DNA of 64,000 nt from Pseudorhodobacter aquimaris (lineage in GTDB: Bacteria > Pseudomonadota > Alphaproteobacteria > Rhodobacterales > Rhodobacteraceae). A program made the translations under genes and the position numbers. The notes below the pieces were generated by a model, which saw nothing but the letters and a program-made list of their open reading frames with translations, searched no databases and was not told the DNA's origin. The DNA lies in contig NZ_LGHS01000041.1 of assembly GCF_001202025.1 (NCBI RefSeq), forward strand, positions 124,001-188,000. The letters run 5' to 3'. Below, one piece after another: positions 1 through 64,000 of this stretch. The first letter of the stretch is position 1. Each line of letters opens with the position of its first letter.

Positions 1-372
1 GGGTTGGTCAAAGGGCCGCTGTTCATCCAAACCGTCTTTGGTCTGATGGGCGGAATTGGCGCACATCCCGATGATATGATGCATATGAAGCGTACTGCTG
101 ACCGGCTCTTTGGCGACAATTACCGCTGGTCGGTTCTGGGCGCAGGACGCAACCAGTTGAACGCGGCGGCGATGTCTGCGGCCATGGGCGGCCATGTGCG
201 CGTTGGCTTGGAGGATTCGCTTTGGGCCGGTCCGGGCAAACTGGCCACCAGCAACGCCCAACAGGTCAAGGCCGTCCGCCAGATCATCGAAGGTCTGGGC
301 CTCGAGGTCGCCACCCCAGATGAAGCCCGCGAGATCCTTCACCTGAAGGGTGCAAGCGAAGTAGGTTTCTAA
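1..372 (+). CDS. BKACE-family (DUF849) beta-keto acid cleavage enzyme, 3' end only
   Basis: Open from base 1 in frame 1, so the gene starts left of the window; the TTG at base 4 is internal, not a start. About 123 C-terminal residues are visible, against roughly 270-310 for the family. The stretch with HVRVGLEDSLW followed by QQVKAVRQIIEGLG is the usual C-terminal signature of 3-keto-5-aminohexanoate-cleavage-type (BKACE) enzymes, zinc-dependent TIM-barrel proteins that condense a beta-keto acid with acetyl-CoA. Which keto acid is used cannot be told from this part. The gene ends at a TAA, followed by about 370 bp without genes and then IS remnants, so it is the last gene of its transcription unit here. 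Family assignment is firm, substrate unknown. Confidence 0.85.
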   Translation, partial: GLVKGPLFIQTVFGLMGGIGAHPDDMMHMKRTADRLFGDNYRWSVLGAGRNQLNAAAMSAAMGGHVRVGLEDSLWAGPGKLATSNAQQVKAVRQIIEGLGLEVATPDEAREILHLKGASEVGF

Positions 373-739
373 GCCCTGAATAATTGAAGGCGCGTGATCT
401 GCCCTGACACATTCCGCTTGGTCGGAGCCTGGAGCAATCAGAGCTGGCGCATCGCGCGCCAACTCTGATTGCGATCGCTCCAGAAATCGCTGGGAGCCAA
501 AACCGGACGGAGATGCCGGAAATTCGAACCGTTTTGCTAGGGGTGGGCATTCACCTGCGCGATCAAGAAAACTCCTAGATCTCTGCCATTCTCTTATTTG
601 CAAAAACACGGCCAATATTTAGCGGCCACAAGCTTGTCGCAATCGTTAGGCACAGGATCGATTCATTTGCTTGAGATCAGCAGGGCATTGCGCAGCAATG
701 GCCCGTGAAGGGGGATTCAAGGAGTAGAGTTCGACGGAC
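373..739. other. Gene-free stretch between BKACE gene and IS remnants
   Basis: No open frame here looks coding. The only clear structure is the long hairpin at 435-471. The rest is lower-GC spacer that leads into decayed insertion sequences. Confidence 0.6.
435..471. repeat. Long near-perfect inverted repeat (hairpin)
   Basis: CAATCAGAG-C-TGGCGC (435-450), a 5-nt loop, then GCGCCA-A-CTCTGATTG (456-471). The arms pair in 15 of 16 positions with one C/A mismatch in the middle. It lies about 60 bp after the BKACE stop. No T-run follows either arm, so it is not a classical terminator. It may be a palindromic repeat unit, a decayed IS end, or an mRNA-stabilising 3' hairpin. Confidence 0.7.
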
Positions 740-781
740 AAGCTATGCCCCAAGCCTGCGCTGAGCGTTGCGACGTTCTAA

Positions 782-936
782 AAGTCGAAGGCCAAATATG
801 GCGGGATGGATGTTCCCGACGCCAAACGGCTCAAGCAGTTGGAGCATGGCAACGCGAAACTGAAGCGCCTAGTGGCAAATGCATGCTGGACAATTGTGTG
901 CTGAAGGACCTTTTAAGAAAGCCCTTACTACGCTGA
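782..936 (+). pseudogene. IS3-family (IS407-like) OrfA remnant
   Basis: From 782 the frame reads KSKAKYGGMDVPDAKRLKQL and goes on with EHGNAKLKRLVANA, the coiled-coil part of IS407-type OrfA. A frameshift near 882 moves the coding sense to another frame, reading MLDNCVLKDLLRKP. The N-terminal helix-turn-helix part is not recognisable upstream. Same orientation and subfamily as the OrfB piece at 2436-2788, so these are probably the two ends of one element. Confidence 0.75.
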
Positions 937-1188
937 TGCAACGGCGGGACGCGGTGCTGCGGCCGATAACCCCAAGGCCCGTCTGGAAATGAACAAAATT
1001 GTTAAGAATCGACTGCGGTTCGGTTAACAATTGCCCGGCAGCCTATATGCGGTATCCATAAGAGGGGCGCGTGGGCGACCTGCTGGAGTGCGTTGACATG
1101 ATTATGAACAAAAAGAAGCTTTACCTATTGTCTGGCCCTGTCGCATTTCGATGCCGCTCCTTTGTTACTGCAACACAGGAGGCTGACT

Positions 1189-2019
1189 ATAGGACTGAAA
1201 CGGACGGACGAATTCCGCCGGGATGCGGTGCGGATCGCACGGGCCAGCGGGCTTACGCGTAAGCAGGTGGCAGATGATTTGGGCGTTGGCATGTCGACGC
1301 TGAACAAGTGGATCATGGCGCATCAAGGCACAGGTGTCGAAAGACGAGTTAAAACGCGCCAACGGGAATGACCGACTTCGGCGCGAGAACCGTATCCTCA
1401 AGGAGGAGCGGGAAATTTTAAACTAAGGAGGGACAGAAAACCGTCTGGGGGGTTGTTTTCCCGGCGAAGGCCACAGTGTTCTTTGCGATCCAAAAGCCGT
1501 GAGGTTTAGGTTCATCAAAGAGCATCAATCTACGTTTTCCACCCGGCGTATGTGCCAAGTGGCGCAGGTCAGATCGCGTGGATTGCGGGCCCTGCGCGGC
1601 CGTCACGCCAATCGCAGGCAACGGACTGACTTGGTCACATTTGCACATATCAAGGAACAGTCTCGACTTAGCCTTGGTCGCTACGGCAGGCCACGGATGA
1701 CCGAAGAGCTGAAAAGAGATTGGTCTGAATGTCGGTCATAGTTGCGTTGGCCGCTTGATGCGTCAGAACGGCATAGGTCACGACAGATAGCGATCATAAG
1801 GTCAACATTGCGCCCAATCTGCCGGACAGGGACTTTATGGCCGCGGGGCCAAACCAGAAACGGGCAAGCGACATCAGTTATGTGTGGACCCGGGAGGGCT
1901 GGCGTCCGACATGGGCCTGAGACCAATGGTGGCCCTATGTCGAACTTGGCTGTCATCTTTGATCTGCATTCACGCCGTGTGATCGGCGGCGCGGTGAGCA
2001 ATCGCATGAAAAGCCACTG
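1189..2019 (+). pseudogene. IS3-family transposase OrfA/OrfB, multiply frameshifted
   Basis: OrfA begins around 1189-1195 with LKRTDEFRRDAVRIARASGL and TRKQVADDLGVGMSTLNKW, a helix-turn-helix of IS3 OrfA. The coding sense then shifts frame into NDRLRRENRILKEEREIL. OrfB follows in pieces: FIKEHQSTFSTRRMC, then HIKEQSRLSLGRYGRPRMTE, then VGRLMRQNG, NIAPNLPDRDFMAAGPNQ, DISYVWTREGW and LAVIFDLHSRRVIGGAVSNR. At least three frame changes and several stops separate the pieces. The C-terminal third is missing where the IS110 fragment begins at about 2030. It cannot give an active transposase. Confidence 0.8.
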
Positions 2020-2031
2020 AGGACACCAGCT

Positions 2032-2373
2032 TTACCTCAAAGCCAGCAGTTGCCGGATGGTACGCCAAGGCACGTTGGTAATTGCCGCCAAGCACATGGT
2101 TTGGCCCTCAAGAGCTACACGAACCGGGCGTCCGTATTCCTTCAATACCGTGACGAGGCGGTTGAAGTCGGCAAGTTCATTCCAAACGGTTAAGCGACGT
2201 TGCCGTTTCTTATCTGGCATATCGATCAAAACTTCATGGCGGGCCTTGGCGATGTCGATAGCCACCAAAACAGGGGCAGCTTGTGCAACAATGATCTTGG
2301 GCCAATGTCGGTCTCCTTTACGGCGTGATTTGTGCACAACCAACGTAGAGACCCGAGACCCGGCTATGACCAC
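2032..2373 (-). pseudogene. IS110-family transposase, N-terminal fragment
   Basis: On the minus strand the frame contains VAIDIAKARHEVLIDMPDKK, then RLTVWNELADFNRLVTVLKEYGRPVRVALEG, the opening RuvC-like DEDD domain of IS110 transposases (first catalytic Asp in the AIDIAK motif). The frame ends after about 113 codons, against 320-400 for an intact transposase, and the C-terminal serine domain is absent. It sits opposite in sense to the IS3 pieces that flank it. Confidence 0.75.
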
Positions 2374-2435
2374 CTGCGGCGCTATTTGGCGGCTGCACTG
2401 GCGGTCATAGCCTTTTAATCAGCATCATTCCGAAG

Positions 2436-2788
2436 TGTTATGGAACGGAGTTCACGAACGAAAAGCTGATGAAACGGGCGAACGACAACAAGGTCGAGTG
2501 GCATAACATTGATCCGGGCAAGCCGCAGCAGAACGGATACATCGTGTCATTCAATGACAACTTCCGCGATGAATGCCTCACCGAAGAGGCCTTCGACAGC
2601 ATATCTGAGGCCAGCTGAACGCCCGCGCTCTGGCGCTAGGATTTCAACAATGTCAGGCCGCATTCATCGCTGGGAAACACCCCCCCGCAGAAACGCGTCG
2701 GGCGCTTGAGCTAATTGATGGCAACGCGCCCGGCGCGCTTGTCACAGCCGAAAACGACGACTGCCAAACCCAAGGCCACTTGGTATGA
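2436..2788 (+). pseudogene. IS3-family (IS407-like) OrfB 3' end, catalytically dead
   Basis: The frame from 2436 reads CYGTEFTNEKLMKRAND, then KVEWHNIDPGKPQQNGYIVS and FNDNFRDECLTEEAFDSI, then a TGA. After the stop another frame gives FNNVRPHSSLGNTPPAE and runs to a TGA at 2786-2788. In intact relatives the first motif is CDNGTEF and the second QQNAFIESFN; here the DDE-type Asp and the final Glu (now Val) are both gone. This is the 3' half of the same subfamily as the OrfA remnant at 782-936. Confidence 0.8.
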
Positions 2789-3107
2789 CTGAGGGACAAA
2801 CGGTGGGCAGGTTGTTGATCGTCGTAATGATCTGCCGGGCAGTTGCTTTTGCACCCACTGGATTAACCGCGCCCGCCAACACCCAAATCACAGAAAACCG
2901 GCGGCCACCTTAAACCTGTGGTCGTGGCAATGCGCATTGCATCACGACGAAACTTCTCCGCGATCTCGTTGCCGCCCCTTATCTCCATTATAGCATACAT
3001 TGAGCGAAAAGGACTGGAATTAGGCTGCGAAAAGGCCAGGCTTGGGTTCCCTGATGACGCCCCAGATGCCCCGCTTTCCTAATTCTGGTGACGGATCAAT
3101 GCCAATT
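2789..3107. other. Gene-free stretch between IS remnants and proA 3' end
   Basis: About 320 bp with no convincing open frame. The first part may still be IS 3' flank; no inverted-repeat end could be fixed by eye. Confidence 0.5.
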
Positions 3108-3138
3108 GGGGGCTCAGGTCTTGCGGGCCCCTTTTTTT
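3108..3138 (+). terminator. Rho-independent terminator abutting the proA stop
   Basis: GGGGGC (3108-3113), a loop of about 13 nt, then GCCCC (3127-3131) and seven T (3132-3138). In the + sense this is a good intrinsic terminator, stopping read-through from the IS region into the antisense of proA. Its T-run overlaps the complement of the proA TAA. On - the stem could also end proA transcripts, but without a U-tract. Confidence 0.7.
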
Positions 3139-4399
3139 AGACCCGGCAGGTGCCATCACCGGTGACCAGATACTTGAAGCTGGTCAGCTGTTCGGCGCCG
3201 ACAGGGCCGCGGGCATGCATCTTGCCGGTTGCAATGCCGATCTCGCCGCCCATTCCGAACTCCCCGCCATCCGCGAATTGCGTCGAGGCGTTGCGCATCA
3301 GGATCGCGCTGTCAAGCCGCTGGAAAAAGCGGGCTGCGGTGGTGTCATTCTCGGTCAGGATCGCCTCGGTATGGTTGGAGCCGAATTCGCGGATATGGGC
3401 AATCGCGCCGTCAACGCCGTCAACCAAGCGTGCGGCGATGATCATATCCAAAAACTCCTGCCCGAAGTCCTCGGGGGCGGCCTTAACCACGCCTTTGACA
3501 TCGGCAACCTCACCCTCGCCACGCACCTCGACGCCCGCATCCAGCAGGTCCTGCACCAGAACCGCGCCGTGTTTGGCCCAGAAACCGCGATCGATCAGCA
3601 GGCATTCCGCCGCGCCGCAAATTCCGGTGCGCCGAGTTTTGGCATTCACCACCACGCGCCGCGCCTTTTCCAGATCGGCATCCGCATCGGCATAGATATG
3701 ACAGATCCCTTCGAGATGCGCAAAAACCGGCACCCGCGCCTCTCGCTGCACCAGCCCGACGAGGCCCTTGCCCCCGCGCGGCACGATCACATCAATATAG
3801 TCCACCGCGCGCAGCATTTGCGCCACCATATCACGGTCGCGGGTCGGGATCAGCTGGATCGCCGCGGCAGGCAGACCCGCTTGCACAGCGCCTTTGACCA
3901 TACAGGCATGGATCGCGGCCGAGGAATGAAAGCTCTCGGAGCCACCGCGCAAAATCACCGCATTACCGGCCTTGAGGCATAGCGCCCCCGCATCCGCCGT
4001 CACATTCGGGCGGGATTCGTAGATCACCCCGACAACCCCCAAAGGCGTGCGCACCCGCTGGATATGCAGCCCCGTCGGGCGGTCCCATTCGGTGATCACC
4101 TGGCCGACGGGATCGGGCTGTTCGGCCACGCTGCGCAGGCTGTCCATGATGCCGCGAATGCGGTACTCATCCAGCGCCAGACGGTCGAGCATCGCAGGCG
4201 ACAGCCCCTTTTCGCGCCCGAACTCCATATCCTTGGCATTGGCCGCGATAATCTCGTCGCGCGCCGCCCAAACCGCATCCGCCGCACCAATCAGCGCCGC
4301 GTGTTTGCGCTCGGCACTTGCAAAGGCCAGCTCGGCCGCCGCCGCACGGGCCGCGCGGCCGATCGCATCCATCATATCCGTCGAATTTTGCGTATCCAT
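3137..4399 (-). CDS. proA: Gamma-glutamyl phosphate reductase
   Basis: ProA reduces gamma-glutamyl phosphate to glutamate-5-semialdehyde with NADPH, the second step of proline synthesis in the cytoplasm. With the ATG at 4399 it has 420 residues, the family size; an upstream in-frame ATG would add 20 poorly supported residues. Visible are [20 protein letters not shown] in the nucleotide-binding half, the catalytic-Cys region [17 protein letters not shown], and the C-terminal [17 protein letters not shown]. The partner gene proB lies 4.4 kb away in the same orientation, with a lipid-transport operon inserted between them on the other strand. The gene is divergent from mlaE, with 130 bp between the starts for both promoters. 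Confidence 0.96.
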
Positions 4400-4529
4400 A
4401 CCCGCCCCCAATGTATTTATGCCACCGAGATAGACTTTATTTCCCGCCCTGGCAATCATAGGGACAAAGGGAATGGCCCCGAAAATAAGGGTATGATAGC
4501 AAAGGTGAAAACATCAGGTACCGCCCCTT

Positions 4530-5651
4530 GTGACCGAAGAAGCGCCAACATATCAGATTGAGACAACATCGCAGGATGGCATCACCCATATTGCCCTGCG
4601 CGGTTCCTTCTCTTTGGCGGGGCTTACCCCCCTGCATCACAGGTTGGATGCGGCCCTTGCGCAAGGGCCGGTCACGCTTGATCTTTCTGGCGTCACCCGG
4701 CTGGATACAAGTGCCGCCTGGGCCATTGTGACAGCCGAGGCGCACGGCGCCCCCTTGACCGTAACGGGCAGCAGCGAGGATGCCGCGACCCTACTTGCCA
4801 CCGTGCGCAAGGCCTTGCCCAAACCCGACAGCCAGAACCAAAAGCCCAAAACGCTGGTTGACCGGATAGAGGGCATCGGCCGCGCTGTTGCAAAATCCGC
4901 CAGTTTCGCGACCGAACTGCTGGGCTATTTCGGGATTTTCCTGCACCGTCTGGCGCGCAGCCTGCGCCACCCCGGCGAATTTCGAATGACCGCCCTTGTC
5001 CACCACTGCCAAGAGGTCGGCCTGAAAGCCGTGCCCATCGTGGCGCTGATGTCCTTTTTGATCGGTGTCGTGCTGGCGTTCCAAGGCTCTACCCAACTGC
5101 GGCAATTCGGGGCCGAGGTCTTTGTCGTCGATCTGATCGCGGTATCGGTGTTGCGCGAATTGGGGATCTTGCTGACCGCGATTATCGTGGCGGGGCGCAC
5201 GGCGTCGGCCTTTACCGCCGCCATCGGGTCGATGAAAATGCGCGAGGAAATTGACGCGATGCGTACGCTGGGTATTGATCCGGCCACAGCCCTTTTTGTG
5301 CCGCGCATATTGGCCTTGCTGTTCATGCTGCCGATCCTTGGGTTGATTGCCAATCTCTCGGGGTTGATCGGGGGGGCGTTGATGTCATGGATCGATCTGG
5401 GGATCTCACCGGGGATGTTCCGAACGCGGCTGATCGAGAATACCGGCATCTGGCATCTGGCCGTCGGCATGATCAAGGCGCCGTTTTTCGCGCTGATCAT
5501 CGGAGTTGTCGGCTGTCACGCAGGGATGCAGGTTGGCAGCAACGCCGAGAGCTTGGGGCAAAAGACATCGGACGCAGTTGTGACCGCAATTTTTGCCGTG
5601 ATCGTGATTGACGCCGTGTTTTCGGTCTTCTTTGCACAGGTGGGGGTATGA
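4530..5651 (+). CDS. MlaE-type ABC permease with N-terminal STAS-like domain
   Basis: Inner-membrane permease of an Mce/Mla-type ABC system that moves phospholipids or other lipids between the membranes. The 373 residues start at a GTG. Residues about 10-95 form a STAS-like domain (HIALRGSFSLAGLTPLHHRL, then LDLSGVTRLDTSAAWAIV). From about 140 the MlaE permease fold follows, with FLIGVVLAFQGSTQLRQFGA, ELGILLTAIIVAGRTASAFT and the cytoplasmic coupling part MKMREEIDAMRTLGIDPA. The STAS fusion takes the place of a separate MlaB protein, common in alphaproteobacteria. Its stop overlaps the next start (ATGA), so it is first in a four-gene operon. Whether it works in retrograde (Mla) or Pqi/Let-like mode cannot be told here. 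Confidence 0.92.
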   Translation: MTEEAPTYQIETTSQDGITHIALRGSFSLAGLTPLHHRLDAALAQGPVTLDLSGVTRLDTSAAWAIVTAEAHGAPLTVTGSSEDAATLLATVRKALPKPDSQNQKPKTLVDRIEGIGRAVAKSASFATELLGYFGIFLHRLARSLRHPGEFRMTALVHHCQEVGLKAVPIVALMSFLIGVVLAFQGSTQLRQFGAEVFVVDLIAVSVLRELGILLTAIIVAGRTASAFTAAIGSMKMREEIDAMRTLGIDPATALFVPRILALLFMLPILGLIANLSGLIGGALMSWIDLGISPGMFRTRLIENTGIWHLAVGMIKAPFFALIIGVVGCHAGMQVGSNAESLGQKTSDAVVTAIFAVIVIDAVFSVFFAQVGV

Positions 5652-6442
5652 CGGATATGCCCAAAGAAACCGTGATCCGCCTGCGCGGGGTGCGCAACCA
5701 GTTCGGCAGCCATGTTGTGCATGACGGTCTGGATCTGGATGTCTACCGCGGTGAGGTTTTGGGCGTGGTCGGCGGATCGGGCACCGGAAAATCCGTTCTG
5801 CTGCGTACCATTGCGGGGCTGCAAATTCCCAAGGCGGGTGAGGTTGACGTGCTGGGTACCGATGTGCGCACCGCCTCCGAGAATGAGCGCCAGATGCTGG
5901 AGCGTCGCTGGGGTGTGATGTTTCAGGATGGCGCGCTGTTTTCTTCGCTGAATGTGCGCGAGAACGTCGAGGTGCCGATGCGCGCGGTCAAAGGGCTGGA
6001 CCCGGATCTACGCCGCCAGATGGCCGACCTTAAAATCTCTCTGTCCGGCCTGCCCTTCCTTGCGGGCGATAAATTCCCGTCCGAGCTGTCGGGCGGGATG
6101 CGCAAACGGGCTGGCCTTGCCCGTGCGCTGGCGCTGGACCCCGAGATCCTGTTTCTGGATGAGCCGACAGCCGGGCTGGACCCGATCGGGGCGTCCGCAT
6201 TCGACATCCTGATCCGCCAGCTTTCGCAGACCATGGGGCTGACGGTGTTTCTTGTGACCCATGACCTTGATACATTGCACGCCACCTGCGACCGTATTGC
6301 CGTATTGGCGGAAAAAAAGGTGCTGGTCACCGGCACCATGCGTGAGATGCTCGACGTGGATCACCCATGGGTGCATGAATATTTCCACGGGCCCCGTGCC
6401 CGCGCGGCGAGTGACGCCATACCTGCAAAGAAAGACCCGTAA
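5648..6442 (+). CDS. MlaF-type ABC ATPase
   Basis: Cytoplasmic ATPase partner of the preceding permease, 264 residues. It has Walker A GGSGTGKSVLLRTIAGL near residue 38, the Q-loop (VMFQDGALFSSLNV), the signature LSGGMRKRAGLARAL typical of the Mla/Mkl subfamily, Walker B EILFLDEPTAGLDP and the switch VTHDLDTL. The C-terminus HPWVHEYFHGPRA is also typical of MlaF. It overlaps mlaE by 4 bp and is followed by the MCE gene after 3 bp, so translation is probably coupled. Confidence 0.94.
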   Translation: MTDMPKETVIRLRGVRNQFGSHVVHDGLDLDVYRGEVLGVVGGSGTGKSVLLRTIAGLQIPKAGEVDVLGTDVRTASENERQMLERRWGVMFQDGALFSSLNVRENVEVPMRAVKGLDPDLRRQMADLKISLSGLPFLAGDKFPSELSGGMRKRAGLARALALDPEILFLDEPTAGLDPIGASAFDILIRQLSQTMGLTVFLVTHDLDTLHATCDRIAVLAEKKVLVTGTMREMLDVDHPWVHEYFHGPRARAASDAIPAKKDP

Positions 6443-6445
6443 GCC

Positions 6446-8164
6446 ATGGAAACCAGAGCAAATTACGTTTTGATCGGCTTGTTCACGATCCTCGGATTTT
6501 TGGGCATGCTGGCTTTTGCCCTTTGGTTCGCACGCGTAGAGATTGACCGCCAGTTCGCCTACTATGATGTGAAGTTCACCTCTGTCTCGGGCTTGGCGCG
6601 GGCGTCGGATGTGCGCTTTGCGGGGCTGCCGGTTGGTCAGGTGGTGGATGTAAAACTGTCGCCCGACAATGACGGCACCATCGTCGCACGGCTGGAAGTC
6701 GCGCAAAACACCCCCGTGCGCACGGGGTCAGTGGCCACCATTGAAAGTCAGGGCGTGACTGGTGTCTCATATGTCGGCATCAGTGCGGGCGATCCGGCAG
6801 AGAGATTGCTGCGCGATGTATCCGAGATGGAAGTCCCGCAGATCGAGGCGGGACGCGCCTTATTGCAAAGCCTGTCCGAGGATGCCCCGGCGCTGCTCTC
6901 TGAGGTTTTGGGCGTGGCCCGCGATATCCGCGGCCTGTTCACCGAAGAGAACGTCGGGCGGATCGACAACATCCTTGCCAATCTTGAACTGGCCTCGGAT
7001 GAATTCGCGCAATCTCTGGATGATTTCTCGGTCGTGGCAAGCTCTGTTTCCGGCTTTGCCATCGAGATCTCCAATTTCAATGCCATGCTGCAAGGGCTGA
7101 CCTCCAAGGCGGAAAACCTGTTCGATACCGCCGATCAGATGCTTGTTTCCTTTGCCGAACTTGCCGAAGATACCAAGACCACCGTGGCAACGGCCGAAAC
7201 TACCCTGAATGAGACCACCAGGACGATGACCTCGGCGCAGGCCTATATCGACGATGATCTGGCCCGCATGACCCAAGAGCTTTCCGATGGTTTGACCGAA
7301 ACCCGCGACCAGATCGCAACACTGGGGGCAGATGCCCGCGCCATGATCGCGGAATTCAAGCGCACGGGTGAGTTGGCAACCAGCAGGCTGATAGAGGCCG
7401 AGGCCACCATCAAGGCCACCGACGAGATGATCGTGCAGTTGAACACCACGCTGGAATCAATGGATCAGGCCTCGATCAGCTTTGATGATCTGGTCACCCA
7501 AGACGGCGCCGAACTGGTGGCCGAGGCGCGTGCCGCCCTTGCCCCCATCGCCCGCGCGGCGCAATCCGATCTGCCCGCAATGGTGGCCGATATCCGCACC
7601 GCCACCGCCACCGCCAATCAGGTCATGACCGATGTCGGCACGGCCCTTACCTCGGCCAGTGACAAGGTTGACGGGCTTATGGATGAGGCCAGCATCTCGC
7701 TTGCCGCCGTCACCGACAGCTTTACCCGCGCCAATACCACGCTGGATGCGATCAATTCCGCGCTGGCGGTGGGGGAGCGTACATTGGTCGCCGCCGAGAA
7801 AACCTTTGACGGGGCTGACCGGATTATCAATGACGATATCGCAGCCATCACCGCGGATCTGCGGCGCACCATCGACGGGCTGGACAAGGCAATTGCCGGG
7901 GTCTCGGATGCGATCCCGCAGGTCACATCCGATCTGACCGCCGCCTCCAATGCCGCGCGCGAAACCTTTGAGCGGGTCTCCGGGCTGGTCGCATCCTCTG
8001 ATCCGCCGATCCGGGATTTCACCACAAGCGCCCTGCCCCAGTTCACACGACTGGCGCGCGAAACCCGCGAGTTGATCAACAACCTTGACCGGCTGACCAG
8101 CCAAATCCAGCGTGATCCCGCACGTTTCTTCCTTGGGGGCGATACCCCTGTCTATAAACGCTAA
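6446..8164 (+). CDS. MCE-domain (MlaD-like) substrate-binding protein, long form
   Basis: 572 residues, inner-membrane anchored and periplasmic. One N-terminal transmembrane helix (about residues 7-28), then one MCE domain (about 38-118: YYDVKFTSVSGLARASDVRF through GVTGVSYVGISAGDP). The remaining 450 residues are Ala/Thr/Asp-rich, predicted mostly helical with repeated TATANQV- and TLDAIN-like segments, as in long MCE proteins whose helices bundle into a lipid-conducting needle or tunnel. Much longer than E. coli MlaD (about 180), so the architecture resembles LetB/PqiB-like or mycobacterial Mce proteins in having an extended conduit. The short spacing to the ATPase gene places it in the same operon. 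Confidence 0.92.
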   Translation: METRANYVLIGLFTILGFLGMLAFALWFARVEIDRQFAYYDVKFTSVSGLARASDVRFAGLPVGQVVDVKLSPDNDGTIVARLEVAQNTPVRTGSVATIESQGVTGVSYVGISAGDPAERLLRDVSEMEVPQIEAGRALLQSLSEDAPALLSEVLGVARDIRGLFTEENVGRIDNILANLELASDEFAQSLDDFSVVASSVSGFAIEISNFNAMLQGLTSKAENLFDTADQMLVSFAELAEDTKTTVATAETTLNETTRTMTSAQAYIDDDLARMTQELSDGLTETRDQIATLGADARAMIAEFKRTGELATSRLIEAEATIKATDEMIVQLNTTLESMDQASISFDDLVTQDGAELVAEARAALAPIARAAQSDLPAMVADIRTATATANQVMTDVGTALTSASDKVDGLMDEASISLAAVTDSFTRANTTLDAINSALAVGERTLVAAEKTFDGADRIINDDIAAITADLRRTIDGLDKAIAGVSDAIPQVTSDLTAASNAARETFERVSGLVASSDPPIRDFTTSALPQFTRLARETRELINNLDRLTSQIQRDPARFFLGGDTPVYKR

Positions 8165-8181
8165 TCTGAAAGAGGCCCGCT

Positions 8182-8814
8182 ATGACCCTGCGCCCCTATC
8201 TGGCCGCCCTTTGCACCGTGGCCCTGCTGTCCGGTTGCTCTGCCATCTCTGTGTTGAACGGTGCCACCACGCCGCTTGACGCCTATGACCTCAACGCCCC
8301 TGCCGACCCGACCCTCGCGCGCAGCACGACCGGGCGGCAGGTGGTGGTGGAACTGCCCTCATCCCCCGGTGCGCTGGCGACCGATCGCATCCTGATCCGC
8401 CCGCACCCGCTGCAGGCTGCCTATTTGCCCGAGGCGAAATGGACCGAGGAAACCCCGACCATGCTGCAAACCCTGATGGTGCGCAGCCTTGAGGACAGCA
8501 ACGCCTTCCGATTTGTCGGGCGCAGGCCGCTGGGGGCATCGGGCGACTATGCGTTGCTGTCGGAATTGACGGATTTTCAAGCCGAAGCCACCGAAGACGG
8601 CAAGGCCGCGACCATTCGCCTGCGCATGACGGCCCGTCTGGTGCGCGAGGATGACGCGCGCGTGATGTCATCGCGCAGCTTTACCAGCACGGCCGATGTC
8701 GTCTCGACCGAAACACTGGACCTTATTGAGGGGTTCAACACCGCCAATCAGGCGATGCTGTCAGAGGTGACACAATGGGTGCTGACAAGTTTGAACATCG
8801 GGCTGAAACGCTAG
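8182..8814 (+). CDS. ABC-type transport auxiliary lipoprotein (PqiC-like)
   Basis: 210 residues with a lipoprotein signal: charged start, hydrophobic stretch and lipobox LLSGC (Cys about residue 20). The body (YDLNAPADPTLARSTTGRQV, then RILIRPHPLQAAYLPEAKWT) matches the ABC-transporter auxiliary family that includes PqiC, thought to meet the MCE conduit at the outer membrane. Fourth gene of the operon, 17 bp after the MCE gene. Its last codons form one arm of a hairpin shared with the proB 3' end. No MlaC-like periplasmic shuttle and no MlaA gene is present here, which favours a bridge-type (Pqi/Let-like) mechanism; that is inference. Confidence 0.88.
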   Translation: MTLRPYLAALCTVALLSGCSAISVLNGATTPLDAYDLNAPADPTLARSTTGRQVVVELPSSPGALATDRILIRPHPLQAAYLPEAKWTEETPTMLQTLMVRSLEDSNAFRFVGRRPLGASGDYALLSELTDFQAEATEDGKAATIRLRMTARLVREDDARVMSSRSFTSTADVVSTETLDLIEGFNTANQAMLSEVTQWVLTSLNIGLKR

Positions 8815-8827
8815 TGCCCGTAGCGTT

Positions 8828-8831
<4 letters not shown>
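8803..8831. terminator. Perfect 11-bp stem spanning both stop codons of convergent genes
   Basis: CTGAAACGCTA (8803-8813), 7-nt loop, TAGCGTTTCAG (8821-8831). The left arm contains the TAG of the auxiliary lipoprotein gene and the right arm holds the antisense of the last proB codons. There is no T-run, but the symmetric position between two converging genes suggests a bidirectional 3'-end structure. Confidence 0.6.
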
Positions 8832-11013
<2,182 letters not shown>

Positions 11014-11032
11014 TCAAGTCACCGTAGCGCGG

Positions 11033-11572
11033 TCAGCCCATCTTGCGCAGATAAGTCCAGGTTTGTACCTGTGCATTGCGCGCCACGCTGAAACTTTCGG
11101 CGTCGCCAAGATAATCGAAGCCGCAATTGGTCAGCACGCGCGCCGATCCGGGGTTGTCCTGAAACACCTGCGCAAAGACCGCTTTATTGCCCAGCGGGTT
11201 GGTCTTCATCAGCGCGCCAACTGCCTCAGAGGCGTATCCGGTATTCCAAAAGGCCGGGGCAACCCAATAGCCAATCTCTGACTGGTCCCGGTCCATCTGT
11301 TTTAGCGAAATAACGCCAAAGACCTCGGGCAGGTTCTGGAGTGTGCCATCCATGACCCAAATCCGTTCGTTTGACTCCGCCGACATCGCGCGGGCGACAA
11401 AGGCCTCGGTCGCGCCGGGCGGCAAAGGATGCGCAATTGAGCTGGTGTGCATCGCAACCCGCTTGTCCCCCGCATAAAGGGCCAAAAGCCCCGCATCCGA
11501 CACACGGACAGGCCGCAAGACGAACCGCGCTGCCGCAATCGCATCCTTGACTTCAATAGTTTGCAAGATCAT
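11033..11572 (-). CDS. GNAT-family N-acetyltransferase
   Basis: 179 residues from the ATG at 11572. A strong Shine-Dalgarno (GGAGGAGG) sits about 6 bp before this ATG and inside the longer open frame, which rules against the ATG at 11593. The sequence shows the acetyl-CoA fold of the RimJ/RimL-like group: RFVLRPVRVSDAGLLALYAG, LKQMDRDQSEIGYWVAPAFW, GYASEAVGAL, and the C-terminal NPGSARVLTNCGFDYLGDAE. Substrate unknown (protein N-termini or a small amine). Located between rpmA and obgE, a usual place for such a gene in Rhodobacterales. Confidence 0.9.
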   Translation of the reverse strand: MILQTIEVKDAIAAARFVLRPVRVSDAGLLALYAGDKRVAMHTSSIAHPLPPGATEAFVARAMSAESNERIWVMDGTLQNLPEVFGVISLKQMDRDQSEIGYWVAPAFWNTGYASEAVGALMKTNPLGNKAVFAQVFQDNPGSARVLTNCGFDYLGDAESFSVARNAQVQTWTYLRKMG

Positions 11573-11682
11573 CGCGCCCTCCTCCGAAAGCACATCAGGG
11601 TCGTTTTCCTGACTTATTTAGGGAACCCGCGCCAGAATAATAAGGCTTGGGCGATATGGTTTCGCATCCCTCCAGAAATGCG

Positions 11683-11713
11683 AAGGGGGACCGGCCTTTC
11701 AGCCGATCCCCTT
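11683..11713 (-). terminator. Stem-loop downstream of rpmA
   Basis: On - the RNA reads AAGGGGATCGGC, a short loop, then GCCGGTCCCCCTT, giving a stem of about 11 pairs with one bulge, 26 nt after the rpmA stop. The following bases are only weakly T-rich, so it is a probable but not ideal intrinsic terminator for the rplU-rpmA transcript. Confidence 0.5.
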
Positions 11714-11738
11714 GTTACATGTCTTTGTAACGGTTGGC

Positions 11739-12008
11739 TTACTCAGCTGCTTCCGCAGCTGGAAGCACAGAAACAAAGGTGCGGCCCTTGAGGCCTTTTT
11801 TGAAGGTGACCTGACCCTCGACCTTGGCAAAGATCGTGTGATCCACGCCCATACCGACACCCTCACCCGGGAACATTTTGGTTCCGCGTTGACGGATGAT
11901 GATATTGCCCGGAATGGCCGACTGGCCCCCGAACAGTTTCACGCCCAAGCGGCGACCGGCTGAGTCGCGACCGTTACGGGATGAACCACCAGCTTTTTTA
12001 TGTGCCAT
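11739..12008 (-). CDS. rpmA: 50S ribosomal protein L27
   Basis: 89 residues, complete. It begins [20 protein letters not shown], with the N-terminus that reaches the peptidyl transferase centre, followed by [40 protein letters not shown] and a short acidic Ala-rich tail. There is no Firmicute-type N-terminal extension. Six bases separate it from rplU; the pair forms one transcript. Confidence 0.98.
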
Positions 12009-12014
12009 GGGGGA

Positions 12015-12497
12015 TTACTCCTCGCTCGAAGCAGCTTTCGCTGCTTTTGGTTTCGCTGTTTTCGGCTTTGCAGCAGCTTTCGCTTTTGCAGGTGCCTTAG
12101 CTGCCGAAGCGGCATCAGCATTATGGGCCGCGCGGCGGGCATCGGCCGTGCCGATTGCTGCCTTGACGTCCGACTTGTCAGCACCGCTTGCCAGAACGTC
12201 GGTCACACGCAGCAGCGTCAGCTGTTGACGGTGGCCTTTGGTCCGCTGGCTGGAGTGTTTCCGGCGACGCTTTACATAGTGGATGACCTTGGGGCCTTTG
12301 ATCTGTTCGATCACTTCGGCCTGAACGCCAGCACCCGCGACCAGCGGTGCGCCAACGGTCAGCTTATCGCCACCAACCATCAGAATTTCATTGAACTGGA
12401 TCTTGTCGCCAGCAATGCAGTCAAGCTTTTCAACACGAAGGATATCCCCCGCCTGAACTTTATATTGCTTGCCGCCTGTCTTGAGGACCGCGAACAT
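12015..12497 (-). CDS. rplU: 50S ribosomal protein L21 with C-terminal Ala/Lys tail
   Basis: 160 residues. Residues 1-100 are the L21 fold: MFAVLKTGGKQYKVQAGDIL, then GDKIQFNEILMVGG, HYVKRRRKHSSQRTKGHRQQ. The last roughly 55 residues are a low-complexity tail rich in Ala, Lys and Pro (AKAPAKAKAAAKPKTAKPKA), seen in many alphaproteobacterial L21 proteins. E. coli L21 has only 103 residues. A promoter-like sequence lies about 140 bp upstream (12635-12663), which leaves a leader of about 130 nt. Confidence 0.97.
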   Translation of the reverse strand: MFAVLKTGGKQYKVQAGDILRVEKLDCIAGDKIQFNEILMVGGDKLTVGAPLVAGAGVQAEVIEQIKGPKVIHYVKRRRKHSSQRTKGHRQQLTLLRVTDVLASGADKSDVKAAIGTADARRAAHNADAASAAKAPAKAKAAAKPKTAKPKAAKAASSEE

Positions 12498-12634
12498 GGT
12501 CTTTCCTTTTCATTTCTTCGCGTCCTGCGGCCCCGGCTGGATCCGGTGTTCATCGCTGCCTTCGGACGGCGCGCCCTGATTGGGCGTGACAATAACAAAC
12601 CGGGCCAAATGTCACCATTTGTCCACGATACGCG

Positions 12635-12663
12635 CTTATCTCGGATGCACTATCCAAAGTCAA
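12635..12663 (-). promoter_or_regulatory. Candidate sigma70 promoter for rplU-rpmA
   Basis: On the minus strand TTGACT (12658-12663), a 17-bp spacer and GATAAG (12635-12640). It faces rplU, and the predicted start leaves a leader of roughly 130 nt. The -35 is near consensus; the -10 is fair. The leader could carry ribosomal-protein autoregulation, but none is shown. Confidence 0.5.
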
Positions 12664-12711
12664 GCCTTTCGACAGGCCTGGAGCACGCATTATCGCAGCG
12701 GTTCGACGCGG

Positions 12712-13599
12712 TCAAATATCCTCGCCGATCATCCGGCTGGCCGCTGCACGCCCTAGATCCTGCGAGATGGACGCAAACACCTGATCAAACGCACCGAATA
12801 ATGCCAGATTCAGTTTACGCCCCGCAGGGCTTTGGGAAAAGGCGAGATATTGCGCCATCTCGGCCTCTGACAGCGGGCCATAGGCAAGCACAAGATACGG
12901 GTAAATCCAGCGTTCGGTCTGGGCGCGGATATCCGGCTCTTGCGCCCAGACTTCCATCAGCATCTCTTCCTCGCTCATCTCTTGTGCGAAGCCGCCCCCC
13001 TCAGCCAAGCCCATAAAGAAGGAAAAATTGGAGTTCATTGCCCCGGAAACATTCATGTCGATCAGGTCGTTGACATCCGCGAATTGCTGCAAGACGCCAA
13101 ATTGTGGCGCCGCCTCTGCCATCATCTCGTCAACCTTCGCGACGGCTGCATCCTCTACCGCCTCATCCATCAGCGCGGTTCTGGCCTCCACTTCCAAGGT
13201 CAGGATGCGTTGCCCCAGATTCGTGTCAAAAAACGCGGTGATTGCCGGAATAGCGTCTTCCCCCGCCACGAACTCCGCGGCCAATGCGGTTTCAAACCGT
13301 TTTCGCATTGTTGCGATGTCATATACCAGGCCGACCACCTCCTGCCATGCCGCGCCGCCCTTGCCAGGAAAGAGATCCGCTTCCATGTCGCGGCCATAGC
13401 GCAGCCCCTCTAGCCGCATTACTTGCAGCACGGCATCAACCTGCAACACATCCATCAGCCCGGTCATTGAGGGTGTGGCCTGTTGCGCCAGATGCAAAGG
13501 CCCTGCCCTGCCCTGCCCCACTGGGGCCCCAACAAAGCAGCACACCGCTGCGACACAACAAATGAAACGAGAGGCGATACGCATGACAACTGTCCGCAA
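12712..13599 (-). CDS. DUF2059-domain secreted protein
   Basis: 295 residues with an N-terminal signal peptide (MRTVVMRIASRFICCVAAVC, then CFVGAPVGQGRA). DUF2059-like helical segments are visible around residues 100-190, including FFDTNLGQRILTLEVEARTA and AVEDAAVAKVDEMMAEA, and again near the C-terminus (YLAFSQSPAGRKLNLALFG). The function of the family is unknown; members are periplasmic. It stands alone, with the rplU promoter region downstream and about 480 bp of gene-free sequence upstream. Confidence 0.85.
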   Translation of the reverse strand: MRTVVMRIASRFICCVAAVCCFVGAPVGQGRAGPLHLAQQATPSMTGLMDVLQVDAVLQVMRLEGLRYGRDMEADLFPGKGGAAWQEVVGLVYDIATMRKRFETALAAEFVAGEDAIPAITAFFDTNLGQRILTLEVEARTALMDEAVEDAAVAKVDEMMAEAAPQFGVLQQFADVNDLIDMNVSGAMNSNFSFFMGLAEGGGFAQEMSEEEMLMEVWAQEPDIRAQTERWIYPYLVLAYGPLSEAEMAQYLAFSQSPAGRKLNLALFGAFDQVFASISQDLGRAAASRMIGEDI

Positions 13600-14082
13600 G
13601 ATCAGGAGGGTTTATATCTAGCGCCTCTACTATTCGTTGCCAACCCGTCGCGCAAATGACATGCGCGGGTTTGCGGAAGAATGATTTTTTGCCGACAGCA
13701 CAACAGGTCGCTAACACCAAGCAGGCAGGCCCTCTGTCAAACAGGAGCTGACAAAGCGATTACCCCCCAGGGAGGGCCAATGGTAGCAGCAGACGCAAAG
13801 AGGTCTTGGCATCACACACGGTGGAACCCCGCCCTCAGCAGTAGTGGCAAAATAGAGCAAAGCAGTTCCCGCCAAACAGTTATTGGAAACCAGCCCCCAA
13901 TCCTAGACAAGCTTTTTCGGAACGAACCAGCGGCGCGCTTCGTCGGCAAGACAACGGACTAAAATTACAAGTCACTTTATCTCATCCAAGAAAAATACCT
14001 ACCAATCGAGCTTGTGCATGGAAAACAGGCTTGCAACCCACCGCCCGGCAAGCTAAGTCGTCCGCCAGACGATCCCCGCCGC
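13600..14082. other. Gene-free stretch upstream of tRNA-Ser
   Basis: Holds the promoter regions of the DUF2059 gene (leftward) and of the tRNA gene (rightward). A 93-codon frame at 13681-13962 has no protein-like features or ribosome site and is not called. Confidence 0.6.
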
Positions 14083-14172
14083 GGAGAGGTGCCGGAGTGG
14101 TCGAACGGGGCGGTCTCGAAAACCGTTGAGCCTTCACGGGTTCCCAGGGTTCGAATCCCTGTCTCTCCGCCA
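14083..14172 (+). tRNA. tRNA-Ser (anticodon CGA)
   Basis: A 90-nt class II tRNA with encoded CCA. The acceptor arms GGAGAGG (14083-14089) and TCTCTCC (14162-14168) pair with one G-U, and the discriminator is G14169, as expected for serine. The anticodon loop CTCGAAA places CGA at 14117-14119, which reads UCG. The T-arm CAGGGTTCGAATCCCTG is canonical, and the extra arm is long. The 3' end from 14159 is the left copy of the 14-bp repeat that bounds the element to its right, so integration left the gene intact. Confidence 0.96.
14159..14172 (+). repeat. attL: 14-bp direct repeat at the tRNA 3' end
   Basis: CTGTCTCTCCGCCA occurs here and exactly once more, at 20570-20583, in the same orientation. 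The bases on both sides differ between the copies, so the exact core is 14 bp. Placement at the 3' end of a tRNA is the usual target of P4-type integrases. Confidence 0.88.
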
Positions 14173-14227
14173 CATTTTCTTTTTAAGTTATTGATTTAGA
14201 TGGAAAAAATGATAATTTCACTTAGTT

Positions 14228-14247
14228 GATCCCCCGTTCGATCCCCC
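14228..14247 (+). promoter_or_regulatory. Paired octamer, candidate integrase arm sites (left)
   Basis: GATCCCCC at 14228-14235 and again at 14240-14247, with a 4-bp spacer (12-bp period). The same paired octamer with the same spacing occurs at the right end (20429-20448) and nowhere else that I noticed. It starts 55 bp inside attL. Position at both ends and direct repetition are what arm-type binding sites of a tyrosine integrase look like. Confidence 0.6.
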
Positions 14248-14419
14248 ATCGAATTCTGGAACTCCTAAGAACTTAATGTTGATCGCAGCAAGTTAACACC
14301 TAAAATTCCATTGTGCTTCCGCGTTCTTAATGTGGACTGATGTTATCACGTCACATTAAGGTAGCTGTATATCTGAGGTGCCACGGGCTCCAAAAGCAAT
14401 CTGAGAGAGAATTCAAAAC

Positions 14420-14710
14420 ATGGTAAAGCTAAGTGATATTGACTTAAATGAGGTTAAAGAATTCTATTGTCACGGAGGTGAAGAAGGTTACAGAACTGTT
14501 ACTGTGGAGCGGACTATAAAAGTTCTCACGCAAAATTATGATCGCGGGAACAGCAAGGCGCCCATCACATCAATCAACTTATTCTTGGAAGAAGGTGGAG
14601 CGGTAATTCGACATAATGGTCAGCTTGTAGTGGTTGAAACCGGTGAGATCCTAGCTCCATATCGTGCCTGCATGATGGACAAGTCTGTTGTGGTGGTAGA
14701 CGCAAATTAG
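14420..14710 (+). CDS. Hypothetical protein, element cargo
   Basis: 96 residues, not recognised. Clearly lower GC than the chromosome, as expected of acquired DNA. GAGAGA lies upstream of the ATG at somewhat long spacing. The protein is mixed charged and hydrophobic, probably soluble and beta-rich in the C-terminal half (SINLFLEEGGAVIRHNGQLV, then VVETGEILAPYRA), without signal peptide or membrane segment. It is convergent with the secreted protein gene at 14839-15417; the interspersed repeat 14807-14832 lies between them. Possible cargo, defence component or regulator; nothing in the sequence decides. Confidence 0.6.
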   Translation: MVKLSDIDLNEVKEFYCHGGEEGYRTVTVERTIKVLTQNYDRGNSKAPITSINLFLEEGGAVIRHNGQLVVVETGEILAPYRACMMDKSVVVVDAN

Positions 14711-14806
14711 ACCTTATGGGATTTGCAGTTTCCCTACATTCACCGATTTTTATCCTGCATTGTGGAAGGAGCGGCGGATACGAAACTGCAATCCCGCCGC
14801 CCTATG

Positions 14807-14832
14807 CTGCTAATCCCGCTAATCTGCTAATC
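14807..14832 (+). repeat. TGCTAATC-type short repeat cluster, copy 1
   Basis: Three TAATC units in CTGCTAATCC, then CGCTAATC, then TGCTAATC. The minus strand of the integrase gene at 19610-19636 carries almost the same sequence (one substitution and one extra base over 27 nt). This copy lies in the non-coding gap between the two cargo genes. Confidence 0.7.
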
Positions 14833-14838
14833 TATGTC

Positions 14839-15417
14839 TTAATCTACATATGCCAAAAACGAGGTTCCAAGCAAACAAAATGCCTCGGCTCCGTCCTCTT
14901 CGCGCAAAAAACCAGAAACGCCCGTTATATCACTAAAGAGAATAGGAACGATCATCTGAAATTTTTGGTATCCAGCGTACCCACCATAAATATTCTTTGC
15001 GTTGTATTCTCCGCAAACCGCAACATGAAATGGCGATCCACTCCTCGCAATGGGTATCTGGTACGAATTTGTGATTGTAATTTTCGCTGTATCTGGGTCC
15101 AAGAGGCCAGACTTTACCTCTTTGAAAACGGCTTCTTTCATGGTGTTCGTTAGCCCTACTTGCTTTTCCAGAGGCCATCTTACCATGTGCGCGACAATCT
15201 GATCTCTGCTTTGCCCAACGCTGTACTTCGTTGCGTAGTCTTGCATAGCTTTTTTAGTCTTAGGTCCGAATATACCGTCGGCTTTTTCGTCGAGCATCCT
15301 TTCTTGTCGAAGTCGTGTTTGAAACGCTTGCTCAAAACTAAATGTTTGCGATGAGGCTATATCTGGTAATGTTAGAGCAATTGAAAGCGTAATAAACATA
15401 GCGGGATTTTTTGCCAT
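14839..15417 (-). CDS. Secreted protein with peptidoglycan-binding-like N-terminal segment
   Basis: 192 residues. Signal peptide at 1-23 (AMFITLSIALTLPDIASSQT). The next segment, LRQERMLDEKADGIFGPKTK followed by KAMQDYATKY, resembles the core of a PG_binding_1 repeat (DG-FGP-T-KA). The C-terminal half (PFHVAVCGEYNAKNIYGGYA, then GYQKFQMIVP) looks like a compact secreted domain with two cysteines (VCG and FCLL) that could form a disulfide. Function unknown; the first half suggests attachment to the cell wall. Low GC and its place in the tRNA-proximal slot mark it as cargo. It is preceded by an AT-rich region with its likely promoter. Confidence 0.75.
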   Translation of the reverse strand: MAKNPAMFITLSIALTLPDIASSQTFSFEQAFQTRLRQERMLDEKADGIFGPKTKKAMQDYATKYSVGQSRDQIVAHMVRWPLEKQVGLTNTMKEAVFKEVKSGLLDPDTAKITITNSYQIPIARSGSPFHVAVCGEYNAKNIYGGYAGYQKFQMIVPILFSDITGVSGFLREEDGAEAFCLLGTSFLAYVD

Positions 15418-15595
15418 AATCGGTCCTCATCTTAAAATACCGCAGAAAAACTATACTGCGATATTTTTATATTGTGTTTTAAATTGTTTAGTGAACTATT
15501 GACTAGAATGGTTGGCAGCGTAACCGGTTATTATTGGCTAGGCATTTCAGAGGAATGGTAATGCCTAGCCGCTTTACTTGCTAGTGCTTTGAATA

Positions 15596-17088
15596 TCAGG
15601 TCGCCTTGTTTGTTGCGATTTTGTAGGCTTCTTTGCGTGCGCTTCCCCGTATCACAGCGCCAGCGTCTAGCTTAACAAGCCAGCCAGCATCTTCAAGGGT
15701 TTTGATTGCAGCTTTCGCCGCTTTCAATTCCCGCAATTGATTCGGGCCAGACTGCACCACTTCACTTGGTAGGATCTCTGGGTGTTGCCACTTGTCCAGC
15801 AACCAAACCCGCAAGCTTTCGGCCTTGGCGGTTTCGGCTGATATGATTGCCGCATCTTTCAGGCGCAGGGCTTCGTTCAAGTAGAACTCTGCCAGTTCCA
15901 CGGCATCTGTCATCGTTGCCGCTTCCACTTGCCTTGCATCAAGATCAGGCCAGAGCGTTAGAACCGCTGCAATCCGTGCCGCGTGTTCGGCGGCTTTGGA
16001 TGCATAACCCGTAACACCTGCATAGATCCCGCTGCCATCCATCGCTGTTTCGACCTTGTCCGAGAACTGGATCAAAACGTCACGCGCTTGTGCTGACAAT
16101 GGCAAAACGCGGGGCGAGAGAGCGCGTGTCTGTTCATCCATTGGCATTGCCGTTTCAAGTATAGCTGTCAGGCGTTTTGAGAACGCGCCCAGCGCAGCCG
16201 GGTTAGTGCGTGTCTTGGCATGTAGCCTTGTGCCAATCGTGCTTGGCGGTTCTGTGATCAAAAAGCGTGGTAAAAACCCCGTTTCGGCTGTCAGTGGATC
16301 CGCCATGAAGTCGCGCAGCACAGCGGGTTGCGCCATCAAGTGAATAGCAAGCCTACGCCCAAACAGAGTGCTGCACCCATCCCCAGATCGTGTGCGCTGG
16401 ATCGGGTTGCCCTGCCATAGATCATTGAGCGCGGCCAAAGTTTTAGTCCTTTGGTCTTTGGACATTGCAAAGCCGCCAAGGAACTGCCCGCCTTCATCCG
16501 AGAACAAGCCTATGCTTGGTTGCCCTTCTGTCAGTTTGCGCACCAACCCTTCAAAGGTCGGTTCGGACACTGTGCGATCCGTAGATGGCGGTGGCGTAGG
16601 TTCTGGGCCTAACGCTTCCAAATCGGCACGCGCACTTGCTGCAGCAACCTTGTCTTTGGCTTTGCCCGCGTCATGAACACATTTCTTGTGTTGTGCTTCC
16701 CATACAGCAAACGCATTTTTGTAGCGATCTATATCACCCCGTTGGGTGTCTGCCTGTTCTTTTTCAAACATCCGCAAGCTTTCCATCAAGGGTGCGTCAC
16801 ACTTGATTTGCGTTCACCTGAAAGTGCTATCGTCAGGCAGTAAAGCGTGCTTGGCCTGTTGCCGCCAAGGGTTTCAACATCCGCAAAACTTTGCACAGCT
16901 AAGGAGGCAACCGACAAAGCGGATTGCGCAGGAATTGCCATAGGGGCTTGGGTTTGGCCTTGTACGGCCTCTACCACCTCTCTGAGCGGCCCTAGCGCGT
17001 GAATGGGATAGGGCGCGCCTTGGGGGATAGAGCGCACAAGCGGTTGCGGGCCTTCGGCCTTGAATGGTGTTGGGGTGATTGCGTTCAT
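15596..17088 (-). pseudogene. DUF3987 (primase/helicase-like) gene with a single-base deletion
   Basis: The N-terminal 100 codons (start 17088) end in YCLTIALSGERKSSV and then run out of frame; the rest continues from about 16797 in the next frame as (DA)PLMESLRMFEKEQADTQRGD and onward for about 400 codons. Adding one G after GTG at 16800 joins the two into an uninterrupted DUF3987 protein of nearly 500 residues. DUF3987 proteins are found with toprim primases in integrative elements and probably act in element replication. The start overlaps the primase stop (ATGA at 17085-17088). Either a true inactivating mutation or a sequencing error. Confidence 0.85.
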
Positions 17089-17972
17089 GCTGCACCGCCT
17101 TTCATGTTCAAATAATCATTCCAATCTTGTCCTTGCGGGGCGGGAAGCAGGGACACCTCCCAGCCCAGCGCGCTTGCCCTTTGCGCCAATGCCTGAGCCG
17201 CCCTTAATCCTGCGCCGTTGTCGTCACTGTCAGAAGCTATGATCATCTTGTGAGGCAAGGCAGGCAGGGAAAGCCCCTGCATCCCAGAGGTGGAAAGCGC
17301 CGCCCAGATCATCGCAGGGCCATCCAGCAAGCCACTGGCAAGCGATAGAGCCGTTTCAGTGCCTTCAGTGATAACCAGCGGCCCCGCACCATCCGTCAGC
17401 CTCACAGCACCGCCTTTGCAGGTGCCTAGCATTGCCTTGTTCGGGCTTAGATCTGCCTTAGCGCCGCTTGCATCCAAATAGGTGCGATGCACGGCAAACG
17501 CTTCGGCCCCTTCGATCCGTGCTACCATTGCAGGAACGCGCTGGGCGCTATGGTGCCAGCATTCAGGACTGAACCGTAAAGCTGAGGGCAAGGCGCAAGT
17601 AATGCCCCGCCGCCGCAAGTAAGTTTCCGCCAAAGTGCCTGCAATCGGCTGGGCGCTGTCCCAGATCCCCCGCGCTTGGGTTGCACGTTGGACCAGTTTG
17701 GCTTTTTCCTGCCTGCGCCGTCTTGCCAACTCGGCTGGATCGGGCGGGGTGTAGGTGCTGCGCCCTTCGATCAACCCCATGCCCTTGAGGGCATCCAGAA
17801 TATCCAAGAAGTCACAGCCCGCATGGCAATGCGCCAAAAGCTGCCCCTGTGCGCCTTCAGACAAGCTGAGGGCCGGGGTTTTGGTGTTGTGGTGCGCTGG
17901 GCAATAGGCAAGGCCGTAGCCCCCATGCCAGCGCCCCTTGAGAGCGGTTGTGATCTGCTTTGCATCGCTCAT
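17085..17972 (-). CDS. Toprim-domain primase (element replication)
   Basis: 295 residues. An N-terminal zinc-finger-like part (YCPAHHNTKTPALSLSEG followed by LLAHCHAGCDFLDILDAL) resembles the CHC2 finger of DnaG-type primases. A helical linker follows, then a toprim fold from about residue 200 with the acidic motifs VITEGTETALSLASGL (Glu) and KMIIASDSDDNGAGLRAAQA (DxD). It synthesises primers for element replication by family analogy. Overlaps the 52-residue ORF upstream and the DUF3987 gene downstream, each by an ATGA, so the set alpA-ORF-primase-DUF3987 is one translationally coupled operon. Confidence 0.88.
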   Translation of the reverse strand: MSDAKQITTALKGRWHGGYGLAYCPAHHNTKTPALSLSEGAQGQLLAHCHAGCDFLDILDALKGMGLIEGRSTYTPPDPAELARRRRQEKAKLVQRATQARGIWDSAQPIAGTLAETYLRRRGITCALPSALRFSPECWHHSAQRVPAMVARIEGAEAFAVHRTYLDASGAKADLSPNKAMLGTCKGGAVRLTDGAGPLVITEGTETALSLASGLLDGPAMIWAALSTSGMQGLSLPALPHKMIIASDSDDNGAGLRAAQALAQRASALGWEVSLLPAPQGQDWNDYLNMKGGAA

Positions 17973-18127
17973 TGTGCCGCCCCCATGATCGGGGAAGGAA
18001 CAAGCATCGTTTGACGCTTGGTTTCGCTTTGTGCTAGGTAACTCTCAATCGCCAGTGACCATTGGCAAGAATTATGAGCTGGATCCTGCGCCAACAGGGT
18101 TCGGCTCTTTTCTGTTTTAAGTCCCAT
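17969..18127 (-). CDS. 52-residue coupled ORF between alpA and primase
   Basis: ATG at 18127, TGA at 17969-17971, overlapping the primase ATG by one ATGA. It starts 2 bp after the alpA stop. The product begins MGLKTEKSRTLLAQDP and ends SPIMGAAQ, with one Cys and no membrane segment. I do not recognise it. The tight fit into both neighbouring genes is the main evidence that it is translated; it could also act only to couple translation of alpA to the primase gene. Confidence 0.6.
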   Translation of the reverse strand: MGLKTEKSRTLLAQDPAHNSCQWSLAIESYLAQSETKRQTMLVPSPIMGAAQ

Positions 18128-18129
18128 AA

Positions 18130-18315
18130 TCAAACCTCATTGCGAAGTTTGAGGCCATCAAGCCAAGCGGCAATATCAGCTTCACGCCATCCAACTGCAC
18201 GCGGTCCCAGCTTCACAGCTTGGGGGAATGTGCCTTTAGACATAGCCGCATAGATTGTAGATCGGGAAAGCCCTGTCAGTGCCTCAACGGCGGGCCGTTT
18301 TAAGATTTTAGTCAC
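18130..18315 (-). CDS. AlpA-family helix-turn-helix regulator
   Basis: 61 residues from the GTG at 18315, chosen because AAAGGA lies at good spacing in front of it; the upstream TTG at 18321 would add only two residues. The sequence RPAVEALTGLSRSTIYAAMS followed by KGTFPQAVKLGPRAVGWREA and DIAAWL is the complete MerR-like winged-helix of AlpA/excisionase proteins. Such proteins control excision or the replication operon of P4-like elements. It is the first gene of the alpA-primase operon and lies next to an operator-like palindrome. Confidence 0.9.
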   Translation of the reverse strand: MTKILKRPAVEALTGLSRSTIYAAMSKGTFPQAVKLGPRAVGWREADIAAWLDGLKLRNEV

Positions 18316-18365
18316 AATCAAATCCTTTCAGTTTGTTGAATGTGACCTGTAATTAGGGGCAAACC

Positions 18366-18403
18366 TTTGGACAGTGGATTGCAATGTCCAAACAAAATGT
18401 CCA
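18366..18403. promoter_or_regulatory. Operator-like inverted repeat upstream of alpA
   Basis: TTTGGACA (18366-18373), 11 bp, TGTCCAAA (18385-18392), a perfect 8-bp inverted repeat, followed by a third half site TGTCCA at 18398-18403. It lies 50-90 bp before the alpA start, where a repressor of the replication operon would bind. The regulator could be AlpA itself or the 258-residue protein whose gene ends at 18422; neither is shown. Confidence 0.6.
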
Positions 18404-18421
18404 TGCTTGAATGAAGGGTCT

Positions 18422-19198
18422 TTAAGGATTGAAAATCCTTTTGTTTCTTGTCCAGAGTTTTTGGTTTGCGCCTCGACTGCTCCCTAGACCATTCTCAAAA
18501 GTCAGTTTGGCCGCTTGATTGATCGATATGTTTCGATCACTCATTTCTTTCATGGATTTAAGGATTTGAACGGTGCGGGGGCCTAAAGCTTGTTTCCGCG
18601 CCACCCCCCCTGCCTTCCTTGCTTTCTGGCCTCGAATATCTCGTTTTATCATCAATCCAAAGTCTCGCCGCCATTCGCGGTCTTTTTCGAATTCTGCTAT
18701 CTGAAAGATGCGAACGAGGTGGCCCTGATAGGTATTCTCCCTCTCTGTGTTGATCATGGCGCAAAGGTGGTGAATTTGTCCGGCATACCATTCCTCTGAA
18801 AACACATCTGCTGCATTCATGGCGTAGACATCCCCTAAACCGCTGCCATGACTTGGCTTGCCAAGTTCTTCCCAAAGCCGCCTTCCCTCAATGGGGTCTT
18901 TGTCCGCAACAAGTACAATATCCCGCTCAATCTCGTTTGTAGGTTCGCGGGTTTTGGGGATCCAGCCTAGCCCTACTGTGAATTTTACAGCCATGTCTGG
19001 ATCTGGATACCCGCTCGCTATGAGGGTTTCTTTGCTTTCTTTCATCAAACCTTCGATGTGATCCCAAAATGGATTTTCGGGCGGACCGTCCCAGTCTTTC
19101 CGCGTGCCATCCTCTTTGAGGGGTTGTCTATGGATCCGAGTGTGAATGCCATCACTACCCAAAACCGTTACTTTCTCATTTGGCTTGGGTTCAGTCAT
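18422..19198 (-). CDS. Hypothetical protein linked to integrase
   Basis: 258 residues, not recognised. No signal peptide or membrane segment. The N-terminal half is acidic and Pro-rich (KDWDGPPENPFWDHIEGLMK, and GYPDPDMAVKFTVGLGWIP). The C-terminal 80 residues are basic and helical (IKRDIRGQKARKAGGVARKQ, then ISINQAAKLTFENGLGSSRG and KLWTRNKRI), as expected for nucleic-acid binding. Its ATG is only 10 bp after the integrase stop, so the two are co-transcribed. A role in excision or control is possible by position alone. Confidence 0.75.
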   Translation of the reverse strand: MTEPKPNEKVTVLGSDGIHTRIHRQPLKEDGTRKDWDGPPENPFWDHIEGLMKESKETLIASGYPDPDMAVKFTVGLGWIPKTREPTNEIERDIVLVADKDPIEGRRLWEELGKPSHGSGLGDVYAMNAADVFSEEWYAGQIHHLCAMINTERENTYQGHLVRIFQIAEFEKDREWRRDFGLMIKRDIRGQKARKAGGVARKQALGPRTVQILKSMKEMSDRNISINQAAKLTFENGLGSSRGANQKLWTRNKRIFNP

Positions 19199-19208
19199 GA
19201 ATGCGGTC

Positions 19209-20423
19209 CTACAGTTTCGTGGCGACTAAGTAGCTGCCCCAATCATCCATCAACGTACGCCGCTTTTCAAACAGATCCGAGCGTGCATAAGCTGCTTCGG
19301 AGGCATCCTTGATGCTATGGGCAAGCGCAGCTTCGGCCACTTCGCGTGAAACGTTTGTCTTTTCCTGCACCCATGTGCGGAATGACGTTCTAAAGCCGTG
19401 AATATCAACATCAAAGCCCAGTTCCTTTACGAGCTTTGAAAGGGTCATGTCTGACAAGGGTTTGCCCTGCTTTGTCCCTGCAAACACAAGATCCCCGCCA
19501 TCGCTCAAGTCTTTAGCTTCCCGCAAGATATCTACGGCACGCGCACAAAGGGGAACACGGTGTTCGCGCTTCATTTTCATGCGCTGGGCGGGAATAACCC
19601 ATTCGGCCTGATTAGCAGGATTAGCGGAATTAGCAGGGGGGCTGTCGTCAAACGTGATTTCAGTCCAAACCGCTTCCCGAACTTCACCAGAGCGTGCCGC
19701 TGTCAGGATCAGGAACTCAAGAGCAAGCTTTGTGGTGCGTCCAGCGCCGGAAGCTTTCGCCACCTCAATGCAGGTCGCTACATCGCGATAAGACAGCGCC
19801 TTGCGGTGTTTCACTGCCTGGGTTTGCTTGGGAAGGGCTTGGCCTATGTTTTGGGCGGGATTGTCTTGCCGCCACCCTTGAGCAATGCCCCATTTCATCA
19901 CTGTGCCAATCCGTTGCCGTACCCGCCGCGCTGTTTCCTGCTTTGTAAGCCAGATCGGGGTAAGAACTGCCAGCACGTCTGCTGTCGTGATTTCACCAAT
20001 TTTATATTTCCCTAATGCGGGAAATGCGTATGTTTCCAGAGTGCTGATAAACTGCGCCGCGTGCTTGGGGTTTGACCAGCTTGGCTTTTGCAGTTCATGT
20101 ACCTTGCGGGCGGCTTCTTCAAAGGTCAGCACAGCTTGATTTTCGCGCTTGGCTTTCAGGGGATCGCCGCCAGAACGTGCAAGCTTTAGGTTTTGCAGTG
20201 CTGCTTCCCGCGCTTCGCCCAAACTTACTAGATCGGCACTGCCCAATCCCATTTCAGTGCGCTTGCCCCTAATCGTGATCCGTTGCACCCACTGCTTTGC
20301 GCCATTGGTTTTGACTTTGAGAAAAAGGCCATTACCATCGAAGTGCTTGCCTGCTTCTGTTGTCGTGCGGACAAAAGCGGCTGTCAGCGCCTTCTTCGGA
20401 GTTCGAATCCCTGTTTCAGCCAT
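19209..20423 (-). CDS. int: P4-type tyrosine integrase
   Basis: 404 residues. N-terminal arm-binding domain of the DUF4102 type (KHFDGNGLFLKVKTNGAKQW, then GLGSADLVSLGEAREAALQN), a SAM-like core-binding part (about 105-190), and the catalytic domain with Arg in ILTAARSGEVREAVWTEI, HxxR as HGFRTSFRTW, His in ALAHSIKDASEAAYARS and Tyr in the same segment. It catalyses recombination at tRNA-Ser. Two oddities: the first 8 codons coincide with a tRNA T-arm-like sequence (20401-20414), and codons for ANSANPANQ are made of the TGCTAATCC-type repeat (19610-19636). Its start codon lies beside the right paired octamer, so integrase binding could repress its own gene. Confidence 0.95.
   Translation of the reverse strand: MAETGIRTPKKALTAAFVRTTTEAGKHFDGNGLFLKVKTNGAKQWVQRITIRGKRTEMGLGSADLVSLGEAREAALQNLKLARSGGDPLKAKRENQAVLTFEEAARKVHELQKPSWSNPKHAAQFISTLETYAFPALGKYKIGEITTADVLAVLTPIWLTKQETARRVRQRIGTVMKWGIAQGWRQDNPAQNIGQALPKQTQAVKHRKALSYRDVATCIEVAKASGAGRTTKLALEFLILTAARSGEVREAVWTEITFDDSPPANSANPANQAEWVIPAQRMKMKREHRVPLCARAVDILREAKDLSDGGDLVFAGTKQGKPLSDMTLSKLVKELGFDVDIHGFRTSFRTWVQEKTNVSREVAEAALAHSIKDASEAAYARSDLFEKRRTLMDDWGSYLVATKL
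19610..19636 (-). repeat. TGCTAATCC-type short repeat cluster, copy 2, inside int
   Basis: On the minus strand CTGCTAATTCC, GCTAATCC, TGCTAATC, coding for ANSANPAN in the integrase. It differs from 14807-14832 by one substitution and one additional base. The reading frame is kept, so the repeat was accommodated as a linker between the conserved blocks of the catalytic domain. Confidence 0.7.
20401..20414 (+). repeat. tRNA T-arm-like sequence at the integrase start
   Basis: GTTCGAATCCCTGT is identical to 14149-14162 in the tRNA-Ser T-arm and continues TTCAGCCA in place of CTCTCCGCCA. On the coding strand it gives the integrase residues GIRTP. Together with attR (20570-20583) both halves of the tRNA 3' end are found at the right border but 170 bp apart. 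Confidence 0.6.
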
Positions 20424-20428
20424 CTAAC

Positions 20429-20448
20429 GATCCCCCAAATGATCCCCC
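20429..20448 (+). promoter_or_regulatory. Paired octamer, candidate integrase arm sites (right)
   Basis: GATCCCCC at 20429-20436 and 20441-20448 with a 4-bp spacer. Same unit, spacing and orientation as the left pair. It lies 5-25 bp upstream of the int start codon, where bound integrase would block its own expression. Confidence 0.6.
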
Positions 20449-20569
20449 ACTATATCCATGAATACACTAGATCTTACAGGAAGTCACGGCACATAAATTT
20501 ATGCTAATGCTCTGGCAATGCTAACTTTATTAGATTTTCTTGGACCGCTTTGGAAGTGAAGCAGGCAGA

Positions 20570-20583
20570 CTGTCTCTCCGCCA
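20570..20583 (+). repeat. attR: 14-bp direct repeat
   Basis: CTGTCTCTCCGCCA, exact copy of 14159-14172. It marks the right border of the element; the bases that follow are AT-rich chromosomal spacer. Confidence 0.85.
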
Positions 20584-21031
20584 TTACCTATTAAAACATT
20601 AGGTAAAATCGTATAGTTGCTAGCTTACCCCACATCACACCCCACAAAGAAAAAACGCTTGGGAACTGTTATGTTTTGCATTTGGTTGCATGGAATCGTT
20701 ACAGATATTTTTGTTACTTAACTTAGCGCACTGAGCTGGCCCTGATCTCGCTCCTGTTTAGTTCCCGTCCGCTCGCATGATGAGTGACCGCTTCGGGCCA
20801 TTCATGACTTTGGGTTTGCCCTCGACGAAAAGCGGAAACCGAACCTTTGCTGCGTGTGCGAATGAAGATTCCGATAGTCAACGGACAGGCAATTGCGGGC
20901 GGTGTAAAATTGGGTGTCCTTGGGCTTTTTGCCGTTCGGAGGGACGATGCCCGAAGAACTGGCGACGGAAATACCATGCTCTGGCGTATAATGGGTTGTC
21001 GCCACGGTTTCCGCCCGAAAGGCCTTAGTTT
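20584..21031. other. Gene-free stretch between attR and macA
   Basis: No convincing gene; several frames of 60-84 codons on both strands overlap and look like shadows. The right part should hold the macAB promoter. Confidence 0.55.
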
Positions 21032-22195
21032 ATGAAAACATTACGCATCCTGATTCCGCTCGTCTTAGCGTTGGCCGCGGTTGGTGGCTGGTTCTATTTG
21101 GCCCAGAACGAAGCCGAGGCCCCTCCGACGACGGCTCTTGTCAGACTTGGCACCGTTGAAGAGACGGTGCTGGCGTCGGGCACGATGGAGGCCAACCAAT
21201 TGGTCAGCGTTGGCGCACGGGTCTCGGGTCAGATCGAAACACTGGCAGTTGCCCTTGGTGACGAGGTCGAGAAGGGTGACCTGATTGCGCAGATCGACAG
21301 TCAGGACCAAGAGAATGCTGTGCTGACGGCAAAAGCGAATCTGGCCAATATAAAGGCCCAGATCGCCGCCAAGAATGCCAGTTTGGTCAAGGCCAAGCGG
21401 TCGCTGGACCGGCAGATAAAGCTGACCACCTCGGATTACGGCTCGAAGGAGGATCTTGAGGCAGCCCAGGCAGAGGTTGATGTCTACAAAGCCGAGCTTG
21501 ACGCGCTGGCCGCACAGCAAGAAAGCGTTGAAGTCACTGTATCAACTGCGCAAATTGCGCTTGACCGGACCAAGATCACTGCGCCGATTTCGGGGGCCGT
21601 CGTGGCAATCGTCAATGATGAAGGCCAGACGGTGAATGCCTCGCAAAGCGCGCCGACAATCGTCAAGCTTGCCGATCTGGACAGTATGGTGGTGAAGGCG
21701 GAAATTTCCGAGGCTGACGTGGTGCATGTGAAACCCGCGCAGCAAGTGTTCTTTACCATCTTGGGGGAGCCGGATCACAAATTCTCTGCCACAGTGCGCG
21801 CTGTCGAACCTGCGCCTTCGGCAATTGAGACCAGCGACACCATCTCGACCGATGTGGCGATTTATTACAATGGGTTGCTGGACGTGGACAATCCAGACCA
21901 TTTGTTGCGCATCGGCATGACCGCCGAAGTCTCGATCATTCTGAACAAGGCGGAAAACGTGTTGACCGTGCCGTCCTCGGCGCTGACCAATGACGCTGAT
22001 GGCGACACCGTCAAACTGTATGATGCCGCGGACGGCACAACGACGGTTGTGCCGGTTGAGGTCGGGCTGAACAACAAGATCAGGGCCGAGATCAAATCGG
22101 GCTTGGTTGAAGGCAACAGGGTTGTTACCGGCACTGCCGTCACGACCCCCAAGACGTCACAGAGCAATACCGGCATGCCTCGGGTGAGGATGTGA
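21032..22195 (+). CDS. macA: MacA-like periplasmic adaptor (HlyD family)
   Basis: 387 residues: N-terminal membrane anchor (LRILIPLVLALAAVGGWFYL), lipoyl/barrel-sandwich parts (SGTMEANQLVSVGARVSGQI, GDEVEKGDLIAQIDS), a coiled-coil hairpin (about 90-160, ENAVLTAKANLANIKAQIA), then LDRTKITAPISGAVVAIVND and a beta-barrel plus membrane-proximal domain. It links an inner-membrane MacB-type ABC pump to an outer-membrane channel; substrates are macrolides, peptides or glycolipids in known systems. The next gene, macB, starts 2 bp later but is frameshifted. No TolC-like gene is nearby. Confidence 0.9.
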   Translation: MKTLRILIPLVLALAAVGGWFYLAQNEAEAPPTTALVRLGTVEETVLASGTMEANQLVSVGARVSGQIETLAVALGDEVEKGDLIAQIDSQDQENAVLTAKANLANIKAQIAAKNASLVKAKRSLDRQIKLTTSDYGSKEDLEAAQAEVDVYKAELDALAAQQESVEVTVSTAQIALDRTKITAPISGAVVAIVNDEGQTVNASQSAPTIVKLADLDSMVVKAEISEADVVHVKPAQQVFFTILGEPDHKFSATVRAVEPAPSAIETSDTISTDVAIYYNGLLDVDNPDHLLRIGMTAEVSIILNKAENVLTVPSSALTNDADGDTVKLYDAADGTTTVVPVEVGLNNKIRAEIKSGLVEGNRVVTGTAVTTPKTSQSNTGMPRVRM

Positions 22196-22197
22196 CG

Positions 22198-24142
22198 ATG
22201 GAGGAACCGCTGATTTCCGCACGCGGGATCTCGCGCAGCTTTCAGGCTGGCGATGAAACCATCACAGTCCTGCGCGATGTTGATGTTGATATTGGCCGGG
22301 TGAGATGGTGGCGATCATCGGGGCTTCTGGCTCGGGTAAATCAACGCTGATGAACATCCTCGGCTGTCTCGACCGCGCCAGTTCGGGCAGCTACAGCTTT
22401 GCCGGTCAGGATGTCAGCGAACTTGGCCCCGATCAGCTTCCCAACTGCGGCGCGAGCATTTCGGCTTTATCTTCCAGCGCTATCAACTTTTGCCCGATCT
22501 TGACGCGGTGGGCAATGTCGAGGTGCCCGCGATCTATGCCGGTGAGGGCCGCGCAGATCGGCACAAGCGCGCCTCTGATCTTCTGGGCCAGCTTGGTCTG
22601 GCCGACCGGTTGGACCACCGCCCCGGCGAGCTTTCGGGGGGGCAACAGCAACGGGTTTCCGTGGCACGCGCGCTGATGAACGGCGGCGAGGTCATTCTGG
22701 CGGATGAGCCGACCGGGGCGCTTGATACCAAAAGCTCTCAGGAAATGATCGATCTGCTGTTGGAGCTGAACCGCAAAGGCCACACCATCGTCATGGTTAC
22801 CCATGACCCCGAGGTCGCCCAGCATGCCCATCGCACGATCGAGATTAGTGACGGGCGGATCATCTCGGATACACAGACGGCCGCCAAGGATGTAACGGAT
22901 GCCAACCGATTGGAGCACGCCCCGCGGAAAACGGGCACCGGGGCTGCGCTGTTGCGGCTGCGCGAGGCGTTTGAAATGTCGTTCAAGGCGCTTTTGGCGC
23001 ATCGGGTGCGCTCAATTCTGACGATGCTGGGCATCATCATCGGTATCGCATCAGTGGTGTTGGTTGTCGCATTGGGAACCGGCACCAAAGAAAAGGTGCT
23101 CGAAAGTATTTCATCGCTTGGGACCAGCACGATCACTGTTCGCTCGGGCACGGGGTTCGGCGCGCGCGATGCGGCCAAGGTGGAAACGCTGATGCCTTCG
23201 GATGCTGATGCGCTGGCGCTGCAACCCTATGCCGACAGTGTCTCGCCTTCAGTCGCGACCCAACGCAACGTTGTCTATCTCGGCACTGCCTCGGAGGCAG
23301 CCATCAACGGGGTGAGCGGGGATTATTTTCAGGTCCACAATTACATCACGGTGACCGGCAGCACCTTCGCCTCCGACGATGTTATCGACCGCAGCCAAGT
23401 CGCGGTGATCGACGAGGATACGAGCGACACGTTTTTCGACGCGGGCAATGACCCGGTTGGCAAGGTTTTGCTGCTGGGTGGCGTGCCGGTGCGCGTGATT
23501 GGGGTGGTGCGCTCCAGCGGGGCAAGCTTTGGCCCGGAATCACTGAATGTATGGGTGCCCTATACCACGGTGATGACGCGGATTTCCGGGCAGAATTTCC
23601 TTGATAGCGTCGAGGTGCGGGTGAGCGATGATTACGACACCACGAGTGCCGAGGCAGAGATCAACGCCTTGCTGACCACCCGCCACGGCACCAAGGATTT
23701 CTTCCTTTCAAACTCGGACACGATCCGCGATACGATGACCTCGACCACGGAAACGCTGACCTTGCTGGTGGCGATGATCGCTGTGATCTCGCTGATCTTG
23801 GGCGGGATCGGGGTGATGAATATCATGCTGGTATCCGTCACCGAGCGCACAAAAGAGATCGGCGTGCGCATCGCGATCGGGGCGCGGCGGTCGGATATTG
23901 TGGCGCAGTTCTTGATCGAAGCGGTGCTGGTGTGCCTAACAGGTGGCGTCATAGGGATCGCCGGAGCCCTGATCGGCGGGCAGATGGTGGGGTATTTCTC
24001 GTCCGATGTGCAGCTGAGTTTCTCGGCTACGGCGATTGTTCTGGCTTTCCTGTCCTCGACCCTGATCGGGATTACCTTTGGCTATTTGCCAGCGCGGGCG
24101 GCGGCAAGGCTCGACCCGGTAGTAGCGCTTAACCACGCGTGA
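22198..24142 (+). pseudogene. macB: MacB-like ABC transporter (ATPase-permease), two single-base deletions
   Basis: From ATG 22198 the frame reads MEEPLISARGISRSFQAG and on to VDIGR; one G is missing at 22300, after which the next frame gives [20 protein letters not shown] (Walker A) and ELGPDQL. A second base is missing near 22440, after which [20 protein letters not shown] continues to the end at 24142. Restoring both bases gives a normal MacB of about 648 residues: signature [15 protein letters not shown], Walker B VILADEPTGALD, four membrane segments (SILTMLGIIIGIASVVLVVA, then three near the C-terminus) and a large periplasmic domain between. A pseudogene, or sequencing errors. Confidence 0.88.
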
Positions 24143-24425
24143 GAGAAACCGGGTGCTATTATCGGTTAACGTGAACGTCCTACATCGCAAGTGGTGAGGA
24201 TTAAGGTGCCATCGCCACTGAAAATCACGACACAGCCTAAAACAGACGCGTGTCGCCGCGGCGCAATCCAGCTCGGCGTGAAGGCGATACTAGCCCAACT
24301 TGCAACCTTCCAGCCACCAAACTCGACCGTCCTAGCGCGGCATATCGCAAATAACTTCAAAGGTTCAGCGACGGAAACCCTTCGAGCACATGTTATAATA
24401 GCAGTTAACAAAGAGGCAGGACCCA

Positions 24426-24779
24426 ATGCAGCACCTAATGAAACGATGCGCCACTATTCTGGTCTTGGCAACGACAGCAGTCGCTGTTGTGCCAATGACG
24501 GCTATGGCGGACAAGGTCGTTATAAAGAAGGCCCCCTATAGCAATAACACCAAGGTGAAGATCCCCTATAGCCACGGCCCTAAGGTAAAGGTGGTGAAAC
24601 AGCAACGCCATCGGCATGCAGTTGGTTACCAATTCCGCAAGCAGGATATAATCGTTGTCAAAGACTGGAAAAAACGTGGCCTGCCGAACCCCGGTCGTAA
24701 CGAGGTTTACGTCTCTGATGGAAGCGATATCTACTTGGCGGTGGCTGCAACGCTTTTGGTTACAGCTTTGATTAACTAA
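24426..24779 (+). CDS. Small secreted protein, RcnB-like
   Basis: 117 residues with a good ribosome site (AGGCAGGA) 8 bp before the ATG. Signal peptide to about residue 28 (CATILVLATTAVAVVPMTAM, ending AMA-D). Mature part is basic with YSNNTKVKIPYSHGPKVKV and then the RcnB-like C-terminus (QDIIVVKDWKKRGLPNPGRN, EVYVSDGSDIYLAVAATLLV). RcnB-family proteins are periplasmic and affect Ni/Co homeostasis in E. coli; in Rhodobacterales such small proteins are common and their role is not established. Stands alone with 283 bp before it; a longer overlapping frame from 24191 is not supported. Confidence 0.7.
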   Translation: MQHLMKRCATILVLATTAVAVVPMTAMADKVVIKKAPYSNNTKVKIPYSHGPKVKVVKQQRHRHAVGYQFRKQDIIVVKDWKKRGLPNPGRNEVYVSDGSDIYLAVAATLLVTALIN

Positions 24780-25278
24780 GAAGCGCCCAGAGTATTTGAC
24801 TAGCGCTGTCCGCGCTGCGGTTATTCGTTTTCAGAAATGCTGTGTTGTCCACGCACGGAAGGAATGCGAAAGCTGCGGCGCGGCCAAAAGCGCACCGGTC
24901 AATGTCTCCTTTGGGCCGGGTGCTCTCCCCAGAAGCTTTTGGCAAAGGATGTTCACATGCCCCATTGGGCGAACAGCGCGCCAAATAATCATCAATCTCT
25001 ACTGCGCAGGACTGATTTAGTTTAGCGATCAAAGTCTATGTATCTTCATTTGCGCGTTCCGTACCCACGTAGTTGCCGTTGATGCGCTGCGCAGCGAAAG
25101 TGCGGTTTCCACCCTTCTTGGAAAAATGTTGCACGAAGGCAATTGGACCATTGCCAGATTTGCACCCGAATTGTTTATGAAAACTATGCGTGGTGAATCC
25201 GATGCTCATTTCTGCCATCAGAAACGCCTATTTTTTGACTATTATTCTAGCAGTTACAGTAGCTTATCCCGGCAGCAA
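24780..25278. other. Gene-free stretch after the RcnB-like gene
   Basis: About 500 bp, both strands checked. Frames up to 86 codons overlap each other, none with a ribosome site or a protein-like composition. Nothing functional is visible; it may be decayed coding sequence. Confidence 0.55.
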
Positions 25279-25845
25279 TCACCCCTCAATCTCGGCGCTC
25301 CAATAGAGATAGTCCAGCCATGTATTGTGAAGCTCTTCTTTTACCAAGGGCATTTTCCGTGCAATCCGGTCCAGCTCTGGCGGGGTTGGGCGAAATGGCG
25401 ATCTTAAAAGTTTCATTCTTGCCTCGCCCGGGGTTCTGTTCGCCTTTCTAAGGTTGTCGGGGCCACAAGAGGAGACAATATTTTCCCATGTTGAATGCCC
25501 GTTACGGCTTTTGGGCACGACATGGTCGAACGTCAGCTCATTGGCCGGGAGACGTTCTCCGCAATACTGGCATCTGAATTCGTCGCGCAGAAAGACGTTA
25601 TACCGCGAAAATGGCACATGTTTGCGTTTCCGGTAGCGTTTAAGCACGACAACGGCCGGCACCTCAAAGGCCTGTCGCTGGGTTTGGATCAGAACATCAT
25701 CATAGGATTTCACCTGGATCACCCGCTCTTGCATCACTGCGACCAGCGCTTGCTGCCAGCTCCAGGCTGATAGGGGAGCCCAGCTCAGGGGTTGGAAATC
25801 GGCGTTCAGGACAAGGGTTCTTAGGCCCGAGACAGAGGCGTTCAT
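25279..25845 (-). CDS. HNH endonuclease-domain protein
   Basis: 188 residues. The HNH fold lies at about 90-145: FRCQYCGERLPANELTFDHV, then VPKSRNGHSTWENIVSSC, with two CxxC-type zinc pairs (CQYC and the distal Cys) around the DHVVP motif. An N-terminal part beginning LRTLVLNADFQPLSWAPLSA is typical of a widespread single-copy family in alphaproteobacteria with unknown function, possibly DNA repair. The AAVVVLKRYRKRK stretch is basic. It is not next to a restriction methylase or phage genes. Confidence 0.9.
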   Translation of the reverse strand: MNASVSGLRTLVLNADFQPLSWAPLSAWSWQQALVAVMQERVIQVKSYDDVLIQTQRQAFEVPAVVVLKRYRKRKHVPFSRYNVFLRDEFRCQYCGERLPANELTFDHVVPKSRNGHSTWENIVSSCGPDNLRKANRTPGEARMKLLRSPFRPTPPELDRIARKMPLVKEELHNTWLDYLYWSAEIEG

Positions 25846-26033
25846 GCGATGCCCTCCGAAAAATGTACTGACGAAATCCGGCGGTCTGCCGCAGCCAAAA
25901 ATCGTCGCGTTTTGAGTGGCGTTATATCAAGATATGTCGTTACAAGAGTCATGATCGTTCCAAGCCATTGAGAGCATTGACGTAAAATGATTTGCACTAA
26001 GGTACTGACGTAAACAGAGATCCGCGCAAAAAC
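25846..26033. other. Upstream region of the HNH gene
   Basis: Short AT-richer leader between the terminator at 26036-26062 and the HNH start; probably holds its promoter. No gene. Confidence 0.5.
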
Positions 26034-26357
26034 AAAAAAGCGCGTCAAGCAGACGCGCTTTTGAAGTTTTGTGGAATGGGTCGGGATAAAGGCAAAGGGG
26101 ATGCGGATATGATACCTTTGACTCTGAGGGGGATGGTCCGGGTCAAAGGCAATTGTAGCAGGCATGGCCCTTATGGTCTCCATCCAGGGCCTGCGCGAGA
26201 TTGCGTCATCAAGGCGGTGTTTAAGCCCTGCCCCTACAACCGATATCCCGGACGGATGCAAAGCAACCGGCTCAGGCCTAAAGGTTGTTTTGATGTCGCA
26301 GCCCATCGTCTATCGCACTCTCCCAAGACCGTCGGGCGAGAGGCCCCACCCCTATGG
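26034..26357 (-). ncRNA. Candidate structured small RNA, 6S-like motif
   Basis: A promoter (26364-26391, facing left) and an intrinsic terminator (26036-26062) bracket about 320 nt without a believable gene. The transcript can form several stems with no mismatches: GGCCCT/AGGGCC with an inner ATGG/CCAT (26166-26191), CCTTTGAC/GTCAAAGG (26115-26149), and GGCCTG/CAGGCC joining 26272-26277 with 26186-26191 as an alternative. It contains CCTGAGCCG (26268-26276) and GGGCTTAAA (26220-26228), two segments that resemble conserved pieces of 6S RNA. tmRNA and RNase P signatures are absent. The existence of an RNA is moderately supported, its class is not. Confidence 0.5.
26036..26062 (-). terminator. 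Rho-independent terminator
   Basis: On the minus strand AAAAGCGCGTC, loop TGCTT, GACGCGCTTTT followed by more T (TTGTTTTT). The G/C stem is 7 bp, extended by A-T pairs on both sides. On + the T-run is only four, so the main direction is leftward, ending the transcript that begins near 26357. Confidence 0.8.
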
Positions 26358-26363
26358 AACCGG

Positions 26364-26391
26364 ACTATATATAGCGGTGATGATCTGACAA
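26364..26391 (-). promoter_or_regulatory. Candidate sigma70 promoter for the small RNA
   Basis: On - TTGTCA (26386-26391), 16-bp spacer, TATAGT (26364-26369) embedded in a TATATATAG stretch. It starts 40 bp after the esterase stop and there is no start codon with ribosome site downstream, in keeping with an RNA gene. Confidence 0.55.
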
Positions 26392-26430
26392 CCCTCTTTT
26401 TCCATTACCGGAGAAGCATAGAGCCGGATC

Positions 26431-27090
26431 TTATGCCGGCAGCCGTTCCTTTAGAAAGGCCAGCGCCACAGAGAGGCCGTCAGGGGCGATGCCATGGCCC
26501 GTCCCTTTCATAACATGGCCAAAGACCTCAAAGTCTGCAGCCACCAGCGCATTGCCGGCAAGGCCCATATCCTCAAAGGGAACAACCGGATCCTGATCGC
26601 CGTGGATCAACATCACGGGCGGTTTGACGCGGGCCTCATGCAACAGCTCGGGCGCAAGCAGCCTGCCGGAAAAGGCGACGACACCGGCCATTTCATATTT
26701 CCGGCGCGGCGCGATTTGCAGGCTCATCATCGAGCCTTGCGAAAACCCGACGAGGGCAAGCGCCTCGGGGTTCAGCCCCTCTTCGGCCAGCTTGTCATCG
26801 ATAAAGGCGTTCAGGTCGTCAGCAGCGGCCAGCAGGCCCTCGCGCGCGGCCTCTTCGGAAGAGCCGTCAATCCAGGGGATCGGGAACCATTGGCGACCCA
26901 TCGGCGCGCCGTTGCAGGGTTCGGGCGCGTCGGGGGAATAGAAAACCGTATCGGGCAGATGCTGCGAAAGCGGATCGGCCAGACCGAGCAAATCCGCCCC
27001 GTTCGCGCCATAACCGTGAACGAAAATGACCATGCTCTTGGCTTGGCCCTTTGTCGGCCCTTTGCGGTCGGAATTTAGGTTACGTGTCAT
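26431..27090 (-). CDS. Phospholipase/carboxylesterase-family alpha/beta hydrolase
   Basis: 219 residues from ATG 27090, which overlaps the stop of the glycosylase gene (ATGA); an upstream start in the same frame would lie inside that gene. Nucleophile Ser in ALALVGFSQGSMMSLQIAPR, Asp in MLIHGDQDPVVPFEDMGL, His in VMKGTGHGIAPDG, and the oxyanion-region VIFVHGYGANGADLLGLADP. Family members are soluble esterases acting on acyl esters or lysophospholipids. Coupled with the alkylation-repair gene, a usual Rhodobacterales pair. Confidence 0.92.
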   Translation of the reverse strand: MTRNLNSDRKGPTKGQAKSMVIFVHGYGANGADLLGLADPLSQHLPDTVFYSPDAPEPCNGAPMGRQWFPIPWIDGSSEEAAREGLLAAADDLNAFIDDKLAEEGLNPEALALVGFSQGSMMSLQIAPRRKYEMAGVVAFSGRLLAPELLHEARVKPPVMLIHGDQDPVVPFEDMGLAGNALVAADFEVFGHVMKGTGHGIAPDGLSVALAFLKERLPA

Positions 27091-27716
27091 CTGATCCCTT
27101 CTCTTGCAGTCGAAACGCGATAGTAGGCCCAAAGGATACGGGCCGCAACCGAACGCCATGGTGCCCAGTCCTTTGCAAGCGCGCGCATCGGTTTTTCTTT
27201 TGGCCGTTCGGACAGGTCAAACAGCCTGCGCGCCGCCTCTTGTAGCGCCAGATCGCCATGGGCAAAGACATCCGCGCGGCCAAGGCTGAACATCGCATAG
27301 ATCTCGGCGGTCCACGTGCCGATGCCGGGAACGGCTGTCAGCGTGGTGATGACCTCTGCATCCGGCAGTTGGCGCAGGCGGGGATAATCGATACGGGCGG
27401 CGGCAAGCGCATGGGCATAGCGGATTTTCTGGCGCGAGAGGCCACAAGCGCGCAAGGCGTCCTCGGTGGCGGTGGCGACCTGCGCCGCCTCGGTCAGCCC
27501 TGCGGCCTCCAGCCGTGCCCAGATGGCAGCGGCCGATTGGGTGCTGACCTGCTGACCGACGATCGCATCGAGCAAGGCGGCAAACCCGTCGGTCTTGCGC
27601 CGCAGCGGCAATGGCCCCACCTGCGTCAAGGCATAGGCGAAACGCGGTTCCCGCAGCGCAAGCCAGTCGGCCCCCTCGGCAACGCAGGCATCGCCCTCAA
27701 TGATACGTCCAACCAT
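27087..27716 (-). CDS. DNA-3-methyladenine glycosylase (AlkA-like, HhH-GPD)
   Basis: 209 residues from ATG 27716; a start at 27800 would add 28 residues rich in Ser and Cys without similarity. It removes alkylated purines from DNA. Visible: LLDAIVGQQVSTQSAAAIWA, the helix-hairpin-helix LTAVPGIGTWTAEIYAMFSL and the catalytic Asp in RADVFAHGDLALQEAAR. No [4Fe-4S] cysteines. Its stop overlaps the start of the esterase gene. Confidence 0.93.
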   Translation of the reverse strand: MVGRIIEGDACVAEGADWLALREPRFAYALTQVGPLPLRRKTDGFAALLDAIVGQQVSTQSAAAIWARLEAAGLTEAAQVATATEDALRACGLSRQKIRYAHALAAARIDYPRLRQLPDAEVITTLTAVPGIGTWTAEIYAMFSLGRADVFAHGDLALQEAARRLFDLSERPKEKPMRALAKDWAPWRSVAARILWAYYRVSTAREGIR

Positions 27717-27843
27717 GTAACCCCGCTTTTCGGTCACGCTAGCCTTGGGGGATGCGCAAGAAAACCCCAAAAGCAGCCTTGGTGATTGTAGCCATGACAA
27801 TTTGTCCCTTGCCCGAATGTAGGGTGCGCCCTAATCAACATGC

Positions 27844-29070
27844 ATGAGCCATGCAGATACCATTCCCGACTCCGCCCAATCGCGCCGCAATGTCTGGGTG
27901 TTGATTGCCGCCCAAGCCCTCCTTGGTGCGCAGATGCCGATGATTTTCACCATCGCGGGGCTTGCGGGGCAAACCCTTGCCTCCAACGCCTGTTGGGCCA
28001 CGCTTTCGATCTCGATTATGGTTATCGGCTCCATGCTTTCGGCCACACCGCTTTCGGCGATCATGCAGAAATACGGGCGTCGGGCCGGGTTTTTGATCGG
28101 CACGGCGGCGGGCGCCTTGGGCGCGGGCATCGGGGCTTATGGGCTTTATTCGGCATCCTTTCCGATCTTTTTGCTGGGGGCGCTGTTTTCCGGCACCTAT
28201 ATGTCGGCGCAGGGGTTTTACCGTTTTGCCGCCGCCGATACCGCATCCGAGGCCTTCCGCCCCAAAGCGATTTCTTGGGTGATGGCGGGCGGGCTGCTTT
28301 CGGCGATCATCGGCCCGCAACTGGTCAAGGTCACGGCGCAGGCCTTTGTCGTGCCGTTCATGGGCACCTATCTGGCGGTTATCGGGATCAACTTTGTCGG
28401 GTCCTTTCTGTTTCTGGGTCTGAAAATCCCCAAGCCCCCTGCCCCCAAGGCGGGTGAGGCCAAGGGCCGCACCAAATGGGAAATGATCAAAGAGCCGCGC
28501 ATCGCCGTGGCCGTGATCTGTGCCACCGTGTCCTATGCGCTGATGAACCTTGTGATGACATCCTCGCCGCTGGCGGTTGTCGGCTGCGGGTTTGAAACCT
28601 CCAATGCCGCCGATGTGGTCACGGCGCATGTTCTGGCGATGTATGTACCATCATTTTTTACCGGCCATCTGATCGCACGTTTCGGCGTGGAAAAAATCAT
28701 CGGCCTGGGCTTGGTAATCCTTGCCGGCGCGGGGGCCGTTGCCCTGACAGGGGTGGAGCTGGAGAATTTCTTTATCGCGCTGATCTTGTTGGGCGTGGGC
28801 TGGAACTTCGGCTTTATCGGTGCGACGACGATGCTGGCCGGAGAACATTCCCCAAGTGAACGCGGGCGGATGCAGGGGTTGAATGACCTTTTGGTCTTTG
28901 GCGGCGTGACGCTGGCGTCACTGTCCTCGGGCGGTTTGATGAATTGTTCGGGTGGCTCGGTTGAGGAAGGCTGGGCAGCCGTGAACCTTGCGATGCTGCC
29001 GTTTTTGGTGCTGGCGGGGGGCGCGCTGATCTGGCTTGCGCTACAGCCCAAAGAGACCCGCAGGGCCTAG
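27844..29070 (+). CDS. MFS transporter
   Basis: 408 residues with 12 predicted membrane segments (for example VLIAAQALLGAQMPMIFTIA, ISIMVIGSMLSATPLSAIMQ and MLPFLVLAGGALIWLALQPK) and a cytoplasmic loop near the middle (KPPAPKAGEAKGRTKWEMIK). The conserved loop between segments 2 and 3 is MQKYGRRAGFLIG. Substrate cannot be inferred. Divergent from the glycosylase gene (127 bp between starts) and convergent with the transglycosylase gene, with which it shares a 3' hairpin. Confidence 0.9.
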   Translation: MSHADTIPDSAQSRRNVWVLIAAQALLGAQMPMIFTIAGLAGQTLASNACWATLSISIMVIGSMLSATPLSAIMQKYGRRAGFLIGTAAGALGAGIGAYGLYSASFPIFLLGALFSGTYMSAQGFYRFAAADTASEAFRPKAISWVMAGGLLSAIIGPQLVKVTAQAFVVPFMGTYLAVIGINFVGSFLFLGLKIPKPPAPKAGEAKGRTKWEMIKEPRIAVAVICATVSYALMNLVMTSSPLAVVGCGFETSNAADVVTAHVLAMYVPSFFTGHLIARFGVEKIIGLGLVILAGAGAVALTGVELENFFIALILLGVGWNFGFIGATTMLAGEHSPSERGRMQGLNDLLVFGGVTLASLSSGGLMNCSGGSVEEGWAAVNLAMLPFLVLAGGALIWLALQPKETRRA

Positions 29071-29073
29071 CCC

Positions 29074-29089
29074 TGCCCCCAAAGGGGCA
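29074..29089. terminator. Short GC hairpin between convergent genes
   Basis: TGCCCC (29074-29079), CAAA loop, GGGGCA (29084-29089). Six G/C-rich pairs directly after the MFS stop and 12 bp from the transglycosylase stop. No T-run; probably a shared 3' structure. Confidence 0.5.
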
Positions 29090-29100
29090 AGGCCCCCGTA

Positions 29101-30333
29101 TTAGCGCAGGCTGGCCAGCAGCGACAGGCTCGGCTCTCCGGTCACCGCCATATTGCGGCTGGCCTGATAGGCCGAGATCGCCGCACGGGTCTTGCTGCCG
29201 ATCACCCCGTCCGCGCCTTCGGTGTCAAACCCTTTGGCGGTCAAAAGCCGCTGCATCTCTTTGCGGGTTTTCAGGGTCATGCCGTTTTCATCCGGCGGGA
29301 AATCTCCGCGAATAGGGCCACGTCCCATGATACGGTCCGACAGATGCCCCACCCCGATCACATAGCTTTCAGAGTTGTTGTAGCGCGTGATCGCGGTGAA
29401 ATTGCCAAAGGTCATAAAGGCCGGCCCCGCCATGCCCTCGGGGATGATGATAGAGGCGGCACCGTGGTTTGGCACGCGGCCCCCGTCCATATCGCGCACC
29501 CCCATTGCGGCCCAATCGGCAGGGCTGCGGGTGGATTTGCGCCCTGCAAGCCCCGTGTTGAAATCGGCCGGAAGACGCACCTCAACACCCCAAGGCTGAC
29601 CCTTGGTCCAACCCGATTTCGCCAGATAGGCGGCGGTAGAGGCCAGCGCGTCGCTTGGGTCATCCGCCCAGATATCGCGCCGCCCGTCGCCGGTAAAATC
29701 CACCGCGAACAGCTCGTATGAGGTGGGGATAAACTGGGTGTGGCCCATGGCGCCGGCCCATGATCCCGTCATCCGCTCTACCGGAACATCGCCGTTCTCC
29801 AGAATTTTCAACGCCGCGACCAGCTGTTTTTCAAAGAACGCCCCGCGCCGCCCGTCATAGGCCAAGGTCGCCACCGCCGAGATCACGGGGATATCGCCGC
29901 GCCGCTCTCCGTAAAAGCTTTCCAAGCCCCAGACGGCCGCCACGACATGGGCCTCAACCCCGTAACGCTGTTCAATCCGTGCAAGGGTGGCGCGGTGGCG
30001 CGCATAGGCGGCACGCCCCTTGGAGACCCGCTCATCCGAGGCGGCAATTGCAAGGTAATCTTGCAAGGAGCGTTTGAATTCGGTCTGGTTGCGGTCGCGT
30101 TCAATCACCTCGGGCAAATAGCCCACGTTGCGAAAGGCGGCATTCATCGTGCTGGTGCTGACGCTATTGGTGCGGGCGCGGAAACTGGCAACCCAGGCGT
30201 CGAAACCGGCATTCGGCACGGCGCGGTACTGGGTTGTATTGCGCGCGGCAACGGGGCCTGTGACGCCCCCCACGCAGCCGCTTAAAAGCGCCGCGCCCAA
30301 GGTGGCTAGGGTTGTTCGTCTGGTAACCTGCAT
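29101..30333 (-). CDS. Lytic murein transglycosylase (MltB type) with PG-binding domain
   Basis: 410 residues. N-terminus MQVTRRTTLATLGAALLSGC has a lipobox (LLSGC), so a lipoprotein; the RR before the hydrophobic part resembles a Tat signal. SLT_2 domain about 40-320 with the catalytic Glu in AAVWGLESFYGERRGDIPVI, and GSWAGAMGHTQFIPTSYELF plus VDFTGDGRRDIW (calcium-loop-like). The C-terminal 60 residues form a peptidoglycan-binding repeat (LTAKGFDTEGADGVIGSKTR). It cleaves murein to 1,6-anhydro products in the periplasm. Confidence 0.94.
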   Translation of the reverse strand: MQVTRRTTLATLGAALLSGCVGGVTGPVAARNTTQYRAVPNAGFDAWVASFRARTNSVSTSTMNAAFRNVGYLPEVIERDRNQTEFKRSLQDYLAIAASDERVSKGRAAYARHRATLARIEQRYGVEAHVVAAVWGLESFYGERRGDIPVISAVATLAYDGRRGAFFEKQLVAALKILENGDVPVERMTGSWAGAMGHTQFIPTSYELFAVDFTGDGRRDIWADDPSDALASTAAYLAKSGWTKGQPWGVEVRLPADFNTGLAGRKSTRSPADWAAMGVRDMDGGRVPNHGAASIIIPEGMAGPAFMTFGNFTAITRYNNSESYVIGVGHLSDRIMGRGPIRGDFPPDENGMTLKTRKEMQRLLTAKGFDTEGADGVIGSKTRAAISAYQASRNMAVTGEPSLSLLASLR

Positions 30334-30412
30334 CGCGCTCTCCTCAACATGCTCTGGGCATTCGCCCTTGGGGCAAACCCTAGCGCAGTTCAGGCAACGG
30401 GGAAAGGTGGCG

Positions 30413-31159
30413 TCAGAAGCGACCGGTAAAAGCCTGCCACATCAGGCCCCCGCGGCGTGCGAATTCCGACAGTTGCAAGCTGCCCTCACCCACGCGGCCC
30501 GGCTCTTTTTCGGCCATGCGCAACAAGCCCTGCGCCTGCCAGCCCGCCAGCACCGCCGGACGCCCCGCCGCACTGATGCGAAGGCGTCGCGCCTGCGCCA
30601 GCCGGTCAAGCCCGCGCCGTGCCAGTGCGGCAATCCCCGCATCGCGCCCGTCCAGCAAGGGGACGCGCCCGCGCGCGGCCAGCTCCGGCACCGCCTGCAG
30701 ATAGGCCGCAAGCCCTGCGGCCCAGCCCACCCCGCGCAAGGCGGCCTCATCATTGCTGCCAAGCGCCTTGCCGCCGAGCCACATCAACCCGCCCGCCGTA
30801 TCTTCCAGATAGGCGTCCATCGCGGCCTGATCGGCAAAAGCATCGCTATAGATATCCCAGCGCCGCGCATCGGCCATCCGGTCAAGCAGATCAAGCGGCA
30901 AATCCAGTTCGGCCAGCGGTTGCAAAACCTCATGCCCGCGCACAACGCCCTTGCCCAGATCCTCAACCGCGTCGCGCCACCATTGCAGGCGCATCTCGGC
31001 GATCATCGGCTCTTTGCTGACCCAAGGCGCGCGGGCCAGCTCCAGATTATAGGCGTAAAGCGGGGCAAGCCGGGCGCGCGCGCTCACGGGCGCCGCCATC
31101 AACGCCGCGAAACGGGTCGGGTCGCCGCGCTCGATCAGGGGTAAAAGGTCGTGCGTCAT
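30413..31159 (-). CDS. Squalene/phytoene synthase-family protein (NDUFAF6-like)
   Basis: 248 residues of the isoprenoid synthase fold: LAPLYAYNLELARAPWVSKE, MIAEMRLQWWRDAVEDLGKG, ARRWDIYSDAFADQAAMDAY and LEDTAGGLMWLGGKAL. The Asp-rich substrate motifs of true phytoene synthases (DxxxD pairs) are incomplete, so it is more like the mitochondrial complex I assembly factor NDUFAF6 and its alphaproteobacterial relatives than a carotenoid enzyme. Overlaps cimA by 4 bp and ends the cysS-cimA operon. No crt genes in the window. Confidence 0.82.
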   Translation of the reverse strand: MTHDLLPLIERGDPTRFAALMAAPVSARARLAPLYAYNLELARAPWVSKEPMIAEMRLQWWRDAVEDLGKGVVRGHEVLQPLAELDLPLDLLDRMADARRWDIYSDAFADQAAMDAYLEDTAGGLMWLGGKALGSNDEAALRGVGWAAGLAAYLQAVPELAARGRVPLLDGRDAGIAALARRGLDRLAQARRLRISAAGRPAVLAGWQAQGLLRMAEKEPGRVGEGSLQLSEFARRGGLMWQAFTGRF

Positions 31160-32772
31160 GCCGCGCCATCGCGGATCAACTTCCAGGTGATCGCATCCAA
31201 GAGCGCCTCAAAGCTGGCATCAACGATATTGGGTGATACCCCCACGGTTGACCAGCGTTTGCCTGCGGAATCCTCGCTGTCGATGATGACGCGGGTCACG
31301 GCCTCGGTGCCGCCTTGGGTGATGCGCACCTTGAAATCAACCAGATGCATATCGTCGATATAGGCCTGATAGGGCCCAAGATCCTTGGCCAGCGCTTTCC
31401 ACAAGGCGTTGACCGGCCCGCGATCGGTGCCGCTGCCGTCCATCGACTCGCTGACCGACAGCATCTTTTTGTCGCCAACCTTCACCACCACAACCGCCTC
31501 GGAAAGGGTCACGGTCTGGTTGCGCTTGTTCTTGCGGCGCTCCACCGTGACGCGGTAGCGCTTTACCTCAAAGAACTGCGGGCAAAGGCCAAGGGCACGC
31601 CGCGCCAGCAGCTCAAAACTGGCCTGCGCACCGTCATAGGCATAGCCCTGATCCTCTCGCAGTTTGATGTCATTAAGGATATCGCCAAGACGCGGATCTT
31701 TCGCCTCGACTGTGATCCCGGCTGCGGCGAGCCTTGCGCGCAGGTTCGACTGCCCCGCCTGATTGGACATCGGAATGATCCGCGCATTGCCGACCGTTTC
31801 CGGCGGAATATGCTCATAAGTCGTCGGATCCTTGAGGATGGCCGAGGCATGCAGCCCCGCCTTATGCGCAAAGGCCGAGGCCCCGACATAGGCCGCGCCC
31901 CGCGCAGGCACACGGTTAAGGATATCATCCAGCATCCGGCTGGTGCGTAAGATCCCCGCCAGCGCTTGTGGCGTGACGCCGGTCTCAAACCGGCTGGCAT
32001 AGGGCTCTTTGAGCAAAAGCGTCGGGATCAGCGACACGAGGTTGGCATTGCCGCAACGCTCCCCCAACCCGTTCAGCGTGCCCTGAATTTGCCGCGCGCC
32101 CGCATCGACTGCCGCTAGCGAACAGGCCACCGCATTGCCGGTATCATCATGGCAATGGATGCCCAGCCGGTCCCCCGGAATACCCGCGGCGATCACCTCG
32201 GCGGTGATGCGGCCGACATCGGCGGGCAAGGTGCCGCCATTGGTATCGCATAGCACGATCCAGCGCGCCCCCGCCTCCAGCGCGGCACGCAGACAGGATA
32301 GCGCATAATCAGGATTGGCACGGTAGCCGTCAAAGAAATGTTCCGCATCAAACAGCGCCTCACGCCCCTTGGCGGTGATATGTCGGAAGCTCTCGGCAAT
32401 CGCGGTGAGGTTTTCCTCAAGGCTGACACCCAGCGCGGTGGTGACGTGAAACTCATGCGTCTTGCCGACCAGACAGATCGCCGCCGTGCCTGCATCCAGA
32501 ACCGCGGCCAGCACATCATCATTCTCGGCTGAGCGGCCCACACGTTTGGTCATGCCAAAGGCGGTCATCGTCGCGCGGGTCTCAAGGTTCTGGGCGAAAA
32601 ACTCGCTGTCGGTCGGGTTCGCACCGGGCCAGCCGCCCTCGATATGATCGACGCCCAAAGCATCCAGCGCCTGCGCGATCTGGATTTTCTCGGCGGTGGA
32701 AAACTGCACGCCTTGGGTTTGCTGCCCATCACGCAGGGTGGTGTCATAGAGGTAGAGGCGTTCGCGGGTCAT
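31156..32772 (-). CDS. cimA: (R)-citramalate synthase
   Basis: 538 residues. Condenses acetyl-CoA and pyruvate to citramalate, giving 2-oxobutanoate for isoleucine without threonine. N-terminal HMGL-like TIM barrel with [20 protein letters not shown], the metal-binding [20 protein letters not shown] and [20 protein letters not shown], and a C-terminal LeuA-type regulatory domain (from about 420; [14 protein letters not shown] and [18 protein letters not shown]-like region). The [14 protein letters not shown] segment and this size fit the CimA subgroup rather than 2-isopropylmalate or homocitrate synthase. Overlaps cysS and the following gene by 4 bp each. Confidence 0.93.
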
Positions 32773-34361
32773 TGGTCTGATTCCAGAATTTCTTCTACCA
32801 ACCTTGCTTCGGCTGCGGCCATTTCAATATGCTTTTGAAAGTGCTCTTCATAGGTGCCATCATCAAAACCGGAAATTGCTGAAGGACCATCCCTATCCAA
32901 GCTGACATCAAAACCAGCCGATTTAAGCAACTCTATGTAGTAATTCGCCTCTTTTAAGTTTCCGGCCTTGAACTTCTTTGTCGCATTTGAAAGCGCATAG
33001 CGTTGAAGAGCATCGGGGTCACGAAAAGCCCCACTGGACAAACTGTGATCATAAACTGCAACGCCTGCTTCAATTAGGCTATTGCGGAGACGGTCGGAGA
33101 GATCAAAACGTCCGGATGCTCGTGCGCGGATTCGAACTACCGTCACCTGATAAATTCTCAAATCCTCATCTATTTTTTGATGTTCATCTGGGTCAAACCA
33201 CTGACTGGTGGATGGCAACAACAGACCCAGAAAATTTGCACAAGCGAGTAAGTTAGAAGCATTACCTTGTTTGGCATATCGATGAAGAATTGATACCGCT
33301 TGTGATGTATTGAGATCATCGGCCAACGCATCGATAAACTCTGAGGGCAGTTTCTTGCTTGGCTTGGCGGTCAAGCAAATGTAGTGCCATTTCCGGAGCG
33401 TTTTTTCTGCATCCCACGCTTTTTGATGGGTCCAATCCATCGTCTTGCGGTAATGGGTTTGCAGGAACACTAGCCGGATTACCTCACCTGGGATACCCTG
33501 ATCAAAAAGCAGGTCGCGCACGGTAAAAAAATTGCCCAAGGACTTGGACATCTTTCGGCCTTCGACCTGCAACATCTCATTATGCAGCCAGACATTGGCA
33601 AAGCTGGCATCCGGATTGGCGCAGCAGCTTTGCGCCACCTCGTTTTCATGATGTGGAAAGGTCAGATCGGTGCCGCCGCCGTGGATATCGAACGACGGGC
33701 CCAACAGGGCCTCGCTCATCGCAGAGCATTCGATATGCCAGCCGGGCCGCCCCCTACCCCATGGGCTGTCCCAACCGGGGGTGTTTGCATCCGAGGGCTT
33801 CCACAGCACGAAATCCATCGGGTCGCGCTTGTAGGGGGCGACCTCAACCCGCGCGCCTGCGATCATATCATCCACCGAACGGCCCGAGAGCTGCCCATAT
33901 GCAGGGTATGAGCGCACATCAAACAGCACATGCCCTTCGGCCGCATAGGCATGGCCCTTGGCGATCAGATCCTCGATCATGGTGATCATCTGGGTGATAT
34001 ATTCCGTCGCGCGGGGTTCCTCATCCGGGCGCAGGTTGCCCAATGCATCCATATCGGCGTGATACCAGCCGATTGTCTCATCGGTGATTTCGCGGATCGG
34101 GCGGCCGGTCTCGGCGGCCTTGGCGTTGATCTTGTCATCGACATCGGTGAAATTGCGCACATAGGTGACGTGATCCACACCGTACACATGGCGCAGCAAA
34201 CGGTAGAGCACGTCAAACATGATCACATTGCGCGCATTGCCGATATGGGCGCGGTCATAGACCGTCGGTCCACAGAGATAAATCCGCACATTATCGGTAT
34301 CGATCGGGGTGAAAACCTCTTTTTGGCGGATTTTCGAGTTGTGCAGCTTAATCTCTGTCAT
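32769..34361 (-). CDS. cysS: Cysteinyl-tRNA synthetase with atypical C-terminal part
   Basis: 530 residues from ATG 34361 ([15 protein letters not shown]); a longer frame upstream is noise. Charges tRNA-Cys. Class I signatures: [20 protein letters not shown] (HIGH-type HIGN), zinc site residues C and the HHENE stretch ([15 protein letters not shown]), [16 protein letters not shown] (KMSKS). The C-terminal 210 residues (after HLICL) do not look like the usual Rhodobacterales DALR end and are encoded by markedly lower-GC DNA (roughly 42-47% by eye in 32770-33400 against about 60% before). Homologs mostly have 460-500 residues. The catalytic half looks native. Confidence 0.93.
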
Positions 34362-34508
34362 GGCAGTACCTTCCGCAGTCCGAATGCAGTGTATGCGCGC
34401 GGGCATAGCAACTTCGCGCCCGATTGGAAAACGAAAAGACACAGCTTGGCGCGCATCGGCCCTGTGGTATAGGGTGTTGAAGTCTGCCGTGCGACAAAAG
34501 GACCGCCC

Positions 34509-35378
34509 ATGATCCGCCTGCTTGCCCTTCTGTTGTGGTTGCCGCTTGCCGCCAATGCCCAAAACTATCCCGAGCCGTTGTCGGATACGGTCAGCGATTA
34601 TGCCGATTTGCTGCCGCCCGAGGCCGAGGACCGCGTGGCCGCCACCCTGCAAGCGGCGCGCGACGAGACCGGGGTGCACATCGTGCTAGCCACGATCAAT
34701 GCGCAGGCCGATTACGGCTATTCCGGCCGCTTTGCCGATTTTGCTACCGGCTGGTTCAACTTTTTGGGGATTGGGGATGCGGCGCGCAATGACGGGATCC
34801 TGATCCTTGTCTCAAAAGAGGACCGCGAGATGCGCATCGCGCTGGGGCGCAGCTATGATGTGATCTGGGACGGGCGGGCGCAGCGGGTGATCGATACTGC
34901 CATGCTGCCCGCCTTTCGGGAGGACCGCTATGCCGAGGGGTTGGAGGCCGGTGTGCAATCCGCGATTGAGCATCTGGCCCGCCCCTTTGCCGCCAACGAA
35001 GAGGTGACCGAGACCAGCGGGTTTCCAACAGCCCCTTGGTGGGAAAAGCTCTTCGGGCCGCTGATCTTTGCTTTGTTCGGGCTGTTTATGGCGTTTACGA
35101 TTTTGCGCAAACGGCTGCGTGATGTCTTTGACCGGATCAGCGCCTGCCCCAATTGCGGCAAGCGTAAAATGGAGGTCACGCGTGAGGTTCTGCTGGAGCC
35201 GGGCGAGGAGACTGAAGGCCAGGCCATGCGCCATCTGCGGTGTCGCGCATGCGGCTATGATCATGGTGAGCGTTCTACGCTGCCCTCCAAAGCGGCACGG
35301 CGCAAGGCGCGCGCCTCGTCGCGCAGCGGCTTCGGGGGCGGCAGCTCTGGCGGGGGCGGTGCATCGGGCAAGTGGTAA
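34509..35378 (+). CDS. TPM-domain membrane protein (YgcG-like)
   Basis: 289 residues: signal peptide ([20 protein letters not shown]), a TPM domain at about 30-150 ([40 protein letters not shown]), one membrane span ([20 protein letters not shown]), then a zinc-ribbon ([11 protein letters not shown] and LRCRACGYD) and a Gly/Ser-rich end ([16 protein letters not shown]). TPM proteins bind divalent metals outside the membrane; proposed roles include photosystem repair in plants and stress responses in bacteria. Divergent from cysS. Confidence 0.88.
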
Positions 35379-35443
35379 CCCTCTCGACAGAGGGCAACGG
35401 AATGCGTTAATTGAACAGGCGTTCAGATAGCGGGAGGATGAGG

Positions 35444-36196
35444 ATGCAGATCGAGAATACAGCAGTGGTTGTCACGGGCGGGGCCTCGGGGCTTGGCGCG
35501 GCGGTGGCGCGGTTGATGCGCTCCAAAGGGGCGGCGGTCACGCTGTTTGACCGTGACACGGCGCGGGGCGAGGCATTGGCCGCCGAGATCGGCGCGACGT
35601 TTTGCACGGTCGATGTGACGGATGAACCTTCGGTTCAGGCCGGGGTTGCGGCGGCCAAGGCGGCGATGGGCAAGATTACCGCGCTGGTCAACTGCGCAGG
35701 CATTGCCACAGGTGCGCGTGTGGTCGGGCGTGAGGGGCCGCATGATCTGGCGCTGTTTCAACGGACCATCGACATAAACCTAGTCGGCAGCTTTAACTGC
35801 ATGCGGCTGGTCGCGGCCGAAATGGCAGGCAATGATCCCGTAGAGGGGGAGCGCGGCGTGATCGTCAACACCGCCTCTATTGCCGCATTCGACGGACAAA
35901 AGGGCCAGACCGCCTATGCCGCCTCCAAGGCCGGTATCGCGGGGATGACCCTGCCCGCCGCGCGCGATCTGGCGGGGCAAGCCATCCGGATTTGCGCCAT
36001 CGCGCCGGGGGTGTTCATGACGCCGATGCTGGAAGGCCTGGGGCCAGAGATCCACGAAGGACTGGCCGCCGATGTGACCTTTCCAAAACGACTGGGCCGT
36101 CCCGAGGAATATGCCTCACTTGCCGCTTTTATCATCGAAAGCAGCTATTTGAACGGTGAGGTGATCCGCCTTGACGGGGCCTTGCGGATGCGCTGA
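35444..36196 (+). CDS. SDR-family 3-hydroxyacyl-CoA dehydrogenase (type II)
   Basis: 250 residues from ATG 35444; GGGAGG at 35432-35437 is well placed for it and too close for the ATG at 35438. Rossmann motif [22 protein letters not shown], catalytic Ser in [15 protein letters not shown] and YxxxK as YAASK. The pattern matches short-chain 3-hydroxyacyl-CoA dehydrogenases related to human HSD17B10, acting in fatty acid or branched-chain acyl-CoA oxidation with NAD. It stands alone; the exact substrate is not shown. Confidence 0.88.
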
Positions 36197-36203
36197 ACCG
36201 AAA

Positions 36204-36231
36204 AAAGGGCGGAGGTTTCCCCCCGCCCTTT
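36204..36231. terminator. Bidirectional terminator
   Basis: AAAGGGCGG (36204-36212), 10-nt loop, CCGCCCTTT (36223-36231), with A-run on the left (AAAAAA) and short T-run on the right. It lies between the converging SDR and barrel genes and can serve both; the leftward strand has the longer U-tract. Confidence 0.75.
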
Positions 36232-36252
36232 CCCATGCCGTTGATCCGAAGA

Positions 36253-36840
36253 TCAGAAACGGTAACCCACGCGCAACTGCACCATGTTACCCTCGGCGTC
36301 TGTGCCGGAGTTGTCAAAGTCGTCGAAACGGTTGTGTGTATATTCTGCACCAACGGTCCAAGCGTCGTTGATCGCATAGTCTACGCCAACGCCTGCCAGC
36401 CAGCCGGTGTCAGAGCGGTTGCCTGTGCCGGTTTCAACCTTTGCATGCGCCGCACCGACTGTACCGTATACCAATGTACGGCCCATGTCATAGCCGCCCA
36501 TGAACTTCAGTTGGGTCAGGTTCTTGCCTTTGTTGCCCATAACCTCGACGTTGGATCCGTTGTAGGCAAGTTCGGCACCCGCAACAAACTGGCCAAAGTC
36601 ATAGCGGTAACCTGCGTGCACGCCACCGATTGCGCCGTCGCCATCAACCCCAGCGGTGTTTGACGACATATCGCCATAGCCAAGCTGACCACCTACATAA
36701 AAGCCGGTCCAGTCAGCAGTGACAGGGGCAACCACAACCGGGGTGATCATTGGCTCGGGTGTAGGCTCGGTCAAACCGCCAGCAAATGCAGTAGGAGCTG
36801 CAAGGGCAGTTGCCAGTGCGAGGGATGTAAAGAGTTTCAT
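36253..36840 (-). CDS. Outer-membrane beta-barrel protein (OmpA-like 8-strand fold)
   Basis: 195 residues from ATG 36840. Signal peptide MKLFTSLALATALAAPTAFA. The mature part begins with a short Pro-rich linker and then alternates beta strands and turns: WTGFYVGGQLGYGDM, GGVHAGYRYDFGQFVAGAEL, GYDMGRTLVYGTVGAAHA, and ends in an outer-membrane Phe (LRVGYRF). This is the small porin-like barrel family common in alphaproteobacteria (Omp25/Omp31-like). A separate promoter lies upstream; Pro-rich and T-rich spacer at 36841-37010 separates it from the ABC-F gene. Confidence 0.9.
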   Translation of the reverse strand: MKLFTSLALATALAAPTAFAGGLTEPTPEPMITPVVVAPVTADWTGFYVGGQLGYGDMSSNTAGVDGDGAIGGVHAGYRYDFGQFVAGAELAYNGSNVEVMGNKGKNLTQLKFMGGYDMGRTLVYGTVGAAHAKVETGTGNRSDTGWLAGVGVDYAINDAWTVGAEYTHNRFDDFDNSGTDAEGNMVQLRVGYRF

Positions 36841-37010
36841 ATGTCTACCTTTCAACGTTAACATCCGGCCGAAGCCGACTGTGGGACTAACGCCTAGGTA
36901 GTGTTTTGGTTCCAATAATGTAAGCCCCTGTCACACCTATGTGAACCCAACCCCGACTAAGCGCCAATATCCGCCTATCATAAGGGTAAAGTAGGTCAAA
37001 AACAGCCGAT

Positions 37011-38822
37011 TTACAAGGCTGCTTTCTCCTCCAGCGCCATCCACTCTTCTTCCAGCGCAGCCAGCTGGGTCTGGCGCTCTGCCATCATCTCAGAAGCTTT
37101 GCGGAATTTGACGGGTTCCTTGGTGAAAAGATCATCGGTTTCCAACAATTCGCCCAGCTTGCTGATCTCCGCTTCCATCTTGGCGATCAGATCCGGCAGG
37201 TTCTCAAGCCGCTTGCGTTCGGTGAACGACAGCGTGTCGGCCCGCTTGGGCTCGGGTTTGGGGGCGGGTTGGCTGGCGGCTTTGGGCTTGAAGGTGGCCT
37301 CTGGCGCCCATTCGGTATCGCGCTGCGCCATATAATCGGACCAGCCACCGGGAAAGACGCCAACACGCCCCTGCCCCTCTAGCGCGACAGTCGAGGTGGC
37401 AACGCGGTCGATGAAATCACGGTCGTGGCTGACCAACAGCACGGTGCCGTCATATTCGCCAAGGATATCTTGCAACAGATCGAGGGTTTCCACATCCAGA
37501 TCGTTGGTCGGCTCATCCAGAATCAACAGGTTCGAGGGTTTCGCCATGATCCGCGCCAGCAACAGCCGCGCCTTTTCCCCGCCCGAGAGCGACCGCACCG
37601 GCGCGCGGGCCTGCGCCTCATTAAACAGGAAATCCTTGAGATAGCCGACGACATGCTTGGGGGTGCCGCGCACCATCACCTGATCGGAGCTGCCCGAAAC
37701 CGCCATCAATGGATCATTGGTCAGATTGTCCCAAAGCGAGGCGTTCGGGTCCAGCTGCGCGCGGGTCTGGTCGAACACCGCGATATCAAGGTTGGTGCCA
37801 AGGGTGATCGTGCCGCTATCGGGTTGGATCTCGCCGGTCAGCATTTTCAACAGCGTGGTCTTGCCGATCCCATTGGGGCCGACAAAGGCGATCCGGTCGC
37901 CGCGCAGCACGCGCAGGTCAAGATCCTTGACGATCTGGGTATCGCCAAAGGCCTTGGAGATGCCCTTGGCCTCCACCACCCGCTTGCCCGAAGTGGTCCC
38001 TGATTCCAGCGCCAGTGCCGCAGTGCCCTGACGGCGGATCTGGCCCGCGCGTTCGGCCCGCAAATCGGCCAGCGCGCGCAGACGGCCCTGATTGCGTTTG
38101 CGCCGCGCAGAGATGCCCTCAACCGCCCAACGGGCCTCGGCCTTGATCTTGCGGTCCAGCTTGTGGCGTTGTTCATCCTCTTCGGCCCAAACGGTTTCGC
38201 GCCATTCCTCAAAGCCGTCGAAACCGCTTTCGCGGCGGCGCACCTGCCCGCGGTCGATCCACAAGGTCGCACGGGTCAGCGCCTTGAGGAATGCACGGTC
38301 GTGGCTGATCAGGACAAAGGCCGTGCGGGTGGATTTCAGCTCATCCTCAAGCCATTGGATCGCCTGAATATCAAGGTGGTTCGTTGGCTCGTCCAGCAAC
38401 ATCAACTCGGGCGCTTCGGCCATCAGCCGGGCCAAGGCCGCACGCCGACGCTCTCCGCCCGAGGCAGAGGCGACCGGGGTTTCGGGATCGAATTTCAGCC
38501 CTTCGGCCACCATCGCGACCTTATATTCCTCACCGTCGGGCAAGGTTGCGGCGGCGAAATCGCCCAAAGTCTCAAACCCCGACAGATCGGGGTCCTGTTC
38601 CATATAGCCGACCGAGACACCGGGCGGCACCACGCGGGTGCCCGCATCTGCCTGTACCAACCCCGCCATCACCTTCATCAAAGTGGATTTGCCCGATCCG
38701 TTGCGCCCGACCAGCGCCACGCGGTCGCCGGGATGCACCACAAGGTCCAGATTGTCGAACACCGGATCGCCCCCGAAGGTCAGCGAAATACCGGAAAGTT
38801 GCAAAAGCGGTGCGCGGGCCAT
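37011..38822 (-). CDS. ABC-F ATPase (Uup-like)
   Basis: 603 residues, two ABC domains without membrane segments: Walker [17 protein letters not shown] and GPNGIGKTTLLKMLTG, signatures ASGGERRRAALARLM and LSGGEKARLLLARIM, Walker [12 protein letters not shown] and [12 protein letters not shown] positively charged linker (KAEARWAVEGISARRKRNQG) lies between, and a C-terminal coiled coil (SFTERKRLENLPDLIAKMEA) marks the Uup group, which binds DNA and ribosomes and suppresses transposon excision in E. coli. Downstream of ndk, separated by a terminator. Confidence 0.93.
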   Translation of the reverse strand: MARAPLLQLSGISLTFGGDPVFDNLDLVVHPGDRVALVGRNGSGKSTLMKVMAGLVQADAGTRVVPPGVSVGYMEQDPDLSGFETLGDFAAATLPDGEEYKVAMVAEGLKFDPETPVASASGGERRRAALARLMAEAPELMLLDEPTNHLDIQAIQWLEDELKSTRTAFVLISHDRAFLKALTRATLWIDRGQVRRRESGFDGFEEWRETVWAEEDEQRHKLDRKIKAEARWAVEGISARRKRNQGRLRALADLRAERAGQIRRQGTAALALESGTTSGKRVVEAKGISKAFGDTQIVKDLDLRVLRGDRIAFVGPNGIGKTTLLKMLTGEIQPDSGTITLGTNLDIAVFDQTRAQLDPNASLWDNLTNDPLMAVSGSSDQVMVRGTPKHVVGYLKDFLFNEAQARAPVRSLSGGEKARLLLARIMAKPSNLLILDEPTNDLDVETLDLLQDILGEYDGTVLLVSHDRDFIDRVATSTVALEGQGRVGVFPGGWSDYMAQRDTEWAPEATFKPKAASQPAPKPEPKRADTLSFTERKRLENLPDLIAKMEAEISKLGELLETDDLFTKEPVKFRKASEMMAERQTQLAALEEEWMALEEKAAL

Positions 38823-38850
38823 GGGGAACTGCCTTATGGTTTAATGCATG

Positions 38851-38874
38851 AAAAGCCGCCCCTATCGGGACGGC
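38851..38874 (-). terminator. Rho-independent terminator of ndk
   Basis: On - GCCGTCCC, GATA, GGGGCGGC, TTTT: 8 pairs with one G-U and a U-tract, about 30 bp after the ndk stop. It separates ndk from the following ABC-F gene. Confidence 0.75.
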
Positions 38875-38905
38875 CCTTTGGTTCTTCTCGCGATGTCAGC
38901 GACGA

Positions 38906-39328
38906 TTAGCCAACCAGTTCAAGACCGGAGAAGTAGAAAGAGATCTCACGTGCCGCAGCTTCGGGGCTGTCGGAACCGTGAACCGAGTTTTCGCCAACGG
39001 ACAGGGCGAATTCCTTGCGGATGGTGCCTTCGTCGGCGTTGGCAGGGTTGGTAGCGCCCATGACTTCGCGGTTTTTCAGGATGGCGCCTTCGCCCTCAAG
39101 GACCTGAACGATGATCGGGGCCGAGGACATGAATTCGCACAGCTCACCGTAGAAGGGACGCTCGGAGTGCTCGGCGTAAAAGGCACCGGCTTGGGCAGGT
39201 GTCAGGTGGATACGCTTTTGCGCAACGATGCGCAGGCCGGCATCTTCGAACTTGGCGTTGATCTTGCCAGTCAGGTTGCGGTTGGTTGCATCGGGTTTGA
39301 TCATCGAAAGGGTGCGTTCTACGGCCAT
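38906..39328 (-). CDS. ndk: Nucleoside diphosphate kinase
   Basis: 140 residues from ATG 39328 ([20 protein letters not shown]); the longer frame upstream is noise. Balances nucleoside triphosphates by a phospho-His intermediate; the catalytic His lies in [14 protein letters not shown]. Other fixed features are [36 protein letters not shown] and [16 protein letters not shown]. It lies between two ABC-F genes, with divergent promoters from the one at 39465. Confidence 0.97.
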
Positions 39329-39464
39329 GGTACTCTCACTTTGGGATGCGGGGAAAATCCCCTGGTGTTTATGGCGCCCTGCTAGCATGGGCCGCGGGCC
39401 TTGAAAAGCCCATGTTGCGCGCAAGGAGTTGACGCCGCGCGCCGCTTCGGGCAAGGCGTGATCC

Positions 39465-41318
39465 ATGTTACGCATTTCAGATATCAGCTATTCCGTCGAA
39501 GGTCGCCCGCTGCTTGTGGGCGCCTCTGCTACCATTCCCACAGGCCATAAGGTTGGCCTTGTCGGCCGCAATGGCGCGGGGAAAACCACGCTCTTCCGGT
39601 TGATCCGTGGGGAGTTGGCGCTGGAGGGTGGCGATATTTCCATGCCCGCGCGGTCGCGTATCGGCGGGGTGGCACAAGAGGTGCCGTCGTCCTCGACCAC
39701 GCTTTTACAAACCGTGTTGCAGGCCGATACCGAACGCGAATCCCTGATGGCAGAGGCCGAAACCGCCACCGATCCGCACCGCATTGCCGAAGTGCAGGCG
39801 CGGCTGGCCGATATTGACGCGTGGTCGGCCGAGGGGCGCGCCTCTTCTATCCTCAAGGGTCTGGGCTTTGATGCCGAAGCGCAGTTGCGCCCCTGTTCGG
39901 ATTTCTCGGGCGGCTGGCGGATGCGGGTGGCGCTTGCGGGCGTGTTGTTTGCCCAGCCCGATTTCCTGCTGCTGGATGAGCCGACAAACTATCTCGACCT
40001 TGAGGGCGCTTTGTGGCTGGAAAGCTATCTGGCGAAATATCCGCATACGGTGATCATCATCTCGCACGATCGCGGGCTTTTGAACCGCGCTGTGCAAGGC
40101 ATTCTGCATCTGGACGAGAAAAAGCTGACCTATTGGACCGGCCCCTACGACCAGTTTGCCCGCCAGATGGCCGAACGCCGCGCCGTCCTTCAGGCCGAGG
40201 CGAAAAAGCAAGAGGCACGCCGCGCGCATTTGCAAAGCTTTGTGGACCGTTTCAAGGCCAAGGCCTCCAAGGCCGTGCAGGCGCAATCCCGCGTCAAAAT
40301 GCTGGAAAAGATGGAAACCATCACCCCGCCCGAGGAAGCGCGCAAGCAGGTCTTTACCTTCCCCGAGCCAGAGGAACTGTCGCCCCCGATCATCAATCTG
40401 GACGGGGTTGCGGTCGGCTATGACGGCCCGCCGGTCTTGCGCAACCTGTCCTTGCGGATTGATCAGGATGACCGCATCGCCCTTCTGGGCCGTAACGGTG
40501 AAGGGAAATCCACACTTTCCAAGCTCTTGGCGGGTAAACTTAAACCGACTACGGGCAAGATGACGCAAAGCAGCAAGCTGCGCATCGGCTATTTCGCGCA
40601 GCATCAGGTGGATGAGCTGTTCATCGACGAAACCCCGCTGCAACACCTGCAACGCATGCGCCCCGCCGAGGGGCAACCCCGCCTGCGTGCCCGTCTTGCC
40701 GGCTTCGGTCTTTTGGCCGATCAGGCCGAGACTGCCGTGGGCCGTCTGTCGGGGGGACAAAAGGCACGGCTGTCTTTGCTTCTGGCCACGCTTGAGGCGC
40801 CGCATCTGCTGATCTTGGACGAGCCGACAAACCACCTTGATATGGAAAGCCGTGAGGCCTTGGTCGAGGCGCTAACGGCCTATTCCGGCGCGGTGGTTCT
40901 GGTCAGCCACGATATGCACCTGTTGTCGCTGGTGGCGGACCGTTTGTGGCTGGTCAAGGGCGGGGCCGTTGCCCCCTACGGCGAGGATCTTGAGGCCTAC
41001 CGCAAGCAATTGCTGGCCGGTGATGAGACAACCAAACCCGTCAAACCCGCAAAAGCCGCCGAAAAGCCGAAAAAGGCCAGCCGCGATGATATCCTTGCGA
41101 TGCGCGCCGAGGTTCGCAAATGCGAGGACCGTTTGGCCAAGCTCAACGAGATGAGCGAGAAGCTGGCGAAAAAACTGGCAGACCCTGCGCTTTATGAACC
41201 CGAACGTCTGGGGGAGATGGAGACATGGCAAAAAAAATATGCCGAGGTCCGTGAAGCCACTGACCGCGCCGAGGCCATGTGGCTGCGCGCACAGGAAAAG
41301 CTGGAAAGTGCCGCTTGA
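39465..41318 (+). CDS. ABC-F ATPase (YheS-like)
   Basis: 617 residues with two ABC domains: Walker [17 protein letters not shown] and [16 protein letters not shown]; signatures [15 protein letters not shown] and [16 protein letters not shown]; Walker [12 protein letters not shown] and [11 protein letters not shown]. The arm and linker ([20 protein letters not shown], then [12 protein letters not shown]) suit a ribosome-binding translation factor of the YheS group. The Lys-rich C-terminal coiled coil ([20 protein letters not shown] and onward) may contact rRNA. A different ABC-F subfamily from the gene at 37011. Confidence 0.92.
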
Positions 41319-41429
41319 TTGGCGTAATTGCCTATTTTTTAATCAATCAGGTTGATATTTGAACCTTACGGTCCGTCGCATTGCGGCGGGCAGCTTGCCG
41401 CAGGTTTTCCGTCGCGCCATAGATCGTGA

Positions 41430-42215
41430 ATGAAATCCAACATTCGCCTAATGGTCTTTACGGATCTTGATGGGACCCTGATCGATCACGACACCTACAG
41501 ATGGGACGCCGCGCAAGAGGCCTTGAGCGCGCTTGGCTCTGCCGCGGCCGCTGTCGTTCTGGCAAGCAGTAAAACCGCCGCTGAGGTTGGCGCATTGCGG
41601 GCCACGCTTGGCCTGCCGCAATGGCCTGCGATTGTGGAAAACGGCGCAGGTGTTCTGGGTCCGCATATTTGTGATGCGCCCGATAACACCCCCTACATCG
41701 CCCTGCGCGACGCTTTGGACCAGACGCCCGAGGCGCTGCGCCACCTGTTTCGCGGTTTTGGCGACGCCTCGGCGGCAGAGGTGTCGGAAATGACCGGCCT
41801 GCCCCTGCAGGATGCAAAGCTGGCAAAACAGCGCGTCTTTTCAGAACCGGGCAAATGGTCGGGAACCGACGCGCAAAAAGCCGAATTTCTGCGCTATTTG
41901 CAGGGTGGGAATATCATCGCACAACAGGGCGGACGGTTCTTGACCCTTTCCTTTGGCGGTAACAAGGGCGATCAGATGCGCAAGATCATCGCAGATTATC
42001 AGCCACAGCATACCATCGCCCTCGGGGATGCGCCAAATGATGTGCAAATGCTGGAAGCCGCCGAATTCGGGGTGGTAATCGCCAATCCGCGTCGCCCACC
42101 GCTTCCCCCGCTGAAGGGAGAGGCGACAGGACATATCATTCGCACCAAAGCTGCCGGCCCTTCGGGGTGGAACGCGGCGATTCTCGATTTACTCAGCCGA
42201 CTTGAACCACAGTAG
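41430..42215 (+). CDS. Glucosyl-/mannosyl-3-phosphoglycerate phosphatase (HAD, MpgP type)
   Basis: 261 residues. HAD motif I MVFTDLDGTLIDHDTYRW, motif II VVLASSKTAAEV, Lys in FGGNKGDQMRKII and motif IV IALGDAPNDVQMLEAAEFG. The cap and the ENGAGVLGPHI segment identify the mannosyl-3-phosphoglycerate phosphatase family, whose bacterial members also act on glucosyl-3-phosphoglycerate. Eleven bases separate it from the glycosyltransferase gene that follows, so the pair makes and dephosphorylates the same intermediate. Start at ATG 41430 gives the usual size. Confidence 0.88.
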   Translation: MKSNIRLMVFTDLDGTLIDHDTYRWDAAQEALSALGSAAAAVVLASSKTAAEVGALRATLGLPQWPAIVENGAGVLGPHICDAPDNTPYIALRDALDQTPEALRHLFRGFGDASAAEVSEMTGLPLQDAKLAKQRVFSEPGKWSGTDAQKAEFLRYLQGGNIIAQQGGRFLTLSFGGNKGDQMRKIIADYQPQHTIALGDAPNDVQMLEAAEFGVVIANPRRPPLPPLKGEATGHIIRTKAAGPSGWNAAILDLLSRLEPQ

Positions 42216-42226
42216 GACAACCCGCC

Positions 42227-43447
42227 ATGGCCGACTTTCATCAAAACGGAAACATCACAACGCTGCACAACCTGCGCACCCGATCCATGGAAGAGATGGA
42301 GCACGATCTGGCCGTCTTTGCACAATCGCGCAAAATCTCGCTGATCCTGCCCTGTCTGTTTTCAGAGCTGGAACGCGAGGCGATGCCCAATATCCTGTCA
42401 GAGCTTTCCAAGGTCAGCTATTTGCACCGGATCATTATCGGGCTGGATGCGGCCGATGAGATGCAATACCGCTATGCCAAAACCTACTTCAAGGATCTGA
42501 ACCAGAACCATATCGTGATCTGGAACGACAGCCCCCGTATGCTCGCGCTTGGCGCGCGGCTGGAGGCGATGGGGCTTGCACCTCTGGAAAAGGGCAAGGG
42601 CAAGAATGTCTGGGCCTCATTGGGCTATTTGATCGGTTGTGCCGACAGTTCGGTGATGGCGATCCATGATTGCGATATCCTGACCTATAAAAAGGATATG
42701 CTGGCGCGACTGCTCTATCCCGTGGCCAATCCCGCATTTCCCTATCAGGTCGCCAAGGGCTATTACCCGCGCATCGGCAATGACAAGCTGAACGGTCGGG
42801 TGACGCGGCTGTTGGTCAGCCCCTTGTTGATCGCGCTGAAACGGGTGGTCGGGGATCGTGATTATATCGACTACCTGCGCAGTTTCCGCTATCCCCTCTC
42901 GGGGGAGTTTGCCATGCGCACGGCCATCCTGCCCGATCTTCGTATCCCCTCGGATTGGGGGCTGGAGATTGGCGTGCTCTCCGAGGCATGGCGCAATCTG
43001 GCCCCCAAGGCGGTCTGTCAGGTGGATATCGCCGACGCATATGATCATAAACACCAAGACCTTAGCCCCGATGAGGCCCATGCCGGGTTGAACCGCATGT
43101 CGACCGATATCTGCAAGGCGATTTTCCGCAAGCTGGCGGCGGATGGGACCGTGTTTACCGCGAATGTTTTCCGCACGCTTAAGGCGACATATTATCGTTG
43201 TGCGCTGGACCTGCTGGAATCCTATTACAATGATGCCAAGATGAACGGGCTGACGATTGACCGCCATACCGAGGAACGCTCTATCGAGCTGTTTGCGGAA
43301 AATATCATGCGCGCGGGACAGGTCTTTTTGGAGAACCCGCATGAGACCCCCTTTATCCCGACATGGAACCGTGTCCATTCTGCCGACCCTTCGTTCCTGA
43401 CGGATATGACGGCGGCGGCCAAGGCGGATGAGGCCGAATACCAATAG
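42227..43447 (+). CDS. gpgS: Glucosyl-3-phosphoglycerate synthase-like glycosyltransferase
   Basis: 406 residues of the GT81-type retaining transferase that joins a nucleotide sugar to 3-phosphoglycerate. Visible: ISLILPCLFSELEREAMPNI, the metal-binding SSVMAIHDCDILTYKKDMLA and the acceptor region EFAMRTAILPDLRIPSDWGL followed by EIGVLSEAW. The length and the HDCD motif fit alphaproteobacterial GpgS. Whether glucose or mannose is used cannot be decided; the GH13 phosphorylase next door suggests glucose. The product, after the preceding phosphatase, is glucosylglycerate, a compatible solute. Confidence 0.83.
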   Translation: MADFHQNGNITTLHNLRTRSMEEMEHDLAVFAQSRKISLILPCLFSELEREAMPNILSELSKVSYLHRIIIGLDAADEMQYRYAKTYFKDLNQNHIVIWNDSPRMLALGARLEAMGLAPLEKGKGKNVWASLGYLIGCADSSVMAIHDCDILTYKKDMLARLLYPVANPAFPYQVAKGYYPRIGNDKLNGRVTRLLVSPLLIALKRVVGDRDYIDYLRSFRYPLSGEFAMRTAILPDLRIPSDWGLEIGVLSEAWRNLAPKAVCQVDIADAYDHKHQDLSPDEAHAGLNRMSTDICKAIFRKLAADGTVFTANVFRTLKATYYRCALDLLESYYNDAKMNGLTIDRHTEERSIELFAENIMRAGQVFLENPHETPFIPTWNRVHSADPSFLTDMTAAAKADEAEYQ

Positions 43448-43450
43448 CGC

Positions 43451-45250
43451 CTAGGCGCGATTGGTGATCCAGCGGCACTGGTAAGGGGCCAGCGTGATCA
43501 TACTGTCCTGCATCATCTCGATTTGCTCCCCACTGAGCAGATCGGTCCAGCTTTCATCATCGATGAAATTCAACGCCAGCGGAGAGATTTTGACCGTATC
43601 CCCGCTGACGTTATGCAGTGCAAAGATCGACTGGTGCCGGTCCAGGCTTTGCCGCCAGACGCCGAACACGCGGTCATCGAGAAGGATGGTGAACTGGGTC
43701 GCATTGGGGTGAAAGGCACGTTGTCTGGCCCTGATGCGCAGCCGCTCCGACAGGCCGGCCAGCACGCGCGACTGGATCGAGGCGGGATCATCCAGCAAGG
43801 CGTTCAGCTGGGGGTAATCCCAACGGTGCCGGTTGATCGCGCGGTTCATGCCGCGCCGTTTGACCTGTGCGTGATCATTGGGTGTGGCCAGCATCGAGTG
43901 GATGTAAAAGGCGGGTATCCCCTCCAGCGACATCACGATGGTTTGCGAACAGATGAAACGGTCGAAATGGTGATCGTCCTTGCCCTCAAACGTCCGGCCA
44001 GTGGCCTCATAAAAGGTGGTGTTGATCTCATAGGGGGCCTCACCGCCATCCGGCAGGGCCCGCATAGAGACAAGCCCGCCAATCTCCTTGATGGTGTCGA
44101 TCATCTTGGCCTGCTCTTTTGCGGGCAGAATACCCTCGGCGGGGCGCATGCCGATGCCGTCATGGCTTGCGGTAAAGTTGAGATAGGCACAGCCGAACTG
44201 GGCCGGCGGCATCCCGCTTTGCCAACGTCGCAAGTAATGCGCCGATCCCGACATCACCGCATGCAGGATCAGCGGCGGCAGCGGAAAGTTATAGATCGCA
44301 TGCGCCTCGTTGCGCCGCCCGAAATAGCTGAGGTTCTCGGCCTTGGGGACATTGGTTTCCGTCAAAAGTATGATGGTCTCGGATGCATAGTCACACAGCA
44401 TCCGCATCAATTGCACGATTGCATGGGTTTGCGGCAAATGGATCGAGGGGGTCCCGACCTCTTTCCAAAGAAAGGCCACCGCATCCAGCCGGATAATGCG
44501 CACCCCGTTATCGACATGCAGCCGGATGATGCGCAGAAATTCCAGCAAGACCTCGGGGTTGCGGAAATCCAGATCAATCTGGTCATGGCTGAAGGTACAC
44601 CAGACATGGCGCGGCCCGTTCGCGGTTTCGATCTCTTGCAGCAAAGGTGTGGTGCGCGGGCGCACAACGCTAGAGAGGTCATCCTCGGGCGAGGCCTCAA
44701 AGAAAAACTTGTCATAGGGCGCTTGCCCCTGACGGTAGCTGTTGAACCACGTCCCCTGACTGGACACATGGTTCAAAACCAGATCTGACATCAGATGGAA
44801 ATCGGCGCCGATCCGGTTGATATCGGCCCAATCCCCCAGTTGCGTATCGACCGAACGGAAATCGGACACGGCAAAACCGTCATCGGAGGTATAGGGAAAG
44901 AATGGCAGGATATGCACGCCGTTCACCACCCCCTTCATCCGCCGCAACAAGAAATCATGCAGCAGATCCAGCGGCTTATGCGCTCCGTCCAGAATGGAGT
45001 TGCCATAGGTGATCAGCAGAGCATCCTGTTCCGACCACAGGTTATTACTTGGCAACCGCCCGCGTTTGCGCAGCTTGGTGCCCTCGGGCCAGAAGGCCTC
45101 GACGATCTTGCTCAGCAAAATATCTGCATCAATATCAGGATAGATCTGCCTGATAAGCGCGGTCAGCCCGGAGCTGAATGAGTTGGCTTTGTATCTTCGC
45201 ATAAGCCAAGTAAGCTCTGAAAATCGGGCAGGGTTCAAGCTGCCCTGCAC
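43451..45250 (-). CDS. GH13 subfamily 18 phosphorylase, probably glucosylglycerate phosphorylase
   Basis: 599 residues of the sucrose-phosphorylase-like group (YcjM-type). Catalytic parts: nucleophile Asp in RIIRLDAVAFLWKEVGTPSI, acid/base Glu in IILLTETNVPKAENLSYFG and Asp in LNFTASHDGIGMRPAEGIL; HILPFFPYTSDDGFAVSDFR near the N-terminus. Reversible phosphorolysis would return glucose-1-phosphate and glycerate from glucosylglycerate; with the two preceding genes (convergent, 3 bp apart) this gives synthesis and recycling. The start is uncertain: GTG 45250 and ATG 45202 are both possible and neither has a strong ribosome site. Confidence 0.82.
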   Translation of the reverse strand: MQGSLNPARFSELTWLMRRYKANSFSSGLTALIRQIYPDIDADILLSKIVEAFWPEGTKLRKRGRLPSNNLWSEQDALLITYGNSILDGAHKPLDLLHDFLLRRMKGVVNGVHILPFFPYTSDDGFAVSDFRSVDTQLGDWADINRIGADFHLMSDLVLNHVSSQGTWFNSYRQGQAPYDKFFFEASPEDDLSSVVRPRTTPLLQEIETANGPRHVWCTFSHDQIDLDFRNPEVLLEFLRIIRLHVDNGVRIIRLDAVAFLWKEVGTPSIHLPQTHAIVQLMRMLCDYASETIILLTETNVPKAENLSYFGRRNEAHAIYNFPLPPLILHAVMSGSAHYLRRWQSGMPPAQFGCAYLNFTASHDGIGMRPAEGILPAKEQAKMIDTIKEIGGLVSMRALPDGGEAPYEINTTFYEATGRTFEGKDDHHFDRFICSQTIVMSLEGIPAFYIHSMLATPNDHAQVKRRGMNRAINRHRWDYPQLNALLDDPASIQSRVLAGLSERLRIRARQRAFHPNATQFTILLDDRVFGVWRQSLDRHQSIFALHNVSGDTVKISPLALNFIDDESWTDLLSGEQIEMMQDSMITLAPYQCRWITNRA

Positions 45251-45670
45251 GTTTGGCCGAAAATGCGTTCTCCAAAGCGCCTTGCCGCAGAAAATTCAAC
45301 CAAACGGCCCGGTTCTTGGGCGAAATCGAAATCCGCCCCCCAAACGTTCAAGATGCGCAACCACACAGGATGGTTTGGATGCAGGTGCAGTATTCGATCA
45401 AAAAACAGGCATTCGCCCCGTATCTGACCACGAAATACACTTTGTTAAGTAATCCGCGCCCCCTGCCTCGGATTGGCTGGAGTAACCGAAAATCCTGTTC
45501 CTAGATTAAAGGGCGAAGAAACGCCGCGCAGAGGGTTATCCTGCAAGATCATCCCCCCTACGCGGCCACAACATAACAGTTGCGGGTTTTGAATACACGG
45601 CTCCGGCCGCTTTTGGAAAGTGTTTTGCACCAATTCCAACCGCCCGCGACGCAACATGGATTTTAAACCG
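45251..45670. other. Divergent regulatory region between GH13 gene and urtA
   Basis: About 420 bp; holds the promoters of the phosphorylase gene (leftward) and of the urt operon (rightward). No gene is visible. I found no clear NtrC or Fnr site, and no structure strong enough to name. Confidence 0.5.
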
Positions 45671-46951
45671 ATGACGCTGAAATTTCCTTCATTTATTGCT
45701 GTTGCCTTGATGGGCACGACCACGCTTGCATCTGCCGAATGTGCTGATCCGGTCAAGGTCGGTGTGCTGCACTCGCTGTCCGGCACCATGGCGATTTCCG
45801 AGACGACGCTCAAAGATACGATGTTGATGCTGGTTGAGAAACAAAACGCCGCGGGCGGGGTGTTGGGCTGTCAGATTGAGGCGGTCGTGGTTGATCCGGC
45901 ATCCGACTGGCCGCTGTTTGCCGAAAAAGCGCGTGAGTTGCTGACGGTCAATGAGGTGGATGTGATCTTTGGATCATGGACCTCTGTGTCGCGCAAATCC
46001 GCGCTGCCGGTGCTCGAAGAGCTCAACGGTTTGATGTTCTATCCCGTGCAATACGAGGGTGAGGAAAGCTCTAGAAACGTGTTCTACACCGGGGCCGCAC
46101 CGAACCAGCAGGCGATCCCTGCGGTTGACTATTTCCTTGAGGAACTGGGCGTCGAGAAATTCGCGCTATTGGGAACGGATTATGTCTATCCGCGCACCAC
46201 GAATAATATTCTGGAACAATATCTGCAGGATAAAGGCATCGCTGCCGAAGACATCTTTGTGAATTACACCCCCTTCGGGCATTCAGATTGGGCGACGATC
46301 GTGGCCGAGGTGGTTGCCTTGGATGCGGATGGCAAACAGGTCGGCGTGATCTCTACCATCAACGGCGACGCGAATATCGGTTTCTACAAAGAGCTGGCCG
46401 CGGCCGATATCTCGGCGGATGATATCCCTGTGGTTGCCTTTTCGGTGGGTGAGGAAGAGCTTTCGGGTCTGGATACGACCAACCTTGTCGGCCATTTGGC
46501 GGCATGGAATTATTTCCAATCCGCGGATACGCCCGCAAATGCCGAATTCATCGCAGAGTGGAAGGCTTTTGCCGGTGAGGACCGTGTCACCAATGACCCG
46601 ATGGAGGCCCATTACATCGGCTTCAACATGTGGGTGAATGCGGTTGAGGCCGCAGGCACCACCGATGTCGACGCGGTGCGCACGGCGATGTACGGGCAGG
46701 AATTCCCGAATCTGACAGGTGGCACGGCCGTGATGTTGCCGAACCATCACCTCGCCAAGCCGGTGCTGATCGGGGAGATCACCGCCGATGGCCAGTTCGA
46801 CATCATCTCGCAAACCGCCGAAGTGCCGGGCGATGCATGGACAGATTTCCTGCCCGCATCCGCGGTATTGATGTCGGATTGGAAGGATCTGGGCTGCGGT
46901 ATGTATAACACCGAAACCAAGACCTGCGTGCAGTTGACCTCCAACTACTAA
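45671..46951 (+). CDS. urtA: Urea ABC transporter, substrate-binding protein
   Basis: 426 residues from ATG 45671. Signal peptide (MTLKFPSFIAVALMGTTTLA, cleavage after ASA), then a type I periplasmic fold: DPVKVGVLHSLSGTMAISET, FGSWTSVSRKSALPVLEELN, GLMFYPVQYEGEESSRNVFY, YTGAAPNQQAIPAVDYFLEE. These motifs separate UrtA from LivJ-type proteins. It delivers urea (or short amides) to UrtBC. First gene of urtABCDE; a hairpin after its stop (46957-46984) would keep its mRNA more abundant than the rest. Confidence 0.94.
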   Translation: MTLKFPSFIAVALMGTTTLASAECADPVKVGVLHSLSGTMAISETTLKDTMLMLVEKQNAAGGVLGCQIEAVVVDPASDWPLFAEKARELLTVNEVDVIFGSWTSVSRKSALPVLEELNGLMFYPVQYEGEESSRNVFYTGAAPNQQAIPAVDYFLEELGVEKFALLGTDYVYPRTTNNILEQYLQDKGIAAEDIFVNYTPFGHSDWATIVAEVVALDADGKQVGVISTINGDANIGFYKELAAADISADDIPVVAFSVGEEELSGLDTTNLVGHLAAWNYFQSADTPANAEFIAEWKAFAGEDRVTNDPMEAHYIGFNMWVNAVEAAGTTDVDAVRTAMYGQEFPNLTGGTAVMLPNHHLAKPVLIGEITADGQFDIISQTAEVPGDAWTDFLPASAVLMSDWKDLGCGMYNTETKTCVQLTSNY

Positions 46952-46956
46952 AACCC

Positions 46957-46984
46957 TGCGCGGGGGTGGCATCCCATCCCCGCA
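46957..46984 (+). terminator. Intercistronic hairpin after urtA
   Basis: TGCGCGGGG on the left and CCCCGCA on the right, with an inner GTGG/CCCAT contact. No T-run follows. It is likely an mRNA-stabilising or partly terminating stem between the abundant binding protein and the permease genes. Confidence 0.5.
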
Positions 46985-47010
46985 CATCCCCCTATTGAAA
47001 GCCTTATCCT

Positions 47011-48936
47011 ATGCGCCAGCTATTCTTGGCCGTCATCCTTTGCCTGACCTCTGCCATGGCCGCACAGGCACAAGAGCTGCAATCCCTGTTGCAGACCCAT
47101 GTCGATGAGGTCGCAAAGCCCTCGCGGACCTCGGTTTCGGTCCTGCTGGAGGATCTGGCAGGCTCCGGTCTGCCGGGTGTTGCGGATTTTCTGGAAAACT
47201 GGTCGGATAAGAACATATGGCAGCGCGATGACGGTGTTTTTTTTATCGCCACCCCCCAAGGCGATGATCTGGCGCTGGTCGATATCGACAGCGGCGCGCA
47301 AAGCTTCGCCCCGCAAAGCCGGTTTCAACAGACAAAACCCAATGGCGGCGTGCGGCGTCTGATCGGCACCGCCTTGGTCCAGTTCCAACTGAGCGATCCC
47401 GATCCTGCTCGCCGTGCAAGCGCTATCGCCTCGATTGCGCGCAAACCCGAGGCCGCCCAGCTTGCCCCGTTGCTGGCCGCGATCAAGGATGACCCTGACG
47501 CCGCGCTCAAGGCGCGCAAAATTCAGGTGGCAAATTTCCTCTCGGCCCGCTTTGCCCCCGATCCGGGCGACAGGATCGCGGCGATCAACAGCCTGTCCAA
47601 GGATACCAGCGTCGAGGCGCGCAGCGTGTTGAACCAGATCCTCGAGGCGTCCGAAGGCGTCTCAGCCACGCCGCCCGAGGGTAATATCGCGCGCATCCTT
47701 GATCCTGCCCAAGACCCCGACGGCTTTTACGCCAAGCTGGTCGCCGCCGGTATGGCCCCTGCGCGCATCTCCCCCGCCGAGGTTCGCGCAGCCCTTGAGG
47801 CCAATATCGTGGCGGGCAAGGTTGCTAGCATCCCGCTTGGCCAATTGGACAGTGATGATGCCCGTTTGCGCGCCTATACGCTCTTGTCCGAGGAGGGGCT
47901 TGTGCCGCCATTGGTCACGGATGAGGACCGCGATAACGCCCTGAACGCACATGTCTTTTTCGAACGCTACGCTGAGCCGGACCCCGCAATCACAAAGGCT
48001 GCCGAGGCCACACGCCAAGCCGTCGAGCAGCGGGTTGCCTGGGCGCAGGGCGGGGATCTGGTGCTGGACGGGTTGTCACTGGCGTCGATCTATTTTCTGG
48101 CGGCCATCGGTTTGGCGATCACCTTTGGTGTGATGGGCGTGATCAATATGGCCCATGGCGAGTTTATCATGATGGGGGCTTATACCGGCTATGTCGTGCA
48201 GCTCTTCGTGCCCGATTATACCCTCTCGATCATCGTGGCGCTGCCGCTGGCCTTTGCTGTGACCTTTGGCGCGGGTGTGGCGATGGAGCGGCTGGTGATC
48301 CGCCATCTCTATCACCGCCCGCTGGAGACATTGCTGGCCACTTTCGGTATTTCCATTGCGCTGCAACAGCTTGCCAAGAACATCTTTGGCACCCAAGCGC
48401 GCCCCCTGACCTCGCCCGATTGGCTGGGCGGGGCTTGGATGATCTCGGATGTGATCTCCATCAGCTATATCCGCATTGCGATTTTCGTGCTGGCGCTCAT
48501 GTTTCTGGCGTTGATCCTTTACGTGCTCAAACGGACCCGTTTGGGGCTTGAGGTGCGCGCGGTGACACAAAACCCCGGCATGGCCGCCAGCATGGGCATC
48601 AACCCCGACCGCATCAATATGCTGACCTTTGGCTTTGGGTCGGGGATCGCGGGGATCGCGGGTGTAGCCATCGGGCTTTATGCCAAGGTCACATCGGAAA
48701 TGGGTGCGGATTACATCGTCCAAAGCTTTATGACCGTGGTTGTGGGCGGTGTCGGCAATGTCTGGGGCACGCTGGCGGGGGCCTCGATGATCGGGGGGCT
48801 GCAAAAGGGGATCGAGTGGTTGAACCCCTCAAATACCCTCGCCGCCCAGACCTATATGATCCTCTTCATCATCCTGTTTATCCAATTCCGGCCCAAGGGC
48901 ATCGTTGCCCCCAAAGGCCGGGCAGCGGCGGATTGA
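47011..48936 (+). CDS. urtB: Urea ABC transporter permease UrtB with long N-terminal extension
   Basis: 641 residues. Signal peptide (LFLAVILCLTSAMAAQAQEL). Residues 25-345 are a periplasmic, mostly helical domain with two recognisable blocks (LEDLAGSGLPGVADFLENWS, PDPARRASAIASIARKPEAA, then GDRIAAINSLSKDTSVEARS). From about 350 the branched-chain-type permease follows: SIYFLAAIGLAITFGVMGVI, NMAHGEFIMMGAYTGYVVQL, and ATFGISIALQQLAKNIFGTQ. Many UrtB proteins have about 520-540 residues, so the N-terminal domain is longer here. A HEAT-like role in docking UrtA is possible. Confidence 0.93.
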   Translation: MRQLFLAVILCLTSAMAAQAQELQSLLQTHVDEVAKPSRTSVSVLLEDLAGSGLPGVADFLENWSDKNIWQRDDGVFFIATPQGDDLALVDIDSGAQSFAPQSRFQQTKPNGGVRRLIGTALVQFQLSDPDPARRASAIASIARKPEAAQLAPLLAAIKDDPDAALKARKIQVANFLSARFAPDPGDRIAAINSLSKDTSVEARSVLNQILEASEGVSATPPEGNIARILDPAQDPDGFYAKLVAAGMAPARISPAEVRAALEANIVAGKVASIPLGQLDSDDARLRAYTLLSEEGLVPPLVTDEDRDNALNAHVFFERYAEPDPAITKAAEATRQAVEQRVAWAQGGDLVLDGLSLASIYFLAAIGLAITFGVMGVINMAHGEFIMMGAYTGYVVQLFVPDYTLSIIVALPLAFAVTFGAGVAMERLVIRHLYHRPLETLLATFGISIALQQLAKNIFGTQARPLTSPDWLGGAWMISDVISISYIRIAIFVLALMFLALILYVLKRTRLGLEVRAVTQNPGMAASMGINPDRINMLTFGFGSGIAGIAGVAIGLYAKVTSEMGADYIVQSFMTVVVGGVGNVWGTLAGASMIGGLQKGIEWLNPSNTLAAQTYMILFIILFIQFRPKGIVAPKGRAAAD

Positions 48937-48940
48937 ATCC

Positions 48941-50107
48941 ATGAAAAACACCTTTATTGCTCAAAATCCTTCGGTTCTGTGGTTTCTTCTGGCGCTTGGC
49001 CTGTTCAGCATTGGCGTCACCGCCCTCTCAGAGGTCAGCGGCGTCGGGGTGATCTCCACTTCCTTTGTCAAAGTGCTGGGCAAGATGCTCTGCCTGTGTC
49101 TGATCGCCATCGCGATGGATGTTGTCTGGGGGTATTGCGGTATCCTCAGCCTCGGGCATTTCGCCTTTTTCGGGATCGGCGGCTATGCCGTTGGCATGTG
49201 GCTGATGTATGCGCGCACCGAAGGGATCGTACTGGAAAGCCTGTCGACGCAAGTGATCCCCCCCACCCCGCAAGAGATATCTGACGCCATTGGTAACCAG
49301 ATCTTTGGCGTTGTGGGGTCATCGGATTTCCCGATGATTTGGTCCTTTGCCGACAGCCTTTTCCTGCAACTGCTGATGGTGGTGCTGATCCCCGGGCTGC
49401 TGGCCTTGGTGTTTGGCTGGCTGGCGTTTCGCAGCCGCGTCACCGGGGTTTACCTATCGATCCTGACCCAAGCCATGACCTTGGCGCTCTCGCTCTATCT
49501 GTTTCAAAATGATAGCGGGTTGCGCGGCAACAACGGGCTTTCGGGGTTGCAGAATATTCCGGGGTTTGAGGCGACCTCGCAGGCGACCCTCTCTATCGCT
49601 TTCTTTCTGGCATCAAGTTTTGCGCTGGCGGCGGGCTATGTTTTCTTTGCCTGGGTCGTGTCGGGCAAGATGGGCAGCGTGGTCAAAGGCATCCGCGACA
49701 ATGAGGCCCGCGTGCGATTTTTGGGATATCATGTCGAGAGCTATAAGCTCTTTGTCTTTACTATCACCGCCATCGTGTCGGGCATCGCGGGCGCGCTTTA
49801 CTATCCGCAGGCGGGCATCATCAACCCCGGAGAGATCGCGCCGATTGCCTCGATCTATCTGGCGGTCTGGGTGGCCATCGGCGGGCGTGGACGACTTTAC
49901 GGTGCGGTCATTGGGGCGGCGTTGGTGTCGCTCTTGTCCAGCTGGTTCACCGGCGGCGGTGCACCAAACATCAACCTCGGCTTTTATACCGTGAACTGGA
50001 CCGATTGGTGGCTGGTGCTGCTTGGTTTCAGCTTTGTCGCGGTCACCCTGTTCTTTCCCAAGGGCATCGGGGGCCTGTTCGATTATCTGGTAAGGAAACC
50101 GCAATGA
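48941..50107 (+). CDS. urtC: Urea ABC transporter permease UrtC
   Basis: 388 residues from ATG 48941, 4 bp after the urtB stop. Multi-span permease with LCLCLIAIAMDVVWGYCGIL, SLGHFAFFGIGGYAVGMWLM, and the long loop (ESLSTQVIPPTPQEISDAIG) found in UrtC but not in LivM. QNDSGLRGNNGLSGLQNIPG and the C-terminal INLGFYTVNWTDWWLVLLG are also typical. Its stop overlaps the urtD start (ATGA). Confidence 0.94.
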   Translation: MKNTFIAQNPSVLWFLLALGLFSIGVTALSEVSGVGVISTSFVKVLGKMLCLCLIAIAMDVVWGYCGILSLGHFAFFGIGGYAVGMWLMYARTEGIVLESLSTQVIPPTPQEISDAIGNQIFGVVGSSDFPMIWSFADSLFLQLLMVVLIPGLLALVFGWLAFRSRVTGVYLSILTQAMTLALSLYLFQNDSGLRGNNGLSGLQNIPGFEATSQATLSIAFFLASSFALAAGYVFFAWVVSGKMGSVVKGIRDNEARVRFLGYHVESYKLFVFTITAIVSGIAGALYYPQAGIINPGEIAPIASIYLAVWVAIGGRGRLYGAVIGAALVSLLSSWFTGGGAPNINLGFYTVNWTDWWLVLLGFSFVAVTLFFPKGIGGLFDYLVRKPQ

Positions 50108-50853
50108 GCATGCTTTTGGAAGTGGATGGTGTCTCGGTCAGCTTTGACGGCTTTCGCGCCATCAACAATCTGTCGATCAACTTTGGCAAGACCGAATTGC
50201 GCGCCATCATCGGGCCGAACGGGGCGGGCAAGACCACCTTTATGGATATCGTGACCGGCAAGACCAAACCGGATGAAGGCTCGGTGATCTGGGGGGATAT
50301 GAATATCTCTTTGCTGGGCATGTCCGAAAGCCGGATCGCGATGGAAGGCATCGGGCGCAAGTTTCAAAAACCCACGGTGTTCGAGGCGCAAACCGTGCGG
50401 CAAAATCTGGCCATGGCGTTGAAAAACCCGCGCGGGCCCTTTGCAGTCTTGACCCACCGTAAAACGGCTGAAAACGCCCGCAAGATAGAGGCCGTCGCTG
50501 CGGAGATTGGGCTGGCCGACAGCTTGACGCGGCTTGCGGGGGAACTCAGCCACGGGCAAAAACAATGGCTGGAGATCGGGATGCTATTGGCACAAGAGCC
50601 GCGCCTGCTGTTGGTCGATGAGCCCGCTGCCGGCATGACCGTGGAGGAGCGTGAGAAAACCACGGATATCCTGAGACGTGCCGCGCAAACCCGTGCGGTT
50701 GTGGTGGTCGAACATGATATGGAATTTGTCCGCCGGTTGGATTGCAAGGTTACGGTCCTGCATGAGGGGGCCGTGCTGGCCGAAGGCAGCCTTGATTACG
50801 TGATATCAAACCCTCGGGTGATCGAGGTTTATCTGGGGCGCGCCGATGCTTGA
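50104..50853 (+). CDS. urtD: Urea ABC transporter ATPase UrtD
   Basis: 249 residues from ATG 50104; a longer frame lies inside urtC. Walker A IGPNGAGKTTFMDIVTGKTK, signature ELSHGQKQWLEIGMLLAQEP (SHGQ, usual for UrtD), Walker B LLLVDEPAAGMTVEEREKT, and RFQKPTVFEAQTVRQNLA-like Q-loop region. Powers urea import with UrtE. Overlaps urtE by 8 bp. Confidence 0.94.
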   Translation: MSMLLEVDGVSVSFDGFRAINNLSINFGKTELRAIIGPNGAGKTTFMDIVTGKTKPDEGSVIWGDMNISLLGMSESRIAMEGIGRKFQKPTVFEAQTVRQNLAMALKNPRGPFAVLTHRKTAENARKIEAVAAEIGLADSLTRLAGELSHGQKQWLEIGMLLAQEPRLLLVDEPAAGMTVEEREKTTDILRRAAQTRAVVVVEHDMEFVRRLDCKVTVLHEGAVLAEGSLDYVISNPRVIEVYLGRADA

Positions 50854-51541
50854 CGTTAAAAATCTCGACCTGTTTTACGGGCAAAGCCAGATCCTTTACG
50901 GGATATCCTTGGAGGCATGGCCGGGCCGGATCACCACCGTGATCGGCAATAACGGTGTGGGCAAAACCAGCCTGCTCAAGGCAATCGCAGGGCGTCATCC
51001 GGCGGCGGGTGGCACGGTTGCCGTTTCGGGTGACGCGGTGATGTTGTCCTCGGCATATGATGCGGCGCGGGCGGGTATCGCCTATGTGCCACAAGGCCGG
51101 GAGGTCTTTGCCTTGATGAGCGTGCAGGAAAATCTTGAAACCGGTTTTGCCTGCCTGCCGAAATCCGAACATCACATCCCCGATGAGATTTTCGATCTGT
51201 TTCCGGTGCTGAAAGATATGCGATCCCGGCGTGGCGGGGACCTCTCGGGGGGGCAGCAACAACAGCTTTCCATCGCGCGCGCCCTGATCACCCGCCCCCG
51301 GGTTCTACTTCTGGATGAGCCGACCGAGGGCATTCAGCCCAATGTCATCCAGCAGATCGGAGACGCGCTTGGCCTGCTCCGCACAAGGGGCAATATGGCG
51401 ATTGTTCTAGTGGAACAGAACGCCGATTTCGCCCATGGGCTGGGCGACAGCTTTGTGGTGATGGAAGGCGGGCGCATAAAGCGCCGCGCCGAGAAAGCCA
51501 GCTATACCAAGGCAATGTTGGTGGATGATCTGGCGCTTTAA
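50846..51541 (+). CDS. urtE: Urea ABC transporter ATPase UrtE
   Basis: 231 residues. LDLFYGQSQILYGISLEAWP, Walker A GNNGVGKTSLLKAIAGRHPA, IAYVPQGREVFALMSVQENL, signature LSGGQQQQLSIARALITRPR, Walker B VLLLDEPTEGIQPNVIQQIG. The final DRFVVMEGG-like switch region and the C-terminus (KASYTKAMLVDDLAL) are complete. Last gene of the operon; its 3' end overlaps the convergent exporter gene by 4 bp, so no terminator lies between them. No urease genes in the window. Confidence 0.94.
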   Translation: MLDVKNLDLFYGQSQILYGISLEAWPGRITTVIGNNGVGKTSLLKAIAGRHPAAGGTVAVSGDAVMLSSAYDAARAGIAYVPQGREVFALMSVQENLETGFACLPKSEHHIPDEIFDLFPVLKDMRSRRGGDLSGGQQQQLSIARALITRPRVLLLDEPTEGIQPNVIQQIGDALGLLRTRGNMAIVLVEQNADFAHGLGDSFVVMEGGRIKRRAEKASYTKAMLVDDLAL

Positions 51542-53370
51542 GCCGACGCGGCGCCGTCCTCTTCCTCGGAGGATTGGCGCGCCCACATCGCCGCATAGCG
51601 CCCGCCATTGGCCAAAAGCCGGTCATGGGTGCCTTGCTCGACGATCTCGCCCGCCTCCAGCACGATGATCTGGTCGGCATCGGCAATGGTCGACAGGCGG
51701 TGCGCAATGGTGATCACGCTGCGCCCCTCACCCATGGCCAGAAGGCTATCCTGAATGTCGCGCTCTGTCTGGGTATCCAGCGCCGAGGTCGCCTCATCCA
51801 ACAGCAGGATCGGCGGGTTTTTCAGCAAGGTGCGCGCAATGCCCACACGTTGCTTTTCCCCGCCCGAAAGTTTCAGGCCGCGTTCGCCCACGGGGGTCTC
51901 ATATCCCTCGGGGAGCGACAGGATGAAGTCATGGATCTTGGCGGCACGGGCGGCGGCCTCTACCTCGGCAGCCGTGGCATCGGGGCGACCATAGGCGATG
52001 TTATAGCGCACGCTGTCGTTGAACAGCACCGTATCTTGCGGCACCACGCCGATCTGCGCATGCAGGCTGTCCTGGGTCACATCGCGCAGGTCCTGCCCGT
52101 CGATGCGAACCCCGCCATCCACCACATCATAAAAGCGAAACAACAGCCGCCCGATGGTCGATTTTCCCGAACCCGACGGCCCGACAAGCGCAATCCGCTG
52201 CCCCGGCGCCACGGTAAAGGACACCCCTTTCAGGATCGCGCGATCCGGATGATAGGCGAATTTGACATTGTCAAAGACCACCTCGCCGCCGCTGACCTTA
52301 AGGTCTGGTGCACCCGGCTTGTCCTTCACCTCGGCAGGCTGGCCAAGCAATGCGAACATATCGCCCATATCCACCAGCGACTGGCGGATCTCACGGTAGA
52401 CCGAGCCGAGGAAATTCAGCGGCATAGTGATCTGGATCATATAGGCGTTGACCATGACAAAGTCACCCACGGTCAAAATGTCCTGCTGCACCCCCATCGC
52501 CGCCATGACCATTACAATCACAAGACCGGTGGTAATGATAAGCGACTGCCCGGCATTCAGGAACGAAAGGCTCTGTCCGGTCTTGACGGCCGCCGTTTCA
52601 TATTGGCGCATGGCACCGTCATAGCGGTCCGCCTCGCGCTGTTCTGCGCCAAAATATTTCACGGTTTCAAAGTTTAACAGGCTGTCGATCGCCTTTTGGT
52701 TCGCATCGGTATCTTGATCGTTCATCTGTCGGCGGATCCGCACGCGCCATTCCGTCACCTTGAACGTGAAACTGACGTAAAGCGTGATCGTCACCACCAC
52801 CACGGCCATATATTGCCAGCCGAAAAGCACGGCAAAAAGCACCGATACCATCGACAGCTCAAGGATCAACGGACCGATGGAAAACAGCATGAAGCGCAAC
52901 AGGAAATCCACACCCTTCACGCCGCGCTCGATGATCCGGCTAAGGCCCCCGGTCTTGCGCGCGATGTGATAGCGCATGGACAGACGGTGAATATGGGTGA
53001 AGGTTTCCAGCGCCAGCTTGCGCAAGGCCCGCTGTCCCACGCGCACAAAGACCGCATCGCGCAATTCGCCAAAGGCCACCGCGCCAAGCCGCGCAAGGCC
53101 ATATGCAATCGTCAGCCCCACCGCGCCAAACATCAAAAGCGCGCTTTCGCTCGGCGCCTCACCGGCCAGCGCATCCACAGCAGCCTTATAGAAAAACGGC
53201 GTGGAGACCGAGATTATCTTGGCCAGCACCAGAAAGAACAGTGCAATCACCACGCGGCGGCGTACCCAAGGCGCGTCATCGGGCCACAGATAGGGGATCA
53301 CCCTGCGAATGGTTTGCATCGCGGGGGCTTCGACCTGGCTGGGGTCGCGGGTTGTGGCGGTGTTGCGCAT
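51538..53370 (-). CDS. ATM1/HMT1-type ABC exporter
   Basis: 610 residues from ATG 53370. Half-transporter: six membrane segments at about 30-310 (RRRVVIALFFLVLAKIISVS, LFAVLFGWQYMAVVVVTITL, and SLIITTGLVIVMVMAAMG), then the ATPase with Walker A GPSGSGKSTIGRLLFRFYDV, signature LSGGEKQRVGIARTLLKNPP, Walker B ILLLDEATSALDTQTERDIQ. The RRQMNDQDTDANQKAIDSLL and NFETVKYFGAEQREADRYDG segments are typical of ATM1-like exporters, which move glutathione-linked or Fe-S-related compounds and metals. Confidence 0.92.
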   Translation of the reverse strand: MRNTATTRDPSQVEAPAMQTIRRVIPYLWPDDAPWVRRRVVIALFFLVLAKIISVSTPFFYKAAVDALAGEAPSESALLMFGAVGLTIAYGLARLGAVAFGELRDAVFVRVGQRALRKLALETFTHIHRLSMRYHIARKTGGLSRIIERGVKGVDFLLRFMLFSIGPLILELSMVSVLFAVLFGWQYMAVVVVTITLYVSFTFKVTEWRVRIRRQMNDQDTDANQKAIDSLLNFETVKYFGAEQREADRYDGAMRQYETAAVKTGQSLSFLNAGQSLIITTGLVIVMVMAAMGVQQDILTVGDFVMVNAYMIQITMPLNFLGSVYREIRQSLVDMGDMFALLGQPAEVKDKPGAPDLKVSGGEVVFDNVKFAYHPDRAILKGVSFTVAPGQRIALVGPSGSGKSTIGRLLFRFYDVVDGGVRIDGQDLRDVTQDSLHAQIGVVPQDTVLFNDSVRYNIAYGRPDATAAEVEAAARAAKIHDFILSLPEGYETPVGERGLKLSGGEKQRVGIARTLLKNPPILLLDEATSALDTQTERDIQDSLLAMGEGRSVITIAHRLSTIADADQIIVLEAGEIVEQGTHDRLLANGGRYAAMWARQSSEEEDGAASA

Positions 53371-53448
53371 TCTATCTCTCGCTTGGCGTTCTTGCCCGTA
53401 TCTATCCCGCGCGCCGCGCAATGGCCATAGCCGCGCACAGACCGCAGC

Positions 53449-53476
53449 AAAAAACCTGCCGAGGGGTCCCAGCAGG
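53449..53476 (-). terminator. Rho-independent terminator of sodB
   Basis: On - CCTGC (53472-53476), loop, GCAGG (53455-53459), then TTTTTT. The stem is extended by a G-C pair and partly paired loop bases. It starts 24 bp after the SOD stop. Confidence 0.65.
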
Positions 53477-53499
53477 CAAATTTCAGCATATCAAAGGAC

Positions 53500-54102
53500 T
53501 TATTTCAGGCGCGATGCCACGTTTTCCCAGTTGACCAGATTGTCGAGAAAGTTGGTCAGATAGGCAGGGCGCTTGTTGCGGAAATCGATGTAATAGGAAT
53601 GCTCCCAAACATCACAGCCCAGCAAGGCAGTCTGACCAAAGCACAGCGGGTTCACGCCGTTTTCGGTTTTGGTCACCTTGAGGCTGCCGTCCTTATCCTT
53701 GACCAGCCACGCCCAGCCGGAACCGAACTGGCCCGCGCCCGCAGCCGAGAAATCATCCTTGAATTTCTGCACCGAGCCAAAGCTGTCGACCAGCGCTTTT
53801 TCCAGATCGCCCGGTATAGCACCCTTGCCCGGCCCCATCATTTCCCAAAACTGGGCGTGGTTCCAGTGCTGGCTTGCGTTGTTGAAAATACCGCTCTGCG
53901 CGACTGCGTCCGCGTCATAGGTGCCGACGATAATCTCTTCGACAGACTTGCCTTCCCACTCGGTTCCGGCGATCAGCTTATTGCCGTTATCGACATAGGC
54001 CTTATGGTGAATGTCGTGATGATATTCCAATGTTTCCTGGGACATACCGGCCGAAGCCAGCGCATCATGGGCGTAGGGAAGATCGGGAAGTGTAAAAGAC
54101 AT
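53500..54102 (-). CDS. sodB: Superoxide dismutase [Fe/Mn]
   Basis: 200 residues. Metal ligands in EYHHDIHHKAYVDN, NASQHWNHAQFWEMM and LGCDVWEHSYYIDFRNKRPA; AGAGQFGSGWAWLVKDKDGS and the His-X3-Trp/Gln pattern match the Fe-type class. It disproportionates superoxide in the cytoplasm. It stands alone beside the sarcosine oxidase operon, which yields H2O2; terminator follows. Confidence 0.95.
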   Translation of the reverse strand: MSFTLPDLPYAHDALASAGMSQETLEYHHDIHHKAYVDNGNKLIAGTEWEGKSVEEIIVGTYDADAVAQSGIFNNASQHWNHAQFWEMMGPGKGAIPGDLEKALVDSFGSVQKFKDDFSAAGAGQFGSGWAWLVKDKDGSLKVTKTENGVNPLCFGQTALLGCDVWEHSYYIDFRNKRPAYLTNFLDNLVNWENVASRLK

Positions 54103-54201
54103 GGCGTTTCCTTTCAGAAGTTACATCTGTTAACCCGAATAAGAGGCTTCGGGTTCCAAAGGTCAAGGGCAGAGGCAATAAATAACGTTCTGCACCAGCG
54201 C

Positions 54202-54747
54202 CTAAATCTCTGAGCCCTTGGTTGCCGAATGCGTCAACAGCCCCATCACATAGCTTGCAACAGAGCGAAAGCTGACCAAAGTATAGCCGCCATCTTCCAC
54301 CCAAAACGCCACCGCAACCTGTGCTGCACGAGTTCGACGCAGTTCTCCGGGTTCCAGCCCGGCCAGATCCACGGGGCAAAGCTTGGACAATATCTGCTCC
54401 GCCTTCTCTCCTTCGATCCGGAAAACGGCGCGGGCATCAGAAACATCTTCGGCCAGAAAATGAATTACTGCCAGCGCGTTACGCAAAGTTTCTAATGTAG
54501 AACCTACATCCGCGTAAGGTAGGATTACGAGTAGTTCATCCGGTGACATCCAACCAACAGAGCGCCCGCCTTTTTGCACGATTCGACGCGCCGCCGGCAC
54601 CGAAAGCCCAAGCTTTTTCAGCGCCGCTGCCAGCGGTTTTTGCCTTAGATCACACCGCAGGCTGATCATGCCCAAAGGACCAATCTCACGGATTTTGGCG
54701 AAACCTTCAAAAGTTTTCCCGCCCAAGGCGCTGACCAGATCATGCAT
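54202..54747 (-). CDS. soxG: Sarcosine oxidase gamma subunit
   Basis: 181 residues from ATG 54747; overlaps soxA by 8 bp, and a longer frame would lie in soxA. Gamma-subunit fold: FAKIREIGPLGMISLRCDLR, GWMSPDELLVILPYADVGST, FLAEDVSDARAVFRIEGEKA, LSKLCPVDLAGLEPGELRRT. Last gene of soxBDAG; the subunit completes the heterotetramer and may help transfer the methylene group to the folate site of alpha. Confidence 0.9.
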   Translation of the reverse strand: MHDLVSALGGKTFEGFAKIREIGPLGMISLRCDLRQKPLAAALKKLGLSVPAARRIVQKGGRSVGWMSPDELLVILPYADVGSTLETLRNALAVIHFLAEDVSDARAVFRIEGEKAEQILSKLCPVDLAGLEPGELRRTRAAQVAVAFWVEDGGYTLVSFRSVASYVMGLLTHSATKGSEI

Positions 54748-57685
54748 TGCCTTTCTCCCCTGCTTTGTCAAAGAACACCGCATCAACGATCTTGGCCGCG
54801 ATGGTGCCACCGTCGACTTTATTGAAAGTTACAACCTCTCCCATCCGGTCTGGTCCGTGCTTGATCAGCCCCATGGCGATACCGCGCTTTAAGGTCGGGC
54901 TGTAATAGGTTGATGTTACACGACCTTCTACATTTCTTTGCCCGTTGGCATTCACCCCGTCGACCACGGCATAAGCCCCGTCCGGGATCACCGATCCATC
55001 CAGTGTTTCCAGCCCGACCAGCTTCCAGCGATCAGGATCTGCCAGATGGGACCGCTCCATCCCGCGCTTGCCCAGGAAATCGGTCTTTTTCTTGGAGATC
55101 GCCCAACTCAGGCCCAGATCCAGCGGCGTCACCGTGCCGTCGGTCTCGTCCCCGATCATGATAAAGCCCTTTTCCGCCCGCATGATATGCAGGCATTCGG
55201 TGCCATAAGCCATAGCGCCGAACTCGGCCCCCTGTTTGTGCAGCATCTCCCAGAAGGCCGCGCCGTGGCTGGCCCGAATGGCGATCTCATAGGACAGTTC
55301 CCCCGAGAAGCTGATCCGGTAGACCCGCACCGCAAAGCCGCCAAGCGTGCCATCCGCCCATTGCATAAAGGGCAGCGCCTCTTTGGAGACATCCATCCCG
55401 CCCAGCTTTTCCAACAGCTTGCGTGCATTGGGTCCAACCACGGCGACTTGGGCGTATTGCTCGGTCACATTGGCGGTATAGACCTTCCAGTCCCACCACT
55501 CGCATTGCAGCCAATCTTCCATCCAGCCGTGGATCCGGTCGGCGCCGCCGCTGGTGGTGTGGCACAGCCATGTTTCCTCATCAATCCGCGCAACGACGCC
55601 ATCATCTGACAAGAACCCCTGCTCATCACACATCAGGCCATAGCGGCATTTCCCGACCGGCAGTGTCGACATCATATTGGTGTACATCATATCGAGGAAA
55701 CGCCCCGCATCAGGCCCCTTGACGATGATCTTGCCAAGGGTCGACGCATCCAGCAGCCCCAGCTTTTCGCGCGTATTCAACACCTCGCGGTGGACGGCCT
55801 GCGCGTGGGTTTCGCCATTGCGCGGATAGCAATAGGGCCTGCGCCAATGGCCCACGGGTTCCCAGTAAACGCCGTTCGCCTCATGCCAATCATGCATCGG
55901 CGTGCGGCGCAAAGGCTGGAACAGCTCACCCCGCGCCTCACCTGTTAGCGCGCCGATGGTAACGGGCGTATAGGGCGGACGGAAGGTCGTGGTGCCGACG
56001 CGCGGAATATCCTCACCCAAAGCATCAGAAAGAACACCCAAGCCATTTATATTGCTTAGCTTTCCCTGATCTGTTGCCATCCCCAGGGTGGTGTATCTTT
56101 TGGTGTGTTCGACGCTCTCATAGCCCTCGCGGGCGGCAAGCTGAACATCCGAGACCTTCACGTCATTTTGATAGTCCAGCCACATTTTCGACCGTAGGGC
56201 CACGGGCGCACCCTGCGGCATGACCCAGACCGGCGGCACCGGCGACGTATTCTCAACCACCCCCGAAGAGGTGATGATATCATCGGTCCGGTAAATCCCC
56301 GCAGCTGCCCCGACCACCGTGACCATGGGCGATCCGTCATGGGTGATCGGCGGCCGCGTGGTATCGGGAATAAAGGCCGAGATATGATCCGACCATGTCA
56401 GCTTGCCCCCGCAATGCGACCACAGGTGCACCACCGGCGACCAGCCGCCCGACATCGCCACCGCATCGCAGACGATCTCTTCCAGCACAGCCCCCTCACC
56501 GGCTTGCAGGCAAACCTCCACCCCCGTCACACGCTTGCCACCCTTGACGCGGGCGACGGCGCGGCCGGCCTCTATGCGAATGTCCAAAGCGCGGGCACGC
56601 TCGGGCAGATCGCCCGTCACCTCGGTGCGCGCATCCAGAATGGCAGGTACGGCAAGCCCGGCCTCTGCCAGCGCAATCGCGGTCAGATAGGCATCGTCGT
56701 TATTGGTAACGATCACCGTCCGGTCCCCAAGCGAAACACCGTAGTTCACCAGATAGTCGCGCAATGCCCCGGCCAGCATCACTCCCGGAATATCATTCCC
56801 CGCAAAAGAGAGCGGACGTTCAATCGCCCCGGTCGCGGTGATGATATGCCCCGCCCGAATACGCCAGAGCCGCTGTTTGGGCCGCCCGTCGCCGGGGGAG
56901 TGATCGGCAACACGCTCATTCGCCAGCACATAGCCGTGGTCATAAACCCCCGCCCCCATACAGCGCGTCCGCAGCGTCACATTCTTCATCGTCGCCAGCG
57001 CATCAATCGCGGATTTCACCCAGTCCTCGGCAGGCTCATCCTCTACCACATCGCCATCGACAACGGCGCGGCCGCCCCAATGCGGGGTTTGTTCGATCAA
57101 CATCACGCGTTTGCCCGCTTGTCCCGCCGTCAGCGCCGCCTGAAGCCCAGCAATCCCGCCGCCGATAATCAGCACGTCGCAAAAGCCGTAGACATATTCA
57201 TAGCGGTCCGGATCGGGGCTTTTGGGCGCGGGGCCCAAGCCTGCGGATTGGCGGATGACGGGTTCGAACAGGTGCTTCCACGCCGCGCGCGGCTGCATGA
57301 AGGTCTTGTAGTAAAACCCCGCAGGCAGGAACCGCGAAACATAGCTGTTGACCACGCCGACATCGAACTCAAGGCTGGGCCAGTGGTTCTGGCTTTGCGC
57401 AACGAGGCCCGGAAAAAGCTCGGTCGTGGTGCTGCGCTGGTTCGGCTCTACGCGGTCGCCATGGCCAAGGTTGACCAGCGCGTTCGGCTCTTCGGGGCCT
57501 GCGGCCATGATGCCGCGCGGGCGGTGATATTTGAACGAGCGCCCCACCAGCATCTGGTCATTGGCCAAAAGGGCCGAGGCCAATGTATCGCCCTGATGTC
57601 CCGAAAGGCGCTTGCCGTTGAACATGAATTCCGCGCGGGTCGAACGGTCGATCAGACGACCACCTTTGGCAAGACGGGTGCTCAT
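54740..57685 (-). CDS. soxA: Sarcosine oxidase alpha subunit
   Basis: 981 residues from ATG 57685, which overlaps the soxD stop; the upstream 43 codons in frame lie in soxD. N-terminal 2Fe-2S/NAD-binding-like part (RAEFMFNGKRLSGHQGDTLA, KYHRPRGIMAAGPEEPNALV), a dinucleotide-binding domain (VLIIGGGIAGLQAALTAGQA), and from about 580 a GcvT-like folate-binding domain (MHDWHEANGVYWEPVGHWRR through FSGELSYEIAIRASHGAAFW and LGLSWAISKKKTDFLGKR). The enzyme demethylates sarcosine to glycine; formaldehyde is passed to tetrahydrofolate. Confidence 0.95.
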   Translation of the reverse strand: MSTRLAKGGRLIDRSTRAEFMFNGKRLSGHQGDTLASALLANDQMLVGRSFKYHRPRGIMAAGPEEPNALVNLGHGDRVEPNQRSTTTELFPGLVAQSQNHWPSLEFDVGVVNSYVSRFLPAGFYYKTFMQPRAAWKHLFEPVIRQSAGLGPAPKSPDPDRYEYVYGFCDVLIIGGGIAGLQAALTAGQAGKRVMLIEQTPHWGGRAVVDGDVVEDEPAEDWVKSAIDALATMKNVTLRTRCMGAGVYDHGYVLANERVADHSPGDGRPKQRLWRIRAGHIITATGAIERPLSFAGNDIPGVMLAGALRDYLVNYGVSLGDRTVIVTNNDDAYLTAIALAEAGLAVPAILDARTEVTGDLPERARALDIRIEAGRAVARVKGGKRVTGVEVCLQAGEGAVLEEIVCDAVAMSGGWSPVVHLWSHCGGKLTWSDHISAFIPDTTRPPITHDGSPMVTVVGAAAGIYRTDDIITSSGVVENTSPVPPVWVMPQGAPVALRSKMWLDYQNDVKVSDVQLAAREGYESVEHTKRYTTLGMATDQGKLSNINGLGVLSDALGEDIPRVGTTTFRPPYTPVTIGALTGEARGELFQPLRRTPMHDWHEANGVYWEPVGHWRRPYCYPRNGETHAQAVHREVLNTREKLGLLDASTLGKIIVKGPDAGRFLDMMYTNMMSTLPVGKCRYGLMCDEQGFLSDDGVVARIDEETWLCHTTSGGADRIHGWMEDWLQCEWWDWKVYTANVTEQYAQVAVVGPNARKLLEKLGGMDVSKEALPFMQWADGTLGGFAVRVYRISFSGELSYEIAIRASHGAAFWEMLHKQGAEFGAMAYGTECLHIMRAEKGFIMIGDETDGTVTPLDLGLSWAISKKKTDFLGKRGMERSHLADPDRWKLVGLETLDGSVIPDGAYAVVDGVNANGQRNVEGRVTSTYYSPTLKRGIAMGLIKHGPDRMGEVVTFNKVDGGTIAAKIVDAVFFDKAGEKGNA

Positions 57686-58005
57686 TTGTAACCCTCCCAG
57701 TCGGGACGTTTTTGCTTGATTTTGGCAACCAGATCGGCGGGCGGTTCGGTGCTTTGCGCTGAATATGTGCCAAAGACCTCTAGCGTGTTGGTGTCGCGTG
57801 CGGCCAGAAACCATTTGCCACAGCCGTAGGCATGGCGCCAGCGTTCGAAATGCACGCCCTTGGGATTTTTGCGAGCAAACATATAGCCCTCAAATTCCTC
57901 ATCCGAGGAGCCTACAGAAAAGCGTTTCAAATGCGCCTCATGGCCGGGCGCCAGTTCGGTTTCATCGGCTTGCACGCCGCAGTAGGGGCATTGAAGGGTT
58001 AGCAT
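57682..58005 (-). CDS. soxD: Sarcosine oxidase delta subunit
   Basis: 107 residues. MLTLQCPYCGVQADETELAP has the CPYCG zinc site; other ligands are His and Cys in FERWRHAYGCGKWFLAARDT. The C-terminus (YSAQSTEPPADLVAKIKQKR) is typical. Overlaps soxA by 4 bp; 73 bp separate it from soxB. Confidence 0.94.
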   Translation of the reverse strand: MLTLQCPYCGVQADETELAPGHEAHLKRFSVGSSDEEFEGYMFARKNPKGVHFERWRHAYGCGKWFLAARDTNTLEVFGTYSAQSTEPPADLVAKIKQKRPDWEGYK

Positions 58006-58078
58006 GCTGATGTCCCTTTCCGGTTCGGCTTGATGTTGTACGACATGGCTGACATATCAATAAATTCAGGGGTACAGG

Positions 58079-59326
58079 TCAATGCGCCACCCCCGCAGCC
58101 ACGCTTTCGTCGATAAACCGCCCTTCTTTGAAACGGTCCATCGTGAAGGCTTCGGCCAGTGGTCCCGGTTCTCCTTTGGCCATCAGTTCGGCCATCGCCC
58201 AGCCAGACCCGGGGATCGCCTTGAAGCCGCCCGTCCCCCATCCGCAGTTTACAAAGCAGTTGCCAAGCGGGGTTTTGGAAATAATCGGGGAACGGTCGCC
58301 GGTCATATCGACAATCCCGCCCCATTGGCGCAACATCTTTAGGCGCGAGATCATCGGGAAGGTTTCAACCAAGGCGCGCAGGGTTTCCTCGATGTGATGG
58401 AACGATCCGCGCTGGGTGTAGTTATTGAACCCGTCGGTGCCGCCACCGATCACCATCTCGCCCTTGTCCGATTGCGACAGATAGCCGTGAACGGTATTGG
58501 CCATGACCACCACATCCATACAGGGTTTGATCGGTTCCGAGACCAGCGCCTGCAGGGCGACCGCCTCTATCGGCAGGCGAAAGCCCGCCATTTGCGCAAG
58601 CTGGCCGGAATGGCCAGCAACCACCATACCCAGCTTTTTAGTCCCGATGAAGCCCTTGGTGGTCTCTACCCCGACAACGCGGCCCGCATCGGAGCGCACG
58701 CCCGTCACCTCACATTGCTGGATAATATCCATCCCCATCGCCGAGCAGGCCCGGGCATAGCCCCAAGCCACCGCATCATGGCGCGCGGTGCCGCCCCGCT
58801 TTTGCCAAAGCCCGCCCAGAACCGGATAGCGTGGCCCGTTGATGTTGATGATTGGCATCAGCTCCTTCACCTTTTCGGGGCCGATATATTGCGTTTCCAC
58901 CCCTTGCAGGGCGTTTGCATGGGCGGTGCGCAAATAGCCGCGCACCTCACTATGGGTTTGCGCCAGCATGACCAGCCCGCGCGGGGAAAACATCACGTTG
59001 TAATTCAGGTCCTGGCTCATCGTCTCATAAAGAGAGCGGGCCTTTTCATAGATCGCGGCAGAAGGGTCTTGCAGGTAGTTAGAGCGGATAATCGTTGTGT
59101 TACGCCCTGTGTTGCCGCCGCCCAGCCAACCTTTTTCAATCACCGCAACATTGGTGATGCCGTGGTTTTTGCCCAGATAATAGGCCGTCGCCAGCCCGTG
59201 CCCGCCCGCCCCGATGATGATCGCATCATAAGACGCCTTGGGCACCGGCGATGCCCATGCCTTTTCCCAGCCGCTATGGTGGCGAAGCGCCTCTCTTGCG
59301 ATGGCGAATACCGAATAGCGTTTCAT
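58079..59326 (-). CDS. soxB: Sarcosine oxidase beta subunit
   Basis: 415 residues from ATG 59326 (MKRYSVFAIAREALRHHSGW); 160 upstream codons in frame lie in ccmI antisense and are rejected. FAD-binding DAO fold: YDAIIIGAGGHGLATAYYLG, VIEKGWLGGGNTGRNTTIIR, GEMVIGGGTDGFNNYTQR, and the C-terminal CFVNCGWGTGGFKAIPGSGW. Carries the non-covalent FAD and covalent FMN and does the oxidation with O2. First gene of the operon. Confidence 0.95.
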   Translation of the reverse strand: MKRYSVFAIAREALRHHSGWEKAWASPVPKASYDAIIIGAGGHGLATAYYLGKNHGITNVAVIEKGWLGGGNTGRNTTIIRSNYLQDPSAAIYEKARSLYETMSQDLNYNVMFSPRGLVMLAQTHSEVRGYLRTAHANALQGVETQYIGPEKVKELMPIININGPRYPVLGGLWQKRGGTARHDAVAWGYARACSAMGMDIIQQCEVTGVRSDAGRVVGVETTKGFIGTKKLGMVVAGHSGQLAQMAGFRLPIEAVALQALVSEPIKPCMDVVVMANTVHGYLSQSDKGEMVIGGGTDGFNNYTQRGSFHHIEETLRALVETFPMISRLKMLRQWGGIVDMTGDRSPIISKTPLGNCFVNCGWGTGGFKAIPGSGWAMAELMAKGEPGPLAEAFTMDRFKEGRFIDESVAAGVAH

Positions 59327-59548
59327 GCGCAGCGCTCCCTCAATGGCGGGTTTCACGGGTGTTTTTCCTATAAACTGTAGGTATAGCCGCAACCAGTAGC
59401 GGCACAATGGATATATTTGCGACATCTGTGTGATTACCTGCGGCCAGAAGTCCCAATCACAAAGATGTTTAAGGCTTTTGCCTGTGGCCCGGAGGCGGTA
59501 CATGTGTCGCAGACGGCAAAAAGAGACAGGTGGCACGTGGCGGATAGT

Positions 59549-60757
59549 ATGTTTTGGGCAGCGGCAGGTGCGATTGCACTGGTGGTGGCGGTAATCTTGA
59601 TCCGGGCCTTGCGCCAGCCGGACCGCGAGGCCACGGATGCCGCCAGCTTTGACCAGCAGGTTTACCGCGACCAGCTGGCCGAGATTGAGCGCGATGCCGC
59701 CCGCGGCGTGGTGGCCCCCGATGAGGCCAAGCGCCTGCGCTCTGAGGTGGCCCGCCGCCTTCTGGCCGCTGATCGGGCCGCAGATAGCCGTGACGTAACG
59801 CGCCAAGGGCCTGCCTCGGTGCCGGTGTTAATGACCATCGCACTGGTGCTTGCCGCTGGCTTTGGCGGCTACGTCTATTTGGGTCAGCCCGGCTATGGCG
59901 ACCTTCCGCTCAAAACCCGCATTGAAATGGCCGAAGAGCTTCGCGCAAACCGGCCCGACCAAGCCACGCTAGAGGCCGCCGCACCGCCCCGCCCCCCGCT
60001 TAACCAGGTCGACCCCGAGTTCATGACATTGGTGGAACGTCTGCGTGAGGCTGTGGCCGCCCGCCCCGATGACCTGCAAGGCCAGGCCCTGCTTGCCCGG
60101 AATGAGGCAAATCTGGGAAATCTGACCGCTGCCTATCAGGCACAGGAACGTGTTATCGCGCTGAAGGGCGGCAACGTTACGGTTGGCGACCTGCTGACGC
60201 AGGCGACCTTGATGGTGCAGGCGGCAAACGGTCAGGTCTCTCCCGAGGCGGATCTTATTTTGCAACGCGTGCTGGCCATCGACCCGACCAATGACACCGC
60301 GCTGTTTTTCAGCGGCATCACGAATATGCAGGTCGGGCGCTATGATCTGACATTTCGCTATTGGAAAGAAATCCTGGATACTGCCGCCCCCGACAGCCCC
60401 TGGCGCCCCGAAGTGCGTGGCCGTATCGAAGCGCTCGCGCAGGCCGCCGGTGTCCGCTATAGCCTGCCGCCCGAGGCCCCCGGCCCCAGTGCCGCCGATG
60501 TCACCGCTGCCGAGGATTTAAGCCCCGAGGACCGGCAGGCGATGATCCGCTCTATGGTTGACGGGCTCAACGACCGTCTGGCCACCGAGGGCGGAACGGC
60601 ACAGGAATGGGCACGTCTGATCGGTGCGCTGGCCACCTTGGGCGAGGCTGACCGTGCCCGCGCGATCTGGGTTGAGGCACAGCAAAACTTTGTCGGTCGT
60701 GAGGCCGAGCTGGGCATTATCAATGACGCGGCCAGCGGCGCTGGTCTTACCCCATGA
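59549..60757 (+). CDS. ccmI: Cytochrome c biogenesis protein CcmI
   Basis: 402 residues from ATG 59549. Two membrane segments (FWAAAGAIALVVAVILIRAL at the N-terminus and VPVLMTIALVLAAGFGGYVY near residue 95) with the cytoplasmic CcmI-1 loop between (ATDAASFDQQVYRDQLAEIE, RDAARGVVAPDEAKRLRSEV). Then a periplasmic TPR domain (about 130-330; LVERLREAVAARPDDLQGQA, LLARNEANLGNLTAAYQAQE). CcmI guides apocytochrome c to the haem ligation complex. Overlaps ruvX by 4 bp. GTG 59537 is an alternative start. Confidence 0.88.
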   Translation: MFWAAAGAIALVVAVILIRALRQPDREATDAASFDQQVYRDQLAEIERDAARGVVAPDEAKRLRSEVARRLLAADRAADSRDVTRQGPASVPVLMTIALVLAAGFGGYVYLGQPGYGDLPLKTRIEMAEELRANRPDQATLEAAAPPRPPLNQVDPEFMTLVERLREAVAARPDDLQGQALLARNEANLGNLTAAYQAQERVIALKGGNVTVGDLLTQATLMVQAANGQVSPEADLILQRVLAIDPTNDTALFFSGITNMQVGRYDLTFRYWKEILDTAAPDSPWRPEVRGRIEALAQAAGVRYSLPPEAPGPSAADVTAAEDLSPEDRQAMIRSMVDGLNDRLATEGGTAQEWARLIGALATLGEADRARAIWVEAQQNFVGREAELGIINDAASGAGLTP

Positions 60758-61236
60758 GCCAATTCGAGCAGATGGAAGATCTTGCCCCGCTCTTGCCGCC
60801 CATGGGCCCGCTGGCGGGGCTGGATTTCGGGGATAAGACCATCGGCGTGGCGATATCGGACCGGATGCGCGGCGTGGCAACCCCGGTGCTGACGATCAAA
60901 CGGGTGAAATTCACCGTCGATGCCGAGGCGCTGATCAAACTGCTGGAGGCGCGTGAGGTGGTGGGGCTGGTCCTTGGCCTGCCGCGCAATATGGATGGGT
61001 CCGAGGGGCCGCGCGTTCAGGCCACCCGTGCCTTTGCCCGCAACCTTGCACGGCTTTGTCCGCTGCCCTTGGTCTATTGGGATGAACGCCTGTCCACGGT
61101 TGCCGCCGAGCGCGCGATGATCGAGGCGGATATGTCGCGCAAACGTCGCAAAGAGCTGATTGACCACGTCGCGGCCGGCTATATCTTGCAAGGGGCGCTG
61201 GACCGGCTGGCGCATATCAAGCGGGGGCAGGCATGA
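60754..61236 (+). CDS. ruvX: Holliday junction resolvase-like RuvX (YqgF)
   Basis: 160 residues. RNase-H-like fold: LAGLDFGDKTIGVAISDRMR (first Asp), VGLVLGLPRNMDGSEGPRVQ, LPLVYWDERLSTVAAERAMI (DE pair), and RRKELIDHVAAGYILQGALD (third Asp). Known as a pre-16S rRNA nuclease and resolvase-like protein. Overlaps ccmI (ATGA) and the DUF1289 gene (ATGA). Confidence 0.94.
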   Translation: MSQFEQMEDLAPLLPPMGPLAGLDFGDKTIGVAISDRMRGVATPVLTIKRVKFTVDAEALIKLLEAREVVGLVLGLPRNMDGSEGPRVQATRAFARNLARLCPLPLVYWDERLSTVAAERAMIEADMSRKRRKELIDHVAAGYILQGALDRLAHIKRGQA

Positions 61237-61466
61237 CAGATGAAATTTGGGCACGCGACGAGATCGAGAGCCCCTGCGTCAAGCTTTGCGTGATCCAGCC
61301 CGAGGCAAGGATCTGCGTCGGCTGTTACCGCAGCATGGATGAAATCGGCTCTTGGTCCAGCATGACCCCCGAGGCGCGGCGCGAGGTCATGGCGGTTTTG
61401 CCCGAACGCGCCAAACTTCTGGCCCTGCGCCGCGGCGGGCGCAAGGCGCGCCTTAAATCGCGTTAA
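61233..61466 (+). CDS. DUF1289-family small protein
   Basis: 77 residues. Four Cys in SPCVKLCVIQPEARICVGCY suggest metal binding, followed by RSMDEIGSWSSMTPEARREV, the family hallmark, and a basic end. Function not established; some relatives are described as Fe-S containing. Overlaps ruvX, and its stop overlaps that of the TauE gene on the other strand by 4 bp. Confidence 0.9.
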   Translation: MTDEIWARDEIESPCVKLCVIQPEARICVGCYRSMDEIGSWSSMTPEARREVMAVLPERAKLLALRRGGRKARLKSR

Positions 61467-62281
61467 CCCATCATCACTTTGCGCAGCATATTCAGCGCAA
61501 CCAAGGTGATAAACACGGCAAACACCCGTTTGAGCGGCGCGGGATTCATCTTATGCGCCAGCCCGGCCCCGATCGGCGCGGTCAGCAAGGTCATTGCAAT
61601 CACCATACCAAAGGCCGGCAGGTTCACTGCCCCAAAGCTAAAAGGTGGCGCATTCTCGATATGGACGAACAAGAAGCCGACCACCGAAGGCACGGCGATG
61701 ATGATGCCAAAGCCCGCCGCCGTGGCCACGGCCCGATGGATCGGAATATTGTAAAGCGTCATCAAAGGCACGCCAAAAGATCCACCGCCGATCCCCATCA
61801 GCACCGAGAAGAACCCGATCACCGTCCCAACGCCCGCACGTTTTCTCCCCACTGGCATGGTCTGTCCCAGCCGCCAATGCGATTTGCCAAGCGCCATGTA
61901 AAGCCCGGCCCCCAGCGCCAGAACACCAAAGATGATCTGCAACGTGGTGGACCGCAAGGAGGAAACCACAAACATCCCGATCACCGCGCCAGAGCCGATA
62001 TAGGGCCACCAGCGGCGCAGGACCTCCCACTCCACAGCGCCCTTTTTGCTATGCGCCATGACCGAGCGGGCCGAGGTCAAGATAATCGTCGCCAGCGACG
62101 TCGCAAGACACACCCGCATCAACTCCGGCCCGCCATAGCCCAGATGACTGAAGGCGTAAAAGAAAGCAGGCACCAGTACAATCCCGCCACCCACGCCCAA
62201 CAATCCGGCGATCACACCGGCGAAGGCGCCAATCGCCATCAACAGGGCTACCATCGGCAAAAGCGTTGCAAGATCGGGCAT
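61463..62281 (-). CDS. TauE/SafE-family permease
   Basis: 272 residues from ATG 62281; 47 codons upstream in frame lie in dus and are noise. Eight predicted membrane segments, with FAGVIAGLLGVGGGIVLVPA and VIGFFSVLMGIGGGSFGVPL, the two GxxGGG repeats of the family. TauE-type proteins export sulfite, sulfonates or related anions; others take up organic acids. Not in an operon with sulfur genes, so substrate is unknown. Confidence 0.88.
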   Translation of the reverse strand: MPDLATLLPMVALLMAIGAFAGVIAGLLGVGGGIVLVPAFFYAFSHLGYGGPELMRVCLATSLATIILTSARSVMAHSKKGAVEWEVLRRWWPYIGSGAVIGMFVVSSLRSTTLQIIFGVLALGAGLYMALGKSHWRLGQTMPVGRKRAGVGTVIGFFSVLMGIGGGSFGVPLMTLYNIPIHRAVATAAGFGIIIAVPSVVGFLFVHIENAPPFSFGAVNLPAFGMVIAMTLLTAPIGAGLAHKMNPAPLKRVFAVFITLVALNMLRKVMMG

Positions 62282-62354
62282 GTCATAGGGCCTTTTTATC
62301 AAAGTCTTACGATGAATAGCCTTGTCGTGGCGGCAATACCACTGGCCCGACCGA

Positions 62355-63353
62355 TTATTGCGGGATTTGGCTTTCGACCTCGGCAAGGGCTGCGTTAAAC
62401 ACCTCCAGCCCCGCACCCTCACGGCTGGCCCCTTCGGACAGGACCCGTCGCCATGCGCGCGCGCCGGGCCGCCCGTGAAACAGTCCCAGCATATGCCGCG
62501 TGATCTGATGCAAGCGCCCGCCTGTAGTAAGATGATCTGCGATATAAGGGCGCATCAAACCCGCCACCTCAAAGGCATCCGGGCCGGGGTCATCCCCCCA
62601 AAGCGCATCCGCGCCGATCAAGACCGAGGCCGGATCATGATAGGCCGCACGCCCGATCATCACACCGTCAAGCCCCTGCCCCAACAGCTCCCGCGCCAGA
62701 TCCAGAGAGGCAATCCCGCCGTTGATACAGATCGTAAGCTCTGGAAATTCCTCTTTCATCCGCACCACCAGCGGATAATCCAAAGGCGGCACCTCGCGGT
62801 TTTCCTTGGGCGACAATCCCTTGAGCCAGGCCTTGCGCGCATGGATGATGAAATGCGATACCCCTGCCCCGGCAACTGTCTCCAAAAACGCAGGCAAGAC
62901 CGTTGCGGGGTCCTGATCATCCACGCCAATCCGGCATTTGACCGTCACCGGCACGTCCGTCTCGGCCTGCATCGCCTTGACACAATCGGCCACCAGTTGC
63001 GGTTGCTCCATCAGCACCGCACCAAAACAGCCCGATTGCACACGGTCCGAGGGGCAGCCCACATTCAGGTTAATCTCGTCATAGTCAAACCGCGCCGCCA
63101 ATCGCACCGCTTGCGCCAATTCCTGCGGGTCAGAGCCGCCAAGCTGCAAGGCAATGGGATGCTCAGCATTGTCATGGCCCAAAAGCCGCTCTCGCGGGCC
63201 ATGGACAACGGCCGGCGATGTCACCATTTCGGTATAAAGCATCGCATGGCGGGTCATCAGACGGTGGAAATAACGACAATGCCGATCCGTCCAATCCATC
63301 ATGGGGGCGACACTGAGCCGAGCGGCCAGTTCTACTTTTGAATTCGACGACAT
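62355..63353 (-). CDS. dusA: tRNA-dihydrouridine synthase (DusA type)
   Basis: 332 residues. FMN TIM barrel: LSVAPMMDWTDRHCRYFHRL, active-site Cys in EINLNVGCPSDRVQSGCFGA, VTVKCRIGVDDQDP, FIIHARKAWLKGLSPKENRE and ICINGGIASLDLARELLGQG. The order and spacing of motifs, with RHAMLYTEMVTSPAVVHG near the N-terminus, match DusA (modifies U20/U20a). It starts about 415 bp from the next gene. Confidence 0.94.
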   Translation of the reverse strand: MSSNSKVELAARLSVAPMMDWTDRHCRYFHRLMTRHAMLYTEMVTSPAVVHGPRERLLGHDNAEHPIALQLGGSDPQELAQAVRLAARFDYDEINLNVGCPSDRVQSGCFGAVLMEQPQLVADCVKAMQAETDVPVTVKCRIGVDDQDPATVLPAFLETVAGAGVSHFIIHARKAWLKGLSPKENREVPPLDYPLVVRMKEEFPELTICINGGIASLDLARELLGQGLDGVMIGRAAYHDPASVLIGADALWGDDPGPDAFEVAGLMRPYIADHLTTGGRLHQITRHMLGLFHGRPGARAWRRVLSEGASREGAGLEVFNAALAEVESQIPQ

Positions 63354-63730
63354 AACAGCAATTCCGAAATTTCTTTACTTTTGTGCATTTTCCAAGGTTA
63401 CCACGGGTTTTCCGAGAATGCTTGTGACCCAATAGCAGCTTTCTACGCCGATCACATCCGAAGATGTTGACGATATGCGTGGCACCGCATCGAAACCCAT
63501 ATCGCCAAAATCCCGAGGTATGAAGTGCAGGATCGGTCGGCACTGCCAATAAAGACTACATGCCCCGTTGCGACACCAGGTCTGATCATCCACGGACTTA
63601 GGTGACGTATTTGGTGTTCTGGCCCCAAGATGGCCTTACCGGCCGATCTGTATTTCTAAAATACCCGGTAAAACAAAGCGTTTTTAAGAAACTCGTTCCA
63701 ATTGATCCGAAACTGAAACCCCTCATGGAT
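63354..63730. other. Gene-free or decayed stretch upstream of dusA
   Basis: A 72-codon frame on - (63375-63593) ends in DVIGVESCYWVTSILGKPVV and is faintly protein-like but has no recognised relatives and no ribosome site. It is not called. The dusA promoter should lie at the left end. Confidence 0.45.
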
Positions 63731-63763
63731 ATCCCGCCCTGAGTCCCTGTCTCAGAGCGGGAT
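63731..63763. terminator. Hairpin downstream of the GST gene
   Basis: ATCCCGC-C-CTGAG (63731-63743), 7-nt loop, CTCAG-A-GCGGGAT (63751-63763). Twelve pairs with one mismatch, 5 bp after the GST stop. No U-run, so it may act as a terminator only with Rho or as an mRNA 3' stabiliser. Confidence 0.5.
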
Positions 63764-63767
63764 AGAA

Positions 63768-64000
63768 TCAGCTCGGCGCGTAGTTGCTGGGGAACAATGC
63801 GCGCAGCGAGGCCTCATCGCCGGGCGTCTTGAAGGTTTCATCCTTGCCGATTTGCAGCGCCTTCTCGACGGCGGGGCGTGCGTTGATCGCCTTGAACCAG
63901 CGCGCGACCTCGGGAAAGCGTGCAAGACCCTCACCGCCCAGCACCCGATCCCCGCGAATGGCCCAACCCCATGCAGAAATATCGGCGATGGAATAGCTGT
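63768..64000 (-). CDS. Glutathione S-transferase family protein, C-terminal part
   Basis: The TGA is at 63768-63770 and the frame runs open to the right edge, so the gene starts outside. The visible 76 residues end the alpha-helical domain: SYSIADISAWGWAIRGDRVL, then GEGLARFPEVARWFKAINAR, PAVEKALQIG, with the N-capping Asp of GST helix 6 (SIADISAW). The group resembles YghU/YfcG-type bacterial GSTs (disulfide-bond reductases). Substrate unknown. Confidence 0.85.
   Translation of the reverse strand, partial: SYSIADISAWGWAIRGDRVLGGEGLARFPEVARWFKAINARPAVEKALQIGKDETFKTPGDEASLRALFPSNYAPS

Follow-up and report, generated by a model that had tools for sequence, protein, structure and literature searches.

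A compact integrative element in a tRNA-Ser gene of Pseudorhodobacter aquimaris with the gene order of minimal phage satellites

P4-like satellites carry genes that act on the capsid and on derepression, among them sid, delta and psu. Phage-inducible chromosomal minimalist islands (PICMI), minimal phage satellites of Vibrionaceae, have the order int-iolg-alpA-up1-prim-cargo-fis, and the model used to search for them combines PF00589, PF05930 and PF13148, with DUF3987 serving as the primase (PMC10803314). One of them, PICMI115, measures 6.1 kb (PMC10803314). Integration at fis has been called a hallmark of PICMI, and complete PICMIs are reported from Vibrio alone, with fis as their sole site; a first scan of complete genomes returned 135 elements with int, alpA and prim, 67 in Vibrionaceae and the others elsewhere (PMC10803314). 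A capsid-forming family of PICI is named (PMC11389934), and genomic islands at tmRNA genes are described that carry IntY and AlpA, one of which is moved by a jumbo phage (PMC12595487). Here we describe an element found within a 64,000-nucleotide stretch of P. aquimaris DNA (the window).

Target site, ends and gene order

The element occupies 6.4 kb, core to core, in tRNA-Ser(CGA), and is arranged attR - int - X - alpA - small ORF - Toprim primase - DUF3987 - cargo - tRNA, where X is a 258-aa protein (p258; Table 1). The core CTGTCTCTCCGCCA is identical at the two ends, the right copy preceding the start of int by 147 nt. A sequence-only reading of this DNA had placed a 14-bp repeat at both ends of an element at tRNA-Ser(CGA), and this is borne out, since the copies are exact and the end layout of core and arm sites recurs in relatives. 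Relatives insert at the 3' ends of tRNA genes (Ser, Arg, Ala, Thr, Leu), and a tRNA tail of 14-22 nt is repeated upstream of int in 12 of 22 fetched relatives, each at its own tRNA, which argues that the arrangement is not due to chance. Among 80 named loci, a repeat of at least 14 nt was found upstream of int in 17, two of which duplicate elements of the 22-relative set; the same reading was to fall if close relatives carried these genes without att repeats, and neither sample overturns it. A tRNA is present and the repeat absent at L066 and L018 in the first set and at L087, L111, L115, L143 and L151 in the second, and many of the remaining repeat-less loci are cut by contig ends or have no tRNA within the stretch. 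Among 13 elements, 12 keep the left arm motif at a constant offset of +57 to +60, and 11 have a forward motif on the right, -154 to -129 from the element end. An unoccupied tRNA-Ser site is present in one of four same-genus genomes compared (G400), the other three not being alignable at the site.

A second candidate att site at 20401-20417, a T-arm-like match of 16/17 to the tRNA within the first codons of int, was set aside because L053 retains the encoded peptide, GIRTPKKA, while differing in some of its codons, because the sequence there is mostly (R/H)PEKA-like in other integrases, and because the position of the copy at 20570 is conserved in relatives.

Table 1. Features of the element and its target, in window coordinates
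Feature	Position	Strand	Basis
tRNA-Ser(CGA), integration target	14083..14172	+	ARAGORN
attL core, final 14 nt of the tRNA gene	14159..14172	+	repeat comparison
Left arm-type sites, GATCCCCC x2, 12 bp apart	14228..14247	+	motif analysis
Cargo 1, 96-aa protein	14420..14710	+	ORF; no Pfam/PHROG/PADLOC match
Cargo 2, 192 aa, weak PG-binding region and phrog_2320 region	14839..15417	-	Pfam, PHROG
DUF3987 helicase/primase gene, two ORFs (16786-17088, 15596-16789)	15596..17088	-	PF13148 in both halves
Toprim primase, DUF7146	17085..17972	-	PF13362/PF23639 (Pfam)
54-aa ORF between alpA and primase, PICMI up1 position	17969..18133	-	ORF list
AlpA regulator/excisionase	18130..18321	-	PF05930, 3.4e-20
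258-aa protein (p258), int-alpA slot, iolg/icg-like	18422..19198	-	ORF and relatives
P4-type tyrosine integrase, 404 aa	19209..20423	-	PF00589, PF22022, PF13356
Right arm-type sites, GATCCCCC x2, 12 bp apart	20429..20448	+	motif analysis
attR core, matching the tRNA 3' end exactly	20570..20583	+	repeat comparison

Pfam families were found for all four genes named earlier (P4-type integrase, AlpA, primase and DUF3987), and the accompanying statement that structural and conjugation genes are lacking agrees with the Pfam scan, in which no structural, relaxase or conjugation family was recognised among the nine element proteins. Type IV secretion families were likewise absent from the element in Pfam, a search that would pass over an oriT standing alone. 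Neither capsid or derepression genes of the P4-like kind (sid, delta, psu) nor packaging-redirecting genes of the PICI kind (terS, ppi) have a family match among the nine proteins in Pfam and PHROG, although remote homologues are possible. PADLOC returned nothing on the element except weak HTH matches of AlpA. The 54-aa ORF has no family match in Pfam or PHROG and shares 65% identity with its L053 counterpart across 43 aa.

Variable slots and the wider integrase family

Judged by its position and neighbours, p258 is a core slot gene and not cargo, because it lies in the variable int-alpA slot and an integrase adjoins all seven of its relatives, which are distant. No match to p258 was found in plasmids or among PDB sequences (0 matches), and a single-sequence structure prediction gave a mean pLDDT of 39.7. 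Of 99 distinct loci, 54 have AlpA no more than 4 kb from int, and the other 45 have none recognisable at that distance. An ORF overlaps int by 1 or 4 nt in 27 of the 54 AlpA loci compared with 7 of 36 loci without AlpA and with 15.7% of 1866 background frames. The p values of this comparison are rough, as the loci are related to one another and the background frames come from both strands and take in shadow frames as well as int itself. By the rule used, 13 of the AlpA loci lack a slot ORF close to int. The 45 slot ORFs fall into 29 families by single linkage of automatic ORFs, some of which are spurious in G+C-rich loci, and a few of the 45 look so. L053 matches the window element at 86% identity in int and 84% in the Toprim primase while its slot protein is unrelated, suggesting that the slot turns over faster than the integrase and replication genes.

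The cargo slot beside the tRNA had been described earlier as holding a small protein that could not be placed and a wall-binding-like secreted protein, possibly with an anti-phage role. Cargo 1 is indeed without a match in Pfam, PHROG or PADLOC; it has a single relative (40%) on a plasmid of Tritonibacter mobilis, and occurs in 0 of 247 other genomes of the family. The wall-binding label of cargo 2 comes from matches of about 16 bits, under the Pfam cut-offs of 23 and 24.6; its best PHROG match, phrog_2320, has no function assigned in PHROG. Cargo 2 is probably exported, judging from its N-terminus read by eye. It has relatives as single genes in three phages looked at, gave only partial matches in 4 of the 247 genomes, and was predicted from its single sequence with a mean pLDDT of 37.0. 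Neither cargo protein matched PDB sequences (0 matches) or a PADLOC defence family. For some relatives the anti-phage idea is borne out: type IIG restriction enzymes are encoded in the tRNA-proximal slot of L058 and of L079, and AbiU in that of L099, three of the seven elements whose cargo proteins were selected for scanning. Occurrence of both cargo genes at unrelated places would have told against an element, and the pair was found nowhere else among the 247 genomes.

The order int-X-alpA-prim-DUF3987 is found in L053, L055 and several further loci. The Toprim/DUF3987 module was found with only 2 of the 22 and 7 of the 80 integrase relatives, and the clade of this integrase therefore extends beyond elements of PICMI-like build; most of these relatives have another replication module, and a different small replication-like protein is present in 8 of the 13 elements clustered with that of the window, a clustering likewise built on automatic ORFs. 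The 12 relatives with tRNA repeats span 3.8-14.0 kb, and thus not all are minimal. Hosts of close relatives are mostly Rhodobacterales. In scans of viral contigs only two carry a related integrase, and temperate phages also use related integrases at about 40% identity.

The frameshifted DUF3987 gene

DUF3987 had been listed earlier with no mention of a break; it is present, though not intact, appearing as two ORFs because of a frameshift directly after the Walker A-like motif SGERKSS. The frame is uninterrupted in 29 of 29 relatives examined. L069 was dropped for want of a match. DUF3987 also had matches in 30 other genomes, of which 20 were examined; two more, G049 and G101, had been covered as L053 and L055, and the eight left out (G024, G056, G071, G079, G114, G162, G213, G245) include contig-end pieces and, in G162, a fragmentary copy with an internal stop. 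Programmed frameshifting is disfavoured because the relatives read straight through. The window copy may be replication-defective, or there may be a sequencing error in DUF3987. It is probably integrated and perhaps still excisable, and given the frameshift its own replication is probably poor or dead unless the frameshift is a sequencing error. Against phage records, the DUF3987 of L053 found four distant ones at 24-26% identity.

Interpretation and comparison with known systems

In its sequence, the locus combines a P4-type integrase, core and arm sites in tRNA-Ser(CGA), the PICMI gene order and a broken DUF3987, and no packaging or transfer gene was recognised in it. We consider it likely, with some reserve, that this is a minimal, phage-satellite-like island of PICMI build placed in a tRNA gene, and we infer that it depends on a helper. 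A helper phage would turn on the alpA - small ORF - primase - DUF3987 operon, AlpA would excise the element with Int and the 258-aa slot protein, and the primase and DUF3987 would replicate it. Packaging would fall to the helper, probably as a concatemer because no capsid gene is present, and the tRNA-proximal slot would house accessory genes, anti-phage in some relatives.

An ordinary or decayed integrase-borne island that has no dedicated helper phage and spreads through chance transduction, through natural transformation or by way of a mobilisable oriT would also account for the frameshift, for packaging genes going unrecognised in Pfam and PHROG, for the A+T-rich cargo (42% G+C vs 58% for the window), and for the finding that neither the primase (window and L053) nor p258 has a relative in the viral contigs scanned. 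We judge this unlikely, though deserving of weight, as DUF3987 reads through in every relative examined, the PICMI-order architecture recurs, and there is no relaxase family among the nine proteins. In two loci with related integrases (L149 and L152, 46-47% identity), the stretch from int to the tRNA includes terminase, portal and capsid genes, as would be expected if the element were what is left of a capsid-forming satellite or temperate prophage after loss of its structural genes; we find this very improbable, given that no structural Pfam family was found in ten proteins of five closer relatives (L053, L055, L058, L064, L104) and that the window cargo slot holds no phage structural gene in Pfam or PHROG. 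A P4-like or PICI satellite, narrowly defined, would share the P4-type integrase, AlpA and primase, yet hardly merits belief with no capsid-remodelling or terminase-redirecting gene among the nine proteins and a gene order that is PICMI's.

Extending the satellite-like island to its relatives, we tentatively suggest, as a possibility we hold at somewhat less than even, that the family is an alphaproteobacterial branch of minimal phage satellites in its own right, targeting tRNA genes and having in the int-coupled gene a swappable partner that sets excision control or helper specificity. Such a family would also turn the hypervariable int-linked gene into a module open to experiment, since swapped versions of it occur in nature next to similar integrases. 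If true, a PICMI-ordered tRNA family in Rhodobacterales would make minimal satellites more general among marine bacteria and would offer new hosts in which to study how so few genes hijack phage. No description of such a family was found among the papers listed in literature searches, which covered few subscription papers.

Among described systems, the tmRNA islands (PMC12595487) resemble the element in having a tyrosine integrase together with AlpA, a core of 14 bp in an RNA gene and putative defence cargo, and in lacking autonomous transfer genes; they differ in being far larger (~18 kb of shared sequence alone), in their tmRNA site, in having int and alpA at opposite ends, and in counting RadC/YqaJ among their shared genes. 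The capsid-forming PICI (PMC11389934) are approached by L149 and L152 with their terminase, portal and capsid genes, which the window element lacks.

From PICMI, the element differs in lying at the 3' end of tRNA-Ser(CGA), with relatives at tRNA genes, rather than at fis; in a separate Toprim primase gene beside DUF3987; in its close relatives being hosted mostly by Rhodobacterales; and in the frameshift of its DUF3987. It resembles them in size (6.4 kb vs 6.1 kb for PICMI115), in direct flanking repeats with one copy upstream of int, in the absence of any capsid or packaging gene found, and in a slot near the target gene that holds defence genes in some members. The family trio of PF00589, PF05930 and a DUF3987/DUF5906 primase is present, the last split by the frameshift, and the iolg/icg position, a variable gene overlapping or contiguous with int, is taken by p258, which begins 11 nt after int. 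The order from there is likewise alpA, a small gene, a DUF3987-type primase, accessory genes and the target gene. The earlier description of a compact satellite-like integrative element thus stands, whereas its likening to P4-like and PICI-like satellites gives way: by gene order and protein families, the element comes closest to PICMI, not to P4 or PICI.

Layout of the element at tRNA-Ser(CGA)

The element in the window is a well-defined integrative element at a tRNA gene, with a build like that of PICMIs, the minimal phage satellites of Vibrionaceae. On the minus strand, reading leftward, int is followed by an ORF of 258 aa, alpA, an ORF of 54 aa, the Toprim primase gene and DUF3987, after which come cargo 2 and cargo 1. 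Neighbors across alpA, the 54-aa ORF, primase and the first DUF3987 piece overlap by 4 nt, which matches the expectation for a single operon. Searches of the element's nine proteins against Pfam and PHROG returned no structural, packaging or relaxase families, and PADLOC returned none of its families except weak HTH matches of AlpA.

Features of the element and of its target tRNA gene (window positions)
Feature	Position	Strand	Remark
tRNA-Ser(CGA)	14083-14172
cargo 1	14420-14710	plus
cargo 2	14839-15417	minus
DUF3987, two pieces	16786-17088 and 15596-16789	minus
Toprim primase	17085-17972	minus
54-aa ORF	17969-18133	minus
alpA	18130-18321	minus
258-aa ORF	18422-19198	minus
int	19209-20423	minus
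att core copy	20570-20583		exact repeat of last 14 nt of tRNA-Ser(CGA); 147 nt upstream of int start

Two further repeats were noted. An operator-like inverted repeat, TTTGGACA-11 nt-TGTCCAAA, lies upstream of alpA (18366-18392); its TTTGGACATTGCAA is found again inside DUF3987 (16457-16470), and no such repeat was seen in L053, the closest relative, whose region upstream of alpA is short. In addition, a perfect 16-nt inverted repeat places one arm behind DUF3987 (15545-15560) and the other inside the 258-aa gene (18786-18801).

Attachment sites and target tRNA genes

The ends of the element are real att sites. Among 22 relatives fetched with long flanks, a tRNA tail of 14-22 nt was repeated upstream of int in 12, which span 3.8-14.0 kb and occupy tRNA-Ser(GCT) (4), Ser(TGA) (3), Ser(GGA) (1), Ser(CGA) (1), Arg(CCG) (2) and Ala(CGC) (1); two of the other 10 (L066, L018) have a tRNA without the repeat, and eight have no tRNA on that strand within the fetched stretch, several of them ending at contig edges. 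Within the 80 named integrase-related loci, a tRNA tail of at least 14 nt recurred within 400 nt upstream of int in 17, a count that includes two elements already among the 12 as well as L152, whose match, to tRNA-Asn, is atypical. Five (L087, L111, L115, L143, L151) have a tRNA on that strand without a repeat of at least 14 nt, and the remaining loci hold no tRNA within the stretch covered. The left end has an arm-type TCCCC[CA] motif at internal offsets of +57 to +60 in 12 of 13 elements (L069 is the exception), and a second copy often follows at a distance of 12 nt; toward the right end, 11 of the 13 have the motif in forward orientation between -154 and -129. Immediately after the tRNA, the same-genus genome G400 resembles the right flank of the window (local score 57 versus a maximum of 28 in 200 shuffles); this similarity was absent in three same-genus genomes that have the tRNA (G391, G398, G399), and two further stretches contained no tRNA.

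The first int codons contain a T-arm-like stretch (20401-20417) that matches the tRNA (14149-14165) at 16 of 17 nt and encodes GIRTP, a peptide that L053 shares although some of its codons differ; the stretch is either a fossil att site or chance. Elsewhere in the same genome, two more P4-type integrases adjoin tRNA-Ser(GCT) (L002, contig C69) and tRNA-Ser(GGA) (L003, contig C20), and several of its serine tRNA genes may be occupied.

Relatives, replication modules and cargo

The closest relative, L053 in genome G049, sits at tRNA-Ser(GCT) and is 86% identical in int, 87% in AlpA, 84% in primase and 75-82% in DUF3987; it has a CoiA-like nuclease and no counterpart of the 258-aa protein or of the cargo. 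Only 2 of the 22 fetched integrase relatives have the Toprim/DUF3987 module, and DUF3987 matches occur in 7 of the 80 named loci. Instead, a protein of 144-234 aa, which looks like another replication module, recurs in 8 of 13 clustered relatives. Across the family, 31 of 248 genomes (own genome counted) have a DUF3987 match. Among 20 DUF3987 loci examined, a same-strand relative of int stands no more than 8 kb upstream in 12 (with only 22-24% identity in three), primase is present in 12, and six show the tRNA tail repeat (Arg 2, Thr 2, Ser 1, Leu 1).

The DUF3987 frame of the window stops directly behind SGERKSS and continues in a different frame. It is uninterrupted at this Walker A-like region in all nine relatives compared and spans 497-897 aa in each of the 20 other loci examined; the SGERK(S/T) motif falls within the frame in all 29, no pair of which is 90% identical. 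The frameshift is either a lesion or a sequencing error, and the window copy is perhaps replication-dead. The element probably belongs to a satellite lineage; its satellite behavior is inferred. Possible capsid-forming satellites are L149 and L152, whose int is 46-47% identical; these elements, about 10 kb long and anchored at tRNA genes, come from two MAGs, one alphaproteobacterial and one of Dehalococcoidia. Inside their tRNA-to-int interval lie terminase large subunit (phrog_9; 1.9e-35 and 2.9e-34, respectively), portal and capsid genes; neither portal match reaches the Pfam cut-off, nor does the L149 capsid match.

Cargo 1 had no relatives in 247 other family genomes and one plasmid relative, in Tritonibacter mobilis (40%). 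Partial relatives of cargo 2 were found in 4 of the 247 genomes, 13 phage records and 9 plasmid records. In three phages inspected each is a lone gene close to tail, lysis or integrase genes; next to the L051 relative lies what we read as a phage-repressor-like ORF, and in L049, where no phage genes were seen around it, we read the relative as a lipoprotein-like gene. Positions near tail, lysis, integrase or repressor genes are probably typical of prophage genes expressed for the host; this fits, but does not prove, an action on other phages at the level of the envelope. PADLOC, applied to 10 hand-chosen cargo proteins of 7 related elements, identified type IIG restriction enzymes in L058 and L079, both of which have the other replication module rather than Toprim/DUF3987, and AbiU in L099. 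The apparent cargo of L064, at tRNA-Ser(GCT), is a DnaE-type polymerase with an ImuB-like gene, possibly a mobile mutagenesis cassette.

The int-alpA slot and comparison with PICMIs

The 258-aa protein has no Pfam or PHROG match. Weak matches occurred in 7 of 393 other family genomes (C-terminal in 6), all adjoining an integrase and three also a clear AlpA. L226, whose genome is not among the seven, adds a short eighth match (35 residues, E 2.5e-4 for the locus alone) between AlpA and an int of only 24% identity; this locus has a 45-bp repeat at tRNA-Thr(TGT). Relatives carry a gene of other sequence in this place: 45 slot ORFs of at least 75 aa fell by single linkage into 29 families (one of 15, one of 3, 27 singletons). 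AlpA lies within 4 kb of int in 54 of 99 distinct loci, and in these the slot ORF overlaps int by 4 nt (20), 1 nt (7) or otherwise (9), follows within 30 nt (5, including the window at 11 nt) or is absent by this rule (13). The 27 of 54 with a 1- or 4-nt overlap compare with 15.7% of 1866 background frames (p = 5e-9) and with 7 of 36 loci without AlpA (p = 0.003), both values being rough as the loci are related.

According to the PICMI study (PMC10803314), PICMI115 has the order int, iolg, alpA, up1, prim, up2, fis, with iolg overlapping int by ATGA; excision requires iolg, alpA and int, replication requires prim, and alpA, up1 and prim form the phage-induced early regulon. The study describes 13 families of iolg/icg genes with 35 subfamilies, defense genes located between prim and fis, and a search model in which the primase is DUF3987 (PF13148). 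Complete PICMIs are there reported only in Vibrio and never without fis; when complete genomes were initially scanned without requiring fis, 135 elements emerged, 67 of them in Vibrionaceae, so that look-alikes outside had already been noticed by those authors. The window element shares all the sequence-readable features given there except fis, and differs in its additional, separate Toprim primase gene. It is built like a PICMI, yet is not one under the definition of that study (PMC10803314).
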